Assembly (NCBI RefSeq): GCF_004959855.1
Contig: NZ_SPNT01000001.1
Coordinates: 806,001-870,000, forward strand
DNA: 64,000 nucleotides
Reading direction: 5' to 3'
Origin: Nitratireductor sp. XY-223
GTDB lineage: Bacteria > Pseudomonadota > Alphaproteobacteria > Rhizobiales > Rhizobiaceae
The notes under the pieces were generated by a model that was not told where the DNA came from, searched no databases, and was given only the letters and a program-made list of their open reading frames with translations. The position numbers and the translations under genes are program-made. Of this stretch, positions 1 through 64,000 are shown in pieces (positions within the stretch are counted from its first letter, which is position 1; every line of letters begins with the position of its first letter).

Positions 1-722
1 GGCGAGAACGTCAGGGCCGGGGAGCCTTCGAGGTCGCCCGGCATCAGGAAGCGGCCCGGCGGCAGCGTCGACAATGCCCGCTCGTCGCTGCGGCAGTTCC
101 GCAGATATTCGGCGAAGAGGCCGGAAATGCCGCGTGCATGCGTTTCATCGGCGGCGGCGCGAACGTCAATATTCGCTGCGGTATCAAGCCATTGGCGGGA
201 CAGGTCGACGCGGGCGGGCGAGCGTGCGAGGCCGACGGCCATGCGGCTGAAAGCGGCGAAATCCTGCTGCAGGAGCGGCAGGTCAAGAAGCCATTCACCG
301 GGGTAGTCAACGATGTCGATGGAAAGCTTTCCGGAGGAGAGCAGCCTGTTCCAGGCGCTGGCGGATTCATATTCGATGGTCAGGCGCAGTTCGGAGATGG
401 CGCGCGTCGATTGCGGCCAAAGGCGGTCGTCGACCAGGGCACGCACATGATCCTCGTACTGGAAGCGCGGGACCCCGTCGTCGGGCTGGGGTTCGAGATA
501 GGCGGCAGCGATGCGGCCGCTTTGCTGCGCCTTGAACAACGGCAAACGGCCGCCATGCATCAGATTGTGAACGAGTGCGGTGATGAACACCGTTTTTCCG
601 GCGCGCGAAAGTCCCGTCACGCCGAAGCGCATGGTCGGACGCAGCAAATCGCCGGCCCGGTCGACAAGATTGTCGACCGTGATCAGGGCCTCATCCGAAA
701 TGCGGGAAAGAGCAGAACCCAA
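1..722 (-). CDS. YcjX-like P-loop NTPase, 3' end cut by window edge
   Basis: About 240 residues are present and the C-terminus lies beyond the left edge. A P-loop GLSRAGKT sits at residues 37-44, and a DYPGEW motif further on resembles the Walker B/G3 region of YcjX (DUF463) proteins, a widespread family of predicted GTP/ATP-binding proteins of unclear, possibly envelope-stress, role. I chose the TTG at 722-720: the preceding codons in frame run CAA then a TGA stop, an AGCAGGTGA ribosome-binding site lies just upstream, and the next start (ATG at 632) would leave almost nothing before the P-loop. The family is recognised from motifs only, so the cellular role is unproven. Confidence 0.8.
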   Translation of the reverse strand, partial: MGSALSRISDEALITVDNLVDRAGDLLRPTMRFGVTGLSRAGKTVFITALVHNLMHGGRLPLFKAQQSGRIAAAYLEPQPDDGVPRFQYEDHVRALVDDRLWPQSTRAISELRLTIEYESASAWNRLLSSGKLSIDIVDYPGEWLLDLPLLQQDFAAFSRMAVGLARSPARVDLSRQWLDTAANIDVRAAADETHARGISGLFAEYLRNCRSDERALSTLPPGRFLMPGDLEGSPALTFS

Positions 723-904
723 TTGTCACCTGCTTCGCGTGATCGTTGGAGGGGATATAAGAACCCACCCGGCGGCTGTTCAACCCGATGCCGATACGCC
801 GCGTTTTTTCCGAACACCCGCCGTTGTCGTTCCGTTCGCCGACACGGCTGGAGGATATTCAAAATTTGCCTTTTATAACAGCAGGTTCATTGCCGACGCG
901 GCAC

Positions 905-1453
905 TCATCCTTCGACCCGTTGCGCCAGTTTGCGCAACCGTTTGGGCGACAGAAACTCACGCAGATGCCCGCCGCGGCCGATTGTTGCCAGGGGGCCTTC
1001 GAACTTGAGGACAGCGAGCCCGGCGGTCGGAAAACCCTTTTGCAGCCGTTCGCCCGGCCGGTCCTTGGCGGTGGCGCTCAGGAACCGGGCCGTGTCCTCC
1101 ATCATCGGGTTATGTCCGATCAGCAGGACCGGAGACGCGGACTGTTGCGACAGGAGGTCGACGTAGTAACGGTAATCGTTGCTGTACAGCGCATCCACGT
1201 TTTCAACCCGCGGCGGGCTCGCCAGGTTCGACAGAACGATGTCGCAGGTCTGCCGGCACCGCGCTGCGGTCGAGCACAGTACAAGTTCCGGTGGGCGATC
1301 GAGTTTTGAAAGCGCGGCGCCGACGATTTGCGCGTCTTCGATGCCGCGCTCGTCGAGCGGGCGGTCGAAGTCCCGCTGGCCGGGGCGCGCCCAGGCGGAA
1401 TGGGCATGCCGAAGCAAGTAGACGATCGCGGGTTTCGGTGTTTTCTTGTCCAT
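905..1453 (-). CDS. SixA-type phosphohistidine phosphatase (histidine phosphatase superfamily)
   Basis: A 182-residue cytosolic protein of the branch-1 histidine phosphatase (phosphoglycerate mutase-like) superfamily. The catalytic R15-H16 pair lies in LLRHAHSAW and the second catalytic histidine is H114 in LLIGHNP. The length is slightly above E. coli SixA (about 160), which dephosphorylates histidine phosphotransfer domains. The exact substrate cannot be read from the sequence. It is transcribed away from the FAD oxidoreductase at 1636 and toward the YcjX-like gene, with a gap of about 180 bases between them. Confidence 0.85.
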   Translation of the reverse strand: MDKKTPKPAIVYLLRHAHSAWARPGQRDFDRPLDERGIEDAQIVGAALSKLDRPPELVLCSTAARCRQTCDIVLSNLASPPRVENVDALYSNDYRYYVDLLSQQSASPVLLIGHNPMMEDTARFLSATAKDRPGERLQKGFPTAGLAVLKFEGPLATIGRGGHLREFLSPKRLRKLAQRVEG

Positions 1454-1635
1454 GCGCGCTTTCTGCCGTATGCGGGGCCGGTACGGCCCCGTGTCCCGGC
1501 ATTTAAAGCATCATTCGACCGGCGACGCGAGAGGGTGGCGTGCAAATGGTGCCCGGGGTGGGGAAAACGGCGGCCGCCGCGCATTGCGGTCTGTCGGACA
1601 CCGCGCATTCGTGCGAATGCTTCTGCCTGCGACGG

Positions 1636-2955
1636 ATGTTTAGTCCGAAACACAAGGGTGCCTCTTTGCCGCAATCGACCGGCCACGCTGCCATCTACTA
1701 CGCCGCCAAAATGCGGCCCCGTCCCCAGTGCCAGCCGCTCGACGGCCTGGTGGAGGCCGATGTCGCCGTGATCGGCGGCGGGCTCGCGGGTCTGACCGCA
1801 GCGCGCGAAGTCGCGGCAAGGGGGTTTTCGGTCGTGGTTCTCGAGGCCAACCGGATCGGCTGGGGTGCATCGGGACGCAATGGCGGTTTCGTGTCTCCGG
1901 GATATGCGCAAGGAGTCGATGCCATCGAACGTCGCGTCGGCAAGGCGCGCGCGATGCGGCTTCACCGGCTTTCCGTCAAGGGCGTGGACTACATCGAGAA
2001 GACCATACTCGATGCCGGGCGCGAGGACATTGTCGGCGGGCGGGGCTGGTTGCATCTCATCCGCCACAGACGAACGGATGCCCTTCGTCAATGGCAGCGC
2101 AAGATGGCTGCAGAATACGGCGCCGAGCTCGCGTTTCTCGACCGCACCGCGATCCGGGCGCTGCTCGACACCGACCGGTATCATGCCGGCGTCATCGATG
2201 CCCGGTCCTTTCATATCGACCCGTTGGCCTATGCCGAACTGATGCTCGATTTGTGCCGCGACGCCGGCGTGCGCGTTCACGAGGGAACGCGTGCCATCGA
2301 CGTGCGCAAGTCCGGCGCGACCTTTCATGTGCGAACGGCCGGTGGCGAGGTGAGGGCGCCTTCCGTGGTGGTTGCGAGCAGTGCCTATGGCGGCCCGGTC
2401 GCGGCGGTCGAACGCAGCGTTCTGCCGGTGGCGACCTATGTCGTTGTCAGCCGTCCCGCAGGTGAGCGCATCGGCGATGTCATCCGCTATCGCGGCTGCA
2501 TCACCGATCAGCGGCGCGCCGGCGACTATTACCGCGTGGTAGGGGACGAAACCGGGCTGCGTCTGCTGTGGGGCGGGCGCATTACCACCCGGCGCTCCGA
2601 GCCGGCGCGCCTTTCGCGCATGCTGCTTGGCGACATTTTACGCATTTATCCGCAGCTTCGAGGCCTGGAAATCGAGTACACCTGGTCCGGATTGATGGGC
2701 TACGCGCGCCACAAGATGCCGATTGTCGGCGAGATCAGCCCCGGGCTGTTCGCGGCGACCGCATTCGGCGGCCACGGTCTCAACACGACTGCCGCTGCCG
2801 GCCTGGCGGTTGCCGATGCAATTGCCGGCTCGAAGGAGCAACTGACGCTGTTCGAGGACTACAGGACCGCCTGGGGCGGCGGCGCGCTCGGCCGGATCGC
2901 CACGCAGATCGAATACATGCGGTTAAGACTTGTTGACTATATCGACGAAATATAA
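1636..2955 (+). CDS. FAD-dependent amine/amino-acid oxidoreductase (DadA/PuuB-like)
   Basis: A 439-residue protein of the DAO/GlcD oxidoreductase fold. The dinucleotide-binding motif GGGLAG is at residues 47-52 and the GWGASGRNGG flavin loop at 75-84. The C-terminal part has the GGHGLNTT motif typical of gamma-glutamylputrescine oxidase-like flavoenzymes. Such enzymes oxidise amines or D-amino acids and pass electrons to oxygen or quinone; the substrate here is unknown. The open frame continues upstream to an ATG at 1540, but that extension is low-complexity and unlike the family, so the ATG at 1636 is preferred. An internal ATG at residue 26 is also possible. No polyamine or amino-acid operon partner lies beside it. 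Confidence 0.8.
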   Translation: MFSPKHKGASLPQSTGHAAIYYAAKMRPRPQCQPLDGLVEADVAVIGGGLAGLTAAREVAARGFSVVVLEANRIGWGASGRNGGFVSPGYAQGVDAIERRVGKARAMRLHRLSVKGVDYIEKTILDAGREDIVGGRGWLHLIRHRRTDALRQWQRKMAAEYGAELAFLDRTAIRALLDTDRYHAGVIDARSFHIDPLAYAELMLDLCRDAGVRVHEGTRAIDVRKSGATFHVRTAGGEVRAPSVVVASSAYGGPVAAVERSVLPVATYVVVSRPAGERIGDVIRYRGCITDQRRAGDYYRVVGDETGLRLLWGGRITTRRSEPARLSRMLLGDILRIYPQLRGLEIEYTWSGLMGYARHKMPIVGEISPGLFAATAFGGHGLNTTAAAGLAVADAIAGSKEQLTLFEDYRTAWGGGALGRIATQIEYMRLRLVDYIDEI

Positions 2956-3124
2956 GCCAAGCAGAATTGTGAACTTGCTATGACAATTTCGCAATTCAAA
3001 CTAGATGCTTACTTATTCCCGGATCCTCACAAAAAACTGAACTGACCGATGAATTCGCGCTTGTAAGCGCAGGTCGGTGTGGCTATACACACGCCCGAAA
3101 AGCACTGCTAACTAAGGAATCACC

Positions 3125-3544
3125 ATGAATGACATGATCGATCTTGGTTCCTATGTTCCCTCGGACGACGAGGAGTTCATGAATGAGAAGCAGCGTGCCT
3201 ATTTTCGAGCCAAGTTGAATGCATGGAAGAACGAGATTCTGCGCGAGGCGCGGGAAACGCTCGGCAACCTTCAGGAAGACAGCGCAAATCACCCCGATAT
3301 CGCGGACAGGGCCTCGTCGGAAACCGACAGGGCCATAGAACTGCGCGCGCGGGACCGGCAACGCAAACTGATCTCCAAGATCGACGCGGCCCTGCGGCGG
3401 CTCGACGAAGGCACCTACGGATACTGTGAGGAAACCGGGGAGCCGATCAGCCTCAAGCGTCTTGACGCGCGGCCGATCGCTACTCTTTCCATCGAGGCCC
3501 AGGAACGCCACGAGCGTCGCGAAAAAGTCTATCGCGACGAATAA
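3125..3544 (+). CDS. dksA: RNA polymerase-binding transcription factor DksA, one-cysteine form
   Basis: 139 residues. DksA binds the RNA polymerase secondary channel and, with ppGpp, tunes stringent-response promoters. The coiled-coil tip motif D-x-x-D-R-A is intact (D58, D61, A63), which are the residues needed for function in the E. coli protein. The C-terminal globule keeps only the first zinc-ligand cysteine (C101); the other three positions are T104, S122 and A125, so it cannot form the classical four-cysteine zinc finger. This low-cysteine form is known in alphaproteobacteria. The gene stands alone and is followed by a strong intrinsic terminator. Confidence 0.97.
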   Translation: MNDMIDLGSYVPSDDEEFMNEKQRAYFRAKLNAWKNEILREARETLGNLQEDSANHPDIADRASSETDRAIELRARDRQRKLISKIDAALRRLDEGTYGYCEETGEPISLKRLDARPIATLSIEAQERHERREKVYRDE

Positions 3545-3565
3545 CGCACGAAGAAGCAGCAAATG

Positions 3566-3592
3566 AAAAAGGCGGCCGGTGCCGCCTTTTTT
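3566..3592 (+). terminator. Intrinsic terminator after dksA
   Basis: A GGCGGC stem (3571-3576), CGGT loop and GCCGCC stem (3581-3586) are flanked by five A's on the left and six T's on the right. The A/T flanks make it able to work in both directions, so it can serve the convergent fliO gene as well. Confidence 0.9.
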
Positions 3593-3627
3593 GTTTCGAG
3601 GTCAACAGGCGGGCGCAAAGCGCTGCC

Positions 3628-4788
3628 CTAATGTTTCACGGTCAGGTCACCGAGCAGTTTCTTCATTTCGTCTTCCAGAGAAGCGGCCGGCGGTTTCACC
3701 GTATCATCCTTCTCGGATTCAGGCTGCACTTCCGGCTCCTCCTTTTCCGCTGACAGTTTCTGCTGCTCGGCCTTGCTCATCTCGGCCTCCAGCACCCTGT
3801 CGAAGTCGGCAATCAGCTCGTCGGCGGTTACGGTCGGCGCCGGGGCCTCGATATTGTCCGCAGGTTTCGCGGCCGTTTCGACGAGGGGGATGCCGGCCGT
3901 GGCAGCGACAACGGTTGCCTCCGGCGGTTGGGAGGGTTTGCTTTCGGCCTCCTTCGACGGCGCATCGGCTTCCGGCTGCACGGTCGGCGCCGCATCCTCT
4001 TCCGGCAGAACCAAGTCTTTTTCCGGCAGAACAAGGTCCCGTGCCGCTTCCAGAACGTCTTCGAGCTCTGCGGTGATCGCCGGGTCGTCTTTCTTCTCGC
4101 TCGGCGGTTCGACCGCATCGGACACAGCCGCGGAGACAGCGACAGCCGCAAGTTCAGGCGCCGGCGGTTCGATCACGGGCGCGGGCGCCGGTTTCGCCTC
4201 CGTAACGGGCCGTGGCGGTTCCCCGGCCGGTTTTTGCTTGTCAGCCGGTGTGGGTTCGGGCTTGGCCGCCACTTCCTTGGCCGGTGGCGCCGGCGGCTTG
4301 TCGGCCGGCTTCGACGGCGGCACGCTCAGCGGCTCCGTTGTGATCGGCTCGGCCGACTTAGGCGGCGGCGGGGCTTTCTGCGGCTGCGGGCGCTGCTGCG
4401 GCTTCGGCGCCGGCGGTGCCGATGGCTGCTGGGCGGCTGCGGGCTGCTGGGAGACCGCGGACTGCTGGGCCGCGGCTTCCTGCTGCGCGGCGCGCATGGC
4501 AGCGCGGTTGATGCCGCGCTCGACAACGATATCGCTCGGACCGCCGATCATGAGAAGGTGTTCGATATTGTCGCGGCGCACCAGAACGAGCTTCCGGCGC
4601 GCATCAACCGCCGTCGCATCGAGCACCGCGAGTCGCGGCTGGCGGGAGCCACCACCGCGTATGAATGCCATGTGACCGCGCCGCCTCAGGTTCCAAACGA
4701 GAAGGCCGATGGCGATAAGAATGACCACGCCCACCGCAAGCATGGAATAAAGGGACATGCCGTCCGTGCTGAAAAGCGCATCACCCAT
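3628..4788 (-). CDS. fliO: FliO-like flagellar biosynthesis membrane protein with long Pro/Ala/Glu-rich tail
   Basis: 386 residues. One membrane segment (about residues 15-33, VGVVILIAIGLLVW) is followed by a basic stretch and the short FliO beta-domain (RLAVLDATAVDARRKLVLV, about 51-69, then LLMIGGPSDIVVE). FliO helps assemble the FliPQR core of the flagellar export gate. From about residue 100 to the end the protein is a low-complexity Pro/Ala/Lys/Glu-rich tail with two near-identical LVLPEKD/LVLPEED repeats, far longer than the compact E. coli FliO. No other flagellar gene is in the window; an isolated fliO beside dksA is, from memory, common in rhizobia. Confidence 0.75.
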   Translation of the reverse strand: MGDALFSTDGMSLYSMLAVGVVILIAIGLLVWNLRRRGHMAFIRGGGSRQPRLAVLDATAVDARRKLVLVRRDNIEHLLMIGGPSDIVVERGINRAAMRAAQQEAAAQQSAVSQQPAAAQQPSAPPAPKPQQRPQPQKAPPPPKSAEPITTEPLSVPPSKPADKPPAPPAKEVAAKPEPTPADKQKPAGEPPRPVTEAKPAPAPVIEPPAPELAAVAVSAAVSDAVEPPSEKKDDPAITAELEDVLEAARDLVLPEKDLVLPEEDAAPTVQPEADAPSKEAESKPSQPPEATVVAATAGIPLVETAAKPADNIEAPAPTVTADELIADFDRVLEAEMSKAEQQKLSAEKEEPEVQPESEKDDTVKPPAASLEDEMKKLLGDLTVKH

Positions 4789-5091
4789 ATGTATTCAACT
4801 TCATAAACGTCCCACACTCTCGCTTCACCGCTGCGAGTCGGCGAAACCGCCGCTGCGGTAAAGCGTAGATGCCGATTGTGGCGCTTGCAAGCTTGGGGCC
4901 GCCAAAATTCAAACTACACACAATTTGCGCACCGGTTTTACCCATATATGTCAGCCGGTTCAAAGCAATGGCGGCATTAGCAGTGTAAAGGCTGCGTGCA
5001 AATCCCGCTCTCTCTTTCAATGTGTTAACGAATGTGGTCCAAACGGGATATTGTATTTCAAGGGAATCATGCTCGCTTCAAGAGGACGGTG
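4789..5091 (+). other. Intergenic region between fliO and cckA
   Basis: These 303 bases separate the divergent fliO and cckA genes and must carry both promoters. The ribosome-binding site AGAGGACGG lies just before the cckA ATG. I see no convincing sigma-70 pair, CtrA site (only an isolated TTAACG half-site near 5026) or RNA structure. Confidence 0.4.
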
Positions 5092-7680
5092 ATGGCGCGA
5101 GACAACCAGTCGGGAGACTACCCGACGCCGATCATAGACCGGCACTCGAAACCCGGGACCGTGGTTCGCCTGACCGTTCTCGCAATCGTCCTCGTCGGCG
5201 CGGCGATTGCGTTTGTCTATCTCGAAGGACGCGTCAACACCAATCTCGGTCTCGGCCTGCTCGGCATGCTGGCGATGATCGGCATCTTCTATCTTGTCTC
5301 AACCGTGATCGGGTTCGTTCAGATCATGCCGCGCGGCGGCGGCGACATCCTGTCGCGCATTTTCATCGACGGCCATCCCGAAGGCACCGTCGTGACGGAC
5401 AACAAGGGGCGCGTCGTTTACGCAAACCGGACCTATGCTGACCTCATCGGCGCCAACAGCCCGGCCGATGTCCTGTCCATCGAAGCGATCATGTCGAACG
5501 ACAACCAGGCGGCCGAAGCGGTCTACCGGTTGACCAACCAGATCCGCGAAGGCAAGGAGGGCCAGGAGGAGTTCCGCCTGCTCAAGGGCCTCGGCGGCAA
5601 TTCCCCGGGCGCCGAAGGGCCGCGCTGGTACCGGTTGCGTGCCCGGCCGCTCGACATCGGCGATGCCGGCGAACAGCTGCATGCGTGGCAGCTCTCCGAC
5701 ATCACCGCGGAACGCGAAGACCAGGAGAAGTTCTTCCGCGAGCTGCAGCACGCGATCGATTATCTCGATCACGCGCCCGCGGGGTTCATGTCCACCGGCC
5801 AGAACGGCGCGATCGTCTATATCAACGCGACGCTCGCCGACTGGATCGGCCTCGACCTCACCCAGTTCACGCCGGGCTCCATCGCGCTCAACGATCTGAT
5901 CGCCGGCGAGGGCATGGCGCTGATCGAATCCGTCGAGGCGGCGCCCGGGCTCGACAGGACGGCAACGCTCGACCTCGACATGCTGCGCCGGGACGGAAAA
6001 AGCATGCCGGTGCGGCTTGTCCACCGGGTCAGCGCGCCGCGTGACGGCGCACCGGGCGAAAGCCGGACCATCGTGCTCTTGCGGGGCGGCGAGTCGAGCG
6101 GCCCGAGCGAGGCGGCGGCGGAAATGCGCTTCACGCGCTTCTTCAACAACACACCGATGGCCATCGCCTCCGTGGACGGGGGCGGCAAGATCGTCCGCAC
6201 CAACGCGCCTTTCCTGAAAATGTTCTCCGGCGCGGTGTCGCGGGACGACCTGGAAAAAGGCGCGCGCTTCGAAACCGTCGTGCACGAGGCCGATAGGAAA
6301 CTCTTTGCATCGGCGCTTGAGGCGGCGAGCGAAGGGCAGGGGGACATCGCGCCGGTGGACACCCGTCATGCCGCGGACGAGGAACGGTTCTTCCGCTTCT
6401 ATGTCACCGCCGTCATCGACGACGGCGACAGCAAGGAAACCGCCATCGTCTACGCGGTGGAGACCACCGAGCAGAAGGCGCTCGAGGCGCAGATGGCGGA
6501 AACCCAGAAGATGAACGCCGTCGGCACCCTGGCCGGCGGCATCGCACACGATTTCAACAACGTGCTGACGGCCATCCTGCTTTCGGCCGACCACCTGCTG
6601 CTGTCGCTGCGCCCCTCCGATTCCGCCTTCGCCGATCTCATGGAGATCAAGCGCAATGCCAACCGTGCCGCAGTCCTCGTGCGCCAGCTGCTCGCCTTTT
6701 CGCGCAAGCAGACCATGCGGCCGACCGTCCTGTCCATGACCGACGTGATCGGCGACCTGCGCATGCTGGTCGACCGGCTGACCGGAACCCATGTGAAGCT
6801 CGACATCGGCTACGGCAAGGACCTGTGGCCGGTGAAGACGGATCTCGGCCAGTTCGAGCAGGTGATCATCAACCTTGCCGTAAACGCCCGCGACGCCATG
6901 CCGGACGGCGGGACGATCAAGCTCAGCACGGCCAATGTCGAGAGCAGCGAGGTGGCGGCGCTCAACAACCGCGGCATGGAGGTCGGCGACTATGTGATGA
7001 TCGCCATCGAGGACGAAGGAACGGGCATCGCACCGGACCTGCTCGACAAGATCTTCGAGCCGTTCTTCACCACCAAGGATGTCGGCAAGGGCACGGGACT
7101 GGGACTATCCATGGTCTACGGGATCATCAAGCAGTCCGGCGGCTACATCTATCCTGAATCCGAGGTCGGCAAGGGATCGATCTTCCGCATCTACCTGCCG
7201 CGTCATGTCGAGACGGAAGAGGAGGCCGCACCCGAAGCCGCCGCCGACAAGCCCGCGGCGTCGGGCGGTGCCAACGGGTCGGGCGGCCAGAAGGAACCCA
7301 CCGATCTGACGGGCTCGGCGACGGTTCTGCTGGTGGAAGACGAGGAGGCGGTGCGGCGCGGCGGAAAGCGCATGCTGGAGACGCGCGGCTACACGGTGCA
7401 CGAGGCCGGCTCCGGCGTCGAGGCGCTCGACGTGATCAAGGAACTGGAAGGCGATGTTGACATCGTCGTCTCCGACGTCGTCATGCCGGAGATGGACGGG
7501 CCGACGCTGTTGCGCGAGCTGCGCAAGGAATATCCGGACATGAAGTTCATATTCGTCTCCGGATATGCGGAGGACGCCTTTGCGAAGAACCTTCCGGAGA
7601 ATGCCCAGTTCGGGTTCCTGCCGAAGCCGTTCTCGCTCAAGCAGCTGGCAACGGCGGTCAAGGAGGTCATCGACAGCTAG
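5092..7680 (+). CDS. cckA: Cell-cycle hybrid histidine kinase/phosphatase CckA
   Basis: 862 residues from the ATG at 5092, chosen over an upstream GTG/ATG at 5032 because AGAGGACGG precedes it directly. Two hydrophobic segments near the N-terminus (about residues 25-45 and 52-77) anchor it. PAS-like sensory regions follow. The HisKA box has its phospho-accepting histidine at H486 (GGIAHDFNN), the ATPase domain has the N box (NLAVNARDA), EDEGTGI and GKGTGLGLS, and a C-terminal receiver domain has aspartate D795 ([10 protein letters not shown]). CckA feeds phosphate through ChpT to CtrA and CpdR in the alphaproteobacterial cell cycle. It is monocistronic here. Confidence 0.95.
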
Positions 7681-7893
7681 CCGCATTGGCCCAGGCCCCG
7701 GTCGGGTGACGGGATTGGCGCAGTCGGGAAAATGCAGCTAACTGTAGGACAACGATTCGTTATTTGGTGCGCCGGGTGTGGAATTCGCCATATTGCGTTC
7801 CCATCTATCGGCAATCGAAAAGAACACAATGGCGCCGCAATATTGATATTGAAGCCAGTTCAAATCTCATTCACCTTGGACGGGGGAAGCTAA

Positions 7894-8544
7894 ATGTACA
7901 AGAAAATCGCAGTCGCAACGGTGGCGGGCGCCTTCCTGGCGGGTTGCATGACAACCGATCCCTATACCGGAGATCCGCGTCCGACGCGAACGGCCACGGG
8001 TGCGGCGCTCGGCGCAGCGGCCGGCGCGGGGCTCGGGCTGCTGGCCGGCGGCAACGACCGGCGCAACGCGCTCGTCGGCGCCGGTATCGGCCTGCTCGCG
8101 GGCGGCGCCATCGGCAACTACATGGACCGGCAGGAAGCCGAGCTGCGGGCGCAACTCCAGGGAACCGGCGTTTCGGTCACGCGCAACGGCAACAACCTGG
8201 TTCTCAACATGCCATCCAACGTGACGTTCGCGCTTAACCAGGCGCAGATCGATCCGAGTTTCTTCCAGACGCTGAATTCGGTGGCGATCGTGTTGTCGAA
8301 ATACAACCAGACGCTCGTCGATGTTTACGGCTACACGGATTCGACCGGCTCGGCCCAGTACAACCTCGATCTTTCGCAGCGGCGCGCGCAATCCGTTTCG
8401 TCCTATCTTTCGGCGCAGGGCATCGACCCGCGGCGCATGTATGTCGTCGGCTTCGGCGAGGAGCGGCCGATCGCCAGCAACGCGTCGGAAGCCGGGCGGG
8501 CGCAGAACCGGCGCGTCGAAATCCAGATCGTTCCGCTCAGCTAG
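7894..8544 (+). CDS. OmpA-family outer-membrane lipoprotein (YiaD/Pal-like)
   Basis: 216 residues with a lipoprotein signal peptide ending in the lipobox LAGC (Cys18). A glycine-rich hydrophobic segment follows (about residues 35-70, glycine-zipper type with repeated ALGAAAGAG and GIGLLAGGAIG). The C-terminal OmpA domain (about 105-216) has the peptidoglycan-binding features GYTDSTGS, LSQRRAQSV and NRRVEI. It should tether the outer membrane to the peptidoglycan. The residue after the lipid cysteine is Met, consistent with outer-membrane sorting. It stands alone between cckA and the convergent psuG gene. Confidence 0.9.
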   Translation: MYKKIAVATVAGAFLAGCMTTDPYTGDPRPTRTATGAALGAAAGAGLGLLAGGNDRRNALVGAGIGLLAGGAIGNYMDRQEAELRAQLQGTGVSVTRNGNNLVLNMPSNVTFALNQAQIDPSFFQTLNSVAIVLSKYNQTLVDVYGYTDSTGSAQYNLDLSQRRAQSVSSYLSAQGIDPRRMYVVGFGEERPIASNASEAGRAQNRRVEIQIVPLS

Positions 8545-8569
8545 CCGGAACCATCAGCGAAATCCGAAG

Positions 8570-8592
8570 GGCGCCGGTCATTCCGGCGCCTT
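8570..8592 (+). terminator. Hairpin terminator between convergent genes
   Basis: Perfect 8-bp arms GGCGCCGG (8570-8577) and CCGGCGCC (8583-8590) with a 5-base loop. The T-run is short, so termination is probably weak. It sits between the OmpA-family gene and the psuG stop codon. Confidence 0.6.
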
Positions 8593-9508
8593 ATTCGTTG
8601 AGGGAACCGGCGATGCGTGCAGCTAAGCGCGCATTGTTGTGGACCAGCGCGATATTGGTCGCCAGGCTGCGGCCTTCGGTGATCGCAAGTATCTCGTTCA
8701 GCAGGAACGGTGTGACCGCCTTGCCGGCGATGCCTTCCTCCCGTGCCCTGTCGAGGGCGCGGCCGATATGGCCGTTCATTTCCTCGCGCGGTATCTCGTG
8801 CTCCTCGGGCACGGGATTGGCCACCAGCATGCCGCCGCCGATGCCCATGGCGGCGCGCGTGTTGTGAAAACGCGCGATGTCCGCCGGATCGTCGAGGCGC
8901 AGCGGACTTTCAAGGCCCGATCGCCGCGACCAGAACGCCGGCAGTTCGTCGGCGCCGTAGGTGACGACGGGCACACCCCTGGTCTCCAGCACTTCCAGCG
9001 TCTTCGGAATATCGAGGATCGCCTTGGCGCCGGCGCTGACGACGATAACCGGCGTCCTTGCCAGTTCCTCGAGATCGGCGGATATGTCGAAATCCTTTTC
9101 CGCGCCGTGGTGAACGCCGCCGATGCCGCCGGTCGCGAAGACGCCGATGCCGGCAAGTTCCGCCGCGATCATCGTTGCAGCCACCGTCGTCGCGCCGGTT
9201 TTCCCGGCAGCGACCGCGAAGGCAAGGTCGGCGCGCGAGACTTTCAGCGCCTCCGTGGTCTTCGCCAGGACCTCGAGCGTTTCTTCTTCCAGGCCAATAT
9301 GCAGGCAGCCGTCGATGACGGCGATGGTCGCCGGGACAGCCCCCTCGGCGCGGATGATTGCCTCGACCTCGCGGGCCATCTCAAGATTGTCGGGCCAGGG
9401 CATGCCGTGGGTGATGATGGTCGATTCCAGCGCGACGACGGGCCGTCTTGCGTCGAGCGCGGCGCGGACCTCGGTCGAATAGGCCAGGGGGAAGGGGGGC
9501 TTGGTCAT
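8591..9508 (-). CDS. psuG: Pseudouridine-5'-phosphate glycosidase PsuG
   Basis: 305 residues, the normal length for the family. PsuG reversibly breaks the C-C glycosidic bond of pseudouridine 5'-phosphate to give uracil and ribose 5-phosphate. Family hallmarks visible are ALESTIITHGMPWP (E28 corresponds to the catalytic glutamate), the glycine-rich GGIGGVHHG stretch and the MGIGGGMLVANP block. It lies directly downstream of psuK, 26 bases apart, forming a two-gene pseudouridine salvage operon. No dedicated nucleoside transporter is beside it. Confidence 0.95.
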   Translation of the reverse strand: MTKPPFPLAYSTEVRAALDARRPVVALESTIITHGMPWPDNLEMAREVEAIIRAEGAVPATIAVIDGCLHIGLEEETLEVLAKTTEALKVSRADLAFAVAAGKTGATTVAATMIAAELAGIGVFATGGIGGVHHGAEKDFDISADLEELARTPVIVVSAGAKAILDIPKTLEVLETRGVPVVTYGADELPAFWSRRSGLESPLRLDDPADIARFHNTRAAMGIGGGMLVANPVPEEHEIPREEMNGHIGRALDRAREEGIAGKAVTPFLLNEILAITEGRSLATNIALVHNNARLAARIAGSLNE

Positions 9509-9534
9509 GGATGTTTCTGTCCGGTGGCGGTGAA

Positions 9535-10473
9535 TTACGGATAGGGTTCCGGCTCGGGAACGCGATGCAATATGGCTTCGACAGCCGCGGTGCTTAGCTG
9601 CCGCGGCGCCGCCTCGGCCGCCTGGACGGCCAGACCGGCGGCCGCCACGCCGTAGCGCAGCGATGCGCTGAAACCGTTGCCGCCCAGGTAGGCGTGCAGG
9701 GTGGCGGCGGCCAGCGTGTCGCCGGCGCCCGTCACGTCGACGATCGTATCGACGGGCGGCGGGGCGATCTGGAACAGGTCGGCGCCGTCAAAGCCGAGGA
9801 CCGGGCCCTGGCCGCGCGAGATCGCGCCGCGTCGGATTCCGAGTTCCCGCAGCTTGTTCGGCCACTCCTCCTGCGGCGTGTCTGTGCCGCAGAGCGCGGC
9901 GGCTTCGGCGGCATTCATGAACACCGCCTCAAGTCCGTCGAATGCGCCTGCCAGGCGCGCGACCTTGGCCGGCGAGATGGCGATCGCCGTCAGCGGCCTG
10001 CCGTTCCGGGCCGTCATCGCCGCCAGCGCCGCGAGCGTATCGGCGGGAAGATTGGCATCGCACAGCACGAGGTCGGCGTCGGCGACGGCCTCGCGGATCG
10101 ATTTGCGCGACAGCTGGCGGTGGACGAAATGATCGTAGAGATCCATGTGTGCGACGGCGATCACGAGGTTGCCGTCGCTTTCAAGAACAGCCGTGTAGCT
10201 CGGCGTGGCGCGGTCGAGAAAGACCTGCGCCATGTCGGCGATACCGGCCGCTTCCATCGCCGCGCCGACCCACTCGCCGGCGCTGTCGCCGCCGCGCACC
10301 GAGACCATCGCGACATCATGACCGAGGCGCGCCAGGCTGCGCGCAGCGTTGAAGCCGCCGCCGCCGGGTTCCTCGCGCCAGTGGCCGGGGTTGCTGGCGC
10401 CCGGCGCGGTGGTGCCGCTGATCGTCGCGCGCCGGTCGATATGCGCCCCTCCGAGGACGAGAATCCGAGCCAT
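9535..10473 (-). CDS. psuK: Pseudouridine kinase, PfkB family
   Basis: 312 residues from the ATG at 10473 (MARILVLGGAHIDRR); the frame is open further upstream but that part does not resemble the family. PfkB-family kinase signs are the N-terminal GGAHID, the GGGGFNAARSLARLG sugar-binding block and the C-terminal DVTGAGDTLAAA anion-hole/catalytic-base motif. It phosphorylates pseudouridine to the 5'-phosphate used by PsuG. The assignment to pseudouridine rather than another sugar rests on the psuG neighbour. Confidence 0.88.
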   Translation of the reverse strand: MARILVLGGAHIDRRATISGTTAPGASNPGHWREEPGGGGFNAARSLARLGHDVAMVSVRGGDSAGEWVGAAMEAAGIADMAQVFLDRATPSYTAVLESDGNLVIAVAHMDLYDHFVHRQLSRKSIREAVADADLVLCDANLPADTLAALAAMTARNGRPLTAIAISPAKVARLAGAFDGLEAVFMNAAEAAALCGTDTPQEEWPNKLRELGIRRGAISRGQGPVLGFDGADLFQIAPPPVDTIVDVTGAGDTLAAATLHAYLGGNGFSASLRYGVAAAGLAVQAAEAAPRQLSTAAVEAILHRVPEPEPYP

Positions 10474-10581
10474 GTGGAACTGCCTGTTCGCCGCGGCGGC
10501 CATCGCCGCGATTCTAGGGGTTGGCTTAGCGCAAGGGGCCCGGCAATTCAATTTCCTATGGCGGGTGCGACATGCGGGGTG

Positions 10582-11040
10582 CTAGTTTGCCGGCGTGTCG
10601 CGAAATAGTACGACGCCATATTCGCAGGAAAGCGCCGCGCAATCCTTGGGCGTGATGCGGACGACGCGCCGGCCCGCGGCCTCGAGATCGAAGATGAAGT
10701 AGGTTGCGGAAAAATCGTCGGGCTTGGCATCGATCACGGTGCCGTCCCCGTCCACCAGCTCCGCCGACAGGCCGCTGCAATTGGCGCAGGCAACCGCTAC
10801 CTGGTAGTCGTCGGGTCCAAGCTCGCCCAGGTTCATGCTGCCGGTCCGGCCGGCATTGACCGTGCCGAAAGCGCCGCCGAGCTGGACGAGCCTGCGCCCG
10901 TACCGGGCGCCGACATCGTGCATCTGGGCCGCCATGATCTGCAGTTCCTTCAACAGTTCCTCGGACGGCTCCTGCGCGATGGCGGGACCGTTCACGAAAA
11001 TAATCGTCATGAGTGCCGCATGCAGCATCGGAATACGCAT
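10582..11040 (-). CDS. Exported protein of unknown function
   Basis: 152 residues from the ATG at 11040, which has a good ribosome-binding site (GGAGGTGGACCC); an upstream start at 11097 is in frame but less likely. A signal peptide ends near AIAQ. The mature protein is small, with cysteines in CANCSG and in KDCAALSC that could form two disulfides in the periplasm. I do not recognise the family. It is 108 bases upstream of psuK on the same strand and may be co-transcribed. Confidence 0.7.
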   Translation of the reverse strand: MRIPMLHAALMTIIFVNGPAIAQEPSEELLKELQIMAAQMHDVGARYGRRLVQLGGAFGTVNAGRTGSMNLGELGPDDYQVAVACANCSGLSAELVDGDGTVIDAKPDDFSATYFIFDLEAAGRRVVRITPKDCAALSCEYGVVLFRDTPAN

Positions 11041-11127
11041 CGGGTCCACCTCCTTCAGCCCGCGGCGCAGGTTAGCCTCCTTGCCGGGCCGGCACAATTT
11101 GCGGTTTCAACGCGCGCCATTGCTGTT

Positions 11128-12036
11128 TCAAGCGGCTTCTGGAAACCGCTTGGCCAGTTGCTCCCGCAAATACTCCGCCAGGCGCTGCGCCGACGTCGAA
11201 AGCGTTCCCGAGCTGCGCGATACCAGATGGAACGACCAGCGAAGCGCCGGCTCGAAGGCCAGGGCGCAGGTTCCCTCGATCGCCCGGGCTGCGACGATCT
11301 GGTCGACGATGCCGATGCCGACGCCGCTGGCGACGAGACCGGCAATGGCACTCTGGGTGCGCGCTTGAGCGCGGATTTTCACCGATAGTCCGGCGCGGGC
11401 CAGATGCTGGTCCAGGGCATATCGGAACGGGCTGCCCGTGTTCAGGGCTATGAACGGCTCGGACTGGATCGACGCCAGCTCGATCGGAAGGGTGCAGGCG
11501 GTACGCCAGCCCGCCGGCGCGATCAGCACCGAGCGGGTGGAAAGCTCGGCATGCACCGTATGGGTCTTGTCGCGCACGCCCGAGACCAACGCCAGGTCGA
11601 CGTTTCCGGCTTCGAGCAGGGTCAGCGCCCGGTGGGTGTCAGCGACCTCCAGGGTGATTTCGACGAACGGATTGTCGCGCATGAAGCGGCCGAGCATTGC
11701 CGGCAACAGATATTCCGAGACCACCGGAATGGCGACGATGCGCACATGCCCGCGCCTGGCGTTGCGGATCGCTTCGGCCGATTCCTGCAGGTTTGAGATG
11801 ATCGGCAGGGCCGAGGCGACGTCGCCGAAGAACACCTGGCCGTCCTCGGTCAGCTCCAGCCGCCGGCCGATCTTGCGAAACAGCGTCAGATTGGTCCAGG
11901 CCTCCAGCGATTTCAGCAGGTGGCTGATCGCCGGCTGGGTGACGTTGAGGTGCTCCGCTGCGGCGGCCACCGAGCCCAGCGTGACGACCGCGTGGAAGGC
12001 GTGAATGGCCCGAAGGCTGAGACGGTCATTCAACAT
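11128..12036 (-). CDS. cuyR: LysR-family regulator, candidate CuyR
   Basis: 302 residues. The N-terminal winged helix (LSLRAIHAFHAVVTLGSV, then AAEHLNVTQPAISHLLKSLE, residues 6-46) is followed by a type 2 periplasmic-binding-like effector domain. It is divergent from the sulfite-exporter/sulfo-lyase operon with 74 bases between the start codons, the usual LysR arrangement. The order LysR, TauE-like permease, PLP lyase matches the cuyRZA order I recall from cysteate-degrading bacteria, so the name is an inference from context. It probably activates the rightward operon and represses itself, using the inverted repeat at 12045-12065. Confidence 0.85.
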   Translation of the reverse strand: MLNDRLSLRAIHAFHAVVTLGSVAAAAEHLNVTQPAISHLLKSLEAWTNLTLFRKIGRRLELTEDGQVFFGDVASALPIISNLQESAEAIRNARRGHVRIVAIPVVSEYLLPAMLGRFMRDNPFVEITLEVADTHRALTLLEAGNVDLALVSGVRDKTHTVHAELSTRSVLIAPAGWRTACTLPIELASIQSEPFIALNTGSPFRYALDQHLARAGLSVKIRAQARTQSAIAGLVASGVGIGIVDQIVAARAIEGTCALAFEPALRWSFHLVSRSSGTLSTSAQRLAEYLREQLAKRFPEAA

Positions 12037-12044
12037 TACATTAG

Positions 12045-12065
12045 GTTCTTTAATATATTAAGAAC
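12045..12065. promoter_or_regulatory. Inverted repeat, candidate LysR operator
   Basis: GTTCTT (12045-12050) and AAGAAC (12060-12065) face each other across an AT-rich 9-base centre, in the gap between the divergent LysR gene and the exporter gene. Size and location suit a LysR-type binding site. This is a visual call only. Confidence 0.45.
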
Positions 12066-12110
12066 AAAAAAGTCAATTGTTTTATCGGACGGGCGTCCTA
12101 AGCTGACGGC

Positions 12111-12884
12111 ATGTGGACTTTCGAGCTGACAGAGTTGCCCGTTACCGAATTCGGCCTGGCTTTCGGTCTGGTACTGCTGGGCTCCTCCCTGCAGGTGGCG
12201 ACCGGCGTCGGGCTTGGCCTGATTGCCGGGCCATCGCTGCTGCTCTTTCTGGACAGTGCGGCGGCGATACAGACGGCCATCATTCTCAACCTGGTGCTGA
12301 CGGCCTGCCTGCTGCCGACGGAACTGCGCGACGTTGCCGGACGGCCGCTGGCGCATATGTGCCTGTGGGCCTGCATCGGCATTCCGGTTGGCACGGTTCT
12401 GCTGCTGATGGCGGATTCGACCAGCTTGAAGATCGCCAGCGGCCTGGTGGTGTTGCTTGCTGTGGTCCAATTGCGCTTCTTTCCGGCGCCGCAGGCGGTA
12501 GGTCCGGGGTCTCACTCATGGGTGGTCCGAGTCGGCGGTACGGTGTCGGGCGGCATGACAGGCGCCCTGGCGGTGCCGGGTCCCATCGCGCTGTGGACGC
12601 TGCTGAGCAGCGGGCTCAATCCGGCCGCCGTGCGCGCTACGCTGCGCGCCTATTTCTTCATCGCCTATACCGTGGCGCTGCTCATTCATCTGCTGATGAC
12701 GCAACGCGGGGAAGGCAGCTTCAGCCTCAGCCTGGTGTTGCTGCCCGCCGTCGCCATCGGCATCGGGCTGGGCCAGGCAGGGCGCAACGCCATCGGGTCG
12801 GATCGCCTGCGCCTGCTTCTCGAGGTCGTCCTTGTGATCATGGGAATTTCATTGCTGAGCAGGGGACTCCTCGATGCCGTCTGA
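12111..12884 (+). CDS. cuyZ: TauE/SafE-family membrane transporter, candidate sulfite exporter CuyZ
   Basis: 257 residues, almost wholly hydrophobic, with about seven to eight membrane segments and the two-repeat layout of the TauE/SafE (old DUF81) family. Members next to sulfonate-cleaving enzymes are thought to export sulfite. Its 3' end overlaps the start of the cuyA-like gene by 11 bases (12874-12884), so the two are translationally coupled. The substrate assignment is an inference from that coupling; TauE-family proteins also occur with other anions. Confidence 0.8.
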   Translation: MWTFELTELPVTEFGLAFGLVLLGSSLQVATGVGLGLIAGPSLLLFLDSAAAIQTAIILNLVLTACLLPTELRDVAGRPLAHMCLWACIGIPVGTVLLLMADSTSLKIASGLVVLLAVVQLRFFPAPQAVGPGSHSWVVRVGGTVSGGMTGALAVPGPIALWTLLSSGLNPAAVRATLRAYFFIAYTVALLIHLLMTQRGEGSFSLSLVLLPAVAIGIGLGQAGRNAIGSDRLRLLLEVVLVIMGISLLSRGLLDAV

Positions 12885-13965
12885 TCGCCTAGCCGATATC
12901 GAGCTGCTACCGGAACTCGGCCGGCACCCGCGCGTCGATCTGGGTCTGATACGCTCCGGCCTCGACCCGCTGCGACGGCTTGGCGACAGCCTCGGTATCA
13001 CGCTCTACGCCAAGCGCGACGATACCCAGCCGCTTGCGATGGGCGGCAACAAGACACGACAACTGGAGTATTATTTGGGCCTGGGTGCCGAGCAGGGCTG
13101 CGACACGGTGCTGATCACCGGCGCAGTCCAATCGAATTTCGTCCGCTCCACCACCGCCGCGGCCCGGCGTCTGGGCTGGCATGCGCTGGTGCAGCTGGAG
13201 GACCGCGTGCCGAAAAACGACCCGGTTTACGCCGCGTCAGGCAATGTCCTTCTCAGCCAGCTGCTGGGTGCCGAGATCCACCGCTTTCCCGAAGGCGAGA
13301 ACGAGGCAGGCGCCGATGCCAATCTCGATCGTCTGGCAGAGCAATGCGAGCAACGTGGCCGCAAGCCATACGTCATCCATCTCGGCATGGACAGTCAGCC
13401 GATCGGCGCCCTGGGCTACGTCTATGCAGCCCTCGAAACCTGGCGACAATTCCAGGATCTCGGTACAATGCCTGATTATGTGGTGATCCCCTCGGGCAGC
13501 GGATTGACCCATGGCGGTTTTCTGGTCGGCGCCCGTGCCATCGGCTGGGATGTACCGGTCCACGGCATTTGTGTGCGCCGCGCCGCCGAACTGCAATCCG
13601 TGCGGATCGCCACAAGGGCTGCCGAAATCAACGCCATGCTCGACAATCGGGCGACGCTGACACCGCAGGACATCCTGGTTGACGACACGACGCTGGCGCC
13701 CGGCTACGGCCGGATCAACGACGCGGTTTCGTCGGCCATCCGCCGCGCCGCGCGGGACGAGGCTCTGCTGCTCGATCCCGTCTACAGCGGCCGCACCATG
13801 GCGGGCCTGATTTCGCTTGTCGAGCGCGGCTTGATCGAGCCCGGCGCCTCCGTTGCCTTCATTCACACCGGAGGTACTCCGGCGATCTTCGCCTACCAGA
13901 ACGATCTGGTGCCGGAGGGAAGCGAAAACGGCGAAGTGCTGCCGCAGGGCAGCGTCGCAGTATGA
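12874..13965 (+). CDS. cuyA: PLP-dependent D-cysteine desulfhydrase/L-cysteate sulfo-lyase family (CuyA-like)
   Basis: 363 residues of the ACC-deaminase/D-cysteine desulfhydrase branch of fold II PLP enzymes. The PLP lysine is K60 in MGGNKTRQLE; GAVQSNFVRST forms the substrate/phosphate loop and the C-terminal FIHTGGTPAIFAY is the family signature. L-cysteate sulfo-lyase (CuyA) splits cysteate to pyruvate, ammonia and sulfite, while relatives act on D-cysteine. The overlap with a sulfite-exporter-type gene and the nearby LysR favour a sulfonate-type substrate, but sequence alone does not separate the activities. It lies upstream of the TRAP transporter, 35 bases from the TAXI gene. Confidence 0.82.
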   Translation: MPSDRLADIELLPELGRHPRVDLGLIRSGLDPLRRLGDSLGITLYAKRDDTQPLAMGGNKTRQLEYYLGLGAEQGCDTVLITGAVQSNFVRSTTAAARRLGWHALVQLEDRVPKNDPVYAASGNVLLSQLLGAEIHRFPEGENEAGADANLDRLAEQCEQRGRKPYVIHLGMDSQPIGALGYVYAALETWRQFQDLGTMPDYVVIPSGSGLTHGGFLVGARAIGWDVPVHGICVRRAAELQSVRIATRAAEINAMLDNRATLTPQDILVDDTTLAPGYGRINDAVSSAIRRAARDEALLLDPVYSGRTMAGLISLVERGLIEPGASVAFIHTGGTPAIFAYQNDLVPEGSENGEVLPQGSVAV

Positions 13966-14000
13966 ACCGCATGACTGTTGGATGAAATGGGAGGATCCAG

Positions 14001-14975
14001 ATGAAAACGTCCATCAATCGCCATCTTGGCAACCTTGCCTTTGCCGGAGCCCTGTTGCTGACGGGTGCCGCGACGGCGGCCGAACAGCAATTCGTGTCGA
14101 TCGGCACGGGCGGCGTCACCGGCGTTTACTATCCGACCGGCGGCGCCATCTGCCGGCTGGTCAACAAGGATCGCAAGGAGCACGGAATCCGTTGCTCAGC
14201 TGAATCGACCGGCGGATCGATTTACAACATCAACACCATTCGCGGCGGCGAACTGGAATTCGGTGTCGCCCAGTCGGACTGGCAGTACCACGCCTATAAC
14301 GGCACCTCGAAATTCGAGGACCAGGGCAAGTTCGACAAGCTGAGGTCGATCTTCTCGGTACACCCCGAGCCGGTCACCGTGATCGCGCATTCCAACACCG
14401 GCGCCGAGAACATCACCGACCTGAAGGGCATGCGATTGAACATCGGCAATCCAGGTTCAGGCACCCGCGGCACCTGGGAGGTGCTGGAAGGGGCGCTCGG
14501 CTGGGACCGCAGCGACTTGAAGCTGGCAGCCGAAATGAAGTCGGCCGAAACCGGCCAGGCGGTCTGCGACGGCAAGATTGACGCCTATTTCTGGCTTGTC
14601 GGCCACCCGTCCGCGCTGACCCAGGAATCGCTCGCCACCTGTGACGCGCGCCTGGTCAACGTGACCGGCGAGGCCATCGACAAGCTGGTCGCTGACAACC
14701 CATATTACCGCAAGGCAAAGATTCCTGCCGGCATGTACAACAATGCCGAGGACATCGACACCTTCGGCGTGGGCGCCACCTTCGTCACCAGCACCGACGT
14801 GCCGGACGAGGTCGTCTACACGGTCGTGAAGGCCGTGTTCGACAATTTCGACCAGTTCAAGAAGCTGCACCCTGCCTTCGCCAATCTCAGCGAGCAGGAG
14901 ATGATCACCGACTCCCTGTCGGCGCCGCTGCATGACGGCGCGGTCAAATACTACAAGGAACGCGGCTGGATGTAG
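14001..14975 (+). CDS. TAXI-family TRAP transporter solute-binding protein
   Basis: 324 residues with a signal peptide cut near ATAAEQ. The mature N-terminus has the TAXI hallmark [15 protein letters not shown], followed by [11 protein letters not shown] and [13 protein letters not shown]. It should capture an organic acid or amino-acid-like ligand in the periplasm and hand it to the fused permease downstream. A clear ribosome-binding site (GGGAGGATCC) precedes the ATG. Its place straight after the cuyA-like gene suggests the ligand is the substrate of this island, possibly a sulfonated or sulfinated acid (inference). Confidence 0.93.
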
Positions 14976-15057
14976 CCGTCCGACCTGCCGGGGGCAGTGA
15001 GCACCCCGCGGCGGCCCGAGAGGAGACGGGTCACCGCGGGGTCGAAGGGGGGAGGAG

Positions 15058-17673
15058 ATGACCGAAAAGCACGCCGCAATTCACGAGGCTGACGACCTCG
15101 TAGCCCAGGTCGATACCGGGGCCCGACATCCGGCCGACTGGCAACGCAACCTGATACCGGTGACCGCCTTCGTCTGGGCGCTGTTCCAACTCTATATCGC
15201 CTCCAACCTGCCGTTTTACCTGACTGACGTGACCGGCATAAGCGTCATAGTCACCAATTCAAACGCCCGGCTGATCCACCTGGCCTTCGCCATGTTCCTG
15301 GCGGCCATGGCATTCCCGCTTTTCCGCGCCTCGCCGCGCGACCGCATACCGCTCTATGACTGGCTGCTCGGGCTGCTGGGCGTAGCGGCCTGCCTCTACA
15401 TTCTCGTCTTCCGCAACGAAATCGCGGACCGGGCCGGCCTGCCGACGACGTCCGACCTGGTCATGTCGTCCATCGGCATGGTCGTGCTGGCGATCTCCGT
15501 CTACCGGGCGCTCGGCCTGCCGCTGGTTATCGTCGCCATGGTCTTCATCGCCTATGTATTCTTCGGCCACAGCGACTTCCTGCCCGATGTCGTCCAGTGG
15601 AAGGGCGCGTCCTTCGGCAAGGCCATGTGGCACTATTGGATGCAGAACGAGGGCGTGTTCGGCGTGGCGCTCGGCGTCTCGGCCACGCTGATCTTCCTGT
15701 TCGTGCTGTTTGGCTCCATTCTCGAAAAGGCGGGCGCCGGCAATTACTTTATAAAGATCGCCTTCGCCCTGCTCGGCCACCTGCGCGGCGGCCCGGCCAA
15801 GGCCGCCGTCGTCGCTTCGGCGCTGAGCGGGCTCTATTCCGGTTCGTCCATCGCGAACACGGTGACGACCGGTACCTTCACCATCCCGCTTATGAAGCGC
15901 ACCGGCTTCCCGCCGGAAAAGGCCGGCGCTGTCGAGGTCGCCTCGTCGACCAACGGCCAGCTCACCCCGCCCGTCATGGGTGCTGCGGCCTTCCTGATCT
16001 CCGAATTCACCGGCATCAGCTACACCGAGATCATCAAGCATGCTTTGGTGCCGGCTTTGGTCTCCTATATCGCGCTCTTCTACATCGTCCACCTGGAGGC
16101 TCGGAAGCTCGACCTCAGGGGCCTGCCGAAACCGCCGTCGTCGATCAACTTCGCCGGCAAACTGATGGGTTTCCTCGCTGGCTTTATCGGAATCTCGGTA
16201 CTCGGTATTATCGTCTATTACGGCATGGGCTGGATAAAGGTCGCCATTCCGGGCGCCGCCTTCACGGTGGTCGTCCTGGGGAGCGCCGCGACCTATCTCG
16301 TGCTGCTGTGGTTGGCGTCGCGGCACCCGGACCTCGAAGTCGACCCGCCGGATGCGCCGATCACCGAGCTGCCGCGCGCCGGCGCCACGGCGATCACCGG
16401 CCTCTACTACATTCTCCCGATCGTTATCCTGATCTGGTGCATCATGATCGAGCGGCTGTCGCCGGCGCTGTCGGCCTTCTGGGCGACCATCGCCATGATC
16501 ACCGTGGCGCTGACACAGCACCCGATCAAGGCGATCATGCGCGGCAATGCCGATGTCGGTGCGGCGGCGCGGCGCGGCGTTTCCGAATGGGTCGACGGCA
16601 TGATTGCCGGCTCGCGCAACATGATCGGCATCGGCGTCGCCACGGGCGCTGCCGGCATCATCGTCGGTACCATCTCGCTGACCGGCGCACACCAGGTGGT
16701 CGGTGAGTTTGTCGAGTTCCTGTCCGGCGGTCATCTGCTGCTGATGCTGGTCCTTGTGGCGATCATGAGCCTGATCCTCGGCATGGGCCTGCCGACGACT
16801 GCGAACTACATCGTCGTGTCGTCGCTGATGGCGCCGGTGATCGTCGCACTCGGCGCCAAGAGCGGACTGATCGTGCCGCTGATCGCGGTGCATCTGTTCG
16901 TCTTCTACTTCGGCATTCTCGCCGACGACACACCGCCGGTCGGGCTCGCCGCCTTCGCTGCCGCCGCGATATCGCGAGCCGACCCGATAAAGACGGGCAT
17001 TCAGGGCTTTGCCTACGATATCCGCACGGCGCTGCTGCCTTTCCTCTTTATTTTCAATACCGAACTGTTGCTCATCGACGTATCGCCCCTCAAGGGCGTG
17101 TTCGTCTTCGTCACGGCGGTGATCGCCATGCTGTTATTTGCAGCAGCGACGCAGGGCTTCTTCCTGACACGCAACCGCATCTGGGAGACGGCCGCTCTGC
17201 TTGTCGTGGCGTTCACCCTGTTCAGGCCCGGCTTCTGGCTGGATCAGATCGACCCGCCCTATATCGACCGTCCAGGGGCGGAGATCCACCAGGTGGTGGG
17301 AGCGCAACCAGCTGACTCCCAACTGCGCGCTTCCATCTCCGGGCCTGATTTCAACGATCCCGACAAGCGTATCGAGACCACCATCGTCGTGCCCCTCGCC
17401 GCTGTCGGTGACGGTGAGGCACGTCTTGAAGAAAGCGGCATCCTGGTCATGGTCGACAATGGCCAGGCTGTGCTCGAGGAACCGTTCCCCGGAACGCCTT
17501 TCGAAAGCCTTGGACGGGAGTTCGACTTCTACGCCGACGATCCGGTCACCGTCAGCATGGTGCAGGTCGCCAAGCAGCGGAGGCCCAAGGAGTTGTTCTA
17601 CATACCGGCGCTGCTGGTGCTGGTCGTCATCGTAATTCTGCAGCGCGGCCGCGCGGCAAGGGAGGTCTCGTGA
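15058..17673 (+). CDS. Fused TRAP transporter permease (DctQM type) with DUF3394-like C-terminal domain
   Basis: 871 residues. Membrane segments over roughly residues 30-200 correspond to the small (4TM, DctQ) subunit and those over 200-700 to the large (12TM, DctM) subunit; the latter contains SGLYSGSSIANTVTTG, LTPPVMGAAAF and GMGLPTTANYI. After the last core helices a soluble stretch (about 735-850) resembles DUF3394 domains found at the end of TAXI-TRAP permeases, and a final hydrophobic helix closes the protein. It uses the ion gradient for uptake. GGGGGAGGAG is the ribosome-binding site. Its TGA stop overlaps the next gene's ATG. Confidence 0.93.
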   Translation: MTEKHAAIHEADDLVAQVDTGARHPADWQRNLIPVTAFVWALFQLYIASNLPFYLTDVTGISVIVTNSNARLIHLAFAMFLAAMAFPLFRASPRDRIPLYDWLLGLLGVAACLYILVFRNEIADRAGLPTTSDLVMSSIGMVVLAISVYRALGLPLVIVAMVFIAYVFFGHSDFLPDVVQWKGASFGKAMWHYWMQNEGVFGVALGVSATLIFLFVLFGSILEKAGAGNYFIKIAFALLGHLRGGPAKAAVVASALSGLYSGSSIANTVTTGTFTIPLMKRTGFPPEKAGAVEVASSTNGQLTPPVMGAAAFLISEFTGISYTEIIKHALVPALVSYIALFYIVHLEARKLDLRGLPKPPSSINFAGKLMGFLAGFIGISVLGIIVYYGMGWIKVAIPGAAFTVVVLGSAATYLVLLWLASRHPDLEVDPPDAPITELPRAGATAITGLYYILPIVILIWCIMIERLSPALSAFWATIAMITVALTQHPIKAIMRGNADVGAAARRGVSEWVDGMIAGSRNMIGIGVATGAAGIIVGTISLTGAHQVVGEFVEFLSGGHLLLMLVLVAIMSLILGMGLPTTANYIVVSSLMAPVIVALGAKSGLIVPLIAVHLFVFYFGILADDTPPVGLAAFAAAAISRADPIKTGIQGFAYDIRTALLPFLFIFNTELLLIDVSPLKGVFVFVTAVIAMLLFAAATQGFFLTRNRIWETAALLVVAFTLFRPGFWLDQIDPPYIDRPGAEIHQVVGAQPADSQLRASISGPDFNDPDKRIETTIVVPLAAVGDGEARLEESGILVMVDNGQAVLEEPFPGTPFESLGREFDFYADDPVTVSMVQVAKQRRPKELFYIPALLVLVVIVILQRGRAAREVS

Positions 17674-18110
17674 TGGGCGATGGTACTTTCAAGTCGATCC
17701 TGCTGCCGATCGACCTGGCGTCGGAACCGAGCTGGAAGCGTCCGCTGAATCTGGCGCTGGAACTGGCGGTCGGCGGCGCCATGCTGCACGTTATGACGGT
17801 TGTACCCGATTTCGGCATGTCGATCGTCGGATCCTATTTCGACGAGGGCTTCGAAAAGAATGCCCTCGATGACGTTGCGAAGCAGCTCGAGGCCTGGACT
17901 GCGGACCATGTTCCCGACGGTGTGGACCATCGCATTCACGTTGCGCACGGAACCATTTATGCGGAGATCCTGCGGGTGGCGGACGAGCTGCAATGCGATG
18001 CCATCGTCATGGCTGCCCACCGGCCGGAGTTGAAGGACTATCTGCTTGGTCCCAACGCCGCGCGCGTCATGCGCCACGCTGGACAGTCTGTCCTGGTCGT
18101 TCGAGATTAA
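17673..18110 (+). CDS. UspA-family universal stress protein, TRAP-associated (TeaD-like)
   Basis: 145 residues from the ATG at 17673; a GTG one codon earlier is in frame, but the GGGAGG site is better spaced for the ATG. It has the Usp alpha/beta fold with the family's nucleotide-loop region near the end (AAHRPELKDYLLGPNAARVMRHAGQSVLVV). In Halomonas the Usp protein TeaD is encoded with the TRAP system TeaABC and modulates its activity; a similar role is likely here. The last 44 bases overlap the 3' end of the convergent CoA-transferase gene. Confidence 0.88.
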   Translation: MGDGTFKSILLPIDLASEPSWKRPLNLALELAVGGAMLHVMTVVPDFGMSIVGSYFDEGFEKNALDDVAKQLEAWTADHVPDGVDHRIHVAHGTIYAEILRVADELQCDAIVMAAHRPELKDYLLGPNAARVMRHAGQSVLVVRD

Positions 18111-19281
18111 GCTGGTCGTCCGTCAGAACCTCGTCCGTGTCGGCGCCCATGACAGGCGGCGCGCGGCGATAGGTCACCGGCGTCTTCGACAGTTTGAGAG
18201 GATTGCCGATCAGCGACACCCGGCCGTCCGCGGCTGCCGCGGTGTCCATGTCGATCCGCATGTCACGGGCCGCCACCTGGTCGGAGGAAAACACCCGGTC
18301 GAGCGTATTGACCGGTCCTGCCGGAACCTTCAGGGCCTCAAGGCCGGCAATCACCGTGTCGGTGGCTCTCGCTCGCAGGATCTCCTGCACGATGGGGATC
18401 AGCTCCGCCCGGTTCTCGAGTCGCGCCGGGTTGGTGGAAAACCGCGGGTCCGTGGCCAGTTCCGGCCGGCCCAGCCAACCGGCGAAGCGTTCGAACTGCG
18501 CATCGTTGCCGACGGCGACGGTGACGTGGCCGTCGGCGGTTTCGAACACCTGGTAGGGGGCGATATTGGGATGGCCGTTGCCACGCCGCTGCGGCACGGC
18601 GTCAGTGGTCAGGAAGTTGACACCCTCGTTGATCAGCCAGGCGATCTGGCTGTCCACCAGCGCCAGGTCGATGTGCTGGCCTTCGCCGGTGCGGTTGCTG
18701 TGGCGCAGCGCCGCCAGGATGCCGACCGCCGCGTACATGCCGCACATGACATCGGCAATACCGACGCCGACCTTCATCGGCTCGCCGTCGGGCGCGCCGG
18801 TCAGGCTCATGATGCCGCCATAGCCCTGCGCCATCAGGTCGTAGCCGGGCTTGGAGGCGTTGGGCCCGGTCTGGCCGAAGCCGGAGATCGAGCAATAGAC
18901 CAGATGCGGGAAGTCGCGCAGCATGGTGTCGTGGTCGAGGCCGTATTTGGCCAGCGACCCCGGCTTGAAATTCTCGATCAGCACGTCGGCCGAGGCCGCA
19001 AGCGCGCGCACGGCCTGCTGCCCCTCAGGATTGCTGATATCGAGCGCGACGGACTTCTTGTTGCGGTTGGCGCTCATGAAATAGGCGCTGAGACCGGTTC
19101 GTTCGCCGTCAGGGCCGTTGACGAAGGGCGGCCCCCAGGTACGGGTATCGTCGCCTCCGGTCTTGGGGTTTTCGACCTTGATCACTTCGGCCCCGAGATC
19201 GCCCAGCAGTTGGGTACAGGTCGGGCCGGCGAGAATGCGGCTGAGATCGAGGATGACGAGCCCATCCAATGCACCTGCCAT
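18067..19281 (-). CDS. Family III CoA-transferase (CaiB/BaiF)
   Basis: 404 residues from the ATG at 19281; a GTG three codons earlier is too close to the AGGGAG site. The family III catalytic aspartate is D148 in KPGYDLMAQG, with NPKTGGDDTRTW and LIENFKPGSL as further family landmarks. It should activate a free acid by moving CoA from a donor such as succinyl-CoA. Last gene of the leftward operon after the dehydrogenase-like and ThDP genes. In 3-sulfinopropionate degraders, as I recall, a family III transferase (Act) activates the sulfino acid for the desulfinase (Acd). Formyl-CoA transferase-like activity is an alternative. Confidence 0.9.
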   Translation of the reverse strand: MAGALDGLVILDLSRILAGPTCTQLLGDLGAEVIKVENPKTGGDDTRTWGPPFVNGPDGERTGLSAYFMSANRNKKSVALDISNPEGQQAVRALAASADVLIENFKPGSLAKYGLDHDTMLRDFPHLVYCSISGFGQTGPNASKPGYDLMAQGYGGIMSLTGAPDGEPMKVGVGIADVMCGMYAAVGILAALRHSNRTGEGQHIDLALVDSQIAWLINEGVNFLTTDAVPQRRGNGHPNIAPYQVFETADGHVTVAVGNDAQFERFAGWLGRPELATDPRFSTNPARLENRAELIPIVQEILRARATDTVIAGLEALKVPAGPVNTLDRVFSSDQVAARDMRIDMDTAAAADGRVSLIGNPLKLSKTPVTYRRAPPVMGADTDEVLTDDQLNLERPGQTVQRGA

Positions 19282-19293
19282 GATGGTCACTCC

Positions 19294-20913
19294 CTAAATG
19301 CGTCCGTCATAGGATTGCGGGTCGATGACCGCCGCGATGACTGAGAACCGGTCTGCCCCCAGCGCCTCGACCAGGGCCTGGTGCAGTTCCCTTCGGCTGG
19401 TCACGGTGTGCCCGTATCCGCCGAACGCCCGGCCGATGGCTGCGAAATCGTGGCTGCCGAAATCGACGCCAGCGTTGCCCAGTTGCCGCTGCCGCTGCTT
19501 CAGCTCGATCAGCGCCAGGCTGGAATCGACAAAAACGACGAAGATGGCGCGGCTGCCGAGTTCGGCCGCCGTCGACAGTTCGCCGGCGACCATGAGCATG
19601 CCGGCGTCGCCGGAAAATGATACGACCGGTCGCTCCGGATCGGCATGTTTGACCCCGATCGCCAATGGTACGGCGCATCCCATCGTGCAAAACGCCGTGG
19701 ACTGCAGCAGGCTGCGCGGCTCGTAGCACGTCCACATCTGCGACAACAGAATGCGGTGAGCGCCGGAATCCACGGTGGCGATGGTGTCGCGCGGCAGCGT
19801 ACGCCGGCATTCGTCGACGATAGCCGCCGGCCCCCAGTCGCCGTCGCTTGGAAAATTCCCGGCCAGCCGTGCTTTCGCCGTCTCGATTTCGCCGTTTGCC
19901 CAGGTCTCTCCCGCCGCGACGCCCGCCTGCAACGCCGCGAGCGTCGCTCCGGCATCGCTGACGAAATGCAGTGATGCCTGGTGCATGTAGTGATGGTTCG
20001 GCCCGGCGGTGATGTCGACGACATTGACCTTTGCCGGGTCCCAGACTTCGCGCCAGCCGGTACGCATCTCGATCGGATCGTAGCCGACGCACAGGATGAG
20101 ATCGGCTGACTGAACGAACGGGATCAGCGTTCTGTCGGCGAGTGGTGACAGGCCTGCGCCGCCGAGGCACAGTGGATGGTTCTCGGGAACGATTCCCTTG
20201 GCCTTGTAGGTGGTCACCAGCGGCACGCGGTAGTTTTCGGCAAAGGCCCGGACGGCGTCGCCGGCCTCGTCCTTCAGCGCATCGAGCCCGACAATCATCA
20301 CCGGTCGTCTGGCGCGGCGCAACCACTCTCTGGCGCGGTCGAGGTCAGGGCCCTCGGCGGGCGCCGTGGGCGAGGCGGCTGCCCGCCGGCGTGGCCGCAC
20401 GGCACCCGGCTTCGCATCGGCGACCGAGATCGGAACGTCGATATGCACCGGCCCGGCGCGGCCTTCCGTCGCCATGCCGACCGCTTTGTCGGCAATGGTG
20501 TCGGCGCCTTCGGCCGTCAGCATGAACGTCGCCCGGGTGATCGGCGCGAACACCGCCTGGTGGTCGAGGATCTGATGCGTGTAGGTCAGTGCCTCGTCGG
20601 CATCGACACAGCCGGTCAGCACGATCAGCGGCACCCGGTCCTGTTCCGCATTGGCGACGACGTTGACGCCGTTGAGCGCCCCCGGTCCGACGGTCGCGAC
20701 CAGGATGCCCGGCGCGCCGGTACGGTGGTGCACACCCTCGGCCATGAAGCCGGCATTGTTCTCGTGCTTGGCGAGCACGAAGTCGATGCCCGCCTTCCGC
20801 AGAGCGTCGACGATGGTCAGCACCTCGCCGCCCGGCATGCCGAAGGCATGGCGGCAACCGGCCTCGTAAAGCCGCCGCGCCAGCAGGTCGGCGGCGCGCA
20901 GATCGCCCGTCAT
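19294..20913 (-). CDS. ThDP-dependent enzyme, acetolactate-synthase-like
   Basis: 539 residues with the three-domain layout of this superfamily. E51 (KHENNAGFMAEG) is the cofactor-activating glutamate; GPGALNGVNVVANA and GPVHIDVPI follow. The C-terminal cofactor motif is unusual: GDA (in SFSGDAGML) replaces the common GDG, and VDSSLALI stands where N-N is normal. It may decarboxylate a 2-oxo acid or join/cleave an acyl-CoA; the reaction is not deducible. Its start overlaps the stop of the dehydrogenase-like gene by ATGA, and 12 bases separate its stop from the CoA-transferase ATG, so the three proteins are made together. Confidence 0.85.
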   Translation of the reverse strand: MTGDLRAADLLARRLYEAGCRHAFGMPGGEVLTIVDALRKAGIDFVLAKHENNAGFMAEGVHHRTGAPGILVATVGPGALNGVNVVANAEQDRVPLIVLTGCVDADEALTYTHQILDHQAVFAPITRATFMLTAEGADTIADKAVGMATEGRAGPVHIDVPISVADAKPGAVRPRRRAAASPTAPAEGPDLDRAREWLRRARRPVMIVGLDALKDEAGDAVRAFAENYRVPLVTTYKAKGIVPENHPLCLGGAGLSPLADRTLIPFVQSADLILCVGYDPIEMRTGWREVWDPAKVNVVDITAGPNHHYMHQASLHFVSDAGATLAALQAGVAAGETWANGEIETAKARLAGNFPSDGDWGPAAIVDECRRTLPRDTIATVDSGAHRILLSQMWTCYEPRSLLQSTAFCTMGCAVPLAIGVKHADPERPVVSFSGDAGMLMVAGELSTAAELGSRAIFVVFVDSSLALIELKQRQRQLGNAGVDFGSHDFAAIGRAFGGYGHTVTSRRELHQALVEALGADRFSVIAAVIDPQSYDGRI

Positions 20914-22118
20914 GATGTCGTCCCCGCGTTCCGCGCATGGCCGTTGCGGGTCTGTGGCGTCTTGATCCCCAGGAGGTTGCCGGCGACCTGGGTGCGCAGG
21001 ATCTGCGCCGTGCCGCCGCCGATGGTGAACATGCGCACGTCGCGATACATGCGCTCCAGCGGCTCCCTGTCGCCGTACCCGCGAGCGCCGAATATCTGCA
21101 GTGCGTCGCTGACCACCTTGATCGCCGCTTCCGAGGCGAACAGTTTCGCCCGTGCCGCCATGGTCATGTCGGGGAACGGGCTGCCGTGCGGCCCGCGCGA
21201 GCGCGCCGCTTCGTGCAGCATCAGTCGCGAGGCATGGACCGCGGTGTCCATGTCTGCGAGCATCCATTGCAGGCCCTGGAACTCAGCCAGCGGCCGGCCG
21301 AACTGCTGGCGCTCGAGCAGATATCGCCGGGCGTGGTCGAGCGCCCCCGCCGCGACCCCCATCGCCACCGCGCCGGCGCCGACGCGTTGGCTGTTATAGG
21401 CATTCATCAGATCGGCGAAGCCGCGCCGGAATCCGGAGGGCGGCACCAGCGCCATTGTCTCATCGACCTCCAGGCCGTCAAACGCCAGCTCGGCCTCGGG
21501 CATGCCGCACAGCCCCATTGTCCGTTCGCGGCGCACGATCTCGAAACCCTTCGGCTCGATGCCGCGTTCGGGATCGCGGAGCACGATGAAGCCGCCGATG
21601 CCGCGTTCGCGATCGTCCTCGTCCACGACCCGCGCGAAGATCAAATGCAGCCTCGAAATTCCGCCGCCGGTAATCCAGTGCTTTCGGCCGGTGATGCGAT
21701 AGGTCGAGCCGACCTTGCGCGCCGTCGTCGTCATTTCCGTGGCGGCGCTGCCGGCCTCCGGCTCCGTGATGCAGATCGCCGGCTTGTCGCCGGAGAGCAC
21801 AATGGGTGCGCAGAAGGCTTTCTGGTCCTTGGTACCATAGGCCATGATGGCGCTGATCGCGCCCATATTGGCCTCCACCACGATGCGTGCCGAAAGCGTG
21901 CAGGCCTTGGCGACCTCCTCGATCGCCAGCACCGCATCGTGGAACGATGCGCCCTGGCCGCCATACTCGCGGGGCAGGGTCATTCCCATCAGCCCGGCCT
22001 CGGTCAGGTCGATGACATTGTCCCAGCAATAGCTGCGTTTCTTGTCCCAATGGTCGGCACGCGGTGCAAATTTAACGGCCAATTCACGGGCTCTTTCCTG
22101 GAATGGGTTGGTGGTCAT
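20910..22118 (-). CDS. Acyl-CoA-dehydrogenase-fold protein lacking catalytic glutamates; candidate sulfino-acyl-CoA desulfinase
   Basis: 402 residues with all landmarks of the flavin acyl-CoA dehydrogenase fold (PREYGGQG, ITEPEAGSAATEM, GRKHWITGG, QQFGRPLAEFQ, QIFGARGYGD). The usual catalytic base just before G-T-(A/S)-Q is glycine (G368 in IGGGTAQIL), and the alternative position used by isovaleryl-CoA dehydrogenase is glutamine (Q244 in NSQRVGAG). That pair, Gln and Gly, is what was reported for 3-sulfinopropionyl-CoA desulfinase of Advenella, which shows no dehydrogenase activity and relies on an arginine; R78 is a possible counterpart. AAAGGAGG precedes the ATG. First gene of its operon, divergent from a LysR gene. 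Confidence 0.85.
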   Translation of the reverse strand: MTTNPFQERARELAVKFAPRADHWDKKRSYCWDNVIDLTEAGLMGMTLPREYGGQGASFHDAVLAIEEVAKACTLSARIVVEANMGAISAIMAYGTKDQKAFCAPIVLSGDKPAICITEPEAGSAATEMTTTARKVGSTYRITGRKHWITGGGISRLHLIFARVVDEDDRERGIGGFIVLRDPERGIEPKGFEIVRRERTMGLCGMPEAELAFDGLEVDETMALVPPSGFRRGFADLMNAYNSQRVGAGAVAMGVAAGALDHARRYLLERQQFGRPLAEFQGLQWMLADMDTAVHASRLMLHEAARSRGPHGSPFPDMTMAARAKLFASEAAIKVVSDALQIFGARGYGDREPLERMYRDVRMFTIGGGTAQILRTQVAGNLLGIKTPQTRNGHARNAGTTS

Positions 22119-22185
22119 CGAGGCCTCCTTTGGCGGGATGACAACCATCCTAAAGCGTATTAAATTCACCACAATCGAATAAATA

Positions 22186-22195
22186 TTGATATCAA
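22186..22195. promoter_or_regulatory. Palindrome, candidate LysR operator
   Basis: TTGATATCAA is a perfect 10-bp palindrome 19 bases before the LysR ATG, inside the 96-base gap between the divergent LysR and dehydrogenase-like genes. It fits an A/T-bounded LysR core site. The region around it is the most AT-rich of the island. Confidence 0.4.
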
Positions 22196-22214
22196 ATACA
22201 GGATTTATTGATTT

Positions 22215-23075
22215 ATGCAGACCAGATCGTTGCGAACGCTGGCGAAAATCGCCCGGATCGGATCCTTCGCCGCGACGGCGGAGCAGCTCAACATGACACT
22301 GTCGGCGGTCTCCATGCAGATGAAAACGCTGGAGCGCGACCTCGATGTGGCGCTGTTCGACCGATCCTTCCGGCCGCCGAAACTGACGCCACAGGGTCGT
22401 GCCATCGCTGGCCGCGCCGAACGACTGCTTACCGCCGAGGACGAACTGCTGCAGTTGTGCAGTCCCGGCAACCAACTGGTCGGCCGTTTCCGTATCGGCT
22501 TCATCGCCACGGCAAGCGTTCGCTTGCTGCCGGATTTCCTGCGCCATGCCGGCATCCGGGCGCCGCGGGCCCGTTTCGATCTCGAAACCGGATTGTCGGA
22601 AGCGCTGGAGGAAAAGGTCCTTGGCGGTCAGCTCGACGCGGCCGTCGTCACGGCTTCCGGCAAACCTGACCCGCAGCTTGACTATCTGACCTTGCGCGTC
22701 GAACCCCTGGTCTATGCCCTGCCGGCGGCGGCCCGGGACCGGCCGCTTGACGACCTTGTCGAAGAGATGCCGTTTCTGCATTTCGCGCCGGGCACCGGCA
22801 TCGGCAAGCTGATCGCCGCCTATATCGGCCGTCCCGATGGCCTGCGCCCACGAAACACCATCGTGCTCGACGGCGTCGAGGCCATCGTGGAATGTGTCAA
22901 ATCGGGCCTCGGCCTGACACTGTTGCCCGCTGCCGATATCGGTCGATACGCCGATGAGCGGCTCGCCACGCGGACGCCGCAGGGCCTCGAACCGACACGG
23001 AAAATCGTGCTGGCGACGCTGAAAGGCAGCGCCGCCCATGGCAGGCGGGCTCTGCTTGAGGCGCTGTTTCGCTGA
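22215..23075 (+). CDS. LysR-family regulator of the leftward CoA operon
   Basis: 286 residues. Winged helix at the N-terminus (RSLRTLAKIARIGSF, then AAEQLNMTLSAVSMQMKTLE, residues 4-41), effector domain from about 90 onward. It is divergent from the desulfinase-like/ThDP/CoA-transferase operon, which it most likely controls through the palindrome at 22186-22195. It differs clearly from the other LysR protein at 11128, so the island has two independent regulators. The short recognition helix uses the unusual LSAVSMQ in place of the common QPAVS. Confidence 0.9.
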   Translation: MQTRSLRTLAKIARIGSFAATAEQLNMTLSAVSMQMKTLERDLDVALFDRSFRPPKLTPQGRAIAGRAERLLTAEDELLQLCSPGNQLVGRFRIGFIATASVRLLPDFLRHAGIRAPRARFDLETGLSEALEEKVLGGQLDAAVVTASGKPDPQLDYLTLRVEPLVYALPAAARDRPLDDLVEEMPFLHFAPGTGIGKLIAAYIGRPDGLRPRNTIVLDGVEAIVECVKSGLGLTLLPAADIGRYADERLATRTPQGLEPTRKIVLATLKGSAAHGRRALLEALFR

Positions 23076-23401
23076 ATTCAGGCGAGGGCGCGTCCGTATC
23101 GATTTCTCAGCTGCGCAAGATCGAGGATTTTCAGTCCGGAGTAATACCAGACTGGCCATTCCCGATTCTCATATCCCGAATAACTGTTTCGTTCCCATCA
23201 TCCCTGGGAATCATTTTACATGTATCCGGGACATATCCGATGTGGGACATATATATCCGCAATGCCCTCCCGACACGTGTAAGTCGTCAAAAGGGTACTA
23301 TTCACAACCTATGGGATATGGAAACACCGGGTGCAAATGTGAAAAGCGGGCACGCTGGCTGCAGCCGGTACAAGCCTGTTGCGTTTTATCGTAAAATGCG
23401 C

Positions 23402-23423
23402 CTTGCGGTTGATTCGCCGCAAG
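23402..23423. repeat. Inverted repeat (hairpin 1)
   Basis: CTTGCGG (23402-23408) and CCGCAAG (23417-23423) pair across an 8-base loop. It ends four bases before a second, longer hairpin. Confidence 0.5.
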
Positions 23424-23427
23424 CAAA

Positions 23428-23465
23428 CTGAGATCGGCTTTGGCTGCAACCAGAGCCGATCTCAG
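23428..23465. repeat. Inverted repeat (hairpin 2)
   Basis: Perfect 12-bp arms, CTGAGATCGGCT (23428-23439) and AGCCGATCTCAG (23454-23465), with a 14-base loop. No T-run follows on either strand, so it is not an ordinary terminator. It could belong to a small RNA or be a remnant of a mobile element. Confidence 0.55.
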
Positions 23466-23618
23466 AATCAAAATGACCTGCAAAACGATTTCGGTACACC
23501 GCACGCAGGTCACTCGGTCAAAAGGGAATCTATGCCCTCCGTTAACATAGAGAAGTATAGCGTTCCTAAACGACTCGGGCAAGTGCGGTGTGCCTTCGAC
23601 CTTTGAAGGAACACGCAT

Positions 23619-24017
23619 ATGTTATTGGAAGAAAAGATCGAATTAATTCGAGACGCAATACGGGACCACCAACAAGTCACCGGCTTGTGCAATCAATATC
23701 CCCGAGAATTCTGCCCCCACGCGCTCGGCACCAAAAACGGCAAATGGAACACTCTGGTGTGGCAGTTTGGCGGCCTTTCAGAAAAGGGATTACCACCAGA
23801 AGGGGCTTGGCGATGCATGGAACTGATCGACCTTGATCAAATTGCACAGCGTCCGGGCGTATGGCATCGGGGATTTGTTTTCGGTCGGGGCGAGCAAACG
23901 TGCATCGACCGTATGGATACTGTAGTTGACGGCGATCACAGTGCCGAAGTTCGCGAAACTTTTGGCGGGCGTATTCGGCAGCGCGGGCTTCAGCCTCAAC
24001 GCCGGAGAAGATTGTAG
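23619..24017 (+). CDS. Small conserved-looking hypothetical protein with a run-on C-terminus
   Basis: 132 residues. The first 105 look like a real protein: CNQYPREFCPHALGTKNGK, a WQFGG motif, GAWRCMELIDLDQI and a closing EQTCIDRMDTVVD resemble small unassigned proteins that normally end about there. The last 27 residues turn into arginine-rich low complexity and lie opposite the tail of the minus-strand gene 23677-24126, suggesting the original stop codon has been lost. A ribosome-binding site (GAAGGAAC) lies before the ATG. Function unknown. Confidence 0.5.
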   Translation: MLLEEKIELIRDAIRDHQQVTGLCNQYPREFCPHALGTKNGKWNTLVWQFGGLSEKGLPPEGAWRCMELIDLDQIAQRPGVWHRGFVFGRGEQTCIDRMDTVVDGDHSAEVRETFGGRIRQRGLQPQRRRRL

Positions 24018-24126
24018 TGTAAATGCCACCGTCTCCTGTCGGTTCGACACAAGTGACAAGCCAATCACCCGGCAGGGGTTCATCTGCATATATTTCGGCT
24101 ACTGCATCGATTCGATTCTCAAGCAT
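23677..24126 (-). CDS. Small hypothetical protein, probably lost its stop codon
   Basis: 149 residues in the open frame, but only about the first 60 look protein-like: MLENRIDAVAEIYADEPLPG, then GDGGIYTTIFSGVEAEARAAEYA, an acidic alpha/beta pattern seen in short hypothetical proteins. From about residue 62 it reads antisense through the plus-strand gene at 23619 and becomes cysteine/arginine-rich. Probably a gene of about 60-65 codons whose end was removed. Function unknown; the true 3' end may be near 23940. Confidence 0.4.
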   Translation of the reverse strand: MLENRIDAVAEIYADEPLPGDWLVTCVEPTGDGGIYTTIFSGVEAEARAAEYARQKFRELRHCDRRQLQYPYGRCTFARPDRKQIPDAIRPDAVQFDQGRSVPCIAKPLLVVIPFLKGRQTATPECSICRFWCRARGGRILGDIDCTSR

Positions 24127-24252
24127 CTATACACCTATTCCCAATTACATGTCTGTGAGGGATATATCTGACGCACATTGATTCAGACAAAATGAGAACA
24201 AATCATTTTTAATGTATATTATTCAATAGTTTATATGCCTGTTGCAAATTGA

Positions 24253-24267
24253 GAACAAATGCAGTAC
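24253..24267 (+). promoter_or_regulatory. LexA-binding SOS box upstream of recA
   Basis: GAAC, seven bases, GTAC: seven of eight positions match the alphaproteobacterial SOS box GAAC-N7-GAAC. It lies 59 bases before the recA ATG. A second GAAC at 24196-24199 lacks a proper partner. Confidence 0.7.
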
Positions 24268-24325
24268 ATTTTTTCCGTGCGGCTTTCATTGCCAGTGATG
24301 CGTATATAACCTAAAGGTGGACGGA

Positions 24326-25420
<1,095 letters not shown>

Positions 25421-25444
25421 AATTCCCCAACCGCAATTCCGACG

Positions 25445-25484
25445 CGGCCGGCGGCATTGACGATGCCGCCGGCCGATTTCGTTT
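25445..25484 (+). terminator. Intrinsic terminator between recA and alaS
   Basis: Perfect 13-bp GC-rich arms, CGGCCGGCGGCAT (25445-25457) and ATGCCGCCGGCCG (25463-25475), a 5-base loop and then ATTTCGTTT. Confidence 0.85.
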
Positions 25485-25607
25485 GCCGCAATGGAAATCG
25501 CGGGGTGGCCGGAGGCTGCGGCTGGACAGTCCCTCGCGGGGCGGATAAAAGCCGAACGGGCCCGTCGCGGCGGCGGCGGGCATGAATTTGTAATCAAAGG
25601 GCGTTCC

Positions 25608-28265
<2,658 letters not shown>

Positions 28266-28418
28266 CGGGCCGCAAGCCAGCCACTCGAGACGTTTCTTTG
28301 TTCCTTCATCATTGCGCAAAGCGTTGCCGGCGCGCGCGTGCCGTCAAAAAACGGTGCGGTTGTGATGTCACATGGGATGCCTATAAGCTTGGGTATGGAC
28401 ACTAGGGAGCGGCTCAAA

Positions 28419-30461
28419 ATGAACAGGAAACTCGCATGGTCAATCGGCATCCTGATGGCGACGGCAAGCCCGGCACTGGCCCAGCAGACGGGACAGGCCG
28501 CCTTCGATGCCTGGTTGCAGTCCTATCGCGATCTGGGCGCGACGGCGTCCTACGATTCGGCCAGGGATAGCGGCGGGACGCTGACCGTCACCGGGCTCGA
28601 CCTCTCGTTTGAAACCACGTTCTCGATCCCGGATCCGGACGAGGACGGAGAAGACCTGACGCTGGATATCGACTTTTCCTGGACGAGCGAGCAGGTCGTT
28701 GCCACGAACATGACCGCGGAAGGGAACCTGTTCAGCGTCGACAGGATGACGATCGCCGACGGCAGCCTCTTTTCCGTTCGCCTCGATCCCGAGGGCGAGG
28801 ATGACGACATCGTTCTTGAATCGCGCATGGACGGGTTCGAACTGATCAAGGGAACCTGGCCGGCCCTGCCGAAACTGGCCGAAGATCCGCAGCGGCCCTT
28901 CAGCAGGTGGCTGCCGCTGCTGCGTACGATCAAGGACACGTCCTTCGAGGAAGAGCGCGTCAGCCGTCTGACATTCGATTTCCACGGTGGCGACAGCATT
29001 GAGGGCGCGAAGGTGGAATCGGTGGTCGAGGACCTGGTCGTGCGGGACATGCATGACGGCCGGATCGCCGAATACGGCACCGGACAGGTCCGGCAGGAAA
29101 CCACCTTTCCGATGGAAGACGGAGAAACCTATACGGAAACCACCACCATTGCAGGCACCGCGATGACCGGGCTTGATTATACGGCATTGCTGGCGCTCAT
29201 CGACCCGCAGGCCCGCGGCTCCGGCGAATTCAAACAGTTCATAGGTTCGGTGTCGAGCAACGGCTACAGGGTGGAAAGCCCGTACTACGATGCCGCGGTC
29301 GACCTCAGCGGCTATGAAAACGTTCAGCTGCGCGCGCCCGAGACCGATCTGCTGGCGACGCTGGACCGGCTTGTCACATCCGGGGAGGAGCCGGACCCGG
29401 CGACCGTCATCCTCATGGTGGTCGACGTCTACCGGTCGATTTCGCTGGGGCGGGCATTTGCCGACGGCATATCCTTCGGCTTCGACATTGACCCGGACGT
29501 CACCGGATCGGGCGGCATCGGCCAGATCGTCCTTTCGAACGTGAGCGCCGACGGGCTGGAGGAGTTCTCCATCTCATCCATGGAGATCGATCTGGGCACC
29601 GAAGGGTCGTTCTCGCTCGGCAGGTTCTTCTTCGGCGACATCGAATTCGCGCCTTATGGACCGATCAAGGCGTTCGCCTCTGACCTGGACAATCTGGACG
29701 AGCCCGATCCGCTCGAGGTGGCTCGGATATTCACGCCGCGTTCCATAGCCGCGGAGATTGCGGGCCTGGCGCTTGTCGGCGTCGTTCCGGAAGGCGATTT
29801 CAGCCTCGACAGATACTACATGGACATGAAGTCGGTCGTGCCGCCGATCCCGACATCGTTCGAGGTATCGACGGAGGGTCTGGAGATGCCCGTTGCCGCG
29901 CTCGACGACCAGGAAGTCATCGATGTGCTCCAGGCCGTCGGCATCGATGTGCTGCGGCTGACCGAGAAAATCAGGATGCGCTGGGACCCGGACACCGAGG
30001 ACCTGATCATCGAGAACCTCGTGGTCGAACTCGGACAGATCGGCAAGGTGCGGGCCAGCGCGCGGCTCGGCGGGTTGGCAAGGTCGGTGCTTGAGAACCC
30101 GCAGCAGTTCCAGGCGCTGATCGCGACCTTGAACATCAAGGCATTCGAGCTGGAACTCGTCAATGAGGGCGGGGTCGAAACGGCACTCGCGCTGATGGCC
30201 GAGGAATCGGATGTCAGCGAGAACCTGATGGCCGAACTGCTTCTGGAACAGCTCAGGCAGGCACTCGCGGTTATCGACAACGAGGACTTCACCATGATGG
30301 TGATGGAGGCCGCCGAGGCGTTCATTGACGATCCGCGCAATCTCAGCCTGACGATCGCGCCCGGGCGCTCCATCCCGGTATCGCAGGTCGCGGCCGGCGT
30401 GATGACAGCGCCGCAGATGCTGCCGGAACTGCTCGGCGTCAGCGTCGAGGCCAACCGGTAG
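28419..30461 (+). CDS. Large exported protein of unknown function
   Basis: 680 residues from the ATG at 28419; the frame is open to 28338 but only the later ATG gives a signal peptide (lysine-containing n-region, hydrophobic core, cut near ALAQQ). The mature protein is strongly acidic, with many alternating beta-like stretches and repeated phrases such as GLEEFSISSMEIDLG and LIIENLVVELGQIGKV, suggesting a long repetitive beta structure in the periplasm. No membrane helix or catalytic motif stands out. I cannot assign a family. It ends at a bidirectional terminator shared with icd. Confidence 0.85.
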   Translation: MNRKLAWSIGILMATASPALAQQTGQAAFDAWLQSYRDLGATASYDSARDSGGTLTVTGLDLSFETTFSIPDPDEDGEDLTLDIDFSWTSEQVVATNMTAEGNLFSVDRMTIADGSLFSVRLDPEGEDDDIVLESRMDGFELIKGTWPALPKLAEDPQRPFSRWLPLLRTIKDTSFEEERVSRLTFDFHGGDSIEGAKVESVVEDLVVRDMHDGRIAEYGTGQVRQETTFPMEDGETYTETTTIAGTAMTGLDYTALLALIDPQARGSGEFKQFIGSVSSNGYRVESPYYDAAVDLSGYENVQLRAPETDLLATLDRLVTSGEEPDPATVILMVVDVYRSISLGRAFADGISFGFDIDPDVTGSGGIGQIVLSNVSADGLEEFSISSMEIDLGTEGSFSLGRFFFGDIEFAPYGPIKAFASDLDNLDEPDPLEVARIFTPRSIAAEIAGLALVGVVPEGDFSLDRYYMDMKSVVPPIPTSFEVSTEGLEMPVAALDDQEVIDVLQAVGIDVLRLTEKIRMRWDPDTEDLIIENLVVELGQIGKVRASARLGGLARSVLENPQQFQALIATLNIKAFELELVNEGGVETALALMAEESDVSENLMAELLLEQLRQALAVIDNEDFTMMVMEAAEAFIDDPRNLSLTIAPGRSIPVSQVAAGVMTAPQMLPELLGVSVEANR

Positions 30462-30469
30462 CGCAAACG

Positions 30470-30500
30470 AAAAACCCCGCCGCAAGCGGCGGGGTTTCTT
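30470..30500. terminator. Bidirectional terminator between the exported protein and icd
   Basis: AAACCCCGCCGC (30472-30483) and GCGGCGGGGTTT (30486-30497) pair perfectly around a 2-base tip. A's on one side and T's on the other let it act in both directions. Confidence 0.9.
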
Positions 30501-30522
30501 CAAGGTGCAATTCGAAAAGGCG

Positions 30523-31737
30523 TCAGGATCCCATTGCCTGCTGCAGGTTCTCGTCGACCTTGTCGAGGAAGCCGATGGTCGACAGCCACGGCTGGTCGGG
30601 ACCGATCAGGAGCGCCAGGTCCTTGGTCATGTGGCCGCCCTCGACGGTGGCCACACACACCTCTTCCAGCGTCCTGGCGAAGCGGGCGAGCTCGGCATTG
30701 TCGTCGAGCTTGGCCCGGTGGCTGAGGCCGCGGGTCCACGCGAAGATCGAGGCGATCGAGTTTGTCGAGGTTTCCTCGCCCTTCTGATGCTGGCGGTAGT
30801 GGCGAGTGACCGTCCCGTGGGCCGCTTCCGCTTCAACCGTCTTGCCGTCCGGCGTCATCAGCACGGAGGTCATCAGGCCAAGCGAGCCGAAGCCCTGGGC
30901 GACGGTGTCGGACTGCACGTCGCCGTCGTAGTTCTTGCAGGCCCAGACGTAGCCGCCGGACCATTTGAGGTTGGCCGCGACCATGTCGTCGATGAGCCGG
31001 TGCTCGTAGGTGATGCCGGCTTCCTTGAAGGCGTCCTCGAACTCGGCCTCGTAGATGGCTTGGAAGATGTCCTTGAAGCGGCCGTCATAGACCTTGAGGA
31101 TCGTGTTCTTGGTGGAGAGGTAGACCGGCACCTTGCGTTGCAGGCCGTAGTTCAGGGAGGCGCGTGCGAAATCCTCGATGGACTTGTCGAGATTGTACAT
31201 GCCCATCGCGATGCCGGCGCCGGGCGCGTCGAAGATCTCGTATTCCTGCTCCTTGCCGTCTTCGCCGACGAACTTCATGAACAGCTTGCCCTTGCCGGGG
31301 AACTTGAAATCGGTGGCGCGGTACTGGTCGCCGAAGGCGTGGCGGCCGACGATGACCGGACGAGTCCAGCCGGGCACGAGGCGCGGCACGTTCTTGCAGA
31401 TGATCGGCTCGCGGAAGATGACGCCGCCGAGGATGTTGCGGATCGTGCCGTTGGGCGAACGCCACATCTTCTTCAGGCTGAATTCCTCGACACGGGCCTC
31501 GTCGGGCGTAATCGTCGCGCATTTGACGCCGACGCCGTACTCTTTGATGGCGTTGGCAGCGTCGACCGTTATCTGGTCGTTCGTCGCGTCGCGGCTCTCG
31601 ATGCCGAGGTCGTAATACTTCAGGTCGATGTCCAGATAGGGGTGTACCAGCTTGTCCTTGATGAACTGCCAGATGATCCTGGTCATCTCGTCGCCGTCCA
31701 GCTCGACGACCGGGTTTTCGACCTTGATTTTTGCCAT
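30523..31737 (-). CDS. icd: NADP-dependent isocitrate dehydrogenase, eukaryote-like dimeric type
   Basis: 404 residues, starting [21 protein letters not shown], the type II (eukaryote-like) form normal in rhizobia. The substrate loop [12 protein letters not shown], the metal/substrate residues in [20 protein letters not shown] and the coenzyme loop [14 protein letters not shown] are present, the latter with the H/R residues that favour NADP. It oxidises isocitrate to 2-oxoglutarate in the TCA cycle. Single-gene unit, convergent with the exported-protein gene. Confidence 0.98.
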
Positions 31738-31926
31738 ATGAAAAAGCCTCGTTACTGAAAAAATGGGACCCCGCCCACGGGAAAGCCGTGATGTTCGCGG
31801 CTCCTATACCATTGTGGTGGCGGAAGGCAAAGGCGCGGCCACCCCTCAATTTGTATTAGAACGGGTCAGGGCCTTCCCGCCGGCACCGTTTGTGCTATCA
31901 GGGCCTTTGCAGCAGGAGATAAATGC

Positions 31927-32838
31927 ATGGAATTCAATTCGGCCACGTTCGAGGACGATGTCCGGCGCATCCACTACATGTCGGCCGGCGATCCCTCGAA
32001 GCCGCTGATGCTGTGCCTGCACGGCTTTCCGGAATACTGGGGCGGCTGGCGCGACATCATGCCGTATCTGGCCGAAACCCATAACGTGGTGGCTCCCGAT
32101 CAGCGCGGCTTCGGAAAATCGTTCAAGCCCGAAGGCGAGGAAGCCTACCAGACCCGCCATCTGGTCGCCGACATGGCGGCGCTTGCCGACCACCTGTCCC
32201 CGGACGCGCCGTTCGTCCTTTTTGGCCATGACTGGGGATCGGCCGTCGCCTATTCCTTCGCCTTCAGCCGCGCCGACCGGCTGAAAGCCCTGATCGTCGC
32301 AAATGGCGTGCATCCCTATTGCTTTCAGAAGGCGATCATCGAAGATCCAGCCCAGCGGGCAGCCAGCCAGTACATGAATTTCCTGCGCAGCGATCGCGCC
32401 GAGGCTGTCATGCGCGCCGACGATTTCGCCAAAACGTTGAACATGATTTCAGGCTTTTCCGCAGCCGGCTGGATGAGCGATGCCGTCAAGGCCGACTACC
32501 GCGCGGCCTGGAGCGGCGAGGGAGCGATGCGGGCGATGCTCAACTGGTACCGCTCTTCTCCGGTCGTCGTGCCGCCGGTGGAGCAGGCAGCGTCAGAACT
32601 GGAGGGGACGATACCGGTCTATGCGCTTCCCGCCGATGCCCTGCGGGTTGATGTTCCGCACCTGGTGGTGTGGGGCGATGCCGACGAGGCGTTGCGGCCT
32701 TCCTGTCTCGAGGGCCTCGACCGGTTTGCCGACGATCTGGCGGTCGAAACGATCCCGGGCACGGGTCACTGGATCCTGCACGAGCGGCCCGCCGAGGTCT
32801 CGCATATCGTCGGCAACTGGCTTTCGAGGCTGGACTGA
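31927..32838 (+). CDS. Alpha/beta hydrolase, epoxide hydrolase/dehalogenase type
   Basis: 303 residues. The nucleophile is an aspartate, D102 in FGHDWGS, as in epoxide hydrolases and haloalkane/haloacid dehalogenases, not a serine. LHGFPEYWGGWR supplies the oxyanion H-G motif and PDQRGFGKS follows; the catalytic histidine is in PGTGHWILHE near the C-terminus. A cap domain lies between about residues 130 and 215. The natural substrate is unknown. It precedes trmJ by 86 bases on the same strand. Confidence 0.88.
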   Translation: MEFNSATFEDDVRRIHYMSAGDPSKPLMLCLHGFPEYWGGWRDIMPYLAETHNVVAPDQRGFGKSFKPEGEEAYQTRHLVADMAALADHLSPDAPFVLFGHDWGSAVAYSFAFSRADRLKALIVANGVHPYCFQKAIIEDPAQRAASQYMNFLRSDRAEAVMRADDFAKTLNMISGFSAAGWMSDAVKADYRAAWSGEGAMRAMLNWYRSSPVVVPPVEQAASELEGTIPVYALPADALRVDVPHLVVWGDADEALRPSCLEGLDRFADDLAVETIPGTGHWILHERPAEVSHIVGNWLSRLD

Positions 32839-32924
32839 TGGCGAGGACCGGCACCGATCTGGCCTTCCTTGCGCCATCGGGATGTGTCAGTTACGCCAGA
32901 TGCGATGCATGAACCGGTAAGACC

Positions 32925-33755
32925 ATGGCAGGAACCGACAGACAGAGGGAATTGATGACCGGCGGGCCGGCGGTTGTCCTCGTCGAGCCGCAGCTCGGCG
33001 AGAACATCGGAATGGTGGCGCGGGCGATGGCGAATTTCGGGCTGTCGGAGCTGCGCCTCGTCAATCCGCGCGACGGGTGGCCGAGCGAGACGGCGCGCGC
33101 CGCGGCGAGCAAGGCCGACCACGTGATCGACGGGGCGTCGGTGTACGGAACCCTTGAAGAGGCGATCGCGGATCTCAATTTCGTTTTTGCCACGACCGCG
33201 CGTGAGCGGGACGGCTTCAAGCCGGTTCGCGGTCCGGTCGATGCGGCTGCCGACCTGCGCCGCAGGATCGACGCCGGCGAGAAATGCGGCGTTCTGTTCG
33301 GCCGCGAGCGCTGGGGGCTGAGCAACGAGGAGGTCGGACTGGCGGACGAGATCGTCACCTATCCGGTCAATCCGGCCTTTGCGTCCCTCAATATCGCCCA
33401 GGCGGTGCTGCTGATGTCCTACGAATGGATGAAGACCAGCCCAGAGGGCGGCTCGCAGACGCCGTTCACCCAGACCGAGATGCAACCGGCGACAAAGGCC
33501 GACCTGCAGGGGCTGTTCGACCATCTCGAGGAGGCGCTGGAGGCGCGGGGCTATTTCCGTCCGCCGGACAAGAAACCGAAAATGGTCGACAACCTGCGCG
33601 CGGTGCTGAGCCGGCAGGGCTTCTTCAAGCCCGAAATCCGACTGTTGCGCGGCGTTATCCGTTCGCTTGACCATTTCAGCCGGCAGGCGCCGAAGGGTAG
33701 CGGACCGGCGGGCCGGGACAACGAGCCGGCCGGGCCCGGGGAGCTGGAGCAGTGA
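32925..33755 (+). CDS. trmJ: tRNA (cytidine/uridine-2'-O-)-methyltransferase TrmJ
   Basis: 276 residues of the SPOUT (trefoil-knot) RNA methyltransferase class. Motifs are [18 protein letters not shown] at the N-terminus, [15 protein letters not shown] in the middle and the knot-forming [13 protein letters not shown]. The extra C-terminal helical region (about 165-276) is the TrmJ dimer/tRNA part. TrmJ methylates position 32 of the anticodon loop. The stop overlaps the GTG start of murI by four bases, so the two are coupled. A second ATG at residue 11 could also be the start. Confidence 0.93.
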
Positions 33756-34546
33756 GCGGCGGGCCGATCCTGCTGTTCGATTCCGGGATCGGAGGCCTGA
33801 CCGTCCTTCGCGAGGCGCGGGTCCTGATGCCGGAGCGTCGCTTCGTCTATGTCGCGGACGATGCCGGTTTTCCCTATGGCGTGTGGGGCGAGGGCGATCT
33901 CACCAAACGCATCGTGACGATGTTCGAACAACTGATTTCGGACCATGAGCCGGCACAATGCGTGATTGCCTGCAACACGGCATCGACACTGGTGCTCGAG
34001 CCGTTGCGCACCGCGTTTCCCGATATGCCCTTCGTCGGCACGGTGCCGGCCATCAAGCCGGCCTCGGAGCGGACGCGATCCGGGCTGGTGAGCGTCCTGG
34101 CTACGCCGGGGACGGTGCGGCGTGCCTATACGCGCGACCTCATCCAGTCCTTTGCCGCCCAGTGCCATGTGCGGTTGGTCGGTTCGGAGTACCTCGCCGG
34201 GCTGGCGGAAGCCTATATTCGCGGCGATCCGGTCAAACATCGGCAAATCCTGGCGGAGATCGAGCCCTGTTTCGTCGAACAGGACGGCCAAAAGACCGAT
34301 ATTGTCGTGCTTGCCTGCACGCACTATCCTTTCCTGGCCAACCAGTTCCGCCGCCTGGCGCCCTGGCCTGTCGACTGGCTCGATCCGGCGGAGGCAATCG
34401 CCAAGCGCGCCCAGTCGCTGCTTGCGCCGCAGGACGCGGTTTCCGAGGAGCCGGACATTGCCGTGTTCACCTCCAACGAGCCGGATTTCGCCGTCAGGCG
34501 GCTGCTGAACGGCTTCGGGCTGGCGCTGGCGCCGATGCGCCATTGA
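33752..34546 (+). CDS. murI: Glutamate racemase
   Basis: 264 residues starting with GTG, overlapping the trmJ stop (GTGA). The two catalytic cysteines are in IACNTAS and VLACTHYPF, and [11 protein letters not shown] is the N-terminal family motif. MurI makes D-glutamate for peptidoglycan without a cofactor. Gene pairing trmJ-murI upstream of rpsD is familiar from rhizobial chromosomes. An intrinsic terminator follows. Confidence 0.95.
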
Positions 34547-34580
34547 CAAGGTCGCCCGATTGTCATACATCCGCGCGGTC

Positions 34581-34605
34581 ACCGGGCACAGCGCCCGGTT
34601 TTTAT
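34581..34605 (+). terminator. Intrinsic terminator after murI
   Basis: ACCGGGC (34581-34587), a 5-base loop, GCCCGGT (34593-34599) and a run of T's. It separates murI from rpsD. Confidence 0.88.
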
Positions 34606-34736
34606 TACGTGTCCCGTGAATGTCCGCACGCCAAGCAGGCCATTCTGTCAGTCGGCAAAAACAGCCGGCAGAGGAGGGCGCGTTTCCTTCGACCGGTCTG
34701 GAATCAGGCCGGTTAAACCTGTTGAAAGGGAATGCG

Positions 34737-35354
34737 ATGAGTAAGCGCGATTCGTCCAAATACAAACTTGATCGCCGTATGGGCGAGAATATCTGGGGCC
34801 GTCCCAAGTCCCCGGTCAACCGCCGCGAATACGGCCCGGGCCAGCACGGCCAGCGCCGCAAGGGCAAGCTTTCCGACTTCGGCGTGCAGCTGCGCGCCAA
34901 GCAGAAGCTGAAGGGCTACTACGGCGATATCCGCGAAAAACAGTTCCGCAAGATCTACGAAGAAGCCAACCGCCGCAAGGGCGACACGCCGGAGAACCTG
35001 ATCGGTCTTCTGGAATCGCGCCTCGATGCGGTCGTCTACCGCGCCAAGTTCGTGCCGACGATCTTCGCGGCACGGCAGTTCGTCAATCACGGCCACGTCA
35101 CGGTCAACGGCGTGCGCACCAACATCCCGTCCTATCGCTGCAAGCCGGGCGATGTGATCGAAGTGCGCGAGAAGTCGAAGCAGATGATACTGGTTCTCGA
35201 GGCCACGCAGCTCGCCGAGCGCGACGTCCCCGAATATATCGAGGCCGACCACAACAAGATGGTTGCCACCTATGTACGCATTCCGACCCTGTCGGATGTC
35301 CCGTACCCGGTTCAGATGGAACCGAACCTCGTCGTCGAATTTTATTCGCGCTAA
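34737..35354 (+). CDS. rpsD: 30S ribosomal protein S4
   Basis: 205 residues from the ATG at 34737, preceded by GAAAGGG. The S4 RNA-binding domain occupies about residues 94-155 ([16 protein letters not shown], then NHGHVTVNG). The N-terminal part lacks the zinc cysteines found in some S4 proteins. S4 nucleates assembly of the small subunit. It stands alone here, away from the alpha operon, with its own terminator, as usual for rhizobia. I saw no clear S4 autoregulatory structure in the leader. Confidence 0.99.
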
Positions 35355-35380
35355 GGCGCGGGCACAGTTCATGCGATCAG

Positions 35381-35409
35381 GCCGCCGGCGCAATCCGGCG
35401 GCTTTTTTT
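35381..35409 (+). terminator. Intrinsic terminator after rpsD
   Basis: GCCGCCGG (35381-35388), CGCAAT loop, CCGGCGGC (35395-35402), then seven T's: a textbook rho-independent terminator. Confidence 0.95.
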
Positions 35410-35462
35410 GTTTTCTTGCGCATTGCAACGCGTTAGGAAGTGCGCAGCACGGGAATCCACGC

Positions 35463-36371
35463 ATGAACGTTCACGACCCCGCAGTGAAGAAGTCTGCCGA
35501 GGCGGAACTTGCCGATGCGCCGCAAGGCGATGCCTGCCACCCGATGTTCACCAACGTTCCGTCTTCGGTCGGCTTCAACAAGCTGCGCAAACGTCTGCTG
35601 AGGCAGGCGCGGCAGGCCATTGCCGAATTCGGCATGGTCGGCGGCGGGCGCACGCCGCGATGGCTGGTGGCGCTGTCGGGCGGCAAGGATTCCTACGGGC
35701 TGCTCGCCATTCTGCTCGACCTCAAGTGGCGCGGCCTTCTGCCGGTCGACCTCATCGCCTGCAATCTGGACCAGGGACAGCCGAACTTCCCGAAACACAT
35801 TCTGCCGGAGTTCCTCGAACGAAACGGCGTTCCGCACCGCATCGAATACCAGGACACCTATTCGATCGTCACCGACAAGCTTTCCGAAAACAGCACCTAC
35901 TGCTCGTTATGCTCACGGCTGAGGCGTGGCCATCTTTACCGCATTGCCCGCGAGGAGGGCTGTGACGCGCTGGTCCTCGGCCACCACCGCGAGGATATCC
36001 TCGAGACGCTCTTCATGAACCTCTTCCACGGCGGGCGCCTGGCGGCCATGCCGCCGAAGCTGCTCAATGACGAAAGGGACGTGATGGTGCTGAGGCCGCT
36101 TGCTTTCTGCGCCGAGGACGACCTGGCGAAATTTGCCGAGGCAATGGCCTTCCCGATCATCCCCTGCGACCTGTGCGGTTCGCAGGACGGCCTGCAGCGC
36201 AACGCCATGAAGGCGATGATCGCCGATATCGAGCGCCGCATGCCCGGCCGCAAGGAGGCGATGATCCGGGCGCTCACCAATGTGCGCCCCTCGCATCTAA
36301 TGGACCGGCAGATCTTCGATTTTGCCGGTCTCGATCAACTGGCACAGCCACCTGAAGAAAAGACCAAATGA
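35463..36371 (+). CDS. ttcA: tRNA 2-thiocytidine(32) synthetase TtcA
   Basis: 302 residues. The PP-loop ATP motif SGGKDS lies near residue 73, the iron-sulfur cluster cysteines are in [11 protein letters not shown], and the third ligand region is PCDLCGSQ. TtcA inserts sulfur at C32 of several tRNAs using a [4Fe-4S] cluster. The gene after it starts inside its stop (ATGA), so both are translated together. The N-terminal 30 residues are extra compared with E. coli TtcA; an alternative start at residue 28 (M in HPMFTN) is possible. Confidence 0.95.
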
Positions 36372-37195
36372 CCCTATCCGATTCGGAAATATCAGCGCTG
36401 GTTTCGCTCCTGAAAGAGACCGGCGAGACGGAAATCATGCCGCGCTTTTCCGGCGTCAATGATGCCGAGATCAAACAGAAGCAGGCGTCATGGGACGTGG
36501 TGACGGAGGCTGATACGGCAGCGGAAAAATGCATAGCGAACGTTCTGTCGGCGCGCTATCCGCGGGCGCTGATTGTCGGCGAGGAGGCAGTGGCCGGTGA
36601 ACCCGCGATCATGAACGGCCTGGCGGAGGCGGATCTCGCCTTCGTTATCGACCCGGTCGACGGAACATACAATTTCGCATCCGGCATGCCGACGTTCGGG
36701 ACGATCCTGGCAGTGGTCGCCGGCGGCGAATGCGTGGCGGGCATGATCCACTATCCGGCGGGCGGCGAGACCCTGATGGGCGTTTCCGGAGCCGGCAGCC
36801 GCCTCGTCGAGGCCGATGGGACCGAGCGGCCGGTTCGGGTGTCCGAGCCGGTCGCGCTCGATCAGATGGTCGGCACGGTGTCGTGGGGCTTCATGGAGGA
36901 GCCGCTCAGGAGCCGTGTCGCGGGCGGATTGTCGAAGATCGGCATGTCGTTCGGCTTTCGCTGTTCGGCCTGGGAATACCGGCTGGCGGCGACGGGCAGG
37001 GCGCATTTCGTCGGCGCGCAGAACCTGATGCCCTGGGACCATCTCGCCGGTGTGCTCATCCATTCCGAGGCGGGCGGGTACACGGCGTGCCTCGACGGCT
37101 CACCCTATCGGCCCGGGATCGTCGATGGCGGCCTGATCACCGCGACCGACCCCGAGAGCTGGGCGCTGATTCGCCGGGAGATCTTCGGGCTATAG
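36368..37195 (+). CDS. Inositol monophosphatase-family phosphatase
   Basis: 275 residues. The lithium-sensitive phosphatase fold is shown by TEADTAAEK, the metal-binding [13 protein letters not shown] and the C-terminal WDHLAG. Substrate could be inositol phosphate, PAP (3'-phosphoadenosine 5'-phosphate) or another sugar phosphate; the sequence does not decide. It is coupled to ttcA by an ATGA overlap and ends one base before the convergent Bcr/CflA exporter gene. A PAP phosphatase would fit with sulfur metabolism, but that is speculation. Confidence 0.88.
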
Positions 37196-37196
37196 G

Positions 37197-38477
37197 TTAC
37201 GCAGGTTCTTTCGGGCGATAGAATAGTCTACCCCGTTCCGTCCACACGATGATGCCGACTGCCGTCCAACCGAAGATCGCGTAGCCCGCCGCGAGCGGTA
37301 TGAGCGTGCCGTTGAACGCCTGGCCGACAATGGCGCCGAGCACCGCGCCGCCGGTAAAACTGATGACGCCCATGACCGACGATGCCGTGCCGGCAATGTG
37401 GCCGAGCGGCTCCATGGCGAGCGCGTTGAAATTGGGCGGCACGAGACCGAAGGCGCCGGTGATGGCGCCGAGCATGAGATAGGCCAGTACGAAGGGCGGC
37501 GTTCCCGACAGACAGATAAGCAGCAGGATCGTGCCGAGTACCGCATAGGCAATGAGTGCGCTGTGCGAGATCAGCCGCATGCCGACCCGCCGCACGAGTG
37601 TTCCGTTGGCGAAATTTAAAACGGCCATGATGCCTGCATTCAGTGCAAAGACGATAACGAACCAGTGCCCGAGATCGTAGACCGATTGGAAGATCTGCTG
37701 GGCCGAGACGATAAAGGCAATGAGACCGCCGAAACACAGGGTCGATGCGAGCGTGTAGCCCATGGCAAGCCTGTTTGTGACCACTTCCCGGAAAGCGTTG
37801 CCGACGGCTGCGAAGGACAGCGGCAGGCGTTCTTCCCTCGGCAGCGTCTCGCGCATGCGGACGCCGCTCCATGCGGCGAGGCCAAGACCGGCGACGCCGA
37901 GGAACACGAAGATCCACTGCCATGAGGCGATATCGACGATGCCCTGGCCGATGGCGGGTGCGACGATCGGTACGATCATGAATATGGTGAATGTGTATGA
38001 CATGACCTGCGCCATGTCGCGTCCGCCGAAACAGTCGCGCACGATTGCGGTGACGACAATGCGTACGGCAGCGGCGAACACACCCTGCGCGAGCCGAAGC
38101 AGCAGCAACGTCGTGAAACTGCCGGCGAAGGCGTCTGCGACGGCGGCGACGGAATAAAGCAGGATTGCCGGAATCAGGACGACCTTGCGCCCGAAGCGAT
38201 CGGATACCGGTCCGAACAGGATCTGCGCGCATCCGAAACCGAGCATGAATACGGTGATCACCGCCTGGCGGTCATTGTCGTCGACGATCGTAAAACTGTC
38301 GCCGATCATCGGCAGCGCGGGCAGCATGATGTCGATCGACAGGGCGACAATCGAGCTGAGCGCCGCAAGAAGGACGATGAACTCGACGAAACCGACGCCG
38401 GCGCGTTCAACCCGTTCAATGCGGCCCTTTGCATTGGCGGATTGTCGACCCGGTTCGGGTTCGCTTCTGGTGTCCAT
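37197..38477 (-). CDS. Bcr/CflA-type MFS drug exporter
   Basis: 426 residues with about 12 membrane helices. After a hydrophilic leader of about 35 residues comes ALSIDIMLPALPMI, then the loop motif FGPVSDRFGRK between helices 2 and 3, both typical of the DHA1 Bcr/CflA group that expels drugs such as bicyclomycin by proton antiport. I chose the ATG at 38477 because it has an AAGGGCAG site; the frame stays open to 38528. The true substrate is unknown. Confidence 0.9.
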   Translation of the reverse strand: MDTRSEPEPGRQSANAKGRIERVERAGVGFVEFIVLLAALSSIVALSIDIMLPALPMIGDSFTIVDDNDRQAVITVFMLGFGCAQILFGPVSDRFGRKVVLIPAILLYSVAAVADAFAGSFTTLLLLRLAQGVFAAAVRIVVTAIVRDCFGGRDMAQVMSYTFTIFMIVPIVAPAIGQGIVDIASWQWIFVFLGVAGLGLAAWSGVRMRETLPREERLPLSFAAVGNAFREVVTNRLAMGYTLASTLCFGGLIAFIVSAQQIFQSVYDLGHWFVIVFALNAGIMAVLNFANGTLVRRVGMRLISHSALIAYAVLGTILLLICLSGTPPFVLAYLMLGAITGAFGLVPPNFNALAMEPLGHIAGTASSVMGVISFTGGAVLGAIVGQAFNGTLIPLAAGYAIFGWTAVGIIVWTERGRLFYRPKEPA

Positions 38478-38662
38478 CTTGCTGCCCTTGGTCCTGCACG
38501 TCTGCGGGCCGCGAAATGGCCTGTGCAATGCGTCTGGTGGTCAATCGGGCGTCATGCGCCCGGGCCGGCTGCGCCTGACATGCAATTCAGGGCTGCAATA
38601 GAGCCGACCTGCAATATCCGCCTATCGTGAAAACGCCGTAAAGACAATACGGTGGAATTACG

Positions 38663-38693
38663 ACGCCGCCGGGATGGTCTCCGTCGGCGGCGT
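38663..38693 (-). terminator. Candidate terminator after ytoQ
   Basis: ACGCCGCCG (38663-38671) and CGGCGGCGT (38685-38693) pair perfectly across 13 bases. Read on the minus strand it follows the ytoQ stop by 18 bases, but the T-run is poor. Confidence 0.5.
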
Positions 38694-38711
38694 CAATACC
38701 CTGAAATCGGG

Positions 38712-39179
38712 CTAGCTCGTGTAACCGGCGAGATTGCCGTTGATCACGTAATCGAGGATGCGGACAATCTGGTCCGGCGTCTCGACGACGGCGAGCGCAG
38801 CCGCGTCGACTTCCTTCAGCGCGTGCTGATGGTCGGGGCCGTGCATGACGACCAGCGGCTTTCCGAGCGCCGCCGCGTAACCGGCATCAAAGGCGGCGTT
38901 CCACTGCTTGTACTTTTCCCCGAACCGCACGACGACGACGTCGGCGTCGCCGATCAGCGTCCGGGTCCGGATCGCGTTGACGCTGGCGCCCTTGTGGTCG
39001 TGCCAGAACTTGTCGGGTTCCTCGCCGAGAATGGAGACGCCGCAATCGTCCGAGGCTTCGTGGTGAGTGACGGGCGCGCTGAATCTGACGGGCAGGTCAG
39101 CGGCCTTGACGCCGGCTTCGATCTGCTCGCGCCAGTCGGTGTGGATTTCGCCGGACAGGTAGACGTTCCAGTTACGCAT
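38712..39179 (-). CDS. ytoQ: YtoQ-family protein (nucleoside deoxyribosyltransferase-like fold)
   Basis: 155 residues. Starts with WNVYLSGEIHTDWR and has the central DADVVVVRFGEKYKQWNAAFDAG block and PLVVMHGP, all familiar from YtoQ proteins, which share a fold with nucleoside 2-deoxyribosyltransferases. Their reaction is not established. The ATG shares one base with the grxD stop (TGATG), so it is made together with the monothiol glutaredoxin. Confidence 0.85.
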   Translation of the reverse strand: MRNWNVYLSGEIHTDWREQIEAGVKAADLPVRFSAPVTHHEASDDCGVSILGEEPDKFWHDHKGASVNAIRTRTLIGDADVVVVRFGEKYKQWNAAFDAGYAAALGKPLVVMHGPDHQHALKEVDAAALAVVETPDQIVRILDYVINGNLAGYTS

Positions 39180-39514
39180 CAGGCGGCACCCTTGAACGCG
39201 ATGCCCTTGTCGGCAAGGTGTCCCTGCAGTTCCTCGGCCTGGAACATTTCGCGGATAATGTCGCAGCCGCCGACGAATTCACCCTTCACATAAAGCTGCG
39301 GGATGGTCGGCCAGTTCGAGTATTCCTTGATGCCGTGGCGAAGGTCGTCATCGGCAAGCACGTTGATGCCCTTGTACTCGACGCCGAGGTAGTCGAGGAT
39401 CTGAACCACCTGGCCGGAAAAGCCGCATTGCGGAAAAGCCGGCGTGCCCTTCATAAAAAGGACGACGTCGGCATTCTTGACCTCGTTGTCGATGAATTCG
39501 TTGATGGCTGTCAT
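39179..39514 (-). CDS. grxD: Monothiol glutaredoxin Grx4 (CGFS type)
   Basis: 111 residues, one glutaredoxin domain with the active site CGFS (C30) in PAFPQCGFS and the glutathione-binding WPTIPQLYV and GGCDI motifs. CGFS glutaredoxins carry [2Fe-2S] clusters with glutathione and partner with BolA proteins. A bolA-family gene lies 570 bases upstream on the same strand, with one small exported-protein gene between, so the pair is kept together here. The stop overlaps ytoQ by one base. Confidence 0.96.
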
Positions 39515-39654
39515 GGGTTATTCCTTGTCTCTACCGGGGAAAAGGCCCGGAGTTGGCTTGCCCCGTAAATAACTCCGAAGCCTGCGGATTTCCAGTCCCC
39601 GCGCCGGCAGCGTCACGTTTATTCGGCGATGGCACGCAAATATGCTTTCCCCAA

Positions 39655-39681
39655 ACAAAAAACCGCGGAACGAGCCGCGGT
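39655..39681 (-). terminator. Intrinsic terminator for the small exported-protein gene
   Basis: ACCGCGG (39662-39668) and CCGCGGT (39675-39681) with a 6-base loop; on the minus strand five T's follow the stem directly. It sits 25 bases after the stop at 39706. Confidence 0.88.
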
Positions 39682-39705
39682 CTTTTGTGGGATATTTTGC
39701 CGAAC

Positions 39706-39966
39706 TCAGAAGTTCAGGCACTTGTCCAGAAGGTCGGCGTCCGGATAATTGGCGTCGGGGCCGAATTCGGCGTAACAGGCGGCCGTCCAGGCATAGGCTG
39801 TGTTGTCGAACGGCTGGGCGGTGGGTTTCGTGTTCGACTGGATCTTCATCGGGCCGGATGCGGTCTGCGTGTTCGCGCGGCTCGGTCCGTCGGCATTGGC
39901 GGCGGAAAGCGTGGCAACGGAAAGTGCGGCTGCAATGGCAAGAACGGTCGGATTGGCGAATTTCAT
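39706..39966 (-). CDS. Small exported protein of unknown function
   Basis: 86 residues with a clear signal peptide (MKFANPTVLAIAAALSVATL..., cut near ANADG). The mature part of about 60 residues has two cysteines (in TAACYAEFG and LDKCLNF) that could form one disulfide. I do not recognise a family. The ATG has an AGGAGAGAC ribosome-binding site and a strong terminator follows, so it looks like a real single-gene unit. Confidence 0.75.
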   Translation of the reverse strand: MKFANPTVLAIAAALSVATLSAANADGPSRANTQTASGPMKIQSNTKPTAQPFDNTAYAWTAACYAEFGPDANYPDADLLDKCLNF

Positions 39967-40084
39967 TTGTCTCTCCTATGTGTTGTCACCCCCTTCGACG
40001 GGAGCGTTGTGACCATAGGAAAGACCGTCTGAACGCTTTTCGAATGCCCCGTTCAGGCGGCATTCATGGCGTCATTTCGCATTG

Positions 40085-40318
40085 CTAGTCCGGTGCGCTC
40101 GTCTGCAGCGCGAGGGCGTGAAGCGCGTCGCCCATATTGCCCTGAAGGGCTTTGTAGACCATCTGGTGCTGCTGCACCCGGGTCTTGCCGCGAAAGCTCT
40201 CCGACACCACTTCCGCGGCATAGTGATCGCCGTCGCCGGCGAGGTCGCGGATCGTCACCTGCGCATCCGGAATCGCGGCCTTGATCATCTCCTCAATGTC
40301 TCCGGCGCTCATTGGCAT
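40085..40318 (-). CDS. bolA: BolA-family protein
   Basis: 77 residues of the BolA/IbaG class II KH-like fold: IEEMIKAAIPDAQVTIRDL, DGDHYAAEVVSESFRGK and the C-terminal LQGNMGDALHALAL. The histidine in GDHY and the conserved histidine near the end are expected cluster ligands when paired with a CGFS glutaredoxin. It probably acts with GrxD in iron-sulfur trafficking. It follows purL by 41 bases and may be expressed from the pur transcript. Confidence 0.92.
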   Translation of the reverse strand: MPMSAGDIEEMIKAAIPDAQVTIRDLAGDGDHYAAEVVSESFRGKTRVQQHQMVYKALQGNMGDALHALALQTSAPD

Positions 40319-40359
40319 GGCAATCTCCCCGTATTCTTGTCTTTTCGGTTTGCGCGCAG

Positions 40360-42594
<2,235 letters not shown>

Positions 42595-42616
42595 TTCGAC
42601 AGACGTTGGTTCAAAT

Positions 42617-43024
42617 TCAGGACGAACAGGATTTGGCGCCGCCGGACCAGCGCCTGACGTCGGCGGCAATGCGGTTGCCGACCGGGTCCGACATCAGCGG
42701 ACCGTAGGCGCTGATTGTCGCGGGACTGCCCTGGCCCTCGACGACGGCGAGCGGCCGGTCCTGCGGCCGGTTTGCAGGCACGATCAGGATACGCGGGCGG
42801 CCGGAAAAGGAATTGAGCTCGGGCGCAAGGCGGTAGGCCCGAAACCCGCGGTCGCCCGACTTGAACCAGCAATTGCTGGCCGAAACGGCGATGCGCTCCA
42901 TGGCGGGCAGGGCGGAATCGGAGGATTTGACCGTCACGCCCCCGGGGCCGGGACCGCCGGTCTGGCAGGCGGACAAAAGCCCGGCAAGAAGCGGCAAAGC
43001 GGCGGCTGATCCCAATGACCTCAT
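42617..43024 (-). CDS. Predicted lipoprotein encoded between purQ and purL
   Basis: 135 residues with a lipobox LSAC at about residues 17-20. The mature protein is short and has cysteines in SNCWFK and SCSS. It contains [21 protein letters not shown], a pattern I recall from unassigned rhizobial proteins. The start overlaps the purQ stop by ATGA, so it is coupled to purine genes although its product is secreted. Function unknown. Confidence 0.82.
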
Positions 43025-43689
43025 GCGGCGATCTCGAGCGCCGCAGCGAACAGTGCCTCGCCGTCGGTTCCGCCGTGGGCGGCCTCGATGAGATTCTCCG
43101 GGTGCGGCATCATGCCGAGAACGTTGCCGGCCTCGTTGACGACGCCGGCAATGTCGTTGATCGATCCGTTCGGATTGGTGCCTTTTGCGTAGCGGAAAAC
43201 CACCTGATCCCGGTCTTCGAGCCGTTTGAGATCGTCGGGCGCGGCGAAGTAGTTTCCGTCATGGTGGGCGACCGGGCAGCGGATGATATCGCCTTTGCCG
43301 TAGCGGCCGGTGAAGACGGTATCGGCGTTGACGACCTCAAGCAGCACCTCGCGGCAGACGAATTTAAGTGAGGCGTTGCGCATCAGTGCGCCGGGCAGGA
43401 GACCGGCCTCGACGAGGATCTGGAAACCGTTGCAGACACCCAGAATGCGCGTGCCGGCCTGCGCCTTCTTCCGCACCGCCTCCATCACCGGCATGCGTGC
43501 GGCAATAGCGCCGCAGCGCAGATAGTCGCCATAGGAAAACCCGCCTGGAATGACGATCAGGTCGACATCGGGAATCTCAGTCTCCGTCTGCCAGACGGTG
43601 ACCGGCGGCTCGCCCGAAATCCTGGTCAATGCGGCAATCATGTCCCGGTCGCGGTTGAGGCCGGGGAGAAGAAGAACTGCTGATTTCAT
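43021..43689 (-). CDS. purQ: Phosphoribosylformylglycinamidine synthase subunit PurQ
   Basis: 222 residues from the ATG at 43689 ([16 protein letters not shown]). A class I glutamine amidotransferase: the nucleophile C86 lies in [17 protein letters not shown], and the histidine/glutamate pair is in [10 protein letters not shown]. It supplies ammonia to PurL. The lipoprotein gene begins within its stop codon. Upstream, kynA on the other strand separates it from purS. Confidence 0.97.
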
Positions 43690-43785
43690 GTTTCCAGTAC
43701 GGATGATGTCAAAGCAGGATGCTGCGCGGATCGCATATGCGCCGCCTTGTAGCGCAAATGCCTGCAAATAGCGATAGCCGATCCC

Positions 43786-43814
43786 TTGCTATCCAGTGTC
43801 GCGTGCCGTATAAA
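43786..43814 (+). promoter_or_regulatory. Predicted sigma-70 promoter of kynA
   Basis: TTGCTA (43786-43791), a 17-base spacer, TATAAA (43809-43814). It predicts a transcript start near 43821, downstream of which the best translation start is the TTG at 43893. Confidence 0.6.
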
Positions 43815-43836
43815 TATTTTAGGCTTAAAATATTTA
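43811..43836. promoter_or_regulatory. AT-rich inverted repeat over the kynA promoter, candidate operator
   Basis: TAAATATTTTA (43811-43821) and TAAAATATTTA (43826-43836) are perfect 11-bp arms separated by 4 bases. It overlaps the -10 box and the predicted start site, the ideal place for a repressor. It stands out strongly in a high-GC genome. Confidence 0.65.
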
Positions 43837-43892
43837 TGTCAACCGGCTGCAAGTTGTGTCCAGTGCGGGCCGGCGGCGCAAGGGAGAGCGAA

Positions 43893-44729
43893 TTGGCGGA
43901 ACCGAAAAGCCGGGTCGAAAGCGGTATTTCCCTCGATTTCGAAGGGCGCATGTCCTATGGCGACTATCTGCGGCTCGACACGTTGTTGTCGGCCCAGGCG
44001 CCGCTGAGCGACAAGCAGGACGAGACGCTCTTCATCATTGTCCACCACGTCCAGGAGCTATGGCTTCGCCTCATCATCCACGAGATCGAGTTCGCCATGC
44101 GCAACCTGCGCGAGGACAAGGCCGGTATCGCCTTCAAGGCGCTGGCCCGGGTCTCCGCCATCCAGGAGCAGCTTGTCACGGCATGGGACGTACTGTCGAC
44201 AATGACACCGTCGGACTACATGACCTTCCGCGACCAGCTGGGCCAGGCCTCTGGCTTCCAGTCCTACCAGTACCGGCTGGTGGAGATCCTGCTGGGCGCG
44301 AAGGACGAGCGCATGCTTGCCCCGCACCGGCACCGCCCAGAGATCCATGCGCGCCTGCTGGAGGCCTTCAATGGCCCGAGCATCTATGACGAGGCGATCG
44401 CGCTCGTCGCACGCGCCGGTCTCGACGTTCCGAAGAGCCTGCTGGAACGCGACTTTTCCAAGTCGCACGAAAACAATGATGCGCTGCGCGATATCTGGCT
44501 GACCGTCTACCGGGAGCCGGAGCGCTATTTCGAGCTTTATGAGCTGGCCGAGGAACTCGTCGATGTCGAGGACCGTTTCCAGCAGTGGCGCTTCCGGCAC
44601 ATGAAAACGGTGGAGCGGATCATCGGATACAAGAAGGGAACCGGCGGCTCGTCGGGTGTCGGGTTCCTCAAGACCGCGCTCGACCGGACCTTCTTTCCGG
44701 AATTGTGGGCTGTCAGGACCGAGCTTTAG
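43893..44729 (+). CDS. kynA: Tryptophan 2,3-dioxygenase
   Basis: 278 residues from the TTG at 43893. This start has AAGGGAG six bases ahead and lies after the predicted promoter; an ATG at 43836 in the same frame falls inside the operator palindrome and is less likely. Haem dioxygenase motifs: MSYGDYLRLDTLLSAQ, HHVQELWLRLIIHEIE, SFQSYQYR-like FQSYQYRLVE, and the axial histidine in WRFRHMKTVERIIG. It opens the indole ring of tryptophan to N-formylkynurenine. Placed antisense between purS and purQ, its stop overlaps the purS stop by three bases. No other kynurenine gene is nearby. Confidence 0.95.
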   Translation: MAEPKSRVESGISLDFEGRMSYGDYLRLDTLLSAQAPLSDKQDETLFIIVHHVQELWLRLIIHEIEFAMRNLREDKAGIAFKALARVSAIQEQLVTAWDVLSTMTPSDYMTFRDQLGQASGFQSYQYRLVEILLGAKDERMLAPHRHRPEIHARLLEAFNGPSIYDEAIALVARAGLDVPKSLLERDFSKSHENNDALRDIWLTVYREPERYFELYELAEELVDVEDRFQQWRFRHMKTVERIIGYKKGTGGSSGVGFLKTALDRTFFPELWAVRTEL

Positions 44730-44968
44730 AGCAGTTCGACGGCGTAGTCCTCGATAACCGTGTTGGCGAGCAGCTTTTCGCACATATCGGCGATCTGCTT
44801 TTCCGCATTCTTCGGATCGGCCGATTCGAGTTCCAGGTCGAACACCTTGCCCTGCCTTACCTGGTCGACGCCTTCAAAGCCGAGGGAACCGAGCGCTCCC
44901 TCGATGGCCTTGCCCTGCGGGTCGAGCACCCCGTTCTTCAGTGTGACGGTCACGCGCGCCTTGATCAC
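44726..44968 (-). CDS. purS: Phosphoribosylformylglycinamidine synthase subunit PurS
   Basis: 80 residues from the GTG at 44968 (V/M-IKARVTVTLKNGVLDPQG), matching the usual PurS length; GAGGA lies eight bases upstream. A TTG eight codons earlier is in frame but less likely. PurS is the small bridging subunit that assembles PurL with PurQ. Its stop codon overlaps that of convergent kynA. It lies 28 bases downstream of purC. Confidence 0.94.
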   Translation of the reverse strand: MIKARVTVTLKNGVLDPQGKAIEGALGSLGFEGVDQVRQGKVFDLELESADPKNAEKQIADMCEKLLANTVIEDYAVELL

Positions 44969-44996
44969 GGCCTGTTCCTCGTTCTTCGGCAAACTG

Positions 44997-45761
44997 CTAT
45001 TGGACCAGAACCGGCCCGGTTCCCCGCGGCGGCTCGTTCTTGTTGACGATGCCGAGTCGCCTGGCCACCTCTTGGTAGGCCTCGACGAGGCCGCCGAGGT
45101 CGCGCCGGTAGCGGTCCTTGTCCAGCTTGTCCTTTGTTTCCACGTCCCACAGCCGGCAGCTGTCGGGCGAGATTTCGTCGGCGACGACGATGCGCATCAT
45201 ATCGCCCTCGAATAGGCGGCCGCATTCGATCTTGAAATCGACGAGCTGGATGCCGACGCCAAGGAACAGGCCGGAGAGGAAGTCGTTGACGCGGATGGCG
45301 AGCGCCATGATGTCGTCGATCTCCTGCGGGCTCGCCCAGCCGAACGCGGTTATGTGCTCCTCGGAGACCATGGGATCGTCCAGTGCATCGGCCTTGTAGT
45401 AGAACTCGATGATCGAGCGCGGCAGCACGGTGCCCTCATCGAGACCGAGCCGCTTGGACAGCTGACCGGCGGCGACGTTGCGCACCACGACCTCAAGCGG
45501 GATGATCTCCACTTCCTTGATCAATTGCTCGCGCATGTTCACGCGCTTGATAAAGTGTGTCGGTATGCCGATCCGGTTGAGGTGCTCGAACACGAACTCC
45601 GAAATACGGTTGTTGAGGACGCCCTTGCCCTCGACAACATCGTGCTTCTTGTTGTTGAACGCGGTGGCATCGTCCTTGAAGAACTGGATAAGCGTGCCGG
45701 GCTCGGGGCCCTCGTAAAGGATCTTGGCCTTGCCTTCGTAGATTCGGCGGCGTCGGTTCAT
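44997..45761 (-). CDS. purC: SAICAR synthetase PurC
   Basis: 254 residues. Motifs: [20 protein letters not shown] (ATP loop), [23 protein letters not shown], and [10 protein letters not shown] plus [15 protein letters not shown] with metal-binding residues. It joins aspartate to CAIR in purine synthesis. First gene of the purC-purS unit. The DUF1476 gene is divergent from it, an arrangement common in rhizobia. Confidence 0.98.
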
Positions 45762-46054
45762 GATTTTCTCTGTTCCTGCAGCTGACTTCGCAAGCTGCGC
45801 CCGTTAGCGTGAAATTCGGCTATCATCTATCTGAATCTGCCGGATATCACAATTGCAGCCATGCTGGAATTTTTGGCTTTTGCAGGCATTAGGCCAAGGC
45901 GCGGCCGCCATTCGCGCAAAGCAAAGATAATTTGCGGCGGCGCGCCGCGACGATTGATCTTTTCTTGGGCATTTGATTTACACATATAAGAGACATGGTT
46001 CCTTTGGTATAATGGAACCGGTGCAGAGTAACTGGATGTCCTGGAGAACTGAAC

Positions 46055-46375
46055 ATGAGCGGCATGGACGAACGCAGCGAAGCCTACGAGAACAAATTCG
46101 CCCACGATGAGCAGCTGCGCTTCAAGGCGGAGGCCCGCCGTAACAAGAAGCTGGGCCTATGGGCCGCGGAACTGCTCGGCAAGGAAGGCGAAGACGCCGA
46201 AGCCTATGCCAAGGAGGTCGTTGTCGCCGATTTCGAAGAGGCCGGCGACGAGGACGTGTTCCGCAAGGTGCGCCGCGACTTCGACGAAGCCGGTGTCGAC
46301 CAGTCGGACCACCAGATCCGCCGCCGCATGGACGAATACATGCAGGAAGCGATGCAGCAGGTTCTGACCGAATAG
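46055..46375 (+). CDS. DUF1476 protein (ATP synthase inhibitor zeta subunit family)
   Basis: 106 residues, highly charged and helical, beginning MSGMDERSEAYENKFAHDEQ. In Paracoccus the homologous zeta subunit blocks reverse rotation of the F1Fo ATPase through its N-terminal segment. The family is restricted to alphaproteobacteria. An internal ATG at residue 4 is an alternative start; GGAGAAC fits the first one. Divergent from purC with about 290 bases between, which include a short inverted GGTTCC/GGAACC pair near 45998-46019. Confidence 0.93.
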   Translation: MSGMDERSEAYENKFAHDEQLRFKAEARRNKKLGLWAAELLGKEGEDAEAYAKEVVVADFEEAGDEDVFRKVRRDFDEAGVDQSDHQIRRRMDEYMQEAMQQVLTE

Positions 46376-46551
46376 CCGGGCAGGGTATACGGCCTATCGT
46401 TCGCCCTCGAATTCCTCCTATCGACGAATTCGCAGGGACGGGCCGCCGTTGCGCCGCATCGAACGCGTTCGTGGCCGGCAGCGTTCCGCCACCGGCCACG
46501 CACTGACTTTGGTGGAGGTTTGCTTCAGATGCAGCGCAGTGTCTGATTGCG

Positions 46552-47334
46552 TTATGCGGCTTCCTGGTACTCCGGCTGGGTCTTGGCGCCTGTAATGTAG
46601 GCCACAACGTCTTCGCCGGTGATATCGCCGTTCTTGATGTCGAGATTCGCGCAGATTCTGCCGCGCCGGAAAACAACGATCCGGTCAACCAGATCGAACA
46701 CCTGCCGCATGTTGTGACTGATGAGGATGAGCGGCTCACCCTGTTCTTTCAAGGTCCTGATGATGTTCTCGACCTGCGCGGTTTCCTGCACACCAAGCGC
46801 GGCGGTGGGCTCGTCCATGATGGTCAGCCGAGAGTGGAATGTTGCGGTCCTAGCAATGGCCACGCATTGCCTCTGGCCGCCAGACATGTTCCGGATGGTG
46901 TTCCGGATGTTGGGGATCTTGACGGCTGTCTTTTCAAGTCCCTCAATCGTGGCACGCCTCATGGCCTTGTAGTCGAGGAGACGAAACGGCCCAAGCCAGT
47001 CCAACCTGGTTTTTTCGCGGCCGAGGAACAAATTGTCGGGCACGTCCAGATCGTCGGCCAGCGCGAGCGTCTGGAAGACGGTTTCAATGCCGGCCTCACG
47101 GGCATCGAGCGGGCCGCCAAAGGCGACATTTTCGCCATACAGCCAGACTGTGCCGCGCGTGCGCTGCTCAACGCCGGTGATCTGTCGAACGAAGGTCGAC
47201 TTGCCGGCGCCGTTGTCGCCCATGATGGCAACATGCTCGCCTTTTTTCAGCTCGAAGTTGGCTCCCTCGAGCGCCTGGACGCCACCGTAATGCTTGGTGA
47301 GATCCTCGGTCTTCAGAACGATGTCGTTTTCCAT
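46552..47334 (-). CDS. CUT2-type sugar ABC transporter ATP-binding protein (FrcA-like)
   Basis: 260 residues with a single nucleotide-binding domain, unlike the double-domain RbsA. Walker A is GDNGAGKST, the signature MSGGQRQCVAIAR, Walker B LTIMDEPTAAL. It energises import with the permease at 47345 and the binding protein at 48524. ATG at 47334 chosen (MENDIVLKTEDLTK); 10 bases from the permease stop. Single-domain ATPases of this sort are known for fructose (FrcA) and similar systems in rhizobia. Confidence 0.93.
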   Translation of the reverse strand: MENDIVLKTEDLTKHYGGVQALEGANFELKKGEHVAIMGDNGAGKSTFVRQITGVEQRTRGTVWLYGENVAFGGPLDAREAGIETVFQTLALADDLDVPDNLFLGREKTRLDWLGPFRLLDYKAMRRATIEGLEKTAVKIPNIRNTIRNMSGGQRQCVAIARTATFHSRLTIMDEPTAALGVQETAQVENIIRTLKEQGEPLILISHNMRQVFDLVDRIVVFRRGRICANLDIKNGDITGEDVVAYITGAKTQPEYQEAA

Positions 47335-47344
47335 CTCGTATTCC

Positions 47345-48427
47345 CTATGCCCTGGCCGCAGCCTGCTTCTGCCGCCACTGGTCAAGGACAACAGCACCAA
47401 TGATGATCGCGCCCATCGCCATGAGCTGATAGAACGCGTCGAGTTTCACATAGGTGAATCCCGATTGGATCACGCCAAACACCATTGCGCCGAGTACGGT
47501 GCCGATTATCGAGCCTCGGCCCCCCGTCAAACTTACCCCGCCAATAACGGCCATTGCGATGGCGAAAAGTTCGTAGAACTGTCCCATTCCAGACTGCGCC
47601 GTAAGGTTCTTGGAGCTCAGGATTATTGCCGCAAAGGCGGCAAGCATCGAGGCGATCATATAGACCAGCACCTTGTGACGCTTGACGTTGATGCCTGACA
47701 TTCTGGCAGCATCTTCGTTCGAGCCGATGGCATAGGTGTGCTTGCCGTAGACCGTGAATCTGAGAATGAAGTGAAACAGGACTGCAAGAAGCAGAAACCA
47801 GATAACCGGCATCATGCCCGATCCCAGCCAGGCAAAACTCTCGGTCGGGAACGATACAGGCTGGCCCCGTGTCCACCACTGAGCGATGCCACGGCAAACC
47901 AGAAACATGCCGAGGGTCGCGATGAACGGCGGAATACCCGTAAATGCAATCAGCGAGCCGTTAATCGCACCTATAAAGGCGCCGAACAGGAGGCCAACGA
48001 CCACGGGTATGAGAACAGGCAAATCAAATGCCCAATCTCCAAAGACGGCTTTCGGGTTCGGATTGCCGTTTACCAACTCGGTCTGGGCAAACGACATCAC
48101 GATCATCGCGGCTGCCCCGACGAGGGGACCGGAGGACAGGTCAATCCCTCCGGAGATGATGACCTGGGTTACGCCAAGCGCGATTATTCCGATAATGGCA
48201 ACCTGCAGAATGATGATCTTCAGGCGTGCCTCGTTGAAGACGGAATCGAAGCGGTCCTTGGTATCGAACAGGAAACTCTGGTTGTTCATATAAGGCAGAA
48301 GCTGACCAAGAATTTCGAACATCCCAATGATGCATATCAGCGCGATAAAAATGTTGGCCTCGTTGGGCCACGCACGTTTGCTTTTGTCGAATGACAGTCC
48401 GCCGGTGCCGTGGGATGTGTCCGCCAT
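47345..48427 (-). CDS. CUT2-type sugar ABC transporter permease
   Basis: 360 residues, about 8-10 membrane helices, with the RbsC-family VTQVIISGGIDLSSGPLVGAA block, YGKHTYAIGSNEDAARMSGINV cytoplasmic loop that contacts the ATPase, and IGGVSLTGGRGSIIGT. The N-terminal 25 residues are hydrophilic. Middle gene of the operon, after the binding-protein gene and a hairpin. The sugar is not determined by sequence; inositol-like or rhizopine-like ligands are possible from the general look. Confidence 0.92.
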   Translation of the reverse strand: MADTSHGTGGLSFDKSKRAWPNEANIFIALICIIGMFEILGQLLPYMNNQSFLFDTKDRFDSVFNEARLKIIILQVAIIGIIALGVTQVIISGGIDLSSGPLVGAAAMIVMSFAQTELVNGNPNPKAVFGDWAFDLPVLIPVVVGLLFGAFIGAINGSLIAFTGIPPFIATLGMFLVCRGIAQWWTRGQPVSFPTESFAWLGSGMMPVIWFLLLAVLFHFILRFTVYGKHTYAIGSNEDAARMSGINVKRHKVLVYMIASMLAAFAAIILSSKNLTAQSGMGQFYELFAIAMAVIGGVSLTGGRGSIIGTVLGAMVFGVIQSGFTYVKLDAFYQLMAMGAIIIGAVVLDQWRQKQAAARA

Positions 48428-48481
48428 TTATGCAGGATTCCTTCTGTTTTCCGCTGTGTCCCCCAACAATGCGGGCCAGAA

Positions 48482-48514
48482 ACCGCCTGGCAACAATAGT
48501 TGCTGCCAGGCGGT
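48482..48514 (-). repeat. Strong hairpin between binding-protein and permease genes
   Basis: Arms of 15 bases (one G-U pair) around a 3-base tip, transcribed after the binding-protein stop. No T-run follows. Such intergenic hairpins usually protect the upstream message so that the binding protein is made in excess. Confidence 0.7.
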
Positions 48515-48523
48515 GTGGTACAG

Positions 48524-49462
48524 TCAGTTCTTGTCGATAAAGTCCGATATGTTGTCGGGCGTGACAAGCTTGAAGGGGATGTAGACCTTCTGGTCGACGT
48601 CGTCACCGGCGGCAATCGCAAGTGCGGTGTCAACCGAGCCACGGCCTTGACCGAAGGCGTCCTGGAACACCGTGACGTCGAGTTCGCCTGCCTGCATGGC
48701 GACGAGAGCATCCTGAGTTGCGTCAACGCCACCCACTTCCACTGCTGCCATGTCAATACCGGCAGCCTTCATGGCCTGGATCGCACCGATGGCCATTTCG
48801 TCGTTGTTGGCGATGACAAAGTCAAAGTCTTCACCGGCCGACAGCCAGTTGGTCATCAGGTCCTGAGCTTCATCGCGCGACCAGTTGGCGGTCTGTTCGT
48901 CGATCAAAGTCATGAAGTTGCACATGTCCATGCCAATCACGTCATGGACGTCCTTCGAGCGCTGAACCGCCGCCTGGTTGGACAGTTGGCCATTCATCAG
49001 ATAGCCCTTCGCGCCGCCCGCTTTGCCCGCGGCCCGCAGATTGCGGCAAATCTGGAATGCTTCGAGCGTACCAGACTCGATTTCATTCGACGCAACAAAG
49101 GCTTGTGTCGCCGGAAGCTCGTTGACGTTGTCGGGCTCGCGGTTGACATACACCAATGGAGTATTTCCTGCCGCGGCCGAGACAGCGGCGCCTGCCGAGG
49201 TGTCGACAATATTCACAATGATGGCGTCAACGCCGCTGGCAACAAAGTTCTTCACCTGGTCAATCTGTTTCGAGATATCGTCTGTTGCGTCCTCGACTTG
49301 CAGCGAAACGCCATCCAGACCCTGTGCGTGTTCGACCATGCCATTGCGCATAACGGTCAGAAAATTGTCGTCAAACCGAGCAATGGTTGCACCGATCTCC
49401 TGAGCCATTGCGCCTGTCGCAATCGATGCGACCATTGCGGCCGTGACCAATACTCTCTTCAT
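48524..49462 (-). CDS. CUT2-type sugar ABC transporter periplasmic binding protein
   Basis: 312 residues with a signal peptide cut near GAMAQE. Peripla_BP_4 fold: IGATIARFDDNFLTVMRNGM, then QIDQVKNFVASGVDAIIVN, and the sugar-contacting FVIANNDEMAIGAIQAM hinge segment and GGVDATQDAL. It resembles the inositol/rhizopine-binding group more than ribose-binding proteins, a weak call by eye. First gene of the operon; it lies 240 bases downstream of the LacI-type palindrome at 49704. Confidence 0.9.
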   Translation of the reverse strand: MKRVLVTAAMVASIATGAMAQEIGATIARFDDNFLTVMRNGMVEHAQGLDGVSLQVEDATDDISKQIDQVKNFVASGVDAIIVNIVDTSAGAAVSAAAGNTPLVYVNREPDNVNELPATQAFVASNEIESGTLEAFQICRNLRAAGKAGGAKGYLMNGQLSNQAAVQRSKDVHDVIGMDMCNFMTLIDEQTANWSRDEAQDLMTNWLSAGEDFDFVIANNDEMAIGAIQAMKAAGIDMAAVEVGGVDATQDALVAMQAGELDVTVFQDAFGQGRGSVDTALAIAAGDDVDQKVYIPFKLVTPDNISDFIDKN

Positions 49463-49875
49463 GTACTTCCTCCCTTTGCGGTGTCCGGTTCACCCATTAT
49501 TTCCGGATTGCCCCTGGTCGGGGGCATGCGACACGACAGGAAAATGCGGAGGTTGATTCTCACGCAGTCAATGTTGCCGTTTTCCGGTTGGCGACCAAGC
49601 AAACGCATGACCCCTCAACGGGACTGCCATCGACATTGTGCAGGCTTGTGTATCGACCCTCCCTCAGCCTTCCCTAGGGTGATATTACCCAAATTAATCC
49701 GTTTTGCAACCGGTTGCAATTTGTCGTAATCAGCATTGGAAACCGATCCATCGTGTCATCCGAAGTGGGAGGATCATCCCAAACGCCATGTCCGGGGCGG
49801 CAGCGAGTTACGTCGCATATGCTTTAACGGAGATTTGCTCTGGTCCCGGCTCCGCCTATCACAGGCGGGGCCGTT
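49463..49875. other. Intergenic control region of the sugar ABC operon
   Basis: 413 bases without a gene. It holds the LacI-type operator at 49704-49719 and should contain the ABC operon promoter (minus strand). I see no other structure and no regulator gene next to it. Confidence 0.5.
49704..49719. promoter_or_regulatory. LacI-family operator palindrome
   Basis: TTGCAACCGGTTGCAA is a perfect 16-bp palindrome with the central CG of LacI/GalR-family sites. It lies in the leader of the CUT2 sugar operon, so a LacI-type repressor encoded elsewhere probably controls it. Confidence 0.75.
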
Positions 49876-50430
49876 TCACGGCTCTAGCTTGCTCAGGAAC
49901 CGGGCGAACACCATCAGGCCTTCCGGCCAGGGGCCAAATCCCGATTCCGCATTGATGTGTCCGGCCTTGCCGGCATCCATGAACAGCGCACCCCAGGCAT
50001 GGGCGGTATCGTCCGCGGTGTCAAAGCTGCTGTAGGGATCGTCGCGGCTGGCGATCACCAGCGACGGAAACGGCAGCGGGTCGCGCGAATACGGCCCGAA
50101 CGTCATCAGGTGTTTCGGCCGAATCTTCGGATTGCTTACGTCGGGCGGCGCCACCAGCAGTGCACCGGCAACGTCGTTGTCGAATTCCGAAACTGCCTGG
50201 ACTGCCGCTGCCGTGCCCAGCGAGTGGGCGACAATCACCACCGGTCTGGTCGCCCGGTTGACCGCCGCCGCGATGTTGGCCGTCCATTCCTCCCGCTCGG
50301 GCTTTGCCCAGGACTGCTGCTCGACCCTGCGCGCGGTCGACAGCTTGGCCTGCCACCGGCTCTGCCAGTGGTCCGGGCCCGAGTTCTTATAGCCGGGAAC
50401 AATCAAGATGTCGGCGTCGGAAGCTTTCAT
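49876..50430 (-). CDS. RBBP9/YdeN-family serine hydrolase
   Basis: 184 residues. The start DADILIVPGYKNSGPDHWQSRW is the family hallmark; the nucleophile serine is in VAHSLGTAA, the aspartate in ASRDDPY and the histidine in KAGHINAESGFGPWPEG. Small cytosolic alpha/beta hydrolases of unknown natural substrate. It follows purB by 28 bases on the same strand, probably co-transcribed. Confidence 0.92.
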   Translation of the reverse strand: MKASDADILIVPGYKNSGPDHWQSRWQAKLSTARRVEQQSWAKPEREEWTANIAAAVNRATRPVVIVAHSLGTAAAVQAVSEFDNDVAGALLVAPPDVSNPKIRPKHLMTFGPYSRDPLPFPSLVIASRDDPYSSFDTADDTAHAWGALFMDAGKAGHINAESGFGPWPEGLMVFARFLSKLEP

Positions 50431-50458
50431 TCTTCACCCATGAAACGAATTCAGGAAC

Positions 50459-51769
<1,311 letters not shown>

Positions 51770-51847
51770 AAATTGTGCTCACGGGTGAGAAGAATTCGGG
51801 GGAGCGCGCGCCGCATGGCAGCCTGCTAGCAGAAAAATCCGGCGATC

Positions 51848-52342
51848 TCAACGCATGCTTTTGACAAGCCAGAAGCTTGCCGCTGCGACAAGGACCGGTC
51901 CGAGCGGAAGATAATTCCTCAAGCCGATAACGGCAAACTGGTAGAGCGCCGATGCCAGTGTCAAAGCAAGCTGATAAAGCCACAGCGTCGTCAGGAACTC
52001 GCCGTGCCACGAAGCGAAGAAGATCCAGTATGTGACCGCATACAGGCCGGCGGTAACGGCGACGGTCAACACGCCTAGGCACAGAAAAATGGCCGCGAAG
52101 CGCGTTTCTCCTGGGCGCCGGCCGGCAAGCAGAAAGGCCATCCATACAGCAGGAGTGAACGCGACCGTTCCTCCGGCGAAATAGAGCAGCAACAGGGCGT
52201 TGCGGTTGGCCGTGAGCCCGCCGATGGACAGTTCAAGCCCGCCGAAAAGGGACAATGCCATCGCCGCGCCCCATATCGGTGCCCACGCGAGCAGGAATCG
52301 CAAGCCGGGACGCTTTTTGCCGATTCGGGCTATTGCGGTCAT
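51848..52342 (-). CDS. Predicted inner-membrane protein of unknown function
   Basis: 164 residues with about five hydrophobic helices (near 17-38, 46-70, 82-105, 117-135 and 140-160) and short loops; the N-terminus is basic (KKRPG), so it should face the cytoplasm. No conserved domain recognised. It sits between rpe and purB on the same strand. Confidence 0.75.
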   Translation of the reverse strand: MTAIARIGKKRPGLRFLLAWAPIWGAAMALSLFGGLELSIGGLTANRNALLLLYFAGGTVAFTPAVWMAFLLAGRRPGETRFAAIFLCLGVLTVAVTAGLYAVTYWIFFASWHGEFLTTLWLYQLALTLASALYQFAVIGLRNYLPLGPVLVAAASFWLVKSMR

Positions 52343-52381
52343 CGGCTGACAATCGGGCCGCTGGTCCCGATGCGCGACACG

Positions 52382-53059
52382 CTATTTTTGCGCCGCCTGC
52401 GCGGCACCCCGGATCGCCGAAATATTCTTGCGGTAGGCCTCCGCGGTGCCGCCCTTGAAGACCGCCGATCCGGCAACCAGTGCATTGATGCCGGCGGCGG
52501 CGGCGTCGGGTGCGGTGTCCGGCGTCACGCCGCCGTCGATTTCCAGGTCGATCGGCCGGTTGCCGATCATGGCGCGGATGCGGCGCGCCTTTTCCAGCAC
52601 CGCGGGAATGAATTTCTGACCGCCGAACCCGGGATTGACGCTCATCACCAGGATGAGATCGAGCTCGTCGAGGACATATTCGATGACATCCTCAGGCGTG
52701 GCGGGATTGAGGGAGACGCCGGCCTTTTTGCCGAGCGACCGGATGGCCTGCAGCGAGCGGTGCAGATGCGGGCCGGCCTCGGCATGGACCGTGATGATGT
52801 CGCAGCCGGCCTTCGCGAAGGCTTCGATATAGGGATCGCAGGGCGCGATCATCAGGTGACAGTCGAAAACGAGGTCGCTGTGCGGGCGCAGCGACTTGAT
52901 CACGTCCGGGCCGTAGGAGATGTTCGGCACGAAATGGCCGTCCATGACATCCAGATGGATCCAGTCGGCGCCGGCTGCGGTCACGTCCCGCACCTCGTCG
53001 CCGAGTTTCGAATAGTCGGCGGCAAGAATGGACGGCGCTATGGTGATTGGGCGGGTCAT
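52382..53059 (-). CDS. rpe: Ribulose-phosphate 3-epimerase
   Basis: 225 residues from the ATG at 53059 ([20 protein letters not shown]). TIM barrel with the metal-site motifs [30 protein letters not shown] and LEIDGGV. It interconverts ribulose- and xylulose-5-phosphate in the pentose phosphate pathway. The frame is open 27 codons further upstream but that part is not family-like. Confidence 0.97.
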
Positions 53060-53152
53060 CGGCTGCTCCGGTGGTCGGGAGATTGGGGCGCAATTAGCAT
53101 TTCCCGCCGGCCCGGACAATCGGACCATGAAGGTTTCCACCGCCGGTTCGCA

Positions 53153-54175
53153 TCAGCCGCCATTCCCGTATCTGTCCTGCCAGGTCGGCCACAGGTCGCC
53201 AGGCTCCGGGGTTGCATCGTAGACGCCGCGCGCAATCGCCCGGGACATGGTCGACGCGGCCACGGCACACAGGTCGAGAAAGCCGTCGACCTCGAGACGT
53301 TTTCCGCTGCGGCCGGTGGCGAGGCAGAATATCAGGTCGCCGTCAAAGGGCGTGTGGGCGGGCCAGATCGCTCGGGCGTAACCGTCATGGGCTGCGACCG
53401 CGAGGCGCTTGGCTTCCGCCTTGGTGAGGATCGCGTCCGTGGCGATTGCCGCGATGGTGGTGTTGGCTCCCTCAAGTGTCTGCCGCTCGCGGAATTTGAT
53501 GCGCAGATCGGTCGTGCTTTCCGGCAGCGGCGACGGCAGGCCGAGGCCGCCGAATTCGCTGCCCATCTCGAACGGCGCGGCCCAGAAATGGGCGCCGCCG
53601 GCAACGTTCACCGTGCCGACCGAATTGACGGCCACCAGCGCCCCGACCGTCACGCCGTTGTCGAGGACGGCGGAGGCCGAGCCAAGCCCGCCCTTCAGTT
53701 CGGCCGTCACGGCACCGGCACCGGCGCCAGCGGTTCCGGTGTCGAAGTCCGGCCCGGCGGCGAGCGCCGCCTCGTATCCGAGTTCCCGGTAGGGCGGATA
53801 GAGGCCCCAGTCCTTGTCGCCGCCGTTGATCATGTCGAACAGGATGGCGCCGGGCACGATCGGGATCACCGCATCGCCGATCTGAAAACCCACACGTTTC
53901 TCGCGCAGGGCCGCCTGTACGCCGGAGGCCGCATCGAGACCGAAGGCGGAACCGCCCGACAGGACGATCGCATTGACGCTCTCCACGGTGTTGTGCGGCT
54001 CCAGCAGGTCGGTGTCGCGGGTTCCCGGCGCGCCGCCGAGAACCTGCACGGACGCGACGGCGCTGTCCTGGCACAAAATCGCGGTGACGCCGGACTTGAG
54101 TTTCGCATCCTGCGCATTGCCGACGACAAGGCCGTCGACATCGGTGATGAGATTGCGCGGGCCGGCTATCGTCAT
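53153..54175 (-). CDS. P1-family (DmpA/NylC-type) N-terminal-nucleophile peptidase or amidase
   Basis: 340 residues. Family features: LITDVDGLVVGNAQD, LGGAPGTRDTDLL, IVLSGGSAFGLDAASGV and NGGDKDW. The self-cleavage site is probably within EGANTTIAAIATDA (about residues 245-258), with a threonine rather than the DmpA serine as nucleophile, as in the nylon-oligomer hydrolase NylC. Such enzymes split aminopeptide or amide substrates. It has no signal peptide. It is coupled by an ATGA overlap to the upstream binding-protein gene, hinting at joint action on one ligand. Confidence 0.87.
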   Translation of the reverse strand: MTIAGPRNLITDVDGLVVGNAQDAKLKSGVTAILCQDSAVASVQVLGGAPGTRDTDLLEPHNTVESVNAIVLSGGSAFGLDAASGVQAALREKRVGFQIGDAVIPIVPGAILFDMINGGDKDWGLYPPYRELGYEAALAAGPDFDTGTAGAGAGAVTAELKGGLGSASAVLDNGVTVGALVAVNSVGTVNVAGGAHFWAAPFEMGSEFGGLGLPSPLPESTTDLRIKFRERQTLEGANTTIAAIATDAILTKAEAKRLAVAAHDGYARAIWPAHTPFDGDLIFCLATGRSGKRLEVDGFLDLCAVAASTMSRAIARGVYDATPEPGDLWPTWQDRYGNGG

Positions 54176-55320
54176 TGCGTGGTTTCCTCGTTGATGCCGG
54201 ACCGGACGTCCTCGGCCAGGTTGGCCGGCACGAACGTGCCGTCATGCCAGACCATCAGCTCGAACGGGTTGTCCTTGCGCTCGCCGAAATCGTCGAACTC
54301 GATCGGGCCGAGCGCGGTGAAGAACTCGCGCCCGGTCAGATAATCGCCCAGGGGCGCCTGCGTGACCGCCGCGGCCCGCTTTGCCGCGAGGAGGATCTGT
54401 CCGGCGGCATATGAGGGAATGGCGTAGCCGCTTATGCTGATTTCGGCGTCGTCGAACTGCTTGACGGCGCGCGTCGCGCTGGGCAGGAAACGCGGCTCGG
54501 GCAGGGTGACGGCCAGGAACCCGTCGGCCAGCGCCGGATCGCCTTCTGCGGCGTTGAGCGCATCGCCGCCGAGAAAAACAAGGCCGAGACCGGCCTCGGC
54601 GCTGTCGCGGGCGATCGTTGCCGCGTCCTGGCGGTCGCCGCCGATGAAAACATGTGTTGCGCCGGACTTCTGCAATCGTCTGACCAGGCCAAATTGCCGG
54701 TCTTGCGTTGGGCGGAAATTGTCAACGAAAATTGGACTTATGCCAATTTCTTCAAGCATCAGTCGAACGGATTCCATCAGTTCGCGGCCGTAAATGGTAC
54801 CATCTTCGACCAGCGCCAGCGGCTTGCCGAGCCAGTCCGTCGAGATGACACGGGTGACCATCTTGGCCTCGTCGTCGTCCCGCGGCGCGAGGCGGTAAAA
54901 CAGCCAGTCGTTGCGGCTGGCATCCTCGGCGATGATCGCGGAACGAACGCCAAGCGATATGGATGGAATATCCGAGGCGGACAGGATCGGAAGCGCCGCC
55001 GCAAGGCTTTCCATGCACAAGAATCCGACAACGGCATCGACGCCGGCTTCCGCGAACGCGCTGGCTGCATCCTCGCCGCCCTCGGTATCGCAGGTGTCCG
55101 GTTCCTCGAGAACCTCAGCAATAGCAACCCCCGAATTATCCTTCAGGACATTGATTCCATTGACGATTTGTTCTCCGAGGATGGCAAAATTGCCCTCGGT
55201 GGGCACGAAGACGCCGAGTCGCAGGCTGTCCTCCGTTTCCTGGGCGGAAGCGGCCGTAAGACAAGAATGGAAACCCACGAGGAACAGCGCAGAAAGTAGG
55301 GGCAGTCGTGCCAGCCTCAT
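54172..55320 (-). CDS. Orphan periplasmic branched-chain-amino-acid-type binding protein
   Basis: 382 residues from the ATG at 55320, which has AAAGGAAT ahead. Signal peptide cut near AASAQE. Type I periplasmic fold as in LivK-like proteins: LRLGVFVPTEGNFAILGEQI, the disulfide-like CDTEGGEDAASAF and VVGFLCMESLAA region, and GRELMESVRLMLEE. No permease or ATPase genes are next to it, so it may deliver to a remote transporter or act as a sensor. It overlaps the downstream P1 peptidase gene by four bases. Confidence 0.85.
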   Translation of the reverse strand: MRLARLPLLSALFLVGFHSCLTAASAQETEDSLRLGVFVPTEGNFAILGEQIVNGINVLKDNSGVAIAEVLEEPDTCDTEGGEDAASAFAEAGVDAVVGFLCMESLAAALPILSASDIPSISLGVRSAIIAEDASRNDWLFYRLAPRDDDEAKMVTRVISTDWLGKPLALVEDGTIYGRELMESVRLMLEEIGISPIFVDNFRPTQDRQFGLVRRLQKSGATHVFIGGDRQDAATIARDSAEAGLGLVFLGGDALNAAEGDPALADGFLAVTLPEPRFLPSATRAVKQFDDAEISISGYAIPSYAAGQILLAAKRAAAVTQAPLGDYLTGREFFTALGPIEFDDFGERKDNPFELMVWHDGTFVPANLAEDVRSGINEETTQ

Positions 55321-55511
55321 CGGATTCCTTTCCCCTGGTCGAAGTGGGCCGTACTCACAGCGATACCAGATCAGCAAACGGCGACCAAGTCGTACATTGC
55401 AGTTTTGCCGTTTGGGCGCACCGGGTTGCGCGGTATCCGGTCGGCCGGCGTGGCAGCCTCACCATCCCTGCACCGAAAATTAGGAGAAATTCGGCAAAAT
55501 GGTTCCAATAT

Positions 55512-55523
55512 ACACAGATGTGT
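55512..55523. promoter_or_regulatory. Short inverted repeat before the flavin-reductase operon
   Basis: ACACA (55512-55516) and TGTGT (55519-55523) face each other with two bases between, about 50 bases before the flavin-reductase start. Possible operator for the molybdo-enzyme maturation operon; weak. Confidence 0.25.
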
Positions 55524-55575
55524 CTATGTATTGCGATCACGCCGATACATGCCCGAATGCCACTGGAGACGTTGC

Positions 55576-56070
55576 GTGTTGGAACGAAGGACCGTTCTGT
55601 CCGAGGACTACAGGAATGCCATGGCCCATTACGCGGGCCACGTGCAGCTCGTCACGACCGAACTCGGCGGCGTGCGGCGCGGTGTCACCGTGACGGCGGC
55701 CTGTTCGGTCTCGGATGAGCCGCCGATCGTGCTCGTGTGCCTCAACAAGTCCAATCCCAACAACACGATTTTCTTGGAAAGCAAGCGCTTCGCGCTCAAC
55801 ACGCTGGCCGTGCAGCACCAGTCGATGGCGGCCGCTTTCGCGGGTTTCGATCAAAAGAGCGCCGACGAGCGCTTCGCGATGGCCGAGTGGGACACGATTT
55901 CGACCGGCAGTCCGACCCTGAGCGATGCCATGGCGGTGTTCGATTGCAATCTCTCCGACCACAAAGTCATGGCCACGCACATGGTGCTGTTCGGAGAGGT
56001 CGTCGGATTGCGCATTGGCGAGATGCAGTCGTCGCTGCTGTTTCTGGATCGGCAGTGGCGAAGCCTTTGA
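55576..56070 (+). CDS. RutF-like flavin reductase
   Basis: 164 residues from the GTG at 55576, which has GGAG eight bases upstream; an ATG at 55549 and starts further up stay in frame but are not family-like. The FMN-binding split-barrel fold shows as AMAHYAGHVQLVTT, GVTVTAACSVSDEPP, VCLNKSNPNN and ATHMVLFGEVVGLR. It reduces FMN or FAD with NAD(P)H for a partner enzyme. Head gene of a run that continues with coxD, coxE and the xdhC halves, 45 bases before coxD. Confidence 0.85.
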   Translation: MLERRTVLSEDYRNAMAHYAGHVQLVTTELGGVRRGVTVTAACSVSDEPPIVLVCLNKSNPNNTIFLESKRFALNTLAVQHQSMAAAFAGFDQKSADERFAMAEWDTISTGSPTLSDAMAVFDCNLSDHKVMATHMVLFGEVVGLRIGEMQSSLLFLDRQWRSL

Positions 56071-56115
56071 CGACCGCCAGTTGCCGGCCCCGACCAATTT
56101 CTTGAGGATCATGCC

Positions 56116-57039
56116 TTGACCAACAAGCCGAAACCCATTCCAGGCTCGATCGACGAAACACTCGAATTGATGGACAGCCAGGACTATGTCGCCAGCCGCG
56201 CTCTGGCGACCGTTCTGTTCCTGAGCCTGAAAATGAAGCGTCCGCTCCTGCTGGAGGGCGAGGCAGGCGTCGGCAAGACCGAGATCGCCAAGATCCTGGC
56301 GCGGGGCCTGAACCGTCCGCTGATCCGACTCCAGTGCTACGAGGGCCTCGATATCTCGACGGCCGTCTACGAGTGGAACTATCCGGCGCAGATGCTGGAG
56401 ATCCGGTTGTCGGAAGCCTCCGGCGAGACCGATCGATCGGCCATCGAGCGCAATATTTTCTCCGACGACTACCTGATCCGCCGGCCGGTCCTGCAGGCGC
56501 TGTCCGCCAAGCAGGGCGGCGCGCCGATATTCCTTATCGACGAGCTCGACCGCACCGATGAGGCGTTCGAAGCCTATCTTCTCGAACTGCTTTCCGAATA
56601 CCAGGTGTCGATACCGGAGATCGGAGTCGTCAAGGCGGACGAGCCGCCGATCGTGATCATCACGACAAACCGGACCCGGGAGATCCACGACGCGCTCAAG
56701 CGCCGCTGCCTCTATCACTGGGTGGATTATCCGACCGCGGAGGCGGAGCTCGAGATCGTGCAGCGCAAGGTGCCGGGATGCAATGCCGCCTTGTCGAAGG
56801 AACTCGTCGGCTACGTGCAGAAGCTCAGAACGCTCGACCTCTTCAAGAATCCGGGTGTCGCCGAGACCATCGACTGGGCCAGTGCCCTGACGGAACTCGA
56901 CAGCGTCGCGCTCGATCCCGAAGTGATCTCCGATACGATCGGAACGCTGTTGAAGTACCAGGACGATATCGCGCGTATCGAAGAGGGCGAAGGCAGGAAA
57001 CTCCTGGAGGAAGTGAAGTCCGAGCTCGCCGCCGTCTGA
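56116..57039 (+). CDS. coxD: MoxR-type AAA+ ATPase CoxD
   Basis: 307 residues starting with TTG at 56116 (nearby ATG frames stop at once). Walker A is GEAGVGKTE, Walker B IFLIDELDR, sensor 1 VIITTNRTRE. In carboxydotrophs CoxD is an AAA+ chaperone working with CoxE to mature the [CuSMoO2] active site of CO dehydrogenase; homologues accompany other Mo-hydroxylases. coxE follows after 27 bases. Confidence 0.93.
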   Translation: MTNKPKPIPGSIDETLELMDSQDYVASRALATVLFLSLKMKRPLLLEGEAGVGKTEIAKILARGLNRPLIRLQCYEGLDISTAVYEWNYPAQMLEIRLSEASGETDRSAIERNIFSDDYLIRRPVLQALSAKQGGAPIFLIDELDRTDEAFEAYLLELLSEYQVSIPEIGVVKADEPPIVIITTNRTREIHDALKRRCLYHWVDYPTAEAELEIVQRKVPGCNAALSKELVGYVQKLRTLDLFKNPGVAETIDWASALTELDSVALDPEVISDTIGTLLKYQDDIARIEEGEGRKLLEEVKSELAAV

Positions 57040-57066
57040 GCGGGCGAACCGGACAGGGTTCAAAGC

Positions 57067-58290
57067 ATGACCGATATCGCCAAGCCGAAACCGGACGGAC
57101 GGCTCGCCGACAACATCGTCTTTTTCGCCCGCGCCCTCAGGCGCGCCGGCATGCGTGTCGGCCCGGCCGCGGTCACCGACGCAGTCGAGGCCGTCCGGAT
57201 AACCGGCATCGGTTCGCGCGAGGATTTCTACTGGACGCTTCACTCGATTTTCGTCAACCGGCACGAGGATCATGCGGTCTTCGACGAGGCATTCCGCCTG
57301 TTCTGGCGATCGCGCAATCTCATCGAAAAGATGATCGCGATGTTCTCGCCGGTGGCGCTGGAGCAGCGCGAACGGGAAAAGCAGCGCGCCGGAGAAACCA
57401 GGGCGAGCCAGGCGATGCAGCAACGGGACGAACGGCGTCCGCAACGGGACGAGCCGGAAATCGAGATCGACGCGCGGTTCACGAGTTCGGGGCGGGAGGT
57501 GCTCAGAAAAATGGATTTCGCGCAGATGACCGCGGAAGAAATCGTCGAGGCCAAGCGGGCCCTGTCGCGCCTGATCCTCCCTTTCGACCGGGTCCGCACC
57601 CGCCGCTACGCGCCAAGCCACCGGCCGTTGAAAGTCGATCCGCGCGCCACGATGCGGACGGCCCTGAAGACCGGCGGGTCGTTGATTCTGCCGCGCTTCC
57701 GCGAGCCCAGGATGGTGCATCCGCCGCTCGTCGTGCTGGCCGACATCTCGGGGTCCATGAGCCAGTATACAAGGGTGTTTCTGCACTTCCTCCATGTGCT
57801 GACCGAGAAACGCCGCCGGGTTCACACCTTCCTGTTCGGGACGCGTCTGACCAACGTCACGCGGCAGATGCGTTACCGTGACCCCGATGAGGCATTGGAG
57901 GAATGCGCCGCGGCGGTCGAGGACTGGTCGGGCGGGACACGCATTGCCGATACGCTCTCCGAGTTCAACCGCTTGTGGTCGCGCCGTGTCCTGTCCCAGG
58001 GGGCGGTCGTGCTGCTGATCAGCGACGGGCTCGAACGCGAAGGCGTCGGCGACCTGCCGCATCAGATGGAGAGGCTACACAAATCCTGCCGGCGGCTGAT
58101 CTGGCTCAATCCGTTGCTGCGCTTCGAGGGATTCGAGGCGCGCGCCATGGGCGTGCGGGCGATGCTGCCGCATGTTGACGAGTTCAGGCCGGTGCACAAT
58201 CTAGAAGCCCTGTCGGACCTGGTCGACGCGCTGGAAGGACAGGGCAATGTGTCGACCGATCCGCGACGGTTTCTGTCTCGCGCAGCCTAG
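57067..58290 (+). CDS. coxE: VWA-domain protein CoxE
   Basis: 407 residues. The C-terminal von Willebrand A domain has the metal site DISGSMSQY and the second-site DGLEREG; the N-terminal half has the VWA_CoxE look (FARALRRAGMRVGP). A charged stretch about residues 100-135 is rich in Arg/Glu/Gln. It forms an AAA-VWA pair with CoxD for metallo-enzyme maturation. Followed by xdhC after 11 bases. Confidence 0.93.
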   Translation: MTDIAKPKPDGRLADNIVFFARALRRAGMRVGPAAVTDAVEAVRITGIGSREDFYWTLHSIFVNRHEDHAVFDEAFRLFWRSRNLIEKMIAMFSPVALEQREREKQRAGETRASQAMQQRDERRPQRDEPEIEIDARFTSSGREVLRKMDFAQMTAEEIVEAKRALSRLILPFDRVRTRRYAPSHRPLKVDPRATMRTALKTGGSLILPRFREPRMVHPPLVVLADISGSMSQYTRVFLHFLHVLTEKRRRVHTFLFGTRLTNVTRQMRYRDPDEALEECAAAVEDWSGGTRIADTLSEFNRLWSRRVLSQGAVVLLISDGLEREGVGDLPHQMERLHKSCRRLIWLNPLLRFEGFEARAMGVRAMLPHVDEFRPVHNLEALSDLVDALEGQGNVSTDPRRFLSRAA

Positions 58291-58301
58291 GGAGCAATGC
58301 G

Positions 58302-58631
58302 ATGAACGATACTCAAGAACCGCTGGACCCGCTGACCGTGGCCGAACGCTGGGCGGGCGAGGGAAGGGACGTGGCGATCGCCACCGTTGTCGAGACCTGG
58401 GGTTCGGCGCCGCGGCCGGTCGGAAGTCACCTCGTCATCGACGGCGAAGGCAATTTTCACGGTTCGGTTTCGGGCGGCTGCGTCGAGGGCGCGGTCGTCA
58501 GCGAGGCCATTGACGTGATGTCGGAAGGCAGACCGCGGGTGCTGGAGTTCGGCGTTGCCGACGAGACCGCGTGGCAGGTGGGTCTTTCCTGCGGCGGGCG
58601 GATCCGCGTTTTTGTCGAAAAGCTGAGGTAG
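58302..58631 (+). CDS. XdhC/CoxI N-terminal-domain protein
   Basis: 109 residues carrying only the N-terminal XdhC/CoxI domain: VVETWGSAPRPVGSHLV, SGGCVEGAVV and GLSCGGRIRVFVE. The full XdhC protein also has a Rossmann domain, here encoded as a separate gene starting three bases later. XdhC carries sulfurated molybdenum cofactor to Mo-hydroxylases. The split is a normal variant in Cox-type clusters. Confidence 0.92.
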   Translation: MNDTQEPLDPLTVAERWAGEGRDVAIATVVETWGSAPRPVGSHLVIDGEGNFHGSVSGGCVEGAVVSEAIDVMSEGRPRVLEFGVADETAWQVGLSCGGRIRVFVEKLR

Positions 58632-58634
58632 TTC

Positions 58635-59327
58635 GTGGACACGGACCTTTTAAAGCAGTTGAACGAGGAGCGGCAGGCGCGCCGGGCGGCGATCCTGATC
58701 ACCGATCTCGGGGATGGCAGCGGACGCCTGCTGCGCGAGGGCGAGAGCGCCGGCGACGCATTCGGCGACGCTGCCGAGCGCGCCTTCCGGAGCGGCAAGT
58801 CGGCTGTCGTCGAAGCGGACGGCCGTGATTATTTTCTCAATGTGCACCTGCCGCCCGCCAGGCTCGTCGTCATCGGCGCGGTGCACATATCGCAGGCGCT
58901 GGCGCCGATGGCCCGTATCGCCGGCTTCGACATGACCGTCATCGATCCGCGGACCGCCTTTGCAACGCAGGAGCGCTTCAGCGGTGTCGAATTGCTCGCG
59001 GAGTGGCCCGATGAGGTGCTCGAACGCGTACCGCTCGATGCCTACACGGCACTTGCCGCCGTAACCCACGATCCGAAGATCGACGATTTTCCGCTTAAAT
59101 GCGCGCTGGAGGCCGGGTGTTTCTATGTCGGCGCGCTCGGCAGCCGCAAGACGCATGCGAAACGGGTGGAGCGGCTGAAGGAACTGGGACTAGACGACAA
59201 CAGGATCGGCCGCATCTCCGCGCCGATCGGTCTCGATATCGGAGCCTCAAGCCCGTCGGAGATCGCGGTCGCCATTTTGGCCGAAGTTATCGCCGCCCTG
59301 CGCAAGCGGCAGGTGGCGGTCCGTTGA
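58635..59327 (+). CDS. XdhC Rossmann-domain protein
   Basis: 230 residues starting with GTG. The Rossmann part begins at VVIGAVHISQALAPMARIAGF and has VIDPRTAFAT, VTHDPKID and VGALGSRKTHAKR, the C-terminal half of XdhC. The first 70 residues are an extra acidic alpha/beta region. With the preceding gene it makes the two halves of one molybdenum-cofactor chaperone. Its TGA stop overlaps the TTG start of the next gene. Confidence 0.92.
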   Translation: MDTDLLKQLNEERQARRAAILITDLGDGSGRLLREGESAGDAFGDAAERAFRSGKSAVVEADGRDYFLNVHLPPARLVVIGAVHISQALAPMARIAGFDMTVIDPRTAFATQERFSGVELLAEWPDEVLERVPLDAYTALAAVTHDPKIDDFPLKCALEAGCFYVGALGSRKTHAKRVERLKELGLDDNRIGRISAPIGLDIGASSPSEIAVAILAEVIAALRKRQVAVR

Positions 59328-60973
59328 AGTTCGGCGCGGTCAAGACTGATGACGCCTTGGGCGCCGTTCTGGCGCATTCGCTGAAGACGGGGAAACTGCG
59401 GCTCAAGAAGGGACGGGTTCTTGGCGCCGTCGACCTGGAAGCGTTGCGGGCGGCGGGCGTCTCCGAAGTGATCGCAGCGCAACTCGAACCCGGCGATGTC
59501 GGCGAGGACGAAGCTGCGACGCGGCTCGCCGACGCGCTCGACGCACCGCTTGTGCGTGCCGGTCCCGCGGCGACAGGCCGGGTCAATCTGTTTGCCGAGC
59601 GGAGCGGATTGTTCCGCGCGGAATCAGTGAAGGTGGACCGTTTCAACCGCATCGATCCGGCGATTACCCTGGCAACCATCGCCGACCACCAGCAGGTTTC
59701 CGCCGGCGACATGGTTGCGACGGTCAAGATCATTCCGCTCGCCGTCGGCGGCGCAAGCCTGGAGCGGGCGGCGGAGGCCATCGCCAGCCCCGGAACGATG
59801 GGTGTTCGCCCGTTCGACAGCGCGCGCGTCGGATTGGTCGCAACCGAGCTTCCCTCGCTGAAGACATCGGTCATGGACAAGACGGCACGCCTGCTCCAGG
59901 AAAGGCTGAACGCGTCGGACAGCACGCTGATCGAAGAAGTCAGGACTGCGCACAATGCCGAAGCGGTCGGCGAGGCGGTTGCGGCGCTAAAGGAGAAGTC
60001 GGACATCATCATCGCTTTCGGCGCGTCGGCGATCGTCGACGGCGACGATGTCATTCCCGCCGGCATCCGGCTTGCGGGCGGTGTCGTCGATCACGTCGGT
60101 ATGCCGGTGGATCCCGGCAACCTGCTGGTGCTGGCCCATATCGGCGACGTGCCCGTCATCGGTGCGCCCGGGTGCGCGCGCAGCCCGAAGGAAAACGGTT
60201 TCGACTGGATCCTGGCGCGGATCCTTGCAGGGGAGCGGCCTGATTCGGACGTCATCACCGCAATGGGTGTCGGCGGTCTGTTGAAGGAAATTCCCAGCCG
60301 GCCGCAGCCCCGGCTCGCCGGCAGACCGACACAAAAGGAGGAACCGCCCGTGGAGATCGTGGTGCTGGCGGCCGGGCAGGCGAGCCGCATGGGCGTGGCC
60401 GCCGGCGATGCGGATCGGGCCGCCACACCGCCGCACAAGCTGCTGGCCGAATTCGACGGTGTGCCGCTGATCCGGCGCTCCTGCGAGACCGCGCTCGCGA
60501 GCAAGGCGAGGGCGGTCCATGTGGTCACCGGCTTTCGCGGCAATGACATGGGGAGCGCTCTCGCCGGCCTCGATGTGTCGTTGATCGACAATCCCGACTA
60601 CGAAGAGGGCATGGCCTCGTCGCTGCGCCGCGGCGTTTCCGCCCTCAGCCCGCAGGCGCGCGGCGTGCTGGTGATGCTTGCCGACATGCCGGCCATCACG
60701 AGCGCGCACCTCGATGCGCTGATCGATGCATTTCGCGCGGCCGGCGGAAATGTCGTCGTGCGCGCGGCCAGCGGCCAGGTCCGCGGAAACCCGGTGGTCC
60801 TGCCGCGCGAGACTTTCGACGCCGTCATGCGGCTGGAGGGCGATGTGGGTGCCCGCCAGATCATCGCCTCCGCCGGACTGCAGGTTATCGATGTCGATAT
60901 CGGCGATGCCGCGCTGGTCGATGTCGACACCAGGCAAGCGGTTCTGGATGCGGGCGGGGTTTTGAGGGGATAG
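59324..60973 (+). CDS. MoeA-like molybdopterin-binding/MobA-like nucleotidyltransferase fusion
   Basis: 549 residues starting with TTG at 59324, overlapping the xdhC stop. The N-terminal two-thirds (about 1-330) resemble molybdopterin-binding proteins (ARVGLVATELPSLK, PVDPGNLLVLAHIG, VIGAPGCARSPKENGFD). After a basic linker, the C-terminal part (about 342-549) is a MobA/MocA-like nucleotidyltransferase with VVLAAGQASRMG. It should finish the cofactor, for example as the cytosine dinucleotide, before insertion. It ends one base from convergent metC. Confidence 0.9.
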   Translation: MKFGAVKTDDALGAVLAHSLKTGKLRLKKGRVLGAVDLEALRAAGVSEVIAAQLEPGDVGEDEAATRLADALDAPLVRAGPAATGRVNLFAERSGLFRAESVKVDRFNRIDPAITLATIADHQQVSAGDMVATVKIIPLAVGGASLERAAEAIASPGTMGVRPFDSARVGLVATELPSLKTSVMDKTARLLQERLNASDSTLIEEVRTAHNAEAVGEAVAALKEKSDIIIAFGASAIVDGDDVIPAGIRLAGGVVDHVGMPVDPGNLLVLAHIGDVPVIGAPGCARSPKENGFDWILARILAGERPDSDVITAMGVGGLLKEIPSRPQPRLAGRPTQKEEPPVEIVVLAAGQASRMGVAAGDADRAATPPHKLLAEFDGVPLIRRSCETALASKARAVHVVTGFRGNDMGSALAGLDVSLIDNPDYEEGMASSLRRGVSALSPQARGVLVMLADMPAITSAHLDALIDAFRAAGGNVVVRAASGQVRGNPVVLPRETFDAVMRLEGDVGARQIIASAGLQVIDVDIGDAALVDVDTRQAVLDAGGVLRG

Positions 60974-60974
60974 A

Positions 60975-62171
60975 CTAGCCGGCAACCCGTTTCGACGCTT
61001 CAAGGCCGCGTTCGATGTCGGCGAGCAGGTCAGCCGCATCCTCAAGCCCGATCTGCAGCCGGATCACGGGTCCCATTGCAGGGCCTTCGGCAATCGTCCT
61101 GTCCTCGAGCCAGACATGGACGGCGAGGCTCTCGAAGCCTCCCCAGGAATAGCCGAGACCGAAGATCTGCAACGCGTCGAGGAAGGCGTGCGCCTTCTTG
61201 CGCTGAACGGCGCGGGACGGGCCGCCGTCAAGCACGATTGAAAACAGGCCGCTCGCCCCCTTGAAGTCGCGCTTCCAGATCTCATGCCCCGGGAAATTCG
61301 GCAAAGCCGGGTGGAGGACGCCGGAAACGCCCTCGCGCCCCTCGATCTCGCGGGCGATTTCAAGGGCGGATTTTTCATGCTGGGCAAGACGCACGCCCAT
61401 GGTGCGCAGGCCGCGCAGCACAAGATAGGTGTCGTCGGGGTTTGCGCAAACGCCGAGATTGGTCTTGGCGTCCTCGAGTTGCCGCCAGTGCTTTTCGTTC
61501 GCCGAGACGAGCCCCATGAGGACATCCGAGTGGCCTGCCGGATATTTGGTTGCCGCGTGGATGCTGATATCGACGCCGAAATCAAGCGGCTTGAAATAAA
61601 GCGGTGTCGCCCAGGTGTTGTCCATCATCACCACGGCACCGTGTTTGTGTGACACCTCCGCAATGGCCGGTATATCCTGGATTTCCATGGTGTTGGACCC
61701 GGGCGATTCCGTAAAGACCACCTTGGTATTGGGCTTTATCAGTGCGTCGATGCCGGCACCCACCAACGGGTCGTAGTAGGTTACCTCAACACCCAGCTTG
61801 CGCAGCATGTTGTCGCAGAAGCGGCGGGTCGGATTGTATACGGAATCGACGACAAGGACGTGATCGCCGCTGCCCAGGAACGCCAACAGGGGAACCGTGA
61901 CGGCGGCCAGTCCCGAGGGGACGATGATGGTGCCGGCCGAACCTTCGAGTTCATTGACCGCGTCGGCCAGAGCATCGGTTGTCGGGGTGGCATGCGTGCC
62001 GTAGCGGTATTTCTGGTTGAGACCTTCCATGGTCGCCGAATCCGGGAAAAGTACGGTCGACGCGTGTACAACCGGCGGATTGACAAAGCCGTGGTATTCG
62101 TGCGGGTCGTTGCCCGAATGAGCGAGCCTGGTATTGACACCCCAGCCTGCCCGGTTGTTGCTCTTGGTCAT
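60975..62171 (-). CDS. metC: Cystathionine beta-lyase (Cys/Met-metabolism PLP enzyme)
   Basis: 398 residues from the ATG at 62171 (MTKSNNRAG, with AAGGGA ahead); a GTG start ten codons earlier is in frame. PLP-binding lysine in HAATKYPAGHSDVLMG; other motifs MDNTWATP and YRYGTHATPT. It cleaves cystathionine to homocysteine, pyruvate and ammonia in methionine synthesis; gamma-lyase or sulfhydrylase activity cannot be excluded. Divergent from aapJ, an arrangement I recall in rhizobia. Confidence 0.9.
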   Translation of the reverse strand: MTKSNNRAGWGVNTRLAHSGNDPHEYHGFVNPPVVHASTVLFPDSATMEGLNQKYRYGTHATPTTDALADAVNELEGSAGTIIVPSGLAAVTVPLLAFLGSGDHVLVVDSVYNPTRRFCDNMLRKLGVEVTYYDPLVGAGIDALIKPNTKVVFTESPGSNTMEIQDIPAIAEVSHKHGAVVMMDNTWATPLYFKPLDFGVDISIHAATKYPAGHSDVLMGLVSANEKHWRQLEDAKTNLGVCANPDDTYLVLRGLRTMGVRLAQHEKSALEIAREIEGREGVSGVLHPALPNFPGHEIWKRDFKGASGLFSIVLDGGPSRAVQRKKAHAFLDALQIFGLGYSWGGFESLAVHVWLEDRTIAEGPAMGPVIRLQIGLEDAADLLADIERGLEASKRVAG

Positions 62172-62264
62172 ACTGGTCCCTTGCATGTCAGTCGTGGCCA
62201 CGTCCGTTTAACCTGTCAGCCAACACATTTCAAAGGGCAATATTGTCGCCACGAATTCAAATTC

Positions 62265-62277
62265 GGACATTCTGTCC
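62265..62277. promoter_or_regulatory. Inverted repeat upstream of metC
   Basis: GGACA and TGTCC face each other across TTC (62265-62277), roughly 95 bases before the metC start. A related TGTCGGATTCTGGACA stretch lies near 62324. Possible methionine-pathway or Lrp-type site. Confidence 0.35.
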
Positions 62278-62400
62278 AGTCTCGCCATCTCGTTGGCGCA
62301 TTTAACCAAATTGGGCACGAAATGTCGGATTCTGGACATAGGCACTTGACCGCAGCGGCGATTTCGGAATGTGATAGCGGCGTCGTAAGCGCGGTCGGGA

Positions 62401-62431
62401 AAGCATGGCGCCGTATTCAAGCATGGCGCCG
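62401..62431. repeat. 13-bp direct repeat before aapJ
   Basis: AAGCATGGCGCCG occurs at 62401-62413 and 62419-62431, an 18-base period, about 70 bases before aapJ. The spacing is near two helical turns, so it could be a double operator. Confidence 0.5.
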
Positions 62432-62501
62432 CATTGTGTAGGCTTTCCCTGTCGGGCTTATTGGGAGTGACACACAGGGCAATAGAAAAGGTTTGTATAC
62501 A

Positions 62502-63521
62502 ATGAAAAAAAGAATCCTGTCGGCGATCGTCGGCACAGCGGTATTGGGCTTTGCTGCCGGAACCGCATCCGCCGCGACGCTGGATGATGTGAAATCGAAA
62601 GATTCGCTGCAGTGTGGTGTTAGCCAGGGACTGCCCGGATTTTCCAACCCGGACCAGGACGGCAATTGGTCTGGTCTGGACGTTGATTTCTGCCGCGCAG
62701 TCGCCGCTGCGATTTTCGGCGATGCTTCGAAAGTAAAATTCACGCCGCTGTCGGCCAAGGAGCGCTTTACGGCGCTGCAGTCCGGCGACGTGGACATCCT
62801 TTCCCGCAACACCACCTGGACCATGAGCCGCGACACAGCGCTCGGACTGAACTTCTCGGTTGTCAACTACTATGACGGTCAGGGCTTCATGGTGCGTAAG
62901 GATCTCGGCGTCAATTCGGCGCTTGAACTTTCCGGCGCATCGATCTGCACCAACACCGGCACGACGACAGAACTCAACGTTGCCGACTATTTCCGTGCCA
63001 ACAACATGGAATATGAGCTGGTGGCATTCGAGAAGGCCGACGAAGTGGTTGCCGCGTACGACGCCGGCCGCTGCGACGTTTACACGACTGACCAGTCCGG
63101 CCTTTATGCGCAGCGTCTGAAGCTGACAGATCCGGCCGCTCACGTGGTTCTTCCGGAGATCATCTCCAAGGAGCCGCTCGGACCGGTCGTGCGCCAGGGT
63201 GACGACCAGTGGCTGAACATCATCAAGTGGACGCATTTCGCCATGCTCAATGCCGAGGAACTCGGCGTCACGCAGGCAAATGTCGACGAGATGAAAAACA
63301 GCGACAATCCCTCCATTAAGCGCCTGCTTGGTACCGAGGGCGAGTTCGGTGGTGCCATCGGTCTCAGCAACGACTGGGCGTACAATGTCATCAAGGAAAT
63401 CGGCAACTACGGCGAATCCTTTGACAGAAACGTCGGTCCTGACACACCGCTGGCAATCTCGCGCGGCGTGAACGCGCAGTGGAACGACGGCGGCCTTCAG
63501 TACGGTCCGCCGATCCGCTAA
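62502..63521 (+). CDS. aapJ: General L-amino-acid ABC transporter binding protein AapJ
   Basis: 339 residues from the ATG at 62502. Signal peptide cut near ASAATLDD. Family 3 binding-protein motifs: LQCGVSQGLPGFSNPDQDG, WSGLDVDFCRAVAAA, SGDVDILSRNTTWT and CDVYTTDQSGLYA. AapJ captures most L-amino acids for the AapQMP transporter of rhizobia. A stable hairpin (63535-63565) and then aapQ follow. Probably controlled by nitrogen supply; the direct repeat upstream is a candidate site. Confidence 0.96.
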   Translation: MKKRILSAIVGTAVLGFAAGTASAATLDDVKSKDSLQCGVSQGLPGFSNPDQDGNWSGLDVDFCRAVAAAIFGDASKVKFTPLSAKERFTALQSGDVDILSRNTTWTMSRDTALGLNFSVVNYYDGQGFMVRKDLGVNSALELSGASICTNTGTTTELNVADYFRANNMEYELVAFEKADEVVAAYDAGRCDVYTTDQSGLYAQRLKLTDPAAHVVLPEIISKEPLGPVVRQGDDQWLNIIKWTHFAMLNAEELGVTQANVDEMKNSDNPSIKRLLGTEGEFGGAIGLSNDWAYNVIKEIGNYGESFDRNVGPDTPLAISRGVNAQWNDGGLQYGPPIR

Positions 63522-63534
63522 GCGAACGGTATCC

Positions 63535-63565
63535 CTGCCCGGCGGTCATACCAACCGCCGGGCAG
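63535..63565 (+). repeat. Hairpin between aapJ and aapQ
   Basis: 12-bp perfect arms CTGCCCGGCGGT (63535-63546) and ACCGCCGGGCAG (63554-63565). No T-run, so probably an mRNA-stabilising structure or partial attenuator that keeps binding-protein message in excess. Confidence 0.75.
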
Positions 63566-63666
63566 ACCTTATCAAGAACAATGAATTGATCCGCCGGCAA
63601 GGCGGACGTGGGGAATAAAAGGGCCCGGTTGCCGTCTTCTGCGCGACACGGGTGGGAGATTTCGAA

Positions 63667-64000
63667 ATGGCTTTGCAAGACGTTTCGCAGGACGTCGGTC
63701 AGCCAAAGGTCGCACTGTTTAACGATCCAAAGGTACGCGGCTGGGTTTACCAGGTCGTGCTGCTGGTGGTCATCGTCTACCTGGTCGTCGTCGGCGTCCA
63801 GAACATGTTTGCGAACCTGGCCGCGCAAAACATCGCATCCGGATTCGGCTTTATCGGGCGCAATGCCGGATTTGCGATCAGCCAGTCTTTGCTGGAATAC
63901 AACCAGGCTGAATCGAGTTACGGCAAGGTCTATATCGTCGGCCTTCTCAACACGATCTCGATCGCCTTCATCGGTATCTTACTGGCAACCGTGTTGGGCT
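63667..64000 (+). CDS. aapQ: General L-amino-acid ABC transporter permease AapQ, 3' end outside the window
   Basis: 111 residues of the N-terminus: a short hydrophilic head (MALQDVSQDVG), a membrane helix (WVYQVVLLVVIVYLVVVGV), the GFGFIGRNAGFAISQSLLEY block and the start of the next helix (LLNTISIAFIGILLATVL). All match AapQ. GGGAGAT precedes the ATG. It is cut by the right edge of the window. Confidence 0.95.
   Translation, partial: MALQDVSQDVGQPKVALFNDPKVRGWVYQVVLLVVIVYLVVVGVQNMFANLAAQNIASGFGFIGRNAGFAISQSLLEYNQAESSYGKVYIVGLLNTISIAFIGILLATVLG

Follow-up and report, generated by a model that had tools for sequence, protein, structure and literature searches.

A two-operon gene island in Nitratireductor with a possible role in the catabolism of sulfur amino acids

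The question raised by this locus is whether two convergent operons, each with its own LysR gene and its own candidate for the release of sulfite, form one unit and, if they do, what that unit would degrade. Inspection of the open reading frames in the window, the whole 64,000-nucleotide stretch of Nitratireductor DNA that was analysed, gave ten genes, with LysR genes on the outside and the two operons between them, and all ten proteins exceeded the Pfam gathering score for their named families. The features are as follows.

11128 to 12036, minus strand: LysR1 (Pfam HTH_1 and LysR_substrate), divergent from the rightward operon, in a CuyR-like position
12111 to 12884, plus strand: TauE/SafE-type exporter, probably for sulfite (PF01925, 75.9 bits, above 32.6)
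12874 to 13965, plus strand: PLP enzyme of the CuyA / D-cysteine desulfhydrase family, probable sulfite-releasing beta-lyase (NF052482, 308 bits)
14001 to 14975, plus strand: TAXI TRAP solute-binding protein, glutamate-binder type with an altered pocket rim (TIGR02122, 340.8, above 84)
15058 to 17673, plus strand: fused TRAP permease with a DUF3394 tail (TIGR02123, 618.6, above 320.7; PF11874)
17670 to 18110, plus strand: universal stress protein (Usp), probably accessory to the TAXI-TRAP transporter (PF00582)
18067 to 19290, minus strand: family III CoA-transferase (PF02515, 436.6 bits)
19294 to 20913, minus strand: ThDP enzyme of acetolactate-synthase fold, proposed 2-oxoacid decarboxylase (Pfam TPP_enzyme N, M and C; tree, residues and fold)
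20910 to 22118, minus strand: predicted 3-sulfinopropanoyl-CoA desulfinase of acyl-CoA dehydrogenase fold (NF042439)
22172 to 22183, plus strand: candidate LysR2 operator CAATCGAATNAA, 31 bases before the LysR2 start
22215 to 23075, plus strand: LysR2, divergent from the desulfinase operon (Pfam; gene order in relatives)

These coordinates agree with the original prediction of a LysR gene at each outer end, divergent from its own operon, and of operons that converge and overlap, the stop-to-stop overlap of the Usp and CoA-transferase genes (18067-18110) being 44 bases. Spacing between genes inside each operon was -11 to +82 bases. The overlap was considered as a regulatory device and rejected as such, because the same genes lie in tandem on one strand in a relative (locus L187, genome G151), which suggests that the overlapping centre is ordinary and bears no sign of importance.

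The acyl-CoA-dehydrogenase-fold protein had been proposed to provide a desulfinase route, and this was upheld by a score of 651.8 bits against the curated cut-off of 600 for NF042439, the model of 3-sulfinopropanoyl-CoA desulfinase. Alignment equated its R78, Q244 and G368 with R84, Q246 and G366 of 5AF7 (AcdDPN7), an enzyme in which Arg84 is reportedly retained while the catalytic Glu/Asp is absent at 246 and 366 (Gln and Gly). The three positions were kept in 49/49, 49/49 and 48/48 rows, and none of the four paralogues compared, of seven found in the same genome, carried all three residues. Desulfinases were found at E 1e-140 in 37 of the 297 genomes of the order sample, 35 of them above the cut-off, and in 7 of the 398 genomes of a phylum sample; neighbourhoods were read for 36 of the 37 (all but G106), several on short contigs, e.g. 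L178, L193 and L200. For the CoA-transferase there were seven NCBIfam matches, the best being succinate-glutarate CoA-transferase at 466 of 750 bits, and all the equivalogs matched were below cut-off.

The ThDP enzyme reached at best 351.8 of 509 bits against NCBIfam, with no cut-off reached among the 25 of 55 matches listed. That it might be Xsc (TIGR03457, 676 bits) was rejected, 351.8 being the best score among the matches listed; a true Xsc in locus L202 scored 961. Relatives are numerous, at least 561 stretches with the signature peptide encoding one at E 1e-3 or better, of which the best 80 were kept for study. The structure model (mean pLDDT 90.4) resembled acetolactate synthases with a TM of about 0.59 and 16 A rmsd, values for which its domain packing is unreliable. 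The catabolic acetolactate synthase AlsS (4rjj) appears to have the same fold at about 29% identity, and common to both are a Glu that we take to be catalytic, a His-Gln pair and Asp at what are presumably both cofactor-metal positions; the pocket residues K40, A402 and Q424 of AlsS are replaced by E30, R387 and C409 throughout the window's ThDP family. One of three ThDP paralogues in the same genome (L010) also has R and C in the R387 and C409 columns, in a poor alignment with a gap at the catalytic Glu.

In trees of the ThDP enzyme and the CoA-transferase, for which the non-desulfinase loci among L100-L176 were subsampled to one in four, the proteins of L177 and L097 were those most closely related to the window's; the gene order in both loci is desulfinase-ThDP-YeiH-like (PF03601)-aminotransferase-CoA-transferase-SSADH. 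Neighbourhoods were compared across 113 ThDP loci, a set that excludes the window and loci of less than 5000 bases and contains repeats of one place (L040/L153) and a nearly identical pair (L104/L105). An aminotransferase (at least 45%) was present at 6 of the 26 desulfinase-linked loci, none being seen at the other 20, and an SSADH-type dehydrogenase (at least 48%) at 4 of the 26, compared with 0 of the 87 other loci in both cases; weaker ALDH matches (33-36%, under threshold) occurred in three non-desulfinase loci (L114, L116 and L171). The window's own locus has neither gene, and homologues of 51% (aminotransferase) and 65% (dehydrogenase) identity are found elsewhere in the Nitratireductor genome.

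In the rightward operon the predicted CuyA-type lyase stands as a CuyA-like homologue. No other protein of the genome matched CuyA at E 1e-20, but its 308.2 of 450 bits against NF052482 place it below the curated cut-off. LysR1 and the TauE gene adjoin it, as in the CuyA-type linkage of regulator and sulfite exporter. No NCBIfam model matched the exporter. PLP lyases were found in 25 of the 297 genomes, and among the neighbourhoods of 20 loci from 19 genomes TauE adjoins the lyase in 7. With cuyRZA of Ruegeria pomeroyi (regulator, exporter and cysteate sulfo-lyase) the window thus has in common a LysR gene, a TauE-type exporter and a PLP lyase of the same family, and differs from it, beyond the lower lyase score, in the addition of TAXI-TRAP-Usp and of a convergent desulfinase operon. 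The best PDB match of the TAXI protein was 8s4j, VcGluP, whose pocket residues Y45, S75, Q93 and E125 are kept, with S40 changed to G, D157 to T, Y200 to W and M201 to L. A TAXI binding protein is shared with the glutamate TAXI-TRAP VcGluP/VcGluQM of Vibrio cholerae and with rsp_1412/1413 of Cereibacter sphaeroides, and the permease is probably VcGluQM-like in its C-terminal extension (DUF3394 in the window); the four pocket changes and the sulfur gene setting are unlike VcGluP. The same pocket variant occurs in TAXI proteins with no visible link to either operon, and it is not shared by one of the seven TAXIs that are linked. The Usp is present in the operon as predicted, but it often accompanies TAXI-TRAP genes outside this module, in L286, L287, L289, L299 and the genome's own paralogue locus L310. 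It follows the TRAP gene in L187, L276, L286, L287 and L310.

The favoured reading, to which we assign a probability of about 0.4, is that of an accessory island for the catabolism of sulfur amino acids, with two parallel sulfite-releasing arms, shared uptake and export, and a second arm that would probably run via homocysteine sulfinate. The original prediction had placed the PLP lyase and the CoA route in one unit; as successive steps of a single line they do not hold up, because each would itself release the sulfite, and they are read as parallel arms. The TAXI-TRAP transporter would import analogues of the acidic amino acids that carry a sulfonate or sulfinate group, and in arm A the CuyA-like lyase would convert a cysteate-type substrate to pyruvate, ammonia and sulfite. 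Arm B would begin with an aminotransferase whose substrate is a sulfinate amino acid resembling glutamate, L-homocysteine sulfinate being the likeliest, and whose product is 2-oxo-4-sulfinobutyrate, which the ThDP enzyme would decarboxylate to 3-sulfinopropanal. A succinate-semialdehyde-type dehydrogenase would then yield 3-sulfinopropionate, the family III CoA-transferase 3-sulfinopropionyl-CoA and the desulfinase propionyl-CoA and sulfite, the last two steps being known for homologues elsewhere; TauE would release the sulfite to the outside. Cysteine sulfinate was set aside as the substrate of arm B, since 3-sulfinopyruvate sheds sulfite on its own. The SSADH chemistry has been published for a commercial enzyme mix, GABase, which yields 3-sulfinopropionic acid, and L-HCSA is described there as an analogue of glutamate (PMC11396700, available text).

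That two unrelated operons adjoin by chance in this genome is hard to credit. It is consistent with a right half that has no desulfinase nearby in L261 and L277, with the absence of TAXI from 33 of the 36 desulfinase loci read and with the failure to see such a ThDP gene in the seven congeners of the sample, but not with the one-strand order LysR-TAXI-TRAP-Usp-CoA-transferase-desulfinase-ThDP in L187, nor with loci that join right-half genes to the left half (TAXI-TRAP in L051, TAXI in L054, the PLP lyase in L045). The original prediction would have suffered had the halves never co-occurred in relatives; PLP lyase and desulfinase were found together in 16 of the 297 genomes against 3.1 expected (p 1e-10 without correction for kinship, and 0.004 at the level of families, of which 53 were assumed). 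This co-occurrence and the order in L187 suggest that the two halves belong together and, because relatives repeat large parts of it, the grouping of the genes is, judged on gene order, greater than chance; the forecast of a unit combining desulfinase, CoA-transferase, TAXI-TRAP import and a TauE-type exporter is likewise borne out. The pair formed by the ThDP enzyme and the CoA-transferase could instead be a cassette of general use, converting 2-oxoglutarate or some other sulfur-free 2-oxoacid to an acyl-CoA (which in glucan clusters would be a donor for OpgC), a partner of convenience that would leave the desulfinase and the PLP lyase as the only sulfur enzymes; this is unlikely, yet it has to be taken seriously. 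An OpgC/TPR setting was found at 79 of the 113 ThDP loci, in 66 of the 113 with the pair and without desulfinase, and OpgC_C, MdoG and MdoH were confirmed beside the pair in L136, the one locus scanned. Conversely, the desulfinase does not always travel with this ThDP gene, which it adjoins in only 17 of the 36 inspected order-sample loci, the other 19 lacking it, some on short contigs. A caveat that must be applied to the pathway is that residues E30, R284, R387 and C409 are invariant in both settings, which, with a pair that is mostly found without desulfinase in OpgC/MdoG/MdoH clusters, argues for one non-sulfur substrate, e.g. 2-oxoglutarate. Supported branches of the ThDP tree force at least six changes of the desulfinase label; however, desulfinase-linked rows cluster on that tree (10 changes against 19.1 for shuffled labels), and the aminotransferase and SSADH genes, at the thresholds set, join the pair only beside desulfinase.

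Other routes into the same desulfinase step have also to be weighed. A pathway for 3-mercaptopropionate, thiodipropionate or dithiodipropionate as in Advenella and Variovorax, in which a thiol dioxygenase gives 3-sulfinopropionate for CoA activation and desulfination, is improbable. A profile search of the 98.7% complete genome gave no match to CDO_I (PF05995), the family to which we take 3-mercaptopropionate dioxygenase to belong, the same search giving a match in 1 of 14 control genomes, and Pfam showed no dioxygenase among the ten genes; Mdo-type entry was therefore rejected, and this known entry to 3-sulfinopropionate seems to be missing. What speaks for such a pathway is the Advenella order LysR-act-acd-mdo (PMC5373536, available text) and the fact that in Variovorax these genes lie close to one for a putative acetolactate synthase, the abundance of which is higher on TDP and 3SP (PMC6370202, available text). 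We give little credence to entry via an amine such as homohypotaurine, a GABA analogue, or via 3-sulfinopropionate imported by the TRAP system, with some other purpose for the ThDP enzyme. Homohypotaurine is indeed converted to 3-sulfinopropionic acid by GABase (PMC11396700, available text). Loci L198 and L309 show, of these genes, only LysR2 and the desulfinase. The linked aminotransferase, however, had aspartate transaminase as its best NCBIfam match, under cut-off; it belongs (L037, L097 and L177) to Pfam class I and II, where an amine substrate would call for another class, and the TAXI pocket retains the contacts for an alpha-amino acid.

The act-acd(-mdo) systems of Advenella mimigardefordensis DPN7 and Variovorax paradoxus TBEA6 (TDP/DTDP catabolism) share with the window a family III CoA-transferase and 3-sulfinopropionyl-CoA desulfinase, and the Advenella cluster also a LysR gene. 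Unlike them, the window has its ThDP gene directly between desulfinase and CoA-transferase, its genome is without a match to an Mdo-type dioxygenase, and TAXI-TRAP and TauE are linked, relatives adding the aminotransferase and SSADH. The joining of a ThDP enzyme to these functions had been thought to be undescribed. This claim is weakened by IlvX of V. paradoxus TBEA6, a putative acetolactate synthase already in print as encoded close to act, acdA and mdo; deletion of ilvX left growth on TDP unchanged, which counts against the favoured reading (PMC6370202, available text). New here is the ThDP gene together with an aminotransferase and an SSADH-type dehydrogenase where the desulfinase is present. 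It is possible, although we advance it only tentatively, that this represents an undescribed pathway for C4 sulfinate amino acids, in which a modified TAXI-TRAP of glutamate type imports the substrate and transamination is followed by the action of a new ThDP family of 2-oxo-4-sulfinobutyrate decarboxylases, SSADH-type oxidation, CoA transfer and desulfination. It would be found in Labrenzia and in certain marine members of the Rhodobacteraceae (Planktomarina, Leisingera); isolates that carry the operon include Labrenzia sp. DG1229 and Leisingera sp. ANG-M1. If so, the pathway would be the sulfur mirror of the sequence from glutamate through 2-oxoglutarate, succinate semialdehyde and succinate to succinyl-CoA, and would assign an activity to a ThDP family with no named activity in the libraries searched. 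Organosulfur cycling would gain a further point of entry, with a conserved and regulated gene set, in bacteria of marine and other origin, that is consistent with such a route. We know of no established bacterial route for the degradation of homocysteine sulfinate; one literature search on that compound found only human-health reviews, as judged by title, and another found nothing on the desulfonation of homocysteic acid.

Control of the two arms would fall to LysR1 and LysR2. A relative of LysR1 (44%) is divergent from TauE-PLP-TAXI in L261, with a 33% relative in L277, and in 14 other loci a relative of LysR2 (45-58%) is divergent from the desulfinase. Of the 15 loci with a LysR2 of at least 45%, 14 matched the candidate operator in 9 or more of 11 letters, a count that includes the window, omits eleven loci as duplicates and concerns a motif picked after reading the same loci.

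Re-reading of the window agreed with the original prediction on all ten genes and on the strand of each, and gave the same 44-base overlap, stop to stop, between the two convergent operons. The desulfinase gene starts at 22118 and has four bases in common with the ThDP gene (19294-20913, minus strand), so the leftward operon is tight. The window's ThDP gene was absent from all seven sampled congeners (G001-G007; E 1e-100) and the island therefore looks accessory.

Features beside the two operons (window positions)
8591 and 9535, flank on one side: an Indigoidine_A-family and a PfkB-family gene, psuG/psuK-like
10582-11097: 171-codon open frame without any Pfam match, between the PfkB-type gene and LysR1
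31 bases upstream of LysR2: candidate LysR2 operator, CAATCGAATNAA
24317, flank on the other side: recA
25491, same flank: alanyl-tRNA-synthetase-type gene

The two halves, predicted to form one self-contained organosulfur unit, were far from never co-occurring. A relative locus in genome G151 (L187) carries on one strand LysR (32% identity), TAXI (81%), TRAP (63%), Usp (52%), CoA-transferase (59%), desulfinase (60%) and ThDP (53%) genes, while the last three types lie together with TAXI-TRAP in locus L051, with TAXI in L054 and with the PLP lyase in L045. The order LysR1-TauE-PLP lyase-TAXI was found in L261 as far as the contig end and, with TRAP following, in L277. At thresholds of E 1e-90 for the PLP lyase and 1e-140 for the desulfinase, these were present in 25 and 37 of 297 genomes, and both in 16 against 3.1 expected (hypergeometric p = 1e-10 uncorrected for kinship; 0.004 by family, with 53 families assumed). 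Among 36 desulfinase neighbourhoods, window included, a ThDP gene occurred in 17, CoA-transferase in 12, TAXI in three and PLP lyase in two. The unit of both halves is real and recurring, but modular. Related gene sets are known separately, act-acd-mdo (PMC5373536, PMC6370202) and cuyRZA (PMC4334477) being already described.

The PLP lyase was predicted to be of CuyA type and CuyA is indeed the nearest family, but its score of 308 bits lies under the curated cut-off of 450. D-cysteate is given as a CuyA substrate in one study (PMC11382572). TauE adjoins the PLP lyase in 7/20 relative loci (29-56% identity to the window TauE), which favours sulfite over sulfide as the released product. The best solved match of the window TAXI is 8s4j, which the literature links with VcGluP, a Vibrio cholerae protein specific for glutamate in which Tyr45 and Gln93 are the decisive residues (PMC11574862); a TAXI-TRAP for glutamate is likewise reported from Cereibacter sphaeroides (PMC12632250). 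The window protein keeps Tyr45, Gln93, Ser75 and Glu125, whereas S40, D157, Y200 and M201 are replaced by G, T, W and L. The T/W/L pocket recurs in six of the seven TAXIs linked to a PLP lyase or desulfinase (window, L051, L054, L187, L206 in L261 and L232 in L276), the exception being L230 in L277 (Q/H/T). As it is also present in TAXIs without a visible link to either gene, the variant is a clade mark and no proof of a sulfur substrate. A second TAXI-TRAP-Usp set of the window's genome (L310:6136-9992, G000:C55) has a Q/F/T pocket and offers a natural control for the module TAXI.

With 651.8 bits the acyl-CoA-dehydrogenase-fold protein exceeds the 3-sulfinopropanoyl-CoA desulfinase cut-off of 600. 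Among solved structures 5AF7 is its best relative, and positions 84, 246 and 366 of that chain are reported desulfinase marks. These were R in 49/49 rows, Q in 49/49 and G in 48/48 (5AF7, the window and 47 loci, one row truncated), and the full set was found in none of four own paralogues compared. In three loci without CoA-transferase (L199:8776-15753, L202:8675-14842, L203:8730-13997) the desulfinase is adjoined by a LysR2-like gene, Xsc (scanned in L202) and a Pta-like gene (assigned by eye), settings which suggest a role in a taurine-type route. They share the candidate LysR2 operator. This motif is matched at 9 or more of 11 letters in 14 of 15 loci with LysR2 at least 45% identical (window included), and it was selected after inspection of the sequences so counted. 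It stands 31 bases upstream of LysR2 in 8/14 loci and 23-41 in the rest; L104 is the exception, with 7/11 letters. Two of six loci with a more distant LysR2 reached nine letters, no better than one in ten shuffles. On Parasedimentitalea marina plasmid pW43B (L036:13752-14956) a ThDP-adjoining desulfinase is broken up between at least two frames and missing from the listed annotation.

The ThDP enzyme has the acetolactate synthase fold, but of its 55 NCBIfam matches the 25 listed all fell below their cut-offs, and the CoA-transferase, of family III, reaches no equivalog cut-off. A putative acetolactate synthase encoded close to act and acdA has already been published (PMC6370202). Compared with AlsS, the pocket has E30, R387 and C409 in place of K40, A402 and Q424, invariant in 110/110, 111/111 and 111/111 rows. 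The window's ThDP falls in a supported 11-row set of its tree, nine of them desulfinase-linked (window included), and the window's CoA-transferase makes up a clade, likewise supported, with those of L097 (Labrenzia) and L177. Periplasmic-glucan clusters are, however, the far commoner home of the ThDP-CoA-transferase pair: among the best 80 named of at least 561 ThDP relatives, CoA-transferase accompanied 71 and desulfinase six, and OpgC, MdoG and MdoH were confirmed in L136. Since the clusters are commoner and ThDP pocket residues are identical in both settings, the pair may use 2-oxoglutarate in either, a reading that we consider unlikely. In marine Rhodobacteraceae (L100-L176, e.g. L136:9439-20257) the order is DUF302-ThDP-CoA-transferase-TPR-OpgC-MdoG-MdoH-esterase-rhodanese, with a pair close to the window's. 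A protein without Pfam match adjoins desulfinase and ThDP in L049:10731-12119, L185:10282-11760 and L188:12219-13607 and resembles (31-33%) the glucan-cluster protein annotated as TPR.

A different substrate, homocysteine sulfinate, is proposed for the desulfinase setting at a probability of about one in three, as a testable route. In L097 and L177 the ThDP-CoA-transferase run also encodes an aminotransferase of class I/II, a dehydrogenase of SSADH type and a YeiH-like protein (PF03601; 99 of 233 in L097, below the NCBIfam cut-off). The SSADH subfamily cut-off of 646 was passed by the dehydrogenases of L097 (717), L177 (713) and L145 (714), and not by that of a Cupriavidus necator plasmid (606). 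Across 113 ThDP loci, the aminotransferase (at least 45%) occurred in 6/26 with a desulfinase link and SSADH (at least 48%) in 4/26, against 0/87 of the others for each; weaker ALDH matches (33-36%) were present in three of these 87. The window module holds neither gene, and homologues (aminotransferase 51%, SSADH 65%) lie elsewhere in its genome. Aminotransferase, ThDP enzyme, SSADH and CoA-transferase in turn would convert an amino acid to the CoA ester of an acid one carbon shorter; because this order, traced back from 3-sulfinopropionyl-CoA, leads to homocysteine sulfinate, that compound is the candidate substrate. One study describes it as a glutamate analogue whose decarboxylation product is turned into 3-sulfinopropionic acid by a GABase mix of GABA transaminase and SSADH (PMC11396700). 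A literature search, with most subscription papers outside its scope, found neither a bacterial homocysteine sulfinate route nor a pathway of aminotransferase, ThDP enzyme, SSADH, CoA-transferase and desulfinase. Plasmid pBB1 of Cupriavidus necator N-1 (L037:1417-19389) groups CoA-transferase, desulfinase, aminotransferase, ThDP, ALDH and TauE genes with three TctC, an M20 peptidase and an FAD-linked oxidase. This set hints at feed compounds that are N-acylated or hydroxy acids.
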